This document shows positions 1 through 34,480 of a DNA stretch of 34,480 nucleotides, piece after piece (the stretch's first letter is position 1; each line of letters opens with the position of its first letter). The notes beneath the pieces were generated by a model. It had not been told where the DNA came from. It saw nothing but the letters and a program-made list of their open reading frames with translations, and ran no database searches. Position numbers and translations under genes: made by a program. The DNA comes from Ectothiorhodospiraceae bacterium (lineage in GTDB: Bacteria; Pseudomonadota; Gammaproteobacteria; XJ16; Halofilaceae): NCBI GenBank assembly GCA_007134775.1, contig SLKC01000072.1, positions 1 to 34,480 of the forward strand. The letters are read 5' to 3'.

Positions 1-20
1 CCGGCAAGGGTGTTATCGCC

Positions 21-827
21 ATGGTTCAGATCGCGGTACTCCACGCCACATTGCCACAACTGCTGGCCCAGTCCTCAAACACGCATACCGGCGGTTTCGA
101 GCTGGTGCGCAGTGCCGCCGATGTAGGGACCTTCCGCAGTGGCCTCGCCACGCAGTCCGTCGATGCCCTGATCCTCTCGCTGGGGTTGCTGGGCAGCCAG
201 CCGCTGCGCGAGATCGACCGCCTGCGCCGCTACACGCGCGCCCGCGCCGTCATCGTTACGCACAATAACTTCGTCAGTGCGCAGTTGCTGCAAGCGGTGC
301 AGGCGCAGGACGATCTCCTCGTTGCCCGTGAGCCGGTGACACCCAGCCGCCTGCGCGGACTACTCGCCCGCGTGCTGGATTCGTCCGATTTTGCTGGCGA
401 CGGGAGCCAGGCGCAGGTGCCCGCGACTGTAGCCGAGGTGGGCCCGGAGCGATGGTTCGACGAGCTGGTGGCACAACCGTCGTCGGCGCGGCGCTTCGAT
501 GACGTCGAATTGAGTCGGATATTCGATGAGGCGGTGACCGGCGACTATGAGTTCACGCAGTATGTCGCCGAATTGTTGATCCACCTGTCGGGGTTCGAGG
601 ACTACTGCCGCCGGCGCAACGCCGGACGCGAGTCGACCCGCGGTTTGCATACCGAAGTCGAGCGCAGCGTCGGCCATTCCCGCGCACTGTTCGAGGAAGC
701 GCTGACGCGTTTGACGGTGGCTACGGGGCTCGCCGAGCGAGGGCCGGGAGAGCAGGCGGTTGACGGGGAGAAGGTGATCGATCTTGCGACCAGTCGGGGC
801 CGCCGGGATTCCTCGGAGGGTGGCTGA
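21..827 (+). CDS. Unrecognised protein with degenerate receiver-like N-terminus
   Basis: I cannot assign a function. The 268-residue product has an N-terminal half (about residues 1-120) with the alternating strand/helix pattern of a response-regulator receiver domain, but the usual acidic pocket is missing: the strand where the phospho-accepting Asp would lie reads DALILSL, and the position of the conserved Lys-Pro reads REP. The C-terminal half (about 150-245) is charged and predicted helical, with a disordered polar tail. An AAGGG at 6-10 lies 10 nt before the ATG and suits initiation there. The frame stays open to the left edge of the window, so a longer form starting upstream cannot be excluded. 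It ends 3 bp from the convergent hydrolase gene. Likely a protein-interaction adaptor rather than a phosphorylated regulator (inference). Confidence 0.6.
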   Translation: MVQIAVLHATLPQLLAQSSNTHTGGFELVRSAADVGTFRSGLATQSVDALILSLGLLGSQPLREIDRLRRYTRARAVIVTHNNFVSAQLLQAVQAQDDLLVAREPVTPSRLRGLLARVLDSSDFAGDGSQAQVPATVAEVGPERWFDELVAQPSSARRFDDVELSRIFDEAVTGDYEFTQYVAELLIHLSGFEDYCRRRNAGRESTRGLHTEVERSVGHSRALFEEALTRLTVATGLAERGPGEQAVDGEKVIDLATSRGRRDSSEGG

Positions 828-830
828 ATA

Positions 831-2048
831 TCAGGGTTGGGCGTTTGCGCCGATGTATGGCGCACAGGGGCGTTCATCGAGTTCCATCTCCAGCGCACGG
901 GTCAGTGCGAGCGTGCGTCGACCGATATCGGTGCGCAAGAAGTAGTGGTCGGCCTCCGGCTCGGTCAGGGTGATCGCATCGTCCGCGGCGGCAACGGCAT
1001 CGGTGAGCAGACCCGCGCCATCGTTCGGTCCCAGGCGTGCCAGACGCGCGTGGCGGCCTTCCGCGCCATGGGTCATCTGTGCGGTCATGGGCACCGGGAT
1101 GTAGTTGATTACCCGGAGGGTGGCGGGCAAGTCGCTGCGCGCCAAGCGCTCGGCTGCCGCATCGGTGCGTAGCGACAGTAGGCTCTCCCAGCTCCATCCG
1201 TGCCAGGCCATCAGGGGGCGGCCGACGAGGCTGCGCGGCAGCCGGGTCCAGTCATCGGCCACCGCCGTGCCGCGAAGCAGTCCGCCGGCGTTGATCCAGG
1301 CCGTGACTGTGGCGCTCTCTTCAGGGGACAGCAGATGCCCAAGGGCGTAGTGCACCTCGGCTCCCGACTTGCTGGCACTGACGATGATCAGTTCGCGGGA
1401 CGGATCATCGAAGTTGCGGAGGTGATCGGCCAGATGCGCCGCGTTCGCCTCGACCGTTCCGTCCTGTTTTGTATCGAGGAGCTCATGCGTGATGCCGGCC
1501 CGTTCCAGGGCTGACCGCGTGCGCGCGAAGTCGGCCTCCGTTGTGGTGTGGTCTTCGTAGAGCCAGCCGGGCACGAACACCACATGGAAGCGTTCCGCGG
1601 CACTCTGCATCAGTGCCTCGACGTCGGTGTCGGGGGCGCCAAGGCGGTCATTGAAATGGGAGACACAGGCGGCAAACTGGGCATTGCGATCGTTCCGATA
1701 GACGCGGTCGATGAACAGCAGGGCGGCGAGGTCGACGGAGCCGGGGCGCGCGAGCACAGGGGTGAAGTCGAGCTGATGCAGTGGCTGATCCGCCAGGTCG
1801 GCCCGTATCGGCTCGATATCGTGGTGCCACCCTTCCGGATGGGCATCGGGATGGTCCTCAAGGAAATGGCGCGCGGCTTCGTGATCGAGCGGCACTGACA
1901 GCGTTCGATCGGCTACTGTGCCGGTGCCCTGGACGGCCGGATCGGCAGCGGGTGTCGCACACGCCCCGGCGAGACCGCAAAGGACGACAATGAGGACGAC
2001 GCAGCTGCTCCGGCGTCGGCGCTGTTGGATCGTCCTGAGCTGCAGCAC
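831..2048 (-). CDS. Putative lipoprotein alpha/beta-hydrolase
   Basis: Predicted exported hydrolase or esterase of 405 residues. From the GTG at 2048 the protein begins with an Arg-rich n-region, a hydrophobic stretch (about 17-27) and a lipobox-like AGAC with Cys at 30, so it is probably a lipoprotein. A strand ending VPGW (159-162) resembles an oxyanion-hole loop, and SASKS (224-228) looks like a nucleophile elbow with Ser226 in place of the classic G-x-S-x-G. An Asp-His near the C-terminus (EADHYF) could supply the catalytic His. The frame extends to an ATG at 2171 (446 aa), but that would put about 45 polar residues before the signal sequence and overlap the leader of the divergent operon, so I prefer 2048; the ribosome-binding site there (GGAA) is weak. 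Substrate unknown. The hydrolase call is inference from fold motifs. Confidence 0.6.
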   Translation of the reverse strand: MLQLRTIQQRRRRSSCVVLIVVLCGLAGACATPAADPAVQGTGTVADRTLSVPLDHEAARHFLEDHPDAHPEGWHHDIEPIRADLADQPLHQLDFTPVLARPGSVDLAALLFIDRVYRNDRNAQFAACVSHFNDRLGAPDTDVEALMQSAAERFHVVFVPGWLYEDHTTTEADFARTRSALERAGITHELLDTKQDGTVEANAAHLADHLRNFDDPSRELIIVSASKSGAEVHYALGHLLSPEESATVTAWINAGGLLRGTAVADDWTRLPRSLVGRPLMAWHGWSWESLLSLRTDAAAERLARSDLPATLRVINYIPVPMTAQMTHGAEGRHARLARLGPNDGAGLLTDAVAAADDAITLTEPEADHYFLRTDIGRRTLALTRALEMELDERPCAPYIGANAQP

Positions 2049-2183
2049 TGTTTCCGATCCACTGCTCCGTGATGGGTACTTGCCCAGATTGCCGCGCAAT
2101 GGGCTATGCTCGTCGGTTACCATTGCCATTCCAAGAATACGGAATCCGGCGCCGCTTCGGGCGCCCTGCAAGGGGGAGGATCA

Positions 2184-4538
2184 ATGCTGGCGCCCGGTGA
2201 TTACTACGCGGGACGGACCATTCTGCTCACGGGTGCGACCGGGCTGGTCGGCCGCGCCGTGCTGGAGACGCTGCTCCGGACGCTCCCCGAAGTGCGCCGC
2301 ATCCATGCGCTGGTCCGCCCCCGGTGGACTGCCGAGGGCGAGCGGGTCGCACCGGAGGTGACCCTGGAGCGTGAGATCCTCGGCAACAGCGCATTCAATG
2401 CCCTGCGCGAACACCACGGCGATGCCTTTGATGACTTCGTCGCACAGCGCGTCGCGGCCGTCGCCGGCGATGTCAGTCGACCGGGTCTCGATCTCGATCC
2501 CGCCGACCGGCAGCGACTGGCAGGCGAGGTCGATCTGGTGATCAACTGTGCCGCGCTGGCGGTCTTCGATGCACCGCTGGATCAGGCGCTGCAGTCGAAC
2601 GCCCTCGGTCCGCTGCATGTACTTGAGTTCGCGCGTGAGGTACCGAATCCGCCGTTCATCGCCCACGTCTCCACCTGCTACGTGAACAATCTGGCCGGGC
2701 CGGTGTTCGAGACCACGCCCGTGCCCGATGCCAGCGACCCGCACGATCCGGGCGGGCGCTTCGACGCCGATGACGAGATCGAGGCGCTGCGGCGCCGCGT
2801 TCAGGAGGTCGAGCAGAACGGGCCGCAGGATCCCGACCAGCGCCGTCAGCAGCTTGTGGCCACGGGCCTTGAGCGTGCGCGCTCACGGGGCTGGAACGAC
2901 ACCTACACATTTACCAAGGCGCTCGGTGAGCAGCTCTTCGTCCGCCATCGCGGTGACATCCCGGGCCTGATTCTGCGCCCTGCGATCATCGAAAGCGCAC
3001 TGGCCCATCCCGCTCCGGGCTGGATCGATGGCTTTCGCATGGTGGATCCACTCATTGTCGGATTTGCCCGCGGGCAGATCTTCGAATTTCCCGGGCATCC
3101 CGACAGCGTGCTCGACGTTATCCCGGGGGATCGCGTGGTCAACGCGCTGCTTATGGCGATCCCGTGGTGCCATCGCGATGGCGGGCCGGAGGTCTTCCAG
3201 GTCGCCTCCGGCATGGAGAATCCCCTGCGCATTGGCGAGCTTCGCGATTACCTGCACGACTACTTCGAGCGCGCGCCATTGCGGCATGCGCCTGGCGGCG
3301 CCAAGCCGCGCCCCCTGCCGGATCTCACGTTCCCGCCGACAGCGCGTTTTCTGGCCTCGCTCCAGCGACGCTATCTGCGTCCGCTAAGACTGCTAATGCG
3401 CCTCACCGCACCGCTGCGCTGGACGACCTGGGGACGGCATCAGCACGCGACTTTCTCCGGGCGTCACGGCCGCCTGAAGCGTCTGCACGACATGGCCGCA
3501 ATCTACGGGCCGTACGCCCAGAGCCGAGTGCGCTACATGAGCTGCAACACGAGCGCCCTTGCCCAGCGCATGTCGACGGAGGAGCGCGCCCGCTTCCCTT
3601 GCACGGCGGGGGATTTTGCCTGGCGTAGCTACGTGCAGGAGGCGCACATACCCGGTATTGAGCGCTACCTGCTGCGCATGCGTCGCGCCGCGCCCCGGAC
3701 CCCCACGGGTACGGCCTCGGCGGCCGGTGGCGAAGGCGCCGAGGTGGTCGCCGAACACTGGCACAAGGCCCAGCGCTTGCTGGCGGCGACGCGTACGACG
3801 GATCCCGATGCCGTGCGTACCTGGACACGTCCGGGACGGGCACGCCCCTTGCAGCGGGCCAGTGCGGCGGTGCTGCGTGGCGTTTGCCGCACCTATCTCC
3901 GCCTGGGGGTGGAGGGCGGCGAGCACCTGCCCGAACGCGGCCCCTACATCGTGGTGTCGAATCACTGCAGCCACGCCGACACCACGGTCTTGTTGGCCGC
4001 GGTGGGGCCACAGGCCGTTCAGCTCCATCCGACGGCGGCCTCGGATTACTGGTTCCGCAGCCGACTCCTTGGCTGGGTACTGCACGGTACGCTGGGTGCG
4101 GTCCCCTTCGACCGGCATGCGAAGAGCGTGCCGCGCGCACTCGCGCTGCCTACGGAGATGTTGCGCGCCGGCGAATCGCTGGTCTTCTACCCTGAGGGCA
4201 CGCGCAGCCCTGATGGACGGCTGCAGCGTTTCGGCAGTACGGTCGGTTTGCTCGCGCTGGCGGCGGCCGTGCCGGTCGTCCCGGCCTATATCGAGGGCAC
4301 GTCGCAGGTGTTGCCGAAGGGACGGTTCGTACCCCGTCCCCACCGTGTCCGGGTCACGTTCGGTCAACCCCTCGGCCCCGATGCCTATCTGCGTCGTCTC
4401 GCGGCGGAGCATCTCGCCCACGTCGCGCGCGATCTGGCCGCCGATAGTCAGGCCGCAGTGGCTGCGCTGGCGCCGCCCGATCTGGTGGTGGAGTCGATGG
4501 CGCAGGCGTCGAGCGCCGTTTCGGACCGGATGCGGTGA
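2184..4538 (+). CDS. Fatty acyl-CoA reductase fused to PlsC-type acyltransferase
   Basis: A 784-residue two-domain enzyme. Residues about 10-370 form an extended-SDR, male-sterility/FAR-type reductase: the NAD(P)-binding motif TGATGLVG is at 16-23, the catalytic YTFTK at 241-245, and LRPAIIES at 264-271 is typical of fatty acyl-CoA reductases. Residues about 555-770 form a glycerolipid acyltransferase with the HX4D motif (His594, Asp599) and FYPEGTR (Glu671-Arg674). The first domain should convert acyl-CoA to fatty alcohol; the second should acylate glycerol-3-phosphate or DHAP. The ATG at 2184 is chosen because GGGGGAGGA (2172-2180) precedes it; the upstream ATG at 2106 lacks such a site. 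A small GC hairpin (2148-2165) sits just before the Shine-Dalgarno. Its neighbours (AGPS and DHRS7B-like reductase) suggest it feeds ether-lipid synthesis with both fatty alcohol and acyl-DHAP. DHAP rather than G3P as acceptor is inference. Confidence 0.88.
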   Translation: MLAPGDYYAGRTILLTGATGLVGRAVLETLLRTLPEVRRIHALVRPRWTAEGERVAPEVTLEREILGNSAFNALREHHGDAFDDFVAQRVAAVAGDVSRPGLDLDPADRQRLAGEVDLVINCAALAVFDAPLDQALQSNALGPLHVLEFAREVPNPPFIAHVSTCYVNNLAGPVFETTPVPDASDPHDPGGRFDADDEIEALRRRVQEVEQNGPQDPDQRRQQLVATGLERARSRGWNDTYTFTKALGEQLFVRHRGDIPGLILRPAIIESALAHPAPGWIDGFRMVDPLIVGFARGQIFEFPGHPDSVLDVIPGDRVVNALLMAIPWCHRDGGPEVFQVASGMENPLRIGELRDYLHDYFERAPLRHAPGGAKPRPLPDLTFPPTARFLASLQRRYLRPLRLLMRLTAPLRWTTWGRHQHATFSGRHGRLKRLHDMAAIYGPYAQSRVRYMSCNTSALAQRMSTEERARFPCTAGDFAWRSYVQEAHIPGIERYLLRMRRAAPRTPTGTASAAGGEGAEVVAEHWHKAQRLLAATRTTDPDAVRTWTRPGRARPLQRASAAVLRGVCRTYLRLGVEGGEHLPERGPYIVVSNHCSHADTTVLLAAVGPQAVQLHPTAASDYWFRSRLLGWVLHGTLGAVPFDRHAKSVPRALALPTEMLRAGESLVFYPEGTRSPDGRLQRFGSTVGLLALAAAVPVVPAYIEGTSQVLPKGRFVPRPHRVRVTFGQPLGPDAYLRRLAAEHLAHVARDLAADSQAAVAALAPPDLVVESMAQASSAVSDRMR

Positions 4539-4674
4539 TCTCCGGCGCAGACGCGACGCAGCCGGGGTGGCCTCCCTGTCGCGGTGGTAGTGCTTGCCGC
4601 GTGCAAGGGTGCCGGGACCTGTGGCGAACGGCTGGCCGTCGAAGTGGTCGCGTTGAACTCGATCGGGAGGTGGA

Positions 4675-6570
4675 ATGACCGGTGTCGTAGTGGTTGCTGT
4701 CGGCCTGCTCGTCATCGTCGGCGTCGTCGCGCTCCGGCGTGGTCGACCGGCACTGGCGGTCGCGGAACGCTCCTGGGATGCGACGCCGGGCGAGCGCAAC
4801 CGGCTGTTCTGGGGGTATCGCGATACGGCCTTCGAGTTCTGCGGGCCGGCCACGGTGCGCCTGACCGGCGCTCGCTATCCGCTCGCGGGCAGCCCCTTGC
4901 CCGATTTCGTCCCCTATGTCGAGCGCATGCTCGGCCTCAAGCTGCGACCCGAGGATCTGCGCGAACCGGTCCTGCCGACGGAGCTGCCCGAGGTGCGGAG
5001 CAACGCGGCATTCATGGCGGCGCTCGCAGAGCTGCTGCCCGCGGACCGCCGCTCGAGCACCGATGGCGACCGCCTCGCCCACAGTCACGGTCAGCTCAGC
5101 GTCGACGAGATCTATCGTATCGCTCGGGGCGAGCTGCCGCCGCGCGTCGTCGATGCCGTCGTCTGGCCACAGAACGATGACGAGATCGAGGGCCTGATCG
5201 CGCTCGCCGAGGCCCATGACGTGGTGCTGATCCCCTACGGCGGGGGCACGAATGTCTCGGGTGCGTTGATGTGCCCGGGTAGCGAGGAGCGGATGGTCGT
5301 CGCGGTTGATATGGCGCTAATGGACCGCGTCCTCGAGATCGACCGCGAGAACGACCTGGCCGTGGTCGAGGCCGGTATCACCGGGCGCGAGCTGGAGGCG
5401 CGGCTCGAAGCCGCGGGTTACACGAGTGGACACATCCCGGACAGTATCGAGTTCTCCACGCTCGGCGGCTGGATCGCGACCCACGCCAGCGGGATGAAGA
5501 AGAATCGGTATGGCAATATCGAGGAAGTCGTGCGCGAAGCGGTCTTGATCACGCCCCAGGGCGCCGTCAGCTCGCAGCCGGTGACCCCGCGCCATTCGGT
5601 CGGCATCCAGCCGCGAACCTGGTTGTTCGGCCACGAGGGCGGCCTGGGCATCATCACGCGTGCGACGATCCAGGTCCATCGGCTCCCGGAGTGCCGCCAA
5701 TACGCGTCGTTCGTCTTCCGCGACTTCGCTAGCGGCCTGGCCTATCTCCACCGCGTCCAGCGCGAAGGGATTGGGCCCGCGAGCATCCGCCTGGCGAACA
5801 ACACCGAGTTCCGTCTAGGCCGCGCGCTGGCGCCGCACGCGACGGGCCTGGGCGGGCTGATCTCCCGTCTCAAGTCGTTCTACGTGCTCAAGGTCCGCGG
5901 TTTCGCCGGTGACCGCATGGTGGCGAGCACCATCGTGATGGAGGGCTCCGCCCACGAGGTGCGCCAGCAATGGCAGGCGCTGACGCGCCTCGGGCGTGCA
6001 CTCGGGGGGCTGCCCGGCGGGGCCGAGGGCGGGCGACGGGGGTACCAAGCGACCTTCGCCATTGCCTACATCCGCGATTTCCTCAACCGGTTCGGCATCA
6101 TTGGCGAGACGTTCGAGACCTCGGCCCCCTGGAGCTGTGTGGAGGCGATCGTCACCACGGTCGAGGAGACGCTGCATCGGGAGTGCGCCGAGCATGGGGT
6201 ACAGGGCTACCCCTATCTCTCCTACCGGGTGTCGCAGAGCTATCCCGCCGGCGTGTGTATCTATTTCACGATGGGATTCTCCGGTGGCGGCCTTGCCGAC
6301 CCCGCCGCGACCTACCAGGCCATCGAGCACCGCCTGCGCGCCGTGATCCTTGAACAGGGCGGTTCGCTGTCGCACCACCACGGTGTCGGCAAGGTGCGCC
6401 AGGGATTCGTGGCGCAGGTCCATACGCCGGCCGCGCTGAGCGCGATGCGGGCGCTGAAGGCCGAGCTCGATCCGCGCGATGTCTTCGCCAGCGCCAACCA
6501 CGCCTTCGGCCTCGCGCCGGATGAGGCGCAGGACCAGGCTGATTCCGTCGAACAGGGCCGCCGGGTATGA
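4675..6570 (+). CDS. Alkylglycerone-phosphate synthase (AGPS) homologue
   Basis: FAD-dependent enzyme predicted to exchange the acyl chain of acyl-DHAP for a fatty alcohol, giving alkyl-DHAP, the committed ether-bond step. Its 631 residues resemble human AGPS along nearly the whole length as I remember it: an LTGARYPL/LPDF N-terminal block (63-78), the FAD-binding PYGGGTNVSGALMCP region (187-201), VEAGITGRELE (231-241), SGMKKNRYGNIE (272-283), GESF-like GETFETSAPW (477-486), and C-terminal SLSHHHGVGK (564-573). Residues tied to catalysis in the eukaryotic enzyme are kept: Tyr530 in CIYF, His567-569, Arg372 in ASIRL, and Arg518. Unlike the peroxisomal enzyme it starts with a hydrophobic helix (about 3-20) followed by RRGR, suggesting an inner-membrane anchor with cytoplasmic catalytic domain. 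A GGAGG at 4666-4670 precedes the ATG. The stop overlaps the next start (ATGA). Alternative: another FAD-linked oxidase of the D-lactate/glycolate type, much less likely given the HHH and Tyr match. Confidence 0.92.
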   Translation: MTGVVVVAVGLLVIVGVVALRRGRPALAVAERSWDATPGERNRLFWGYRDTAFEFCGPATVRLTGARYPLAGSPLPDFVPYVERMLGLKLRPEDLREPVLPTELPEVRSNAAFMAALAELLPADRRSSTDGDRLAHSHGQLSVDEIYRIARGELPPRVVDAVVWPQNDDEIEGLIALAEAHDVVLIPYGGGTNVSGALMCPGSEERMVVAVDMALMDRVLEIDRENDLAVVEAGITGRELEARLEAAGYTSGHIPDSIEFSTLGGWIATHASGMKKNRYGNIEEVVREAVLITPQGAVSSQPVTPRHSVGIQPRTWLFGHEGGLGIITRATIQVHRLPECRQYASFVFRDFASGLAYLHRVQREGIGPASIRLANNTEFRLGRALAPHATGLGGLISRLKSFYVLKVRGFAGDRMVASTIVMEGSAHEVRQQWQALTRLGRALGGLPGGAEGGRRGYQATFAIAYIRDFLNRFGIIGETFETSAPWSCVEAIVTTVEETLHRECAEHGVQGYPYLSYRVSQSYPAGVCIYFTMGFSGGGLADPAATYQAIEHRLRAVILEQGGSLSHHHGVGKVRQGFVAQVHTPAALSAMRALKAELDPRDVFASANHAFGLAPDEAQDQADSVEQGRRV

Positions 6571-7409
6571 GTGACGCAAGCCCGGGGTCGTTTCGTGGTC
6601 GGGTCTTCGTGGTCACCGGTGCTTCCTCGGGGCTCGGCTACGAGATCGCCCAGGCACTCGCGGCAGAGGGAGCGCATCTGGTGCTCGCCGGTCGCGCCCG
6701 CGAGCCGCTGGCCGCCGCAGCGCTGGCCTGCCGGGAGCGGGGGGCGAGCGCCATCGCCGTGCCCACCGATGTCACCCTTGATGCCGATTGCAGCGCCCTG
6801 ATCGAGTGTGCGCGGGCCGAGTTCGGTGGCGTCGACGGCCTGGTCGCGGCCGCGGGCCTCGGTATGTGGGCGCGCTTCGGCGAACTCAGTGGTCCGGAGG
6901 TCATGGAGCCGTTGATGGCGGTCAACTACTGGGGTGTGGTCCAGCCCGCCTTCCATGCCTTGCCCGACCTGCGGGCCCGCAACGGCATGCTGGTCGTGAT
7001 CTCCTCGGTGCAGGGGCGCATCGGCGTGCCCTGGCACAGCGGTTACGCCGCAGCCAAGCATGCCGTCCAGGGCTTCTGCGACTCGCTGCGCCTGGAGGAG
7101 GGCGAGCGGCTCGCGGTGTTGACGGTCCTGGCCCACTGGATTCGCGGGACCGAGCTGCGTGCACGCGCCCTCGGCTCGGACGGCCGGCCACGCGGCAGCG
7201 CGGCTGCCGGGCATGGCGGTGACGCGATGCTCGCCGAGGAGGCGGCGGCGCGGGTCGTCGCGGCGATGCGGCAGCGCCGGCGCGAACTCTGGATTCCGCG
7301 TCACTTTCGCTTGGTGGGCATTCTGTCGAGTCTGGTGCCGGCACTCACCGATCGCCTGATTCGGCGCCGGGTCGAGCGCGAACATGCGCGGCAGCCCCGC
7401 GACGACTGA
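6567..7409 (+). CDS. Short-chain dehydrogenase, DHRS7B/PexRAP-like
   Basis: Classical SDR of 280 residues. It shows the TGASSGLG cofactor motif (17-24), active-site Ser146/147 and the YAAAK pair Tyr160/Lys164. The block around VVISSVQG...VPWHSGYAAAKHAVQGF resembles the corresponding block of human DHRS7B, the peroxisomal acyl/alkyl-DHAP reductase, as does the C-terminal stretch with an Arg-rich end (SLVPALTDRLIRRRVERE). The usual NNAG motif reads AAAG (about 94-97), losing the structural Asn. Its start overlaps the AGPS stop by four bases, so the two are probably translationally coupled. Predicted role: NADPH-dependent reduction of alkyl-DHAP to 1-alkyl-glycerol-3-phosphate. The family level (SDR) is certain; the specific substrate comes from the operon and from remembered similarity, so it is inference. 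Confidence 0.85.
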   Translation: MSDASPGSFRGRVFVVTGASSGLGYEIAQALAAEGAHLVLAGRAREPLAAAALACRERGASAIAVPTDVTLDADCSALIECARAEFGGVDGLVAAAGLGMWARFGELSGPEVMEPLMAVNYWGVVQPAFHALPDLRARNGMLVVISSVQGRIGVPWHSGYAAAKHAVQGFCDSLRLEEGERLAVLTVLAHWIRGTELRARALGSDGRPRGSAAAGHGGDAMLAEEAAARVVAAMRQRRRELWIPRHFRLVGILSSLVPALTDRLIRRRVEREHARQPRDD

Positions 7410-7485
7410 CGCCGCTGTCGGGCGCAGCCCCCCATCACCCGCAATGGCAGATGTTCGCGTGCGCGCCGATTCGCCCGCGAGGGTG

Positions 7486-7599
7486 TATACTTACCCAGAG
7501 TGGTTCAGTGCTGATGCACCTATCTCCGACAGCCTCTCTAGACAAGCCGGCCAACAGGGCGCGGAATGCGCCTGGATGATGGAACGGGGATCGGATCCC
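7486..7599 (+). promoter_or_regulatory. Candidate leader/regulatory region of the cyanophycin operon
   Basis: The 242-bp gap before cphB holds a TATACT (7486-7491) that could be a -10 box, without a convincing -35. Downstream are a short hairpin (GGCGC/GCGCC stem, 7558-7572) and a perfect GGGATC-G-GATCCC palindrome (7587-7599) of operator size. No ArgR-like box was seen. Function is a guess from position. Confidence 0.3.
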
Positions 7600-7651
7600 G
7601 CTGGCTGACTCCCTTTCCCCGCACAGCGCCGCAGTGGCGGCGAAGGCATTG

Positions 7652-8500
7652 ATGAATAAGGTTATATCCGAAGCCGCCGGTTATCTCGTTGCCATCGGCG
7701 GTGCCGAAGACAAGGAATTTGAGATGGAGATCCTCGGGCGCGTGCTCGCGCTGGCGCCCGACGACCATACCGAGGTCGCCGTGATCGTCACGGCGAGTGG
7801 TGTCCCCGAGGAGGTTTTCCCGACCTATGAGGCGGCGTTCACCCAGCTCGGGGCCACCGCTGTCCACGCGCTCGATCTGCGCGATCGCAATGACGCCAGT
7901 GACCCGGAGCATATCGCCACGATCCAGCGTTGCGGTGTGATCTTCTTCTCCGGCGGGGACCAGATGCGCCTGACGAATGTGCTCGGTGGCTCGCCCGCGC
8001 TCGAGGCAATCCGCCAGCGCTATCAGGAAGGAGCGGTCGTCGCTGGCACGAGTGCTGGCGCGGTCGCCCTGCCGACCGCGATCATCTATGGCGACGGCTC
8101 CGTCGACGCCCTGCACCGCGGGGGTGTGCAGATGGGTGCGGGGCTCGGCTTTGTCGAGGGACTGTTGATCGACAGCCACTTCCTGGAACGTGGTCGGTTC
8201 ACGCGGCTCATGGAGGCGGGCGCGACGAATCCGGAGTACCTCGGTGTCGGCCTCGGCGAGGACGCCGGTGTAATCATTCACGGGAATCGGATCCTCGAGG
8301 CCATCGGTCCCGGTCACGTGATCCTTGTCGACAACCGTGGCCTTGCCAGTACCAATGTCGCCGAGATCTCCAACGGCGATCCTGTCGCGCTGGAAAATGT
8401 CGTCATGCACGCCCTCATCAGCGGTCACGGCTTCGTCATCGATGAGCGCAAATATCTCAATCCCCAAGCGCTAGCGGAAAGCGTTGGAGGTGCATCGTGA
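7652..8500 (+). CDS. cphB: Cyanophycinase
   Basis: Serine exopeptidase of family S51 that cuts cyanophycin (poly-Asp with Arg side chains) into beta-Asp-Arg dipeptides in the cytoplasm. The 282-residue product has the family's VAIGGAEDK start (13-21), FFSGGDQ (98-104), the nucleophile motif GTSAGA with Ser134, and the DSHFLERGR segment. The ATG at 7652 is preferred because GAAGG (7642-7646) sits 5 nt upstream; a GTG at 7634 would add six residues. It ends in a GTGA overlap with cphA, so polymer breakdown and synthesis genes are co-translated, the common cphB-cphA order. Family assignment is secure. Confidence 0.95.
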   Translation: MNKVISEAAGYLVAIGGAEDKEFEMEILGRVLALAPDDHTEVAVIVTASGVPEEVFPTYEAAFTQLGATAVHALDLRDRNDASDPEHIATIQRCGVIFFSGGDQMRLTNVLGGSPALEAIRQRYQEGAVVAGTSAGAVALPTAIIYGDGSVDALHRGGVQMGAGLGFVEGLLIDSHFLERGRFTRLMEAGATNPEYLGVGLGEDAGVIIHGNRILEAIGPGHVILVDNRGLASTNVAEISNGDPVALENVVMHALISGHGFVIDERKYLNPQALAESVGGAS

Positions 8501-11118
8501 AAATCCTGGAGCAGCGCGCATTGCGCGGGCCGAACTACTACAGCCGCTATCTCACGATTTTCATGCGCCTCGATATCGAAGCGCTTGAAGACCGGCCCAG
8601 CGACGAAGTCGATGGCATCGCCGAGCGCCTTGAGCGGACTATTCCCACGATTCAGGAGCATCGCTGTACCGTCGGTCGTCCGGGCGGTTTTCTCGAACGC
8701 GTGCGGCGCGGTACCTGGGCCGGCCACATGGTCGAGCATGTAGCGATCGAGCTGCAGAATCTCATCGGTTTTTCCGTCGGCTACGGCAAGACCCTGGATA
8801 CCGATGAGCGCGGCGTCTACAACGTGGTCTACCGCTATCGCGACGAGGCCTGCGGCCTGGCCGCGGGCGTTGAGTCCGTCGACATTGTCGAAAATCTCTA
8901 CAACGGCCAGCCGGTCGATATGGACGCCGTGCTCAGGCGACTCAAGGAGGTCCGCGATGCGCACATGCTGGGGCCGAGCACGGGGTCGATCGTCAACGAG
9001 GCGAAGCGCCGCGGTATCCCCTGGCAGCGTCTGAGTAGCGAGACCAGCTATGTACAGCTCGGCCATGGTCATCGCCAGCGACGGATCCAGGCGACCGTTA
9101 CCGATCAGACCGGCCTGATCGGCTACGGCATCGCCGACGACAAGGAGTGGACGAAGCAGATCCTGGAGGATGCGGGCATCCCCGTTCCCCGCGGCTGGAG
9201 CTGCCACTCGCTGGAGGAGGCGAAGAGCGCGGCGAGCTGGATCGGCTATCCTGTCGTGGTGAAGCCGCTGATCGGCAATCACGGTCGGGGGGTGAGTACG
9301 AACATCGCTGACGAAGCGGGCCTGGAAGAGGCGTATGCGGCGGCGTACCACCGCCATGAAACCGTGGTGGTTGAAAAGTACATCCACGGCGAGGACCACC
9401 GCCTGCTCGTGATCAACGGCAAACTCGTGGCTGCCGCACGCCGGCGCCCGGCGCATGTCATCGGTGACGGCAGCTCCACGCTACAGCAGCTGATCGATTG
9501 TGAGAATGCCGATCCCCGGCGCGGAGTAGGGCACGAGAACCTGCTCACCCAGATCCATGTCGACGAACAGTCTCACCGGCTCATCTGGCAGCAGGGGCTG
9601 ACGCCCGATAGTGTGATCCCGGCTGACGAGGTCGTCTATCTCAAGTCGACGGCGAATCTCAGTACCGGGGGTACCGCGACCGACGTAACCGACGATGTGC
9701 ACCCCGAGGTACGCACCGCCGCCGAACGCTGCGCGCGCCTGGTCGGCCTCGACATCATCGGTATCGATTTGCTCGCGGAAACCGTGACGCGTCCGTTGGA
9801 GGAGCAGTCGGCCGGGGTCGTCGAGGTTAACGCCGGTCCTGGCTTCCGCATGCACATCTCACCTACCCATGGCCATGGACGGGATGTGGGGCGCGCGGTC
9901 GTGGATATGCTCTATCCCGAGCCGGGCGATCAGGCCCGTATCCCGATCACCGCGGTAACCGGTACGAACGGCAAGACGACGACAGTGCGCCTGATATCGC
10001 ATCTGGTGCGTCAGTCCGGGCGGCAGGTCGGCATGGCCTGTACCGGTGCGATCGAGATCGACAACCACGTCATCATGCGCGGCGATTACAGTGGTCCACA
10101 CGCGGCCCAGGTGGTTCTGCGGGAACCGACTGTCGAGCATGCCGTGCTTGAGGTCGCCCGGGGCGGGATCATGCGCCGTGGCTGTGGTTTCGACGAGTGC
10201 GAGGTCGGTGTCCTGCTCAATATCGATAGTGACCACCTCGGCGAACGCGATATCCATACCCTGGACGAACTCGCGCGCTGCAAGACCGTGGTGATTGACG
10301 CCGTGCGGAAGGGCGGCACGGCCGTGCTCAACGCCGATGATCCGCGCGTGCTGGCCGGACAGGAATGGGCCCGGGGCGATGTCATCTTCTTCACCCTCGA
10401 TCCCGATTCCCGCCCGGTACGCGCGCACGTGCGCGAGCACGGCGTCGCCTTTACGGTGCATGACGGCTCCATCGTCATGCGTCAGGGACATGTCGAGGCC
10501 GAGGTCGTGCCGGTGGCGGATGTCCCCATCACCTTCGATGGCCACGCGCGGTTCAATGTCGCCAATGCGCTGGCCGCAGCGGCGGCGGGTCATGCCTTGG
10601 GGCTGTCGCTGGCGGATATCCAGATGGGGCTACAGACCTTCCATCCCACGCGCGGCCAGAACCCGGGGCGGACGAACCTCATCGAGGCCGATGGAGTGAA
10701 GGTGCTGGTCGATTACGGGCACAACGTACCGGCCCTGAAGGCGCTCGACCAGCTCGTCTCCAGTCTGCCAGCGAAACGCCGCATCAGTGTCGCCAGCGCG
10801 CCGGGCAACCGCCGCGACCAGGATCTGTACGATCTCGGTGGGCAGCTCGCCAAGATGCACGATTTGCTCTTCGTCTACGACACGGACGCCCGTAGGCGCC
10901 CTGCCGGGGAAGCGGCCGGCCTCGTGCGCGCGGGTGCGATCGCCGCTGGTGAGTGCGAGGTCGAGCTGGTGATGGCCGAGGAGGACGCCGTCGAGGCGGC
11001 CCTCGACGCGGCCGGCGAGGGCGATTTGCTCGTGTTGCTGGTGGATGACATCGATCACGCCGTGAAGTGTGTGAAGGCGCGCAGCTTCCGGCCGACCACG
11101 CCGATCGACGTGCTCTGA
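8497..11118 (+). CDS. cphA: Cyanophycin synthetase
   Basis: ATP-dependent polymerase that alternately adds Asp to the backbone and Arg to its side chain. The 873 residues match the usual length and three-part layout: an N-terminal domain (about 1-160, with RGPNYYS and GGFLERVRRGTWAGHMVEHVA split across the domain), an ATP-grasp domain (about 210-480, VVKPLIGNHGRGV and EVNAGPGFRMH), and a Mur-ligase-like domain whose P-loop GTNGKTT begins at residue 489. The intact P-loop and full length favour a primary synthetase (CphA1 type) rather than the CphA2 type that repolymerises dipeptides and has lost this site. Start is GTG with GGAGG at 8486-8490, overlapping the cphB stop. The isoaspartyl dipeptidase gene follows after 3 bp. 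Confidence 0.96.
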   Translation: MKILEQRALRGPNYYSRYLTIFMRLDIEALEDRPSDEVDGIAERLERTIPTIQEHRCTVGRPGGFLERVRRGTWAGHMVEHVAIELQNLIGFSVGYGKTLDTDERGVYNVVYRYRDEACGLAAGVESVDIVENLYNGQPVDMDAVLRRLKEVRDAHMLGPSTGSIVNEAKRRGIPWQRLSSETSYVQLGHGHRQRRIQATVTDQTGLIGYGIADDKEWTKQILEDAGIPVPRGWSCHSLEEAKSAASWIGYPVVVKPLIGNHGRGVSTNIADEAGLEEAYAAAYHRHETVVVEKYIHGEDHRLLVINGKLVAAARRRPAHVIGDGSSTLQQLIDCENADPRRGVGHENLLTQIHVDEQSHRLIWQQGLTPDSVIPADEVVYLKSTANLSTGGTATDVTDDVHPEVRTAAERCARLVGLDIIGIDLLAETVTRPLEEQSAGVVEVNAGPGFRMHISPTHGHGRDVGRAVVDMLYPEPGDQARIPITAVTGTNGKTTTVRLISHLVRQSGRQVGMACTGAIEIDNHVIMRGDYSGPHAAQVVLREPTVEHAVLEVARGGIMRRGCGFDECEVGVLLNIDSDHLGERDIHTLDELARCKTVVIDAVRKGGTAVLNADDPRVLAGQEWARGDVIFFTLDPDSRPVRAHVREHGVAFTVHDGSIVMRQGHVEAEVVPVADVPITFDGHARFNVANALAAAAAGHALGLSLADIQMGLQTFHPTRGQNPGRTNLIEADGVKVLVDYGHNVPALKALDQLVSSLPAKRRISVASAPGNRRDQDLYDLGGQLAKMHDLLFVYDTDARRRPAGEAAGLVRAGAIAAGECEVELVMAEEDAVEAALDAAGEGDLLVLLVDDIDHAVKCVKARSFRPTTPIDVL

Positions 11119-11121
11119 TCC

Positions 11122-12357
11122 ATGATGGTGGCGGGCGAGCCTGAGCAGACGGGCAACGGCTCCTCGGCCCTGATCCGTCTGCTACGTGTCGATCGCATCC
11201 TCACGCCGGCACCGGTGGCCGCGAACGAGCTGCTGATCGCGGATGGTCGCGTTGCCGCGCTCGGGCGTGATCTCCCCGTGCCCACGGGGTGGCCGGTCGA
11301 GGTCATCGATGCGCCGGGGCTGACGGCGGTGCCGGCCTTCATCGACCAGCATGTCCATGTCACCGGCGGTGGTGGCGAAGGCGGTTGCGGCACTCGCTGT
11401 CCACCTCTGACAGCCGCTACGGTCGCCGCGAATGGCATCGGGACCGTCGTCGGCGTTCTCGGCACGGATGGCATCAGCCGCACGCCCGCCGACCTGCTCG
11501 CGGGGGTGCGCGGACTGCAGGCCGCCGGCCTTTCGGCGTGGATGTATACGGGCAGCTACCGGGTGCCGCCGCCGACGCTGACCGGGGATATCCAGCGCGA
11601 TCTCGCCTGGGTGCCGGAAGTCCTCGGTGTCGGCGAGATCGCCCTGTCCGACCACCGTTCGTCCCAGCCGCGATTCGACGAGATCGCACGCCTGGTCGCC
11701 GATGCACGCGTCGGTGGCATGCTCGCCGGCAAGCGCGGTATCTGCCATTTCCACATCGGTGACGGCGAGCGCGGGCTCGCGCTGTTGCATGAGCTGCTCG
11801 CCTCAACGGAGATTCCGGCCGACCAGGTCATCCCGACCCATGTGAATCGGCGCCGGGGCCTGCTGGAGGAGGCGGTTGCCTTCAGTCTTCGTCATGGTGC
11901 CTCTGTCGATGTGACGGCCTTCGACGACGCCCCGGGCGATGACGAGCACTCCGCCTATCACGCCGTACAGTACCTGCTGGCGGCGGGCGTCCCGGCCGAG
12001 CGCATTACGCTGAGTTCCGACTGCAACGGCAGCCTGCCGGTCTTCGATGAGCGCGGCGCCTATCGAGGCATGCGGATTGCCGGTAATGCGACCTTGCTCG
12101 GGGACTGGCAGCGCCTGGTGCGCGAGGGTGTCCTGTCCCTTGAGGCGGCGCTGCCTCTGCTCGGCAGCAACGTCGCGCGGGTCCTTGGGCTCGAGGCCCG
12201 CAAGGGGCGACTCGAGCCGGGACTTGACGCAGACATTACGCTACTCGATGCCGAGCTTTCGCCCCAACGGACCTACGTCGCCGGGCGCTGCCTCTACGCC
12301 GCCGATCGGTGTGAGGCTGTAGATGTCGTGGCGACGTTCGCCGATAGGAATTCCTGA
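11122..12357 (+). CDS. iadA: Isoaspartyl dipeptidase (M38 amidohydrolase)
   Basis: Zinc-dependent hydrolase predicted to split beta-Asp-Arg, released from cyanophycin, into aspartate and arginine. The 411-residue protein has the family ligands His77 and His79 (DQHVHV), His211 (FHIGDG), His240 (PTHVNR) and Asp300 (SSDCNGS), plus GGGGEGG (82-88) that contributes to substrate binding in homologues. Where the E. coli enzyme carries its metal-bridging carboxylated Lys, this protein has Glu172 (GVGEIALSDHRS). The gene begins 3 bp after the cphA stop and its own stop overlaps the next ATG (TGATG). Context supports cyanophycin dipeptide use rather than repair of isoaspartyl peptides. Two ATGs in tandem (11122, 11125) leave the exact start open. 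Confidence 0.9.
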   Translation: MMVAGEPEQTGNGSSALIRLLRVDRILTPAPVAANELLIADGRVAALGRDLPVPTGWPVEVIDAPGLTAVPAFIDQHVHVTGGGGEGGCGTRCPPLTAATVAANGIGTVVGVLGTDGISRTPADLLAGVRGLQAAGLSAWMYTGSYRVPPPTLTGDIQRDLAWVPEVLGVGEIALSDHRSSQPRFDEIARLVADARVGGMLAGKRGICHFHIGDGERGLALLHELLASTEIPADQVIPTHVNRRRGLLEEAVAFSLRHGASVDVTAFDDAPGDDEHSAYHAVQYLLAAGVPAERITLSSDCNGSLPVFDERGAYRGMRIAGNATLLGDWQRLVREGVLSLEAALPLLGSNVARVLGLEARKGRLEPGLDADITLLDAELSPQRTYVAGRCLYAADRCEAVDVVATFADRNS

Positions 12358-14393
12358 TGACCACGACGCCGCTCACGCACTGCCGACTCCAGCGCGACGA
12401 CAGCCAAGGGGAGGTCGACCGGATCACCCTTGACGTCGCCGATGCCGGTGCCAACCCGATGTCGCTGGAGCTGATCGAGGATCTGCACCGGGCGCTCGAT
12501 ACGCTGGCCCACGCACCGCCGGCGCGTGGGTTGGTGCTCGATTCGGCGAAAGCCGCTGGATTCGCAGTGGGTCTGTCCCGCGACACCCTCGCGCGCATCG
12601 AGGAGGGTGGCCACATGCGGGCGCTGATCGAGCGTGGCCAGGCACTGACCGCGCGCCTGGCGGCATGGCCGGTACCCACGGTCGCTGTACTGCACGGAGG
12701 TTGCCAGGGCGGCGGCCTCGAACTGGCACTGGCTGCCGACTATCGCGTAGCGGCCGAGCCCGGCACCGTGCTCAGCTTCCCCGAGATCCACCTTGGCATG
12801 CATCCCTACCTGGGCGGCACTGCCCGCCTCGGCGATACCATCGGCCTGACGCCGGCGCTGCGGCTGCTGCTCTCCGGGCACAATGTCGGCCTCGATGAAG
12901 CGGAGCGACTCGGTCTGTTCGACGTCAGGGCGGCGCGCGCCGATGTGGACCACGCCATCCACGACCTGCTGACGCGGCAGCCGCGGCGGTGCGGCCCCCA
13001 TGGATGGCGACGCCTGGTGTCGCTGGCACCCGTGCGTTGGACTATGGAGTTGGTCCGTCGCGCCGATGACCGCGAACGGGTTATCCCGGCCGCCCATCCG
13101 GCCAGCACGGCGCTCTACCAGTTGTGGTGGCGCCATGGCAGCGAGTCGACCGAGCGGCGCATTGGCGCCGAGGCCCGTTCGGCGCTGCGCCTGTTCGGGC
13201 ATCCGAGTACACGGAATCTGGCCCGTATCTTCGTTCTGCGGGAGAATCTGCGCGACGAGGCGCGGTTCGCTGCTGCCGACCCATTCCCGGATCGGGTGCA
13301 TATGGTCGGTTGTGGCGAGATCGGCAGCGAGATTGCAACGGTGCTTGCCAGTGCCGGGATCGCCGTGTCGGTCGAGGACCAGGATGAATCGCGCCAGGCG
13401 CAGCTACGCGATCGGATCGACGCGCTCTACCGTGTCGAACTCGGCGATGGCGAAGAGCTGGAGGCCCGACGGGCACAACTCGACGACGGGCCCGATGGGG
13501 CCGCGCCCGATATCGTGATCGAGGCGGTGGTCGAGGACCGTGCGACCAAGGAGGGCGTGTTGCAGGAGCTAGCGGCGCGCTTCGAGGAGACGACCCCGAT
13601 CGCGACGACCACCTCGACCCTTCCTGTGAGCGAGCTGGCGGCTGAGCTGCCACGCCCGGAACGGTGTCTCGGCCTGCATTTTCAGATCTCGATGACGAGT
13701 CGGGCACTTGCGCCGTTGACGGAGGTGGTGCAGGCGCGCCAGACGGATGCTGCCACCCTTGAACGGGGGCGCGCGCTGGTAGCTGCCATCGACCGACTCC
13801 CCCTGGTTGTGCGCGACAGCCCCGGCTTTCTCGTCAACCGGTTGCTGCTGCCCTATCTGTTGGCGGGTGCGGAGCGGTATGCGCGGCCGCAGCGAGAGGT
13901 GATCGATGGCGCCGGACACTATATGGGAATGGCCGCCGGTCCCCTCGAACTCGCCGACTGGATTGGTCTCGATCGCTGCACGGCGCTGGCCCAGCATGCG
14001 GGACTCGAACTCCCGCCCTCGCTGCAATGGTTGGTGGACGCGGGCCATTACGGCTGCCGTTCAGGGCAGGGATTCCACGATTGGCGCGGCTACCGCCGGG
14101 TAACGGCGGCACTCCCGCCCCGCCACGAGCGCATCGATCGCCTGGGCCCCGAACTCATCGAGCCCATCGCCGAGGAGGCGGCGCGCTGTCGCGAAGAAGG
14201 CCTCGTTGCCAGCGATGACCTCCTCGATCTGGGCGCCGTCGCGGGCGCCGGCTTCCCGGCCTATACGGGCGGGCCGCTACAATACCGCGCGCAGCACGGC
14301 CCGCTGGCACAGCGCGGGCGGCGTGAAGAGCGGGACACGCGTTGGTGGCGGCGCCTACTGGATCGGATGCCCTCCCGCCAGCAGCGGGAGTGA
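12357..14393 (+). CDS. FadB/FadJ-like enoyl-CoA hydratase/3-hydroxyacyl-CoA dehydrogenase
   Basis: Bifunctional beta-oxidation protein of 678 residues, shorter than E. coli FadB (729). The hydratase part (about 1-200) keeps both catalytic glutamates: Glu122 in GGGLELALAADYR and Glu143 in FPEIHLGMHP. The dehydrogenase part begins at about 312 with the dinucleotide motif GCGEIG (318-323) and retains the Thr/Ser patch at 417-420, His441, Glu456 and Asn494 (GFLVNRLL). The canonical HFFNP following the catalytic His is HFQIS here, and the His-to-Glu distance is 15 instead of the usual 12 residues, so the dehydrogenase site may differ in substrate or activity. The ATG overlaps the iadA stop by one base. 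No link to cyanophycin chemistry is evident; co-transcription may simply tie it to carbon-starvation metabolism (inference). Confidence 0.85.
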   Translation: MTTTPLTHCRLQRDDSQGEVDRITLDVADAGANPMSLELIEDLHRALDTLAHAPPARGLVLDSAKAAGFAVGLSRDTLARIEEGGHMRALIERGQALTARLAAWPVPTVAVLHGGCQGGGLELALAADYRVAAEPGTVLSFPEIHLGMHPYLGGTARLGDTIGLTPALRLLLSGHNVGLDEAERLGLFDVRAARADVDHAIHDLLTRQPRRCGPHGWRRLVSLAPVRWTMELVRRADDRERVIPAAHPASTALYQLWWRHGSESTERRIGAEARSALRLFGHPSTRNLARIFVLRENLRDEARFAAADPFPDRVHMVGCGEIGSEIATVLASAGIAVSVEDQDESRQAQLRDRIDALYRVELGDGEELEARRAQLDDGPDGAAPDIVIEAVVEDRATKEGVLQELAARFEETTPIATTTSTLPVSELAAELPRPERCLGLHFQISMTSRALAPLTEVVQARQTDAATLERGRALVAAIDRLPLVVRDSPGFLVNRLLLPYLLAGAERYARPQREVIDGAGHYMGMAAGPLELADWIGLDRCTALAQHAGLELPPSLQWLVDAGHYGCRSGQGFHDWRGYRRVTAALPPRHERIDRLGPELIEPIAEEAARCREEGLVASDDLLDLGAVAGAGFPAYTGGPLQYRAQHGPLAQRGRREERDTRWWRRLLDRMPSRQQRE

Positions 14394-14503
14394 AGTATCG
14401 GTCGTCCGGGGTTGGGTCTGCGGACACAGTCGCTCGATCCTCTGCCGGGGCGACGCGCGCATAGGTGCCGTCTGTGCTGTGCAGGCTCGGCCCGTGCGAT
14501 GGC

Positions 14504-15736
14504 CTAGCGGATCCCGCTGCGGTCGCCATCGAGCCGCGTCAGCACCTCGTCGGAGAGATAGCCGTCGGCGATCATGCCCTGCTCCTGCTGGAAGCCGCGA
14601 ATGGCCTGGCGCGTCATTGGGCCGACAATGCCGTCGGGCGGGCCCGCCGCGAAACCCCGCTCATTGAGCTGTCGCTGAACGCCGGCGACGCGCTCGCGCT
14701 CCAGCGCGACTGCCCCTTCGGGAGGAGGCTGGCGCAGCCCCGGGCTGCCCGCGATACGGTCCGCCAGGATGCCCACCGTGAGCGCATAGAACTCGGACCG
14801 ATTCCAGTCCATGATGACATCGAAGTTGTCATAGACGAGGAACGCGGGGCCGCGGTGGCCGGCGGGCACAAGCACGGCGGCATCGATCGTCGCCGCGGGC
14901 AGTTGAGCACCATCCGCGGTGCGCACACCGAGCTGTTGCCACTCGGCCAGCGGGCGTGATTGGTCGCGGCCCGTTTCGCCATAGGGGAAATCGTCGGGCA
15001 GCGAGACTTCGCGACCCCAACGAAAGCCCGATTGCCAGCCGATGTGGTGGAGGAAGTTTGCGGCGGAGGCGAGGGCGTCAGTGGTGCTGTCCCAGAGGTC
15101 GCGCCGGCCACTGCCATCGTGGTCGATCGCGTAGGCGCGGAAGATCGAGGGCATGAACTGCACATGCCCCATCGCGCCCGCCCACGATCCCCGCATCCGC
15201 TCCGGTGCAATGGCCTCGTCGTCGAGGATGTGCAGGGCGTGGATCAGCTCACTCGTGAAATACTCGCCGCGTCGGCCGTCGCAGGCCAGCGTGGCCAGGG
15301 CATCGAGCACCGGCATGTCGCCGGTGTACCCGCCGTAGTTGGTTTCCAGCCCCCAAAAGGCCACAAGGTACTGCGGCGGAATCCCGTATTCCGCGGTCAG
15401 TTCGTCGAGCAGCGGGCGATGGGCGTCCAGGATCTCGCGACCCTGCTGGACGCGCTGGTCCGTGACACGGCGTCCGAAATAGTCGGCGAAGGGTGTGGTG
15501 AATTCGGGCTGACGACGATCGAGCTCGACAACGCGCTCGATCCAGCGTACCTCGGCCAGGTGTTCGTCAATGATCGTCCGCGGGATACCCGAGGCCGCCG
15601 CGCGTTCACCGATGTGGGCGATGCAGGTGCCGAAATCCGCAACGGCGCGCCCGTCGCCCTCGGTGCCGGCGGTCGCCGGCGCAATCGGCAGGGCCAGGGT
15701 GGCCAGGACGGCAAAGAGCCGGTAGATGGGCGTCAT
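14504..15736 (-). CDS. Lytic murein transglycosylase, MltB family, with peptidoglycan-binding domain
   Basis: Periplasmic enzyme that cleaves peptidoglycan glycan strands to 1,6-anhydro-muropeptides. Residues 1-23 form a signal peptide (cleavage after ATA likely), with no lipobox, so it is soluble. The SLT-2/MltB catalytic domain spans about 30-335, with Glu131 in FWGLETNYG as catalytic acid and the GSWAGAMGHVQFMPS block typical of the family. A C-terminal peptidoglycan-binding type 1 domain (about 345-402, RQLNERGF...DGIVGPMTRQAI) follows. It is transcribed divergently from the TauE/SafE gene; an extended -10 candidate lies about 40 nt upstream. No Shine-Dalgarno is visible before the ATG. 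Confidence 0.93.
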   Translation of the reverse strand: MTPIYRLFAVLATLALPIAPATAGTEGDGRAVADFGTCIAHIGERAAASGIPRTIIDEHLAEVRWIERVVELDRRQPEFTTPFADYFGRRVTDQRVQQGREILDAHRPLLDELTAEYGIPPQYLVAFWGLETNYGGYTGDMPVLDALATLACDGRRGEYFTSELIHALHILDDEAIAPERMRGSWAGAMGHVQFMPSIFRAYAIDHDGSGRRDLWDSTTDALASAANFLHHIGWQSGFRWGREVSLPDDFPYGETGRDQSRPLAEWQQLGVRTADGAQLPAATIDAAVLVPAGHRGPAFLVYDNFDVIMDWNRSEFYALTVGILADRIAGSPGLRQPPPEGAVALERERVAGVQRQLNERGFAAGPPDGIVGPMTRQAIRGFQQEQGMIADGYLSDEVLTRLDGDRSGIR

Positions 15737-15775
15737 GATGGCGGGAGGACTTCCGATCCGATGATCCAGTCGCAG

Positions 15776-15803
15776 TCTATACCAGTCGTGTCCGTGCTGT
15801 CCC
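15776..15803 (-). promoter_or_regulatory. Candidate promoter for the lytic transglycosylase gene
   Basis: On the minus strand TGGTATAGA forms an extended -10 (TATAGA at 15776-15781, TGG at 15782-15784). A GGGACA (15798-15803) lies 16 bp upstream as a poor -35. Judged by eye only. Confidence 0.33.
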
Positions 15804-15816
15804 CCTCGAATCGGAT

Positions 15817-16593
15817 ATGATGGACTTGCTGCTCGATCTGCTGCCGGAGGCGGTGGGAGGGGTCGAGGCGGGGCTGCTCACCGCCGCAGCGGCAGCGGGT
15901 GCGGCATTGACTACTGCGCTCGGCATCGGCGGTGGCCTGTTCCTGTTGACGGTGATGACACCGTTCATCCCGGTGACCGCGTTGATTCCCTTGCACGGGG
16001 CGGTGCAGGCGGCGGCCAACGGCTGGCGTCTGCTGGTATTGCTGCGCCACGTCCATTGGCCGGTCGTGATGGCATTCTCACTGGGGGCACTGGCGGGCGT
16101 CGCCGCCGCCTCCCCGCTGGTTGCCCGAATCCCCGCGGCCTGGCTGGAACTGGTGATCGCCGGCTTCATCCTCTACGCGCTGTGGGGGCCGGCGAGTCCG
16201 CTGCTCGGCAGCATGCGCCGTTTGATCCCCGTCGGTGGGGCGGTGACGGGGGCGCTGACGCTCTTCGTCGGCGCAACGGGTCCGCTCGTGGCCAGCGTGA
16301 TCGCGACCCTGCGCCTCGAGCGCTTTGCCCACATGGGTACCTTCTCGGCCTGCATGCTGCTGCAGCACACGTTCAAGCTGATCGCATTCGCCCTGGTCGG
16401 GGTTGCCCTGGCGGACTATCTGGGCCTGCTGGTCGCAATGATTGGCGCGAGCCTGGTCGGTACACTCGTCGGGCGTCTGCTGCTCGGACACCTCCCGGAG
16501 CGGCTCTTCCGCCGCGTGCTCGTCGTCGTGCTCACGCTATTGGCGCTACGATTGTTGTGGAGCGCGTGCAGTGGGCTCCTTGCGGGAGGGTAG
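15817..16593 (+). CDS. TauE/SafE family membrane transporter
   Basis: Integral membrane protein of 258 residues with about eight hydrophobic segments arranged as two repeats, each beginning with a Gly-rich helix (GIGGGLFLLTVMTPFIP around 36-52 and LFVGATGPLVAS around 150-161). This layout is typical of the TauE/SafE (DUF81) family, whose members export sulfite, sulfonates or other organic anions. Substrate cannot be read from sequence or neighbours. Two ATGs in tandem (15817, 15820) are possible starts and neither has a clear ribosome-binding site. It is divergent from the transglycosylase gene across an 80-bp gap. Confidence 0.88.
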   Translation: MMDLLLDLLPEAVGGVEAGLLTAAAAAGAALTTALGIGGGLFLLTVMTPFIPVTALIPLHGAVQAAANGWRLLVLLRHVHWPVVMAFSLGALAGVAAASPLVARIPAAWLELVIAGFILYALWGPASPLLGSMRRLIPVGGAVTGALTLFVGATGPLVASVIATLRLERFAHMGTFSACMLLQHTFKLIAFALVGVALADYLGLLVAMIGASLVGTLVGRLLLGHLPERLFRRVLVVVLTLLALRLLWSACSGLLAGG

Positions 16594-16662
16594 GCGCCGA
16601 ATCCTTCTCCAACCCTTCCCGGTTGCAGCCCGTCCTCAGGCGCAGCAGACGCAATGCCCGCA

Positions 16663-16692
16663 TTGGTGGGTGGGACCCGATACGGGTATGAT
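16663..16692 (+). promoter_or_regulatory. Candidate sigma70 promoter for the M42 peptidase gene
   Basis: TTGGTG (16663-16668) and TATGAT (16687-16692) are separated by 18 bp in the 186-bp gap upstream of the peptidase gene. The -10 fits consensus at five of six positions; the -35 fits only at TTG. Confidence 0.4.
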
Positions 16693-16779
16693 GCGCTTCC
16701 ACGTTTCGCCGCCGAGCGACCGCAGTGCGCGCGCGCGGCTTTGATCTGTTGTATTCCCTACTGGAGGATTGCCGTTCCC

Positions 16780-18024
16780 ATGAGCGATGCCGATCAACCC
16801 TGGAATCAGCCCATGCCGGAGGAACAGTTCCGGCGCATGCGCGACATCCTCGCGGCCCCGAGCCCGATCGGTCTCGAGGGCGCAATGACCTACGGGGTGC
16901 TCAAGCCCCAGTTCGACTCGTTCGCGCCGCAAGGGTGGCAGGTCCGCCAGTTTCGCGGTAATGCGAGTATTGTCCTCGATTCCCACCCGGGGCGTGATGA
17001 CCTGTTCAGCGTCATGGTCATCGGTCATGCCGATAAGATCCGCATGCAGGTCCGCAGCATCGGCGACGACGGTAAGATCTGGATCAACAGCGACTCCTTC
17101 CTGCCGACCACGCTGATCGGCCACGAGGTGACGCTGTTCAGCGAAGACCCGGAGAATCTCGGCCAATACCGTCGAATCGAAGGCGGCACGGTCGAAGCGC
17201 TCGGCGCGATCCACTTCGTCGAGGAGGCGATGCGCACCGGCGCGAAGGGGATCAAGAAGGAGCAGCTTTATCTCGAGCTGCAGCTCCACGGCGAGAACCG
17301 CAAGCAGCAGGTTCGGGATCTCGGCATCCGTGCCGGTGACACGATCCTGCTGAATCGACCGATCCGGCGCGGCTTTGCCCCGAACACCTTCTATGGGGCC
17401 TATCTCGACAACGGCCTCGGCTGTTTCGTCGCCGCCGAGGTGGCCCGGCTGGCCGCGGCCGCGGGTACGGGCGAGAACATCCGCATGCTGTTCGCGGCGG
17501 CGACCCACGAGGAGATCGGCCGTATGGGCAGCCGGGTGCTCGCAGGCGAGCTCGAGCCCGATGCCATCATCGCGGTCGACGTGAATCACGACTACGAAGC
17601 GGCCCCGAACGTTGGCGATCGTCGGCTCAATCCGCAGAAGATGGGCGGTGGCTTCACGCTGTCGGTGGGCTCGATCGCGAGCGAGCAGCTCAATCGCGTG
17701 ATCGAGGGGGCCGCGCGCGAGCGCGAGATCCCGTTCCAGCGCGATGTCGTCGGTGCGGATACCGGCACGGACGGCATGGCCGGGGTGCTCGCCGCGGTCG
17801 ATTGTGCGGCGACGTCGGTGGGCTTCCCGATCCGCAACATGCATACGATCTCGGAGTCGGCGAACACCGGTGATGTCCTCGCGGCGATCCACGGCATCCA
17901 TGGGACGCTGCAAGCTCTCGATGCGCGCGGTGGGGATATCGGTCGTGAACTCGAGGACAACCATCCGCGCCTCGATACCGCGCAGCCGCTGCACCACCCG
18001 GACAATCCCGCTGCCGCGGACTGA
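16780..18024 (+). CDS. M42 family metallopeptidase
   Basis: Cytoplasmic co-catalytic zinc aminopeptidase family, 414 residues. The metal and catalytic residues of the family are in order: His83 (GHADKI), Asp210 (YLDNGLG), Glu244/Glu245 (THEEIGRMGS), Asp267 (AVDVNHD) and His355 (NMHTISES). A Lys replaces the Glu commonly found two residues after the first Asp (GHADK rather than GHADE). The ATG at 16780 follows CTGGAGGA (16761-16768) by 12 nt; the frame opens earlier but without a better start. It resembles the M42 peptidases annotated in osmoprotectant NAGGN (N-acetylglutaminylglutamine amide) loci, but no partner genes of that system are present here, so the substrate is open. The SRPBCC gene begins 7 bp downstream. 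Confidence 0.9.
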   Translation: MSDADQPWNQPMPEEQFRRMRDILAAPSPIGLEGAMTYGVLKPQFDSFAPQGWQVRQFRGNASIVLDSHPGRDDLFSVMVIGHADKIRMQVRSIGDDGKIWINSDSFLPTTLIGHEVTLFSEDPENLGQYRRIEGGTVEALGAIHFVEEAMRTGAKGIKKEQLYLELQLHGENRKQQVRDLGIRAGDTILLNRPIRRGFAPNTFYGAYLDNGLGCFVAAEVARLAAAAGTGENIRMLFAAATHEEIGRMGSRVLAGELEPDAIIAVDVNHDYEAAPNVGDRRLNPQKMGGGFTLSVGSIASEQLNRVIEGAAREREIPFQRDVVGADTGTDGMAGVLAAVDCAATSVGFPIRNMHTISESANTGDVLAAIHGIHGTLQALDARGGDIGRELEDNHPRLDTAQPLHHPDNPAAAD

Positions 18025-18031
18025 CCGGCCG

Positions 18032-18481
18032 ATGGTCCGCACCTGCGAACATGAGGCGCGACTGCCGGCGCCGCGCGAGCGCGTCTGGCAGGTGCTGACC
18101 GACTTTGGCGGCTACCACGCGTGGAACCCGTTCCTCTGGAACGCGGCCGGGGAGGCGCGTATGGGCGAGCGGGTGCTGCTGCAGATGCAGCCCCCTGGGG
18201 GCAATCCAATGCGCTTTTCCGCCCGTATCGAGCAGGCCGACGGCCCGCGCGAATTGCGCTGGGCCGCTCGCCTATTGCATGACGCCCTGTTTCGGGCCGA
18301 GTTTCGCTTCCGCCTGGAGCCGGCGCGTGATGGCGTGCGGCTGATCCAGAGCGCGCACTTCTCCGGCCGCCTCGCAGGATGGGTGCCGTCCAGGCTCTAC
18401 GAGCGTCAGCAGCGCGGCCTCGCAGCGATGGCCGAAGGCCTCCACGAACACCTCGCCGCCATCGCCGGCGCCAGCGCATAG
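18032..18481 (+). CDS. SRPBCC family protein
   Basis: Small 149-residue START/Bet v1-like protein. The N-terminus LPAPRERVWQVLTDFGGYHAW followed by NPF is the characteristic opening strand and helix of the polyketide-cyclase/dehydrase (SRPBCC) fold, which makes a deep hydrophobic ligand pocket. The C-terminus has the long amphipathic helix with a RQQRGLAAMAEGLHEHL-type pattern. The ligand cannot be predicted. It lies 7 bp after the M42 peptidase gene and is probably co-transcribed; no strong ribosome-binding site is seen before the ATG, consistent with translational coupling. The frame is open further upstream inside the peptidase gene, but the fold begins at this ATG. Confidence 0.82.
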   Translation: MVRTCEHEARLPAPRERVWQVLTDFGGYHAWNPFLWNAAGEARMGERVLLQMQPPGGNPMRFSARIEQADGPRELRWAARLLHDALFRAEFRFRLEPARDGVRLIQSAHFSGRLAGWVPSRLYERQQRGLAAMAEGLHEHLAAIAGASA

Positions 18482-18519
18482 GGCGGGCGCGGGCGGATTG
18501 GTGAGGTGGGCCGGGTGGT

Positions 18520-19824
18520 TCAGGCCCGCTTGGCGTCGCCTGCACCCTCCGTGAGCGCCGCCAGGCGGCCCTCGATGATATCCAGGCCCTCGTCGACGAT
18601 CTCCGCCTGGGCGGTGATCGGGACCAGGATACGGATCGTGTTGCCGTAGAGCCCGCAGGAGAGCAGGATCAGGCCGTGCTCGCGGGCCTCGCGGCAGAGC
18701 TTGCCCGCGAGATCGGCATTGGGTGTCGGGCCGGTCCGATCGCTGACCAGGTCGAAGGCGGCCATCGCGCCCTGGCCGCGGACGTTGTCGACGCAGTCGA
18801 AGCGCTCGCGCCAGCGCTCGAACCGGGTCATCAGATGCTCTCCCAACTGCCGGCTGCGCTGAAGGATGTCTTCTTCCTCGATGACATCGAGCACGGCGAG
18901 GCCAGCGGCGCAGCCCAGTGGGTTGCCGCTGTAGGTGCCACCGAGCGAGTTTGGGCCCGACGCGTCCATGTGACGATCGGTACCGACCACCGCCGACAGC
19001 GGCATGCCATCGGCGAGGCTTTTCGCCATGGTCACGATATCGGCTTCGACGTCGCTGTGCTCAAGCGCGAACAGGCGGCCCGTGCGGGCGAAGCCCGACT
19101 GGACCTCATCGGCAATGAGCAGGATACCGTGCTCGTCGCAGAGCTGGCGCAGGCTCGCGAGGAACTCGGGGGAGGCGACATGGAAGCCGCCTTCTCCCTG
19201 TACCGGCTCGACGATGATCGCCGCTACCCGCTGCGCTGGGATGTCCGTCTTGAAGATCTTGTGCACGCCAGCGAGCGCCATTTCGTCAGTTACGCCGTAA
19301 TAGGGCATCGGGAAGGGAGCGCGGAAGACATCGCCCGGCATCGCCCCGAAATCGTGCTTGTAGGGCAGTACCTTGCCCGTCATCGACAGGGTCATGAAGG
19401 TGCGGCCATGGAACGAGCCGTCGAACGTGATGATGGCATCGCGTCCAGTAGCAGCGCGGGCGACCTTGACGGCATTCTCGAGTGCCTCAGCACCGGAGTT
19501 CACCAGCATCGCCTTCGCCTCGCCGCGCACCGGTGTGACCTGGCACAGCCTTTCGGCGAGCCGGACATAGGGCTCATACGGCATCACCGTCTGGCAGGTG
19601 TGCATGACCTGGTCCAGCTGCGCCTTGATGGCGGCGACCACGCGCGGATGGCGATGTCCGAGGTTGAGCACGCCGATGCCGCCGGCGAAATCGATGAATC
19701 GATTGCCATCGGCATCCCAGACCTCGGCGTTTTCCGCCCGTTCCGCGAAGGCGGTCGATGCACTAGCGGCACCGCGGGCGACATATCGTTCCTTGAGCGC
19801 GTTCAGTTCGGCGTTACGGGTCAT
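18520..19824 (-). CDS. gabT: 4-aminobutyrate aminotransferase (class III PLP aminotransferase)
   Basis: PLP enzyme predicted to convert GABA plus 2-oxoglutarate to succinate semialdehyde plus glutamate. The 434 residues match the family length. Seen: VNSGAEALENAVKVAR (108-123) for cofactor phosphate binding, FHGRT (138-142), EPVQGEGGF (206-214), LIADEVQSGFARTG (236-249) with Asp239 for the pyridine nitrogen, and MAKSLADGMPL (266-276) with Lys268 as the Schiff-base lysine. A GGAGGG at 19833-19838 (minus strand) sits 8 nt before the ATG. No gabD is adjacent. Related omega-aminotransferases (putrescine, 5-aminovalerate) share these motifs; 5-aminovalerate would link to the glutarate-pathway genes at the right end of the window, which is speculation. 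Confidence 0.88.
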   Translation of the reverse strand: MTRNAELNALKERYVARGAASASTAFAERAENAEVWDADGNRFIDFAGGIGVLNLGHRHPRVVAAIKAQLDQVMHTCQTVMPYEPYVRLAERLCQVTPVRGEAKAMLVNSGAEALENAVKVARAATGRDAIITFDGSFHGRTFMTLSMTGKVLPYKHDFGAMPGDVFRAPFPMPYYGVTDEMALAGVHKIFKTDIPAQRVAAIIVEPVQGEGGFHVASPEFLASLRQLCDEHGILLIADEVQSGFARTGRLFALEHSDVEADIVTMAKSLADGMPLSAVVGTDRHMDASGPNSLGGTYSGNPLGCAAGLAVLDVIEEEDILQRSRQLGEHLMTRFERWRERFDCVDNVRGQGAMAAFDLVSDRTGPTPNADLAGKLCREAREHGLILLSCGLYGNTIRILVPITAQAEIVDEGLDIIEGRLAALTEGAGDAKRA

Positions 19825-19908
19825 GATTCGGGCCCTCCAGGGCGAACAATGGCAGCAGAAACCATCAATGGCGCCAGTGTAGCGTATCGCGGTGATTTGG
19901 CTGCTGCG

Positions 19909-20799
19909 TCAGTCATGCCGTCCGGGATATTCGCTGTCAAGCGTCTCGGTGGCAAGGCGTTGGCCGAGTTCGATCATCGATGTTGCGCGATGGAACTCGT
20001 AGACCATACAGGCGTCCTTGGGCACGCCGATGACGACATCGGGGCGGAAGACCGCCAGGTGGTGTCGCGTCAGGGCCGCCTGCATGGTCTCCAGTGACTG
20101 GTTGAGCACAGCGCTCAGCCCGGGCGGTGTATCGACCGCAGCGCGCGTCTCGCCGAAGCTGGCGAGGAAGTCGCGCAGTCCCCCCAGCCGGCTGCCGGTG
20201 CTCTCGCTCGGGGCCGGCTCTGTCGCTGGATGGTGGGTCATGCTGCCCGCATTCGCGTCCACGACGACCGTCAGGTCGGTTACGGTGCTCAGCGTGGGGG
20301 CCACCGGGACCGGGTTCAGCAGGCCTCCGTCGACCAGGGTACGGCCGCGATACTCGTAGGGCGTGAACAGTCCCGGGATCGAGATCGAGGCGCGGATCGC
20401 ATCGAACAGTGAGCCCCGGTTCATCCACACCTCGCGACCCCGCTCCAGATCAACAGCGACTGCGGTGAAATCGATGTCGAGGTCCTCGATGTCGCGCTCG
20501 CCTGTCAGCTCGCGCAGGTTGTCGATGATACGGCGCCCGCGGATCAGGCCGCCGCCGGCCAGGGTCCAGTCGAGCAGCCGCAGGACATCGGTCTGGTCCA
20601 GCCGACACACCCATTCCGTATAGGTGTCGAGCTCGCCCATGCCGTAGATGCCGCCGATTAGGGCCCCCATCGAACTCCCGGCGATCGCGTCGATCCGGTA
20701 GCCGCGCCGTTCGAGCTCGCGGATCACGCCGATGTGGGCAAGGCCACGGGCGCCGCCCGCGCCCAGCACCAGGGAAACGGTGGTGGGTCGCTCCTCCAT
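19909..20799 (-). CDS. Patatin-like phospholipase/esterase (RssA-like)
   Basis: Predicted lipid acyl hydrolase of 296 residues with the patatin catalytic dyad: GAGGARGLAHIG (13-24) as oxyanion hole, GSSMG (41-45) with Ser43, and Asp157 in VDGGLLNPVP. Length and motif spacing fit the small bacterial RssA/YchK-type group. There is no signal peptide, so it is likely cytoplasmic or membrane-peripheral. The start is unusual: no Shine-Dalgarno precedes the ATG and a TATAGT box lies only 7 nt upstream, suggesting a leaderless message. It is divergent from the HPF-like gene across 150 bp. Confidence 0.88.
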   Translation of the reverse strand: MEERPTTVSLVLGAGGARGLAHIGVIRELERRGYRIDAIAGSSMGALIGGIYGMGELDTYTEWVCRLDQTDVLRLLDWTLAGGGLIRGRRIIDNLRELTGERDIEDLDIDFTAVAVDLERGREVWMNRGSLFDAIRASISIPGLFTPYEYRGRTLVDGGLLNPVPVAPTLSTVTDLTVVVDANAGSMTHHPATEPAPSESTGSRLGGLRDFLASFGETRAAVDTPPGLSAVLNQSLETMQAALTRHHLAVFRPDVVIGVPKDACMVYEFHRATSMIELGQRLATETLDSEYPGRHD

Positions 20800-20806
20800 G
20801 GCTGGG

Positions 20807-20812
20807 ACTATA
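20807..20812 (-). promoter_or_regulatory. TATAGT -10 box close to the patatin gene start
   Basis: Minus-strand TATAGT (five of six matches to consensus) ends 7 nt before the ATG at 20799. Transcription from it would begin at or very near the start codon. No good -35 was found 16-18 bp upstream. Confidence 0.35.
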
Positions 20813-20949
20813 ACCGATCGCAGGAGCTGCGTGTCCGTGCACGCACATGCCCTGATGTCATGCCCCTTGAAATCGCCCCACGAATCCGGATCTTTATCTG
20901 TGCCGGCGAAGTCGGCATCACCCTGAGTGCAACGAGACGAGGATCAGCA

Positions 20950-21261
20950 ATGCATCTCGAGATGGAAACGGCGGATGGCGTGGAGCATTCCCCTGCGCTT
21001 GAAGAGCATTTGCGCGGGCGCCTGGAGCGCATCGATCGGCGCTTCGGTGATCGCATCACGCGGATTGAGGCCTACTTCAAGGACGAGCGGCCGGGCAAGG
21101 GGGGCGTCGACAAGCACTGCCGGCTTGAGGCGCGGCTCGCCGGCACCGACCCCGTCTTGGCCGAGGCGCTGCAGGAGAACGTGTATGATGCCGCCACGGC
21201 CGCTGCGGAGAAGCTCGAAACCGTGATCGACCGCCACCTCGCACGGCGGGCGCGCGACTGA
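20950..21261 (+). CDS. HPF/RaiA-like ribosome-associated protein
   Basis: Short 103-residue protein of the sigma-54 modulation/S30EA family. It shows the expected beta-alpha-beta-beta-beta-alpha pattern: a first strand (MHLEMETADG), a helix with LEEHLRGRLERIDRRFGDRI (split), strands with RIEAYFKDE and KHCRLEARLAG, and a final helix ending in ARRARD. Such proteins bind the decoding centre of the 30S subunit and drive hibernation or dimerisation in slow growth. The ATG at 20950 follows GAGGA (20939-20943) by 6 nt; a longer open frame upstream is non-conserved. The usual neighbours (rpoN, ptsN) are absent. A TTGAAA at 20867-20872 could be a -35, without a matching -10. Confidence 0.82.
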   Translation: MHLEMETADGVEHSPALEEHLRGRLERIDRRFGDRITRIEAYFKDERPGKGGVDKHCRLEARLAGTDPVLAEALQENVYDAATAAAEKLETVIDRHLARRARD

Positions 21262-21370
21262 CCGCGCTCGGTGTCGTGCCGCTGTCGGGGGAGGGGTCGC
21301 ACCGCACCAGTGCAAGGAGCTGCCCCGAGCGGCACAGATGGGGCCCTGGCGCCGTGCTCAGGCGTGCGCG

Positions 21371-21817
21371 TTAGGGGCAATGTTCTGCAAGTAGCTCGCG
21401 GATCTGGTCCATCTCGTCATCGCGATCCTCCGGCGGCATGCGAACGACGTCGCCATCATCGGTTTCGACCAGGATCCCCGCGGGGTTGCTCTCGATCATC
21501 ACGAGCCGTTCCTCGAGTTCCGCGCACTCGGATGGGGACAGCGCCGGTTCCTCCGGCTCCACCTCCTCTGGCTCGTCGTCGGCGTCGGCATCGCGGTTCC
21601 GACCCAGATCGGGGGACTCCCCTGTGGGCGATCCGGGATCCGCACGGATTCTTTCGGCGTCGACACCCGGCGGCGGCGCTGTGCCGTAGTTCACCGTGCC
21701 GCCCTCATCGGTCCACCGGTAGACTTCGGTGGCGAGTACCGTGCTGGCGAACAGTACAAGGAGGGGGCCCGCGGCAACGGCGAGCCATGGAGCCGAGGTG
21801 TAGCGCTGTTCATGCAT
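21371..21817 (-). CDS. DUF4124 domain-containing exported protein
   Basis: A 148-residue predicted envelope protein. An N-terminal hydrophobic segment (about 10-29, ending STVLATE) is a signal peptide or anchor. It is followed directly by the DUF4124 signature VYRWTDEGGTVNYGTAPPP (32-50), a small domain common in gammaproteobacterial periplasmic proteins and without known biochemical function. A long Glu/Asp/Pro-rich linker (about 65-93) leads to a charged, helical C-terminus with one Cys in SECAEL and one near the end (EHCP), possibly a disulfide. The strong acidity fits a halophile. It converges with the HPF-like gene across 109 bp, in which I see no convincing terminator. Confidence 0.8.
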   Translation of the reverse strand: MHEQRYTSAPWLAVAAGPLLVLFASTVLATEVYRWTDEGGTVNYGTAPPPGVDAERIRADPGSPTGESPDLGRNRDADADDEPEEVEPEEPALSPSECAELEERLVMIESNPAGILVETDDGDVVRMPPEDRDDEMDQIRELLAEHCP

Positions 21818-21992
21818 CGGGGATCACCCAGTGGGCAGCGGTTCAGCGCGGCCATCATAGCGCAATATAGCCCGCGGGGTTGAATGGGGCGGGCGATTCC
21901 GGCCTACTCGGGATTTTTGAGCGCGGGGAGGTCCGTATGGACTGGCTCGAGAGGGTAGCGCTGCGATCCACGGGTTACGGGGGCATCTGACC

Positions 21993-24245
21993 GTGTCGCG
22001 ACAGGAGCGTGGCCAGCGAGCGGGACCGACGAGCCGGGTCGAGATCGTCGACGGGAACTTCCATCGCCTGTTGGAGCAGTGGCAGGGCAGCCCGCGCGGG
22101 GCCCCAGCACCAGCCGATGAACCGCCCGACGCCGACCTACTGACGCTGTTCGAATCGCAGCTGCAGTCGCGCCATCTCGACTACGAGGCGCGCGCCATGC
22201 GGGCGCGCAACGAGGGGTTCTACACCATCGGCAGTGCCGGCCACGAGGGCAACGCCGTGCTGGGCCGCCTGCTGCGGCCGACGGATCCCGTGTTCCTGCA
22301 CTATCGCTCGGGCGCGTTCATGATGGAGCGCGCACGCCACGGCGACGGCATCGACCCGGTCTACGACACCGCGCTCTCCCTGGCGGCCGCGGCCGAGGAT
22401 CCGAGCTCGGGCGGACGTCACAAGGTCTGGGGGTCGGCGCCGCTATGGGTGCCGCCACAGACCTCGACGATCGCCAGCCATCTGCCCAAGGCGCTGGGTA
22501 CTGCCGTGGCGATTGCCCAGGCCGTGCGTCTGCGTGGTGCGGCCCCCGTACCTGCGGACAGTATCGTCATGGCCTCGTTCGGGGATGCCTCGGTGAATCA
22601 CGCCGCCGCCCAGGCCGCGTTCAATAGCGCGGGCTGGACCGCGCACCAGGGGCTGCCCTGTCCGCTGCTTCTCGTCTGTGAGGACAACGGCATCGGGATC
22701 TCGGTGGAGAGCCCGGGCGGCTGGAGCCGTGCGCTGCTCTCGACCCGACCCGGTGTCGAATACTTCCCCGCCGACGGCCTCGACCTGGCCGATGCGTGGC
22801 AGGCGACCGCGCGGGCGATCGATCATGTGCGCCGCTACCGTCGCCCCGCCTGCCTGCATCTGCGCGTGGTGCGCCTCCTCGGTCACGCGGGTAGCGACGT
22901 CGAGAGTGAATACCGGGATCGCGCGGCCATCGAGGCGGATGAGGCGGCCGATCCGCTGTTGCGCACGGCCGAGCTCGTCCTTGCCCGGGGGTTGATGGGC
23001 GTGGACGAGGTCGCCGAGCATTACGCCGCCGTGCGTGCGCGGGTCCAGGAGGCGGCTGTGCGCGCGGCACAGCGCCCGAAGCTGCCGGACGCGCAGACGG
23101 TGATGGCGCCGCTGGCGCCGGAGTCGCCCGCCGAGGTCGCTGCCGAGGCCTGCCGGGCCGATTATGCCGACCGGCGAGTCGCGGCCTTCGGCGGCGAGGA
23201 GCGTCTGCCGGAGCGCCAGCAGCCGCGCCACCTGGCGGTGCAGATCAACCGCGGGCTGCGCGATCTGCTGGCGAAGTATCCGGAAATGACCCTCTTCGGC
23301 GAGGATGTCGCCCGCAAGGGTGGGGTCTACACCGTGACGTCCGGGCTGCACCGCAGCTTCTCGCCGGCCCGCGTGTTCAACACGCTGCTCGACGAGACCA
23401 CGATACTCGGTATGGCCCAAGGGGAGGCCCTGATGGGCCTGCTGCCCGTGCCCGAGATCCAGTACCTCGCCTATTTCCACAACGCCTGCGACCAGATCCG
23501 CGGCGAGGCCGCATCGCTGTCGTTCTTCTCGGCCGGTCGCTTCCGCAACCCGATGATCGTGCGCATCGCCGGCCTGGCCTACCAGAAGGGGTTCGGCGGC
23601 CATTTCCATAACGACAACAGCATCGCCGCGCTCCGGGATATTCCCGGCGTGATCATCGCGTGCCCCTGTCGGGGCGATGACGCCATCGGCATGCTGCGCA
23701 CGCTGGCGGCTCTTGCGCAGGTCAATGGCCGGGTCTGCATCTTCCTGGAGCCGATCGCCCTGTACATGACGAAGGATCTGCACGAGCCCGGCGATGGCGC
23801 CTGGCTGACGCAGTTCCCGGAACCGGGCGACGCGGTCCCCTATGGGGCAGCGCGCGTCTATGAGCCGGAGGCCGGAGATCTACTGATCGTAACCTTCGGT
23901 AATGGTGTACCGATGTCGTTGCGCGCGGCGGCCCGGCTGCAGGCCGACGACGGCATCGCCGCCCGCATCCTGGACTTGCGGTGGCTCCAGCCACTCGATC
24001 GCGAAGCGATCGCGCGCCACGCACAGGAGATCGGCCGTGTGCTGGTGGTGGATGAGGGGCGCGCGACGGGCGGACTCTCCGAGGCCGTCTTCACGGCGCT
24101 CGAGGAGGCCGGTGGCCTGGCGATCCCGCCGCGCCGCGTTTGCGGCCACGACAGCTTCATCCCGCTCGGCGACGCCGCCCACCACGTCCTGCCCGATGAG
24201 GGCGCGGTCGTGGAAGCCGCTCGGGCGCTGGTGCAAGGCGAGTAA
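21993..24245 (+). CDS. Fused E1 alpha-beta thiamine-diphosphate 2-oxoacid dehydrogenase
   Basis: One 750-residue chain joins the two E1 subunits of a branched-chain/pyruvate-type 2-oxoacid dehydrogenase. The alpha part (about 45-365) contains GSAGHEGNAVLG (80-91), LHYRSGAFM and the ThDP-binding GDASVN...N (197-211), a variant of the usual GDG...N(N). The beta part (about 415-750) carries LFGEDVARKGGVY, FNTLLDETTILGMAQGEAL (split) and a transketolase C-terminal domain with VDEGRATGG. It should decarboxylate a 2-oxoacid and pass the acyl group to a lipoyl carrier, but no E2 or E3 gene is in the window. Start is GTG with only a weak GGGGG-type site; internal alternatives lie too far inside the fold. 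Substrate unknown; branched-chain 2-oxoacids are likely by family. Confidence 0.87.
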   Translation: MSRQERGQRAGPTSRVEIVDGNFHRLLEQWQGSPRGAPAPADEPPDADLLTLFESQLQSRHLDYEARAMRARNEGFYTIGSAGHEGNAVLGRLLRPTDPVFLHYRSGAFMMERARHGDGIDPVYDTALSLAAAAEDPSSGGRHKVWGSAPLWVPPQTSTIASHLPKALGTAVAIAQAVRLRGAAPVPADSIVMASFGDASVNHAAAQAAFNSAGWTAHQGLPCPLLLVCEDNGIGISVESPGGWSRALLSTRPGVEYFPADGLDLADAWQATARAIDHVRRYRRPACLHLRVVRLLGHAGSDVESEYRDRAAIEADEAADPLLRTAELVLARGLMGVDEVAEHYAAVRARVQEAAVRAAQRPKLPDAQTVMAPLAPESPAEVAAEACRADYADRRVAAFGGEERLPERQQPRHLAVQINRGLRDLLAKYPEMTLFGEDVARKGGVYTVTSGLHRSFSPARVFNTLLDETTILGMAQGEALMGLLPVPEIQYLAYFHNACDQIRGEAASLSFFSAGRFRNPMIVRIAGLAYQKGFGGHFHNDNSIAALRDIPGVIIACPCRGDDAIGMLRTLAALAQVNGRVCIFLEPIALYMTKDLHEPGDGAWLTQFPEPGDAVPYGAARVYEPEAGDLLIVTFGNGVPMSLRAAARLQADDGIAARILDLRWLQPLDREAIARHAQEIGRVLVVDEGRATGGLSEAVFTALEEAGGLAIPPRRVCGHDSFIPLGDAAHHVLPDEGAVVEAARALVQGE

Positions 24246-24412
24246 ATGCGCGCTGGGGCAGGCAATCCGCCGGGTGTTCTGCTATGTTATTGGACTGGAC
24301 CGTGGTGCCGGCGCTGGTTCTGGCCTGGCGCCATTGAACGCGGGCGCGTCTGTCGCGAACGGCTGATACGGGGCGCCGCGGGCTTGACTACGAGGAAACA
24401 CTGGAGGGGTAC

Positions 24413-24847
24413 ATGCGATTTCCCGCGTACATGGGGGCGTTGATGGTGCTGCTGGCACCGGTGGTGGCTTCCGCCGACCAGCCCAATATCCAGCCCGGTG
24501 AATGGGAGTACGAGAACGTGACGACGTTCGAGGGTGACATGGAGATCCCGGATCAGACGGAGACCAGCCGCGAATGCGTCACTCAGGACGATATCGACGA
24601 GGGCGTGGTCACGCCCGATGAAGCGGAAATGGGCGAGTGCGAGATCATCGACAAGAGGGTCAGCAGCTCCTCGATGAGCTACTCGATGGTTTGCGTCGAT
24701 GGTGAAGGCGGCGAAATGACCATGGACGCCGATATCGAGTTCCACGGCGACCGGGTGACGGGCGTGATCCGCGGTGACATGGAGACCCCAATGGGGGAGA
24801 TGCAGGTCGAAACGCGCATGGACGGCCGGCGCATTGGTGACTGCTGA
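24413..24847 (+). CDS. DUF3617 domain-containing periplasmic protein
   Basis: A 144-residue protein with a signal peptide (about 1-22, cleavage after ASA). The mature part begins IQPGEWEYENVTTFEG and carries a Cys at CVT and another at MGEC, the usual layout of the DUF3617 family of small secreted beta-rich proteins of unknown function. It is extremely acidic and ends in Cys (GDC), so two or more disulfides are possible. CTGGAGGGG (24401-24409) is a strong ribosome-binding site just before the ATG. A perfect 11-bp GC hairpin follows the stop codon. Upstream, 24248-24412 holds no gene I can support. Confidence 0.8.
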   Translation: MRFPAYMGALMVLLAPVVASADQPNIQPGEWEYENVTTFEGDMEIPDQTETSRECVTQDDIDEGVVTPDEAEMGECEIIDKRVSSSSMSYSMVCVDGEGGEMTMDADIEFHGDRVTGVIRGDMETPMGEMQVETRMDGRRIGDC

Positions 24848-24861
24848 TGCCCGTGTCGTGC

Positions 24862-24893
24862 GCCCCCGCCGGGTAACAGCATCCGGCGGGGGC
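24862..24893 (+). terminator. GC-rich hairpin after the DUF3617 gene, possible terminator
   Basis: GCCCCCGCCGG (24862-24872) is perfectly complementary to CCGGCGGGGGC (24883-24893), with a 10-nt loop. It begins 15 nt after the stop codon. No T-run follows, so it is either a weak intrinsic terminator or an mRNA-stabilising stem. Confidence 0.5.
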
Positions 24894-24919
24894 GGTGACG
24901 CCCGCGAGACCGCGTCGAG

Positions 24920-25450
24920 GTGAGCGGGCGCTCGGCGAGTGGGCGTTGGGCCGCGGCCGACCCCGAGAGGGAATCGCTGCCAGCGGGCGTCGATATCGGC
25001 CATGTCCATCTGCGGGTCGCGGATCTCGAGCGCGCGCTCGATTTCTACTGTGGCGTCCTCGGTTTTCGCCTGCGCCAGCGCTGGGGTAGCCGTGCGGCCT
25101 TCATCGCCGCTGGTGACTACCACCACCATATCGGCTTGAATACCTGGGAAAGCCTGGGAGCGAGTCCCCCGCCGCCCGGCCACACGGGATTGTTCCACTT
25201 CGCCATTCGCTACCCGGATCGACGCGCGCTTGCCGACGCGCTGGACCGTCTGGTCGCCGCCGGGATCCGGCTCGATGGCGCCAGCGATCACGGTGTCAGT
25301 GAGGCGCTTTATCTACAGGATCCCGATGCGAACGGGGTGGAACTCTACCGCGATCGCCCTGCCTCGCAATGGCCGGTGGATGCCGACGGACAGCTTGCCA
25401 TGGGGAACGCACCGCTCGATCTCGACCAGCTGTTGCGAGAACGGGAATAA
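24920..25450 (+). CDS. VOC family protein, catechol-2,3-dioxygenase-like
   Basis: A 176-residue vicinal-oxygen-chelate protein. It opens its first beta-alpha-beta-beta-beta module with IGHVHLRVADLERALDFYCG (26-45) and a likely metal His28, has a second possible ligand in the LFHFAIRYPDR segment, and closes with GVELYRD, in which the Glu is the usual third ligand. This matches CatE-like ring-cleavage or glyoxalase-fold proteins, but such singletons have many activities, so no reaction is assigned. The start is uncertain: GTG at 24920 has no good ribosome-binding site, and the first 22 residues look non-conserved, so translation may begin later from a weak codon. Its 3' end converges with gshA, with 14 bp between the stop codons. 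Confidence 0.78.
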   Translation: MSGRSASGRWAAADPERESLPAGVDIGHVHLRVADLERALDFYCGVLGFRLRQRWGSRAAFIAAGDYHHHIGLNTWESLGASPPPPGHTGLFHFAIRYPDRRALADALDRLVAAGIRLDGASDHGVSEALYLQDPDANGVELYRDRPASQWPVDADGQLAMGNAPLDLDQLLRERE

Positions 25451-25464
25451 GAGCGAGCGGGCGC

Positions 25465-26829
25465 TCAGTAGCAGTGTTCGTGGAACAGCGGCGCGAGCGA
25501 GCGTTGCCAGCGCCCTTCATAGGCGGCCAGCAGGTGTTCCGCTGGAGTGACGCCTGACTCCGCGATCTCGGCGAGGTCATCGAGGAAGTGGCTCTCGTCG
25601 CGACCGCGCGCATCGAGGCGCTGCCGGCGAGCGAGGCCGTCGCGCGCGAGTGCCACTACGTCGCAGGCGATTTCCTGCACGGAGCGGCCCTGCATGCGCG
25701 CGCGCAGGCCGCGCCGGGTAACGTCCTCGAGCAGTTCGGCGATCGCCTCGCTCGGCCATTCGGCGATGAGTTGCTCGGCCCCGTCGAGCGCCGTTGTGTC
25801 GTAGAGCAGGCCGGTCCAGAGCGCGGGGAGCGCGCAGAGACGACCCCATGGCCCGGCATCGGTCCCGCGTTGCTCGATATAGCGCTTGAGCCGCACTTCG
25901 GGGAACAGGGTGGTGAGGTGATCCTCCCAGTCCGCCAGCGTGGGCCGCTCGCCGGGCAGCCCAGGCAGCCGCCCCGCGAGGAAGTCGCGGAAGGACTGGC
26001 CCGCGACGTCGATCATGTGGCCGTCGCGCACGATGAAGTACATCGGCACGTCGAGGGCGTGATCCACATGGCGCTCGAAGCCCATGCCCGCCTCGAAGAC
26101 GTAGCGGGGCAGGCCGCAGCGGTCGGGATCGGTGTCCGTCCAGATATGGGCACGGTGGCTGAGATAGCCGCTGGGGCGGCCATCGGCGAAGGGTGAGTTT
26201 GCGAACAGCGCTGTGGCGATCGGTTGCAGCGCGAGCGAGACCCGCAGCTTGCGCACCATGTCGGCCTCGGAGGCGAAATCGAGGCTCACCTGCACGCCGC
26301 AGGTGCGCGTCATCATGTCGAGGCCGAGGTTCCCTACCTTGGGCATGTAGCGCCCCATGATCGCGTAGCGCGCCTTCGGCATCCACGGCATTTCATCGCG
26401 GGTGGCCGTCGGGTGGAAGCCGACGCCGAGCAGGCCGACACCCAGTTCCTCGGCAACTTCCCGCACCTCGGCGAGATGGCCGTTCACCTCGCTGCAGCTC
26501 TGGTGGATGGTCTCGAGCTGTTCGCCGGACAACTCGAGCTGTCCCGCCGGCTCCAGCGTGATGCTGGCACCGCCACGTCGCAGGGCGATCGGCCGGTCGC
26601 CCTCGAGCACCGGTTCCCAGCCGTGGCGGGTCATGCCCTCGAGGAGCGCGCGGATGTCGCCGCGTCCCTCATAGCCGACCGGGCGCAGATCATCCCAGCG
26701 GAAGACGAACTTCTCGTGCTCGGTGCCGATGTGCCACGCCTCGGGCGGCTTGCAGCCGCCGGCGAGGTACTCGACGAGCTGCTGCTTGTCGGTGACGGGT
26801 GTCGTCATATCGGGTTTGACTGGCGACAT
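25465..26829 (-). CDS. gshA: Glutamate-cysteine ligase
   Basis: ATP-dependent ligase for the first, rate-limiting step of glutathione synthesis (Glu + Cys to gamma-Glu-Cys). The 454-residue sequence belongs to the plant/alphaproteobacterial-type GCL group rather than the E. coli GshA type: WHIGTEHEKFVF near residue 32-43, TLEPAGQLELSG around 91-102, the metal/substrate region MPKVGNLGLDMMTRTCGVQ (split), and NSPFADGRPSGYLS. A second in-frame ATG (26808) is a possible start. An AGGA lies 12 nt before the ATG at 26829. A candidate promoter is just upstream. No gshB is in the window, but glutathione-using genes gloA and chaC lie 3-5 kb away on the other strand. Confidence 0.92.
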   Translation of the reverse strand: MSPVKPDMTTPVTDKQQLVEYLAGGCKPPEAWHIGTEHEKFVFRWDDLRPVGYEGRGDIRALLEGMTRHGWEPVLEGDRPIALRRGGASITLEPAGQLELSGEQLETIHQSCSEVNGHLAEVREVAEELGVGLLGVGFHPTATRDEMPWMPKARYAIMGRYMPKVGNLGLDMMTRTCGVQVSLDFASEADMVRKLRVSLALQPIATALFANSPFADGRPSGYLSHRAHIWTDTDPDRCGLPRYVFEAGMGFERHVDHALDVPMYFIVRDGHMIDVAGQSFRDFLAGRLPGLPGERPTLADWEDHLTTLFPEVRLKRYIEQRGTDAGPWGRLCALPALWTGLLYDTTALDGAEQLIAEWPSEAIAELLEDVTRRGLRARMQGRSVQEIACDVVALARDGLARRQRLDARGRDESHFLDDLAEIAESGVTPAEHLLAAYEGRWQRSLAPLFHEHCY

Positions 26830-26861
26830 CGGGGTGCGGGTCCTGGAATGGCTGGAGCGTA

Positions 26862-26890
26862 ACTATCGGTGCCGCGGTTCGGTGATGCAA
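26862..26890 (-). promoter_or_regulatory. Candidate promoter for gshA
   Basis: Minus-strand TTGCAT (26885-26890) and GATAGT (26862-26867) are spaced by 17 bp and would give a leader of roughly 25 nt before gshA. Both hexamers match consensus only in part. Confidence 0.35.
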
Positions 26891-26930
26891 GCCCTGCCAC
26901 TGTGGAGGAGCGATGCGCTATCATTATTGA

Positions 26931-27398
26931 GCGCATATTCAAGAACGTCGCGCCGTCAGGAGGGCCCTCGCTTGCAGTCGCTGGTCGCCATCGCCGGGCT
27001 CCGACGAGGGGTGGGCCGAGATCAACGAGCTCCTCGAGCATGTGCTGGCCAATCTGCGCCTCTCGCTGTCCGTGTTGGTCGAGGGTGATCTGCGCGCCGC
27101 CCGCCACTTGCGCCAGGCGAAGGATGAGTTCCGCCAGCTGGAGAGCCGAGCGTGCGAGAATCACCTCGATCGTCGGGCCCAGCACCGCGCCGAATCGAGC
27201 CAGACCAGTGCGCTCCACCTGGATCTGTTGCGCGATCTCAAGCGCGTGAACGCACACCTCGCGGCCATCGCCACGGAGATATTGACCGATGCGGGCGAGA
27301 TGGCTGAGACACGCCTGCGGTCGACGGCGGGCAGTGGCGGTAATGAGGGTGGGCAGCAACAAGCGGCGGAACCGCCGCGTGACCCGCCGAGTGGGTAG
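26931..27398 (+). pseudogene. Fragment of Na/Pi-cotransporter PhoU-like C-terminal domain
   Basis: A reading frame open from 26931 to the TAG at 27398 encodes, from about 27003, DEGWAEINELLEHVLANLRL followed by helices ending SALHLDLLRDLKRVNAHLAA. This is the PhoU-like tail found at the C-terminus of Na+/phosphate cotransporters of the NptA/YjbB type. The roughly 300-residue membrane part that should precede it is absent: upstream lies a stop codon and then gshA on the opposite strand. The only usable start in frame is a GTG at 27042, which falls inside the conserved domain, so homology begins before any start codon. A Shine-Dalgarno-like GGAGGAG with ATG at 26913 encodes only five residues before a stop. 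I read this as a decayed 3' remnant; a short functional PhoU-like protein is the alternative. Confidence 0.55.
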
Positions 27399-27532
27399 GG
27401 GTCGCTACCGCACACACGGATCGCCTTGCTTGTCCCGTCATGCCAGACTGTGCCCCGGGTGCGGCGGGTCGGGCGCTGCTCGGTCGGCCCGCGCGCGATT
27501 GACGACGACCGACAGCCCGGAGTGGTGTGGAC

Positions 27533-28927
27533 ATGCTCGATCCCGTACTGCAGCGAATCGATCAGGATTTTGAGGCCGCGATCGGCCGCTGGTCGGACCT
27601 GCTGCGCATCCCCAGCGTCAGTGCCGATCCGGCCTATGCACAATCGGTGCGCGAGGCCGCGGAATGGCTCGCTGCCGAGCTTGATGGCCTCGGCTTCCAG
27701 GTCGAGATCCAGGAGACGCCGGGTCATCCCGTGGTCCTCGGCCATCACCCCGGCCCGCATGCGGACGCGCCCCATCTGCTCTACTACGGCCACTACGATG
27801 TCCAGCCGCCCGATCCGGTCGAGCTGTGGGACACCGGGCCGTTCGAGCCCACCATCGTCGACGGACCGCACGGACGCCGCATGGTCTGCCGGGGCGCGGT
27901 CGACGACAAGGGGCAGCTGATGCTCTGGCTGGAGGCGCTGCGCGCGTGGAAGGCCGTGCATGGCACGCTCCCCGTCGCGGCCACCGTCGTCCTCGAGGGC
28001 GAGGAGGAGGTGGGCAGTGTGAACCTGCGTGGCTTCCTCGAGGACAATCGCGATGCGCTCGCCGCCGATGTCTGCGTGGTTAGCGACACGACCATGCTCG
28101 ACGTCGATACGCCCGCGATCACCTACATGCTGCGCGGGCTGCTCTACACGGAGATCACCTGTCGCGGGCCGAACATGGATCTGCACTCCGGCTTCTATGG
28201 CGGGGCGATCCCGAATCCCCTCAATGGGCTCACCCGCGTGCTCGGCGCGCTGCACGATGATCGTGGGCGGATCCGCATACCGGGTTTCTATGACGACGTG
28301 CTCGAGCCCGGTGCCGAAGAGCTGGCGACCTGGCAGAGCCTCGATGTCGACGAGGCGGCCTTTCTCGAGAGTGTCGGGATCGATCGCGACGCTGGTGCCG
28401 GCGAGATCGACCGCAGCCTGATCGAGCGGCTCTGGTCGCGGCCGACGGGGGATATCAACGGTATCATCGGCGGTTATACCGGCGCCGGAGCGAAGACCGT
28501 ACTGCCCGCGGAGGCGAGTGCGAAAGTGAGCTTTCGTCTGGTGCCCGATCAGGATCCACAGCACATCGTCGCGGGACTGCGCGCCTTCATCGACGAACAC
28601 ACCCCGAGTGGTTGCCGTTGTGAGGTGACCGTCCACTCATCGGCGCCCGCCATCCGCATACCCACCGAGTCGCCCTGGCTGAACGCGGCGCGCAATGCGC
28701 TCAAGGGCGTGTACGGCCGTGATGCTGCCCTGATCGGTTGTGGCGGCTCCATCCCCGTCGCCGCCTGGGTACGCGACGTGCTTGGTTACGATACGCTCTT
28801 CATGGGCTTCGGGTTGGAGGATGATCGCATGCACAGCCCGAACGAGAAGTTCGAGCTGGTCTGTTTCGAGCGCGGCATGCGCGCACACGCGGCCCTGCTC
28901 GCGCGCCTTGCGGGCGGTGAGCCCTGA
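27533..28927 (+). CDS. M20 family metallodipeptidase
   Basis: Zinc dipeptidase/deacylase of about 464 residues, the size of carnosinase-like and CPG2-like M20 enzymes. Metal and catalytic residues are visible: His87 and Asp89 (YYGHYDVQP), Asp124/125 (GAVDDKGQ), Glu158/159 (EGEEEVGS) and a C-terminal His in RMHSPNEKF. DLHSGFYGG and GGSIPVAAW mark the dimerisation/substrate part. A GGAG at 27519-27522 serves the ATG at 27533 (10 nt) or the GTG at 27527 (4 nt). Being between gshA and chaC, it could cleave Cys-Gly released from glutathione, but this is only positional inference. It is followed by the protease gene after 13 bp. The 134 bp before it hold no further gene. Confidence 0.92.
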   Translation: MLDPVLQRIDQDFEAAIGRWSDLLRIPSVSADPAYAQSVREAAEWLAAELDGLGFQVEIQETPGHPVVLGHHPGPHADAPHLLYYGHYDVQPPDPVELWDTGPFEPTIVDGPHGRRMVCRGAVDDKGQLMLWLEALRAWKAVHGTLPVAATVVLEGEEEVGSVNLRGFLEDNRDALAADVCVVSDTTMLDVDTPAITYMLRGLLYTEITCRGPNMDLHSGFYGGAIPNPLNGLTRVLGALHDDRGRIRIPGFYDDVLEPGAEELATWQSLDVDEAAFLESVGIDRDAGAGEIDRSLIERLWSRPTGDINGIIGGYTGAGAKTVLPAEASAKVSFRLVPDQDPQHIVAGLRAFIDEHTPSGCRCEVTVHSSAPAIRIPTESPWLNAARNALKGVYGRDAALIGCGGSIPVAAWVRDVLGYDTLFMGFGLEDDRMHSPNEKFELVCFERGMRAHAALLARLAGGEP

Positions 28928-28940
28928 ACGGGGGCAGCGC

Positions 28941-29444
28941 ATGCAGCAGGCGACCCGCTCGCTCTTCGGCGTGGCCGCCGTCTTCGTCGCGCTGATTGTG
29001 ATTGCGGGGTGGGCCTTCGGCGTGCTGATCGATGCTCGCGATCAGCCCAATCGGGGGATCGAGCCGGGGGCCGAAGGGCCGCAGCGCGTGGAGCTGGAGC
29101 GCAACCCGGCCGGACAGTACCTGGTGCCGGGGCGGATCAATGGTACCGAGGTGACCTTCCTCGTCGATACCGGCGCCACCCACGTCGCCGTGCCCGCCGA
29201 GATCGCCGAACAGGCCGGCCTCGAGCGCGGTGTCGAGGTCCCTGTCGAGACGGCTGGTGGGCGCACGACCGCCTGGCGTACCACGCTCGAGCGGGTGGAG
29301 ATTGGCGGTATCCGTGCCCACGGTGTCGACGGCTCCATCAATCCCGCGATGCCCGGCGATTACGTCCTGCTCGGCATGACCTTTCTACGCAGGATCGAGT
29401 TCTCGCTCCGTGATGACCGCTTGATACTCGAGACGCCGTCGTGA
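28941..29444 (+). CDS. Membrane-anchored retropepsin-like aspartic protease
   Basis: A 167-residue TIGR02281-type clan AA protein. Residues 9-30 form one transmembrane helix (LFGVAAVFVALIVIAGWAFG), and the retropepsin fold follows, with the catalytic FLVDTGATHVAVP at 73-85 (Asp76) and the second structural turn VLLGMTFLRRIEF near the C-terminus. Such proteins carry one Asp per chain and must dimerise to be active; the topology puts the catalytic part in the periplasm. Substrate unknown. The ATG at 28941 is chosen since the helix begins right after it; the open frame further upstream lies inside the peptidase gene. Confidence 0.85.
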   Translation: MQQATRSLFGVAAVFVALIVIAGWAFGVLIDARDQPNRGIEPGAEGPQRVELERNPAGQYLVPGRINGTEVTFLVDTGATHVAVPAEIAEQAGLERGVEVPVETAGGRTTAWRTTLERVEIGGIRAHGVDGSINPAMPGDYVLLGMTFLRRIEFSLRDDRLILETPS

Positions 29445-29614
29445 GGGGGCGGACCCATCCCGTGTGCCTGCGGCACGAATGATGCGTGTCGCGCTTTGGG
29501 CGGACGGGTACCCCACCACGTCGGAGCCGTGTGACCGGGTCAGAGGGCAGGCTGTGCTGCATCCTGTTATCCTGTTGACGCGAAAATTGCGTGTAATCAT
29601 CCGGGAGATGAGCA

Positions 29615-30160
29615 ATGAGTCGACACCTGGATTCTGCCGAAGGCCTTTGCGCGAATCCGGATGCGGAGACGAAAGACTATGTCTTCAATCACATCATGCT
29701 ACGCATCAAGGATCCGGAGCGCGCACTCGATTTCTACACCCGCATCCTGGGCATGCGCCTGTTGCGCCGACTCGACTTCGAGGAGATGCGCTTTACGCTT
29801 TTCTTCCTCGGCTTCGTCGATGACGACGAGGCGGCTACGGCGCCGGACGACGAACACGCACGCACAACCTGGACCTTCCGCCGCCAGGCGGTGCTGGAGC
29901 TGACCTGGAACTGGGGCAGCGAGGACGATCGCGACGTCCAGTTCCACAGTGGCAACGAGGAACCGAAGGGGTTCGGTCACATCGCCGTCACCGTGCCCGA
30001 TGTCTACGCCGCCTGTGAGCGCTTCGATCGCCTCGGCGTCGAATTCGTCAAGCGCCCGGAAGGCGGAAGAATGCAGGGTATCGCCTTCATTCGTGACCCG
30101 GACGGCTACTGGGTCGAGATCGTCCAGGCGGACATCCTCGAGCAGCAGGCTCGTGCTTGA
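29615..30160 (+). CDS. gloA: Lactoylglutathione lyase (glyoxalase I)
   Basis: Converts the hemithioacetal of methylglyoxal and glutathione to S-lactoylglutathione. The 181 residues match the eukaryote-like long form: metal ligands His26 (FNHIMLR), Glu95 (LELTWN), His122 (GFGHIAV) and Glu168 (YWVEIVQ) are all present, as are the YTRILGM helix and the RDPDGYW segment. The long loop and overall length suggest the Zn-dependent class, whereas the short E. coli-type is Ni-dependent; the metal is inference. GGGAGA (29603-29608) precedes the ATG by 6 nt. A TTGACG at 29575-29580 may be a -35, but no -10 follows at normal distance. It overlaps the next gene by 8 bases. Confidence 0.94.
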   Translation: MSRHLDSAEGLCANPDAETKDYVFNHIMLRIKDPERALDFYTRILGMRLLRRLDFEEMRFTLFFLGFVDDDEAATAPDDEHARTTWTFRRQAVLELTWNWGSEDDRDVQFHSGNEEPKGFGHIAVTVPDVYAACERFDRLGVEFVKRPEGGRMQGIAFIRDPDGYWVEIVQADILEQQARA

Positions 30161-30539
30161 GCCGGAGACCTGGCCGATCGGGGCCATTACCTACCAGCTC
30201 GTCGTCGATGTTGAAACACCGTGCCGGATCACACCGGGGCGGCTCGGCGAGCACGAACTCGCACCGGGGCGCTATGTCTATACCGGCAGCGCTCGCCGCC
30301 ACATGGCGGCGCGCATCCGCCGCCACCTGCGCAGCGACAAGGCGCTGCGCTGGCATATCGACTGGCTGCTGACACGGCCGGAGGCGCGCGTGGTCGACGT
30401 GCAGGTCAGTACCGAACCCGAATGCACCGTCAACACGCGCACCGGCGGCCGGGTGCCCATCCCCGGCTTCGGCGCCAGTGATTGCCGTGCGGCCTGCGGC
30501 AGCCATCTGCGTTATCTGGGGCCGCGCGATGAGCCGTGA
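30153..30539 (+). CDS. DUF123/GIY-YIG-like nuclease-family protein
   Basis: A 128-residue protein of the DUF123 family, considered a distant GIY-YIG relative. It shows YQLVVDV near the N-terminus, GRYVYTGSARR in the second strand, and the family's RRHL...LRWHIDWLL and GFGASDCRAACGSHL stretches, the latter two containing the conserved His/Cys residues. Function in the cell is not established; related domains occur fused to endonuclease III. The only fitting start is a GTG at 30153 inside the end of gloA, and its 3' end overlaps the chaC start by 11 bases, so gloA, this gene and chaC look translationally coupled. Confidence 0.8.
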   Translation: MLEPETWPIGAITYQLVVDVETPCRITPGRLGEHELAPGRYVYTGSARRHMAARIRRHLRSDKALRWHIDWLLTRPEARVVDVQVSTEPECTVNTRTGGRVPIPGFGASDCRAACGSHLRYLGPRDEP

Positions 30540-31284
30540 AGGCGATGCCAGCGCGCGTCTGCCGAACGGCATTACCCGGGAGGTGCTCGAGGCCGACGGT
30601 ATCCGCGACGTCATGCAGGCGCGCCATCCCGACGTCCCGCTGCTCTCCGACGGCTATCTGCGCGAGTCGCTGTGGGCGACGCTGCAGGCGCGGCCCGATC
30701 ACGGGGCGACGGACGATCCGGTCTGGCTCCTTGCCTACGGCTCGCTGCTGTGGAATCCCTGCGTGGCCGTCGCTGAACGCCGCCTGGCCCGGCTGCGGGG
30801 TTATCACCGGGATTTCCGCCTGCGCCTGACCTATGGCCGGGGCAGCCCGGAGCGTCCCGGCCTGATGCTCGGTCTCACCCCCGGCGGCTCCTGCCGTGGC
30901 GTGGGGCTTCGCATCGCCGGCGAGGACCCGGTCCACGAACTCCACCTGGTCTGGCGCCGGGAGTTGCTGACCGGTGTCTATCGCCCGCGTTGGGTGCAGC
31001 TGGAGACGGAGGCCGGCAGGGTTTCCGCAATCGCCTTCGTCGTCGATCCGCGCCACCGCTGCTACTGCGGCCGGATCGATGATGACGGCATCGTCGAGCT
31101 GCTTAGCTCCGGCCACGGACTGCTCGGCACATGCGCCGAATATCTGGATAATACCGTCGACGCGCTCGATGCGCGCGGCATCCACGATCGCCGGCTGCAT
31201 CGGTTGCGCCACCAGGTCCGACAGCGCCGCAAGCGACACCTGCAACACCCTGACGAGCAGACGGCTGCCTGCGAGCCGCACTGA
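30529..31284 (+). CDS. chaC: Gamma-glutamylcyclotransferase, ChaC family
   Basis: Predicted to cleave glutathione into 5-oxoproline and Cys-Gly. In 251 residues it has the substrate-binding YGSLLWNP (70-77), [11 protein letters not shown] and the catalytic Glu145 in [15 protein letters not shown]. About 65 extra N-terminal residues precede the fold and a basic tail (RQRRKRHLQ) follows it. The ATG at 30529 overlaps the upstream gene; an in-frame ATG at 30478 would overlap it more and lacks support. With gshA and gloA nearby it completes a set for making, using and degrading glutathione. Confidence 0.9.
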
Positions 31285-31315
31285 ACACGACCGAGCCCCG
31301 CCAGGCCGGGATGGG

Positions 31316-32518
31316 ATGAACTGGATCATGAGTGACCCCGCCTTTGATCGAATCCAGTGGGACGACCCGCTCCTCCTGGAGAACCAGCTTACCGGCGAAG
31401 AGCGCATGGCGCGCGATAGCGCCCGCGACTACTGCCACGATGAACTGATGCCGCGCGTGCTCGAGGCCAACCGACACGAGCATTTCGATCGCGCGATCAT
31501 GACGGAGATGGGCGAGCTCGGCCTGTTCGGCTGCACGCTGCCGCAGACCTACGGCTGTGCCGGACTCGGCTATGTCGCCTACGGGCTGATCGCGCGCGAG
31601 GTCGAGCGCGTCGATTCGGGCTATCGGTCGGCGATGAGCGTGCAGTCGAGCCTGGTCATGCACCCCATCCATGCCTACGGTAACGAGGAGCAGCGGCAGA
31701 AGTATCTGCCGAAGCTGGCGAGCGGGGAGTGGGTCGGCTGCTTCGGCCTCACCGAGCCCGACCACGGCTCCGATCCGGGCGGTATGAAGACCCGCGCGCG
31801 GGCCACGGACGGCGGCTGGATCCTCGAGGGCTCGAAGACCTGGATCACCAATGCCCCAATCGCCGACGTCTTTGTCGTCTGGGCGCGCGATGACGACGAC
31901 GATATCCGCGGCTTCATCCTCGAGGCCGGGATGGCGGGCCTGTCGGCGCCAAAGATCGAGGGTAAATTCTCGCTTCGGGCCTCGATCACCGGGCAGATTG
32001 TCATGGACGGGGTCTTCGTGCCGACGGCGAATCGGCTCGATGGCGTCAAGGGCCTGAAGGGGCCGTTCGGCTGCCTCAACCGCGCACGCTACGGTATTGC
32101 CTGGGGGGCGCTCGGCGCCGCCGAGTTCTGCTGGCACGCCGCGCGCCAGTACACGCTCGACCGCCGCCAGTTCGGCCGGCCGTTGGCCGCCACGCAGCTC
32201 GTGCAGAAGAAGCTCGCCGACATGCAGACCGACATCGGTCTGGGGCTGCAGGGGGCGCTGCGGGCCGGTCGGCTCATGGACGAGGGGGCCGCGTCGCCCG
32301 AGGTGGTCTCGCTGATCAAGCGCAATAACGCGGGCAAGGCGCTCGATATCGCGCGCACGGCACGCGATATGCACGGCGGCAACGGCATCGCCGACGAGTA
32401 CCATGTGATCCGTCACGCCATGAACCTGGAGACGGTCAATACCTACGAGGGCACCCACGACATCCATGCCCTGATCCTGGGGCGTGCGCAGACCGGCCTG
32501 CAGGCCTTTACCGGATAG
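31316..32518 (+). CDS. gcdH: Glutaryl-CoA dehydrogenase (acyl-CoA dehydrogenase family)
   Basis: FAD enzyme that oxidatively decarboxylates glutaryl-CoA to crotonyl-CoA at the end of lysine, tryptophan and 5-aminovalerate degradation. The 400 residues follow mitochondrial GCDH closely: [32 protein letters not shown] (glutaryl-CoA-specific region), [13 protein letters not shown], and the catalytic Glu378 in [10 protein letters not shown]. Starts at 31316 and 31328 are both possible; neither has a strong ribosome-binding site. The CoA-transferase gene follows after 7 bp, supporting a glutarate activation-oxidation pair. Confidence 0.92.
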
Positions 32519-32525
32519 GGTGGCC

Positions 32526-33752
32526 ATGGGCGCGCTCTCGCATCTGCGCGTGCTCGATCTCTCGCGGGTGCTCGCGGGGCCGGCGGCCGGGCAGATCCTC
32601 GCCGACCTCGGCGCCGAGGTCATCAAAGTCGAACGCCCGGGGCGCGGTGACGATACACGCGCCTGGGGCCCGCCCTGGCTTGCGGATGCGAACGGTCGGG
32701 CCACGGGCGAGTCGGCCTACTACCTGGCCGCGAATCGCGGCAAGAAATCGGTCGCCATCGACCTGTCCCGGCCGCAGGGCCAGGGCCTGGTGCGCGAACT
32801 CGCCGCGCGCGCGGACATCCTGCTGGAAAATTTCCGCGTCGGTGGTCTCGCGCGCTACGGCCTGGATTACGCAAACCTCACCGCGGTCAATCCGGGCCTG
32901 ATCTACTGCTCCATCACCGGCTTCGGTCAGACGGGGCCCTACGCCGAACGCCCCGGCTACGATTCGATGATCCAGGCGATGGGCGGGCTGATGAGCATCA
33001 CGGGGACAGCCGACGGCGAGCCGCAGAAGGCAGGTGTCGCACTTGCCGACGTGATGAGCGGGCACTACGCCGTCATCGGTACACTCGCCGCACTGGCCCA
33101 CCGCGAGCGCACCGGCGCGGGGCAGCACATCGATCTGGCGCTTCTCGATGTGCAGGTCGCGGGGCTCGTGAACCAGGCGATGAACTACCTCGTCGGCGGG
33201 CGTACGCCGCAGCGCATGGGCAATGCCCATCCCAACATCGTGCCCTACCAGGTGTTCGCCACCGAGGACGGGTATTTCATGCTCGCCGTCGGCAACGACG
33301 GCCAGTTCCGGTGCCTATGCCGGCTGCTCGGCGAGGAGGCGCTGGCCGATGACGCGCGCTTCGCTACGAATGGCGCGCGCGTGGAGCATCGCGATCTGCT
33401 CGTGGCGCGCCTGGCTGGCTATTTCGCCCGCGGCACGCGTGACGACTGGCTCGCGGCCCTGGAGGGCGCCGGCGTCCCCTGTGGTCCGGTGAACGACATC
33501 GACGAGGTCTTTGCCGATCCGCAGGTCCGCGAACGCGGCATGGTACGCAACGTGGCGCACCCGCTTGCCGGGAGTGTGCCCCTCGTCGGGAGCCCGCTGA
33601 AGCTGTCCGCGACGCCGCCGGTGGACCCTGTGGCCCCGCCGACGCTGGGCCAGCATACCGACGAGGTCCTGGTCGAGTGTCTCGGCCTCGATGAGGCGAC
33701 GCGATCATCGCTGCGGGCGGACGGCATCATTGCGGGGCCGACTGCGCAGTGA
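32526..33752 (+). CDS. CaiB/BaiF class III CoA-transferase, probably glutarate CoA-transferase
   Basis: A 408-residue class III CoA-transferase with the family start LRVLDLSRVLAGPAAGQILADLGAEVIKVE (split; 7-36), the AANRGKKSVAIDL block (68-80), and the catalytic Asp175 in GVALADVMSGHY. It should move CoA from a donor such as succinyl-CoA to a dicarboxylic acid. Placement 7 bp behind gcdH mirrors the functional pairing of SUGCT with GCDH in glutarate metabolism, so glutarate is the best guess for the acceptor. Family certain; substrate inferred. The ATG at 32526 is chosen because the conserved N-terminus begins there. Confidence 0.9.
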   Translation: MGALSHLRVLDLSRVLAGPAAGQILADLGAEVIKVERPGRGDDTRAWGPPWLADANGRATGESAYYLAANRGKKSVAIDLSRPQGQGLVRELAARADILLENFRVGGLARYGLDYANLTAVNPGLIYCSITGFGQTGPYAERPGYDSMIQAMGGLMSITGTADGEPQKAGVALADVMSGHYAVIGTLAALAHRERTGAGQHIDLALLDVQVAGLVNQAMNYLVGGRTPQRMGNAHPNIVPYQVFATEDGYFMLAVGNDGQFRCLCRLLGEEALADDARFATNGARVEHRDLLVARLAGYFARGTRDDWLAALEGAGVPCGPVNDIDEVFADPQVRERGMVRNVAHPLAGSVPLVGSPLKLSATPPVDPVAPPTLGQHTDEVLVECLGLDEATRSSLRADGIIAGPTAQ

Positions 33753-33801
33753 TCGCGGCCCTTGGCGCGAGTCGGGTGATCGGGGCCGAAAATCTCGGAA
33801 A

Positions 33802-33929
33802 GTGGGAATGCAGCCAGACGGGGAGGCTCGGGACGGGACCGTCTGCAGCAGGGATGCTGCAGTCGAGCCTACAGGGAAGAATTCACGGCGTGTCCCGTCC
33901 CGAGCCTTCCCGTCTGGCTGCATTCCCAC
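33802..33929. repeat. Long near-perfect inverted repeat (38-bp arms, 52-bp loop)
   Basis: The arm at 33802-33839 (GTGGGAATGCAGCCAGACGG at its left end) is the reverse complement of 33892-33929 with a single mismatch. The loop holds a second hairpin (CTGCAGCA at 33843-33850, TGCTGCAG at 33855-33862) and a core GAGCCTACAGGGA...TTCACGGCGT, which resembles from memory a dispersed intergenic repeat seen in several Gammaproteobacteria. No T-run follows. It lies in the 254-bp gap between the CoA-transferase gene and rraA. Because it is palindromic, both strands show short ORFs encoding nearly the same peptide; I treat these as non-coding. Confidence 0.85.
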
Positions 33930-34006
33930 CCCTCAGTTGCTGGTATCGACGCCCTGGCGCTCGGCACCGAGAGCGATCCACAAACCGACCCGGAGGAGAG
34001 CGATCG

Positions 34007-34480
34007 ATGGACCACCGACCGACGACCGACATCTCGGATGAACATCCCGAGGCCCTGATCCCCGAGCCCGTGTTTACCTCGTTCGGCGCGATCGAGCGTT
34101 TTTCCGGGGAGGCGTTCACCGTAAGCTGTTTCGAGGACAACTCGCGCGTCAAGGAAATGGTCGCCGAACCGGGCGCGGGTCGCGTACTGGTCGTCGATGG
34201 CGGCGGCTCCCTGCGCTGCGCCCTGCTCGGTGACCGCGTCGCGCAGGAGGCCGCGGACAATGGCTGGGCCGGCATCATCATCTACGGCTGTGTGCGCGAC
34301 AGCGATGAGCTCGCGGATATCGCAATCGGCATCCAGGCACTGGCGACACACCCGCGCCGAAGCCACAAGCGTGGCGAAGGCAGTGTCGGCACAGAGGTGG
34401 ATATCGGTGGTGCGACCGTCAAGCCGGGCGACATGGTTGCCGCTGATCAAGACGGTATCGTTGTTATTCGAGCCGGGAAA
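34007..34480 (+). CDS. rraA: RraA-family protein (RNase E regulator or HMG/oxaloacetate aldolase-like), 3' end outside the window
   Basis: The frame is open from the ATG at 34007 to the window edge (158 residues seen), nearly the full length of the family. GGAGGAG (33992-33998) sits 8 nt upstream. Diagnostic stretches are VVDGGGSLRCALLGD (62-76), IIYGCVRDSDELADIAIGIQ (91-110) and GDMVAADQDGIVVI (141-154). E. coli RraA inhibits RNase E; relatives with an Arg-Asp metal-site pair are 4-hydroxy-4-methyl-2-oxoglutarate/oxaloacetate aldolases. Here Arg97-Asp98 followed by Glu101 and the PRRSHKRGEG loop look more aldolase-like than E. coli RraA as I remember it, so the gene name is by similarity and either activity is possible. 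Confidence 0.85.
   Translation, partial: MDHRPTTDISDEHPEALIPEPVFTSFGAIERFSGEAFTVSCFEDNSRVKEMVAEPGAGRVLVVDGGGSLRCALLGDRVAQEAADNGWAGIIIYGCVRDSDELADIAIGIQALATHPRRSHKRGEGSVGTEVDIGGATVKPGDMVAADQDGIVVIRAGK

Follow-up and report, generated by a model that had tools for sequence, protein, structure and literature searches.

In this study, we describe a compact operon in the window, a stretch of 34,480 nucleotides of DNA, which with a probability of roughly 85% provides the precursor of saturated (plasmanyl) ether phospholipids, 1-O-alkyl-glycerol-3-phosphate, by the DHAP route known from animal peroxisomes. It is composed of three collinear genes, which encode a fusion of fatty acyl-CoA reductase (FAR) and acyltransferase, an alkylglycerone-phosphate synthase (AGPS) and a short-chain dehydrogenase/reductase (SDR) (Table 1). 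All three open reading frames are present where a preliminary description of this DNA had placed them.

Table 1. Features of the putative ether-lipid operon in the window
Feature	Position	Strand	Basis
Ribosome-binding region AAGGGGGAGGATCA	2170..2183	+	Precedes ATG 2184; read from sequence
FAR and PlsC-type acyltransferase fusion, 784 aa	2184..4538	+	Pfam PF07993/PF03015/PF01553, PDB matches, alignment
Ribosome-binding region containing GGGAGGTGGA	4661..4674	+	Precedes AGPS start; read from sequence
AGPS (alkylglycerone-phosphate synthase), 631 aa, FAD-dependent	4675..6570	+	457 bits to mammalian AGPS, residues, trees
Classical SDR, 280 aa, predicted alkyl/acyl-DHAP reductase	6567..7409	+	PF00106, PRK06181, AGPS adjacency

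The reading frame of the first gene is open from position 2106, and its ATG at 2184 is preceded by a strong ribosome-binding site, GGGGGAGG. Immediately 5' of the AGPS start (ATG 4675) stands GGGAGGTGG. The second and third genes overlap by 4 bases; the first and second are spaced 136 bases apart, which counts against the operon reading. The host is an uncultured gammaproteobacterium. Its RpoB is closest to that of Pseudomonas, Legionella and E. coli (68-69%, as compared to 53-61% for other phyla over segments of more than 500 residues), in keeping with the class assigned to it before. No rRNA was found in the host assembly.

Identification of the second gene as a true AGPS is firm by residues, score and tree, while its catalysis is predicted. 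The protein consists of FAD_binding_4 and FAD-oxidase_C domains (PF01565/PF02913) and matches mammalian peroxisomal AGPS over residues 45-608 (phmmer, 457 bits, E=8e-136); the next non-AGPS match is D-lactate dehydrogenase (D-LDH) with 86 bits. Nine AGPS positions in all are kept. The equivalents of guinea-pig H300, D303 and T309 are H253, D256 and T262, those of R419, R515 and Y578 are R372, R467 and Y530, and those of H615-H617 are H567-H569; Y530 and H567-H569 are the catalytic tyrosine and the HHH motif which the preliminary description had pointed out, and R372 and R467 belong to the catalytic residues as well. Both domains are shared with D-lactate/glycolate oxidases and the glcD model does match, so that the gene might be taken for an oxidase of this type and the cluster for a hydroxy-acid or fatty-alcohol catabolic unit. 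The glcD match, however, amounts to 125.6 bits as compared to a cut-off of 567.9, and GlcD-like paralogues lack the equivalents of R419, Y578, H615 and H616, R419 and H616 being replaced by E. In trees, one of which took in guinea-pig AGPS and a GlcD-like outgroup, the protein falls inside AGPS on branches with 98-100% support, apart from GlcD-like proteins. The phylogeny proposed earlier as a check, AGPS or lactate/glycolate oxidases, thus came out for AGPS. Score, residues and tree rule out an oxidase, and a catabolic cluster is highly improbable.

The N-terminal part of the fusion protein is assigned to FAR by an NAD_binding_4 domain (PF07993, 189 bits, E=9e-56), a 'Sterile' domain (PF03015, 38 bits with a cut-off of 35.4, E=1.6e-9), the nucleotide-binding Rossmann motif TGATGLVG and the YxxxK active site YTFTK. 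The protein matches the fatty acyl-CoA reductase of PDB 7eoz with 250 bits. The C-terminal domain (PF01553, 72.6 bits, E=3.5e-20) has a PlsC-type fold according to its motifs NHCSHAD (HX4D) and FYPEGTRS; motifs were read from an alignment of 7 fused homologues. Its best structural match is PlsC (PDB 5kym, 67 bits), and among named models those for AGP acyltransferases (TIGR00530) fit it best. Block III reads FYPEGTRS where the FIEG type is expected of GNPAT/PlsB, and at E 0.01 the domain gives no match to the GNPAT-like proteins of two other loci (L087, L022). Hence the fusion described previously holds, but its acyltransferase is of PlsC type and not of GNPAT/PlsB type. AlphaFold gave a model of the whole fusion too unreliable for interpretation (mean pLDDT 56). 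Because the domain is PlsC-like, its role as a DHAP acyltransferase is one that we infer. The PlsC-type family is better known for acylation of 1-acyl-G3P at sn-2, so the proposed DHAP acylation step could be wrong.

The third gene product belongs to the classical SDRs (PF00106, E=2e-40; PRK06181, 242.5 bits, above the cut-off of 215). The sequence match is to the generic SDR family, and adjacency to AGPS suggests a functional counterpart of DHRS7B/PexRAP. Of 52 loci in which this could be assessed, 30 have an SDR homologue as the gene immediately after AGPS, and none has one before it.

The gene set is co-conserved well above chance level, and the four activities recognised in the preliminary description recur together across phyla. 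FAR-acyltransferase-AGPS-SDR or near variants are found in many phyla: Trueperaceae, Opitutales and Neomarinimicrobiota have this order, fused or unfused, and Hydrogenedentota have FAR-acyltransferase-AGPS followed by the contig end. Latescibacterota, Gemmatimonadota and one Truepera have FAR-X649-AGPS-SDR. X649 has no match in Pfam, but its fold is that of PlsC/GPAT (Z 11.2 with PlsC 5kym); in the Foldseek/VIA comparison, residues 59-345, the helical N-terminal half, matched various helical proteins that are unrelated, and these matches were excluded. Given this fold, an acyltransferase occupies the slot before AGPS in every version. Depending on the phylum, the acyltransferase adjoining AGPS is PlsC-type, X649 or GNPAT-like, and in one relative (G071) a PlsC-type domain, 39% identical to that of the window, is fused to AGPS itself.

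These arrangements bear on an alternative with an unchanged pathway in which 1-alkyl-G3P receives its sn-2 acyl chain from the fused PlsC-type domain, while a separate enzyme delivers acyl-DHAP. A candidate is encoded on contig C156 of the genome, a 510-aa protein distantly resembling PlsB, and congeners have ORFs with PF01553 that are 506 and 557 aa long. The AGP acyltransferase models and the PlsC structure matched by the domain agree with such a role, as does ElbD of Myxococcus xanthus, which likewise has an AGPAT-like domain (PMC9131029). However, the genome already has further PlsC-type proteins encoded by separate genes, and the three types of acyltransferase found in the slot together with the G071 fusion suggest supply of acyl-DHAP, the activity AGPS needs. 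We consider sn-2 acylation by the fused domain unlikely.

In the preferred reading, the FAR domain would convert acyl-CoA to a long-chain fatty alcohol and the PlsC-type domain of the fusion would acylate DHAP at O-1. AGPS would swap this acyl group for the fatty alcohol via an FAD adduct, generating the ether bond, and the SDR would convert alkyl-DHAP to 1-alkyl-G3P. Another cellular PlsC enzyme would add the sn-2 acyl chain prior to ordinary phospholipid synthesis. What the acyltransferase and SDR domains act on, and which lipid results, is predicted. This reading is supported by Dictyostelium and Tetrahymena, which make ether lipids with the help of a FAR-acyltransferase fusion (PMC7375469). 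Against it count the disruption of AGPS in a comparable operon of M. xanthus, upon which ether lipids were only slightly lower, most flux passing through ElbD (PMC9131029), and Pontiella, in which ElbD homologues are present and ether lipids were undetected (PMC11868695); presence of a homologue is thus no guarantee of the lipid. A CarF/PEDS1 desaturase (PF10520) was not found in the 99.6% complete genome, whereas the same search as positive control detected it in 22 of 80 myxobacterial genomes. The lack of a vinyl-ether desaturase, noted earlier for the locus, accordingly extends to this genome.

The cluster might instead produce a storage or secreted alkyl lipid (alkyl-diacylglycerol, wax-like droplets) and not a bulk membrane lipid. 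Fatty alcohol is a precursor of wax esters too, and the neighbours of the cluster are the cyanophycin storage genes cphB, cphA and isoaspartyl peptidase. Furthermore, a neutral ether lipid, TG-1, is known from M. xanthus (PMC9131029). Yet congeners without AGPS have cyanophycin genes as well, so their adjacency is no functional evidence, and a Pfam search found no wax synthase in the cluster. A storage product seems improbable compared with a membrane ether lipid.

The animal peroxisomal ether-lipid pathway is made up of FAR1, GNPAT, AGPS and DHRS7B. Its four activities are predicted here and its AGPS catalytic residues are identical; the window differs in having one operon, FAR and acyltransferase fused, an acyltransferase of PlsC type, no peroxisome and no PEDS1/CarF found. 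Bacterial ether lipids also arise by PlsA/GeR-type anaerobic plasmalogen/alkyl-ether synthesis, which, unlike the window, reduces a ready-made ester lipid without AGPS, FAR or a DHAP step. FARAT of Dictyostelium and Tetrahymena likewise joins FAR and acyltransferase in a single polypeptide that supplies AGPS (PMC7375469), but this acyltransferase is GPAT-related; Dictyostelium AGPS sits on a distant branch of the tree (249 bits to the second gene). For the M. xanthus operon MXAN_1676-1674, encoding AGPS (about 42% identity with the human enzyme), a FAR1-GNPAT-like fusion and an NAD-dependent epimerase/dehydratase, an aerobic DHAP-type route was proposed (PMC9131029). This operon also unites AGPS, a FAR-acyltransferase fusion and a reductase in three genes. 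Compared by its published description, it is of another type than the window: AGPS and not the fusion comes first, the acyltransferase is GNPAT/PlsB-type, the reductase is an extended SDR/epimerase and not a classical SDR, and related myxobacterial AGPS sequences form a clade well apart from that of the window (100/100). Myxobacterial ElbD (FAR-ACS-ACP-AGPAT) combines FAR and AGPAT-like domains in one ether-lipid protein as in the window, but contains ligase and ACP domains, neither of which the window protein has, and its gene lies apart from AGPS.

AGPS homologues have been reported in Chloroflexota, Desulfobacterota, Marinisomatota, Latescibacterota and Proteobacteria MAGs (PMC11868695) and were found by us on 230 contigs; the earlier view that AGPS is known mainly from myxobacteria is therefore out of date. 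A strongly supported AGPS clade comprises this gammaproteobacterium, Trueperaceae, Opitutales and Hydrogenedentota, mostly from alkaline soda-lake sediments, so that the nearest copies belong to unrelated bacteria. A myxobacterial origin is unsupported, as AGPS falls in another clade. Within the class the cluster type is sporadic (3 of 369 sampled genomes), and a genome-wide search with AGPS found none in either congener (G001, G002). There cphB-cphA-isoaspartyl peptidase is conserved and the operon is not upstream; orf2 (831-2171) has no match in them either, which makes the exact insertion ends unreadable. Horizontal transfer is the probable source of the operon in this lineage. Composition does not support recent foreign DNA (operon GC 0.68-0.72, contig 0.673, ordinary codon usage) and is compatible with an old transfer or a high-GC donor. 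On plasmids, only distant AGPS-like genes were seen. It is unlikely that the contig is a contaminant, since it also carries cphA, which shares 77-78% identity with its counterpart in the congeners. Tentatively, and with less than even confidence, one may envisage a distinct bacterial DHAP ether-lipid pathway in which a FAR-fused PlsC-type domain replaced the GNPAT step and which spread horizontally among unrelated phyla of alkaline/saline waters because ether bonds resist high-pH hydrolysis. In alkaline water, such bonds may be of advantage to the cell.

Novelty is limited, as an operon of FAR-acyltransferase fusion, AGPS and reductase is published for M. xanthus (PMC9131029) and AGPS homologues occur in many phyla. 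What differs here is the PlsC-type acyltransferase in the fusion, the classical SDR and the cross-phylum, mostly soda-lake clade. Defects of the ether-lipid pathway in humans lead to rhizomelic chondrodysplasia punctata, and the operon would offer a three-gene bacterial model of FAR1-GNPAT-AGPS-DHRS7B. The fusions of FAR with acyltransferase and of acyltransferase with AGPS are natural tests for substrate channelling. If the reading is true, animal-like alkyl-ether membrane lipids would exist in gammaproteobacteria and in bacteria of several phyla, mostly from soda lakes, and alkylglycerols in such sediments would no longer be diagnostic of anaerobes or myxobacteria.

The window makes up a complete contig of a 3.06 Mb assembly (99.6% complete). 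RpoB of the host is closest to those of Pseudomonas (69.4%), Legionella (68.5%) and E. coli (67.9%), and reaches 53-61% against the other phyla tested (segments of more than 500 residues), which identifies the host as a gammaproteobacterium. Three genes form the putative ether-lipid operon. Two ORFs lie upstream of it; for the second (831-2171), a homologue was sought in two congeners and none was found.

Features of the window and of loci discussed in the text
Feature	Position	Strand	Remark
ORF	window 21-827		adjoins ether-lipid genes; no Pfam/NCBIfam match
ORF	window 831-2171		adjoins ether-lipid genes; no Pfam/NCBIfam match
Gene 1, fatty acyl-CoA reductase (FAR) joined to PlsC-type acyltransferase	window 2184-4538	same as genes 2, 3
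Gene 2, AGPS	window 4675-6570	same as genes 1, 3	457 bits to mammalian enzyme
Gene 3, classical SDR	window 6567-7409	same as genes 1, 2
Cyanophycinase, cyanophycin synthetase, isoaspartyl dipeptidase	window 7634-12357		complete cyanophycin storage cluster
X649 family	L051:3026-4972; L029:5985-7928		about 650 aa, unannotated; six further homologues; between FAR and AGPS
PlsC-AGPS fusion (G071)	L015:286-2751		822 aa
ORF (G114)	L022:6633-12110		1825 aa; integrase-like by eye
Acyl-CoA/acyl-AMP ligase-acyltransferase fusions, own genome	L123:43-2619 (C129); L127:1007-3859 (C132)

Equivalents of guinea-pig H300, D303, T309, R419, R515, Y578 and H615-H617, residues whose numbering and roles are established for that enzyme (reportedly Nenci et al. 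2012), are all present in gene 2, and of the 82 animal-type sequences nearly all keep the set. In GlcD-like oxidases, two of them from the own genome, Glu replaces R419 and H616, and Tyr578 is lacking; in the tree a long, fully supported branch lies between them and AGPS. The grouping with lactate/glycolate oxidases that the preliminary description had named as the case against its assignment is therefore not found, and gene 2 is, by score, residues and tree, a true AGPS. A second, divergent gammaproteobacterial AGPS-like group (L005-L008, L016-L021) is about 30% identical and retains Tyr578 and His617, but in most members Gln stands in place of D303 and H616.

A scan of genome contigs gave 230 with AGPS relatives, of which 80 were fetched including flanks. 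The FAR-acyltransferase fusion followed by AGPS recurs in four Trueperaceae, one Hydrogenedentota and one Opitutales assembly, and the SDR comes next wherever the contig extends far enough. A Neomarinimicrobiota locus (L062) encodes the four activities as separate genes in unchanged order, and eight loci of Latescibacterota, Gemmatimonadota and Truepera show FAR, the 649-residue protein X649, AGPS and SDR. Among the 52 loci whose flanks each extend 2.5 kb or more, an SDR (at least 100 bits) lies downstream of AGPS in 30, and upstream or elsewhere in none.

X649 has no Pfam match. Its predicted structure (pTM 0.79) resembles PlsC (5kym) in the C-terminal half (Z 11.2, rmsd 4.5, 230 residues), which also matches plant and algal GPAT (1k30, 8ia1); the family, placed between FAR and AGPS, is probably an unrecognised DHAP acyltransferase. 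Elsewhere, FAR is fused to a GNPAT-like domain (myxococcal-type loci L087, L088), a GNPAT-like gene stands separate (gammaproteobacterium G114), or a PlsC-type domain is fused to AGPS itself (a second gammaproteobacterium, G071). Beside the last, HMG-CoA reductase-, glycosyltransferase- and CDP-alcohol transferase-like genes were seen by eye; the 1825-aa ORF of G114, possibly a mobile element, adjoins its AGPS/GNPAT/epimerase operon.

AGPS cannot do without acyl-DHAP as substrate. The same slot beside AGPS is filled by acyltransferases of several types, unrelated to one another or only distantly so, an arrangement that fits a presumed role in supplying acyl-DHAP. The fused PlsC-type domain could instead acylate sn-2; besides further PlsC-type genes, the own genome encodes a distant PlsB-like protein and two proteins that join a ligase to an acyltransferase, so that ordinary phospholipid synthesis need not rely on the fused domain. 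The two ligase fusions resemble ElbD, the FAR-ACS-ACP-AGPAT protein of myxobacteria, minus its FAR domain. In L123, the acyltransferase portion shares 37% identity with the domain that is fused to FAR in the window.

A search for a CarF/PEDS1 desaturase (PF10520) in the own genome and two congeners found none; run on 80 genomes from a myxobacterial class, the same search was positive in 22. Given the presumed acyltransferase and SDR substrates, the predicted product is therefore a saturated alkyl ether, as previously proposed from the apparent lack of a vinyl-ether desaturase.

One clade (100/100) unites the window AGPS with the six sequences that share the fused architecture, which belong to three other phyla and are 58-60% identical to it. 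Most of these are only about 60-63% identical to one another, and are therefore not one contig binned several times. Five of the six assemblies come from Kulunda soda-lake sediments (CSSed, T3Sed); the sixth is labelled PLM2. Truepera itself grows up to pH 11.2 (PMC3072082). AGPS was searched for in both congeners and is absent, and the cyanophycin genes adjoining the operon are conserved in both. AGPS of this grade occurs in 3 of 369 genomes of the sampled class, in three different clades (Parabeggiatoa near the G071 group). The simplest interpretation is that the genes were gained horizontally more than once; composition gives no mark of recent arrival for the operon. The phylum labels are those of metagenome bins, and individual ones may be mistaken. 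Two AGPS loci that hardly differ, L057 and L058, are labelled Anaerolineae and Neomarinimicrobiota, likely by binning error, so single labels are not safely read as transfer.

AGPS homologues are found in many Black Sea phyla (PMC11868695) and, in Promineifilum, near FcrA (PMC11948995), and FARAT fusions are active in Dictyostelium and Tetrahymena (PMC7375469). The M. xanthus operon MXAN_1676-1674 encodes AGPS, a FAR-GNPAT-like fusion and an epimerase-type reductase; disruption of its AGPS causes only a small drop in ether lipids, since ElbD carries most of the flux (PMC9131029). No paper on the PlsC-fusion variant or its soda-lake distribution was found in the part of the journal literature covered. 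Compared with these systems, the cluster, with its true AGPS, would from its sequence follow the animal route, but it does not belong to the myxobacterial type of operon. What is new is the PlsC-type fusion together with a classical SDR, another gene order and another clade.
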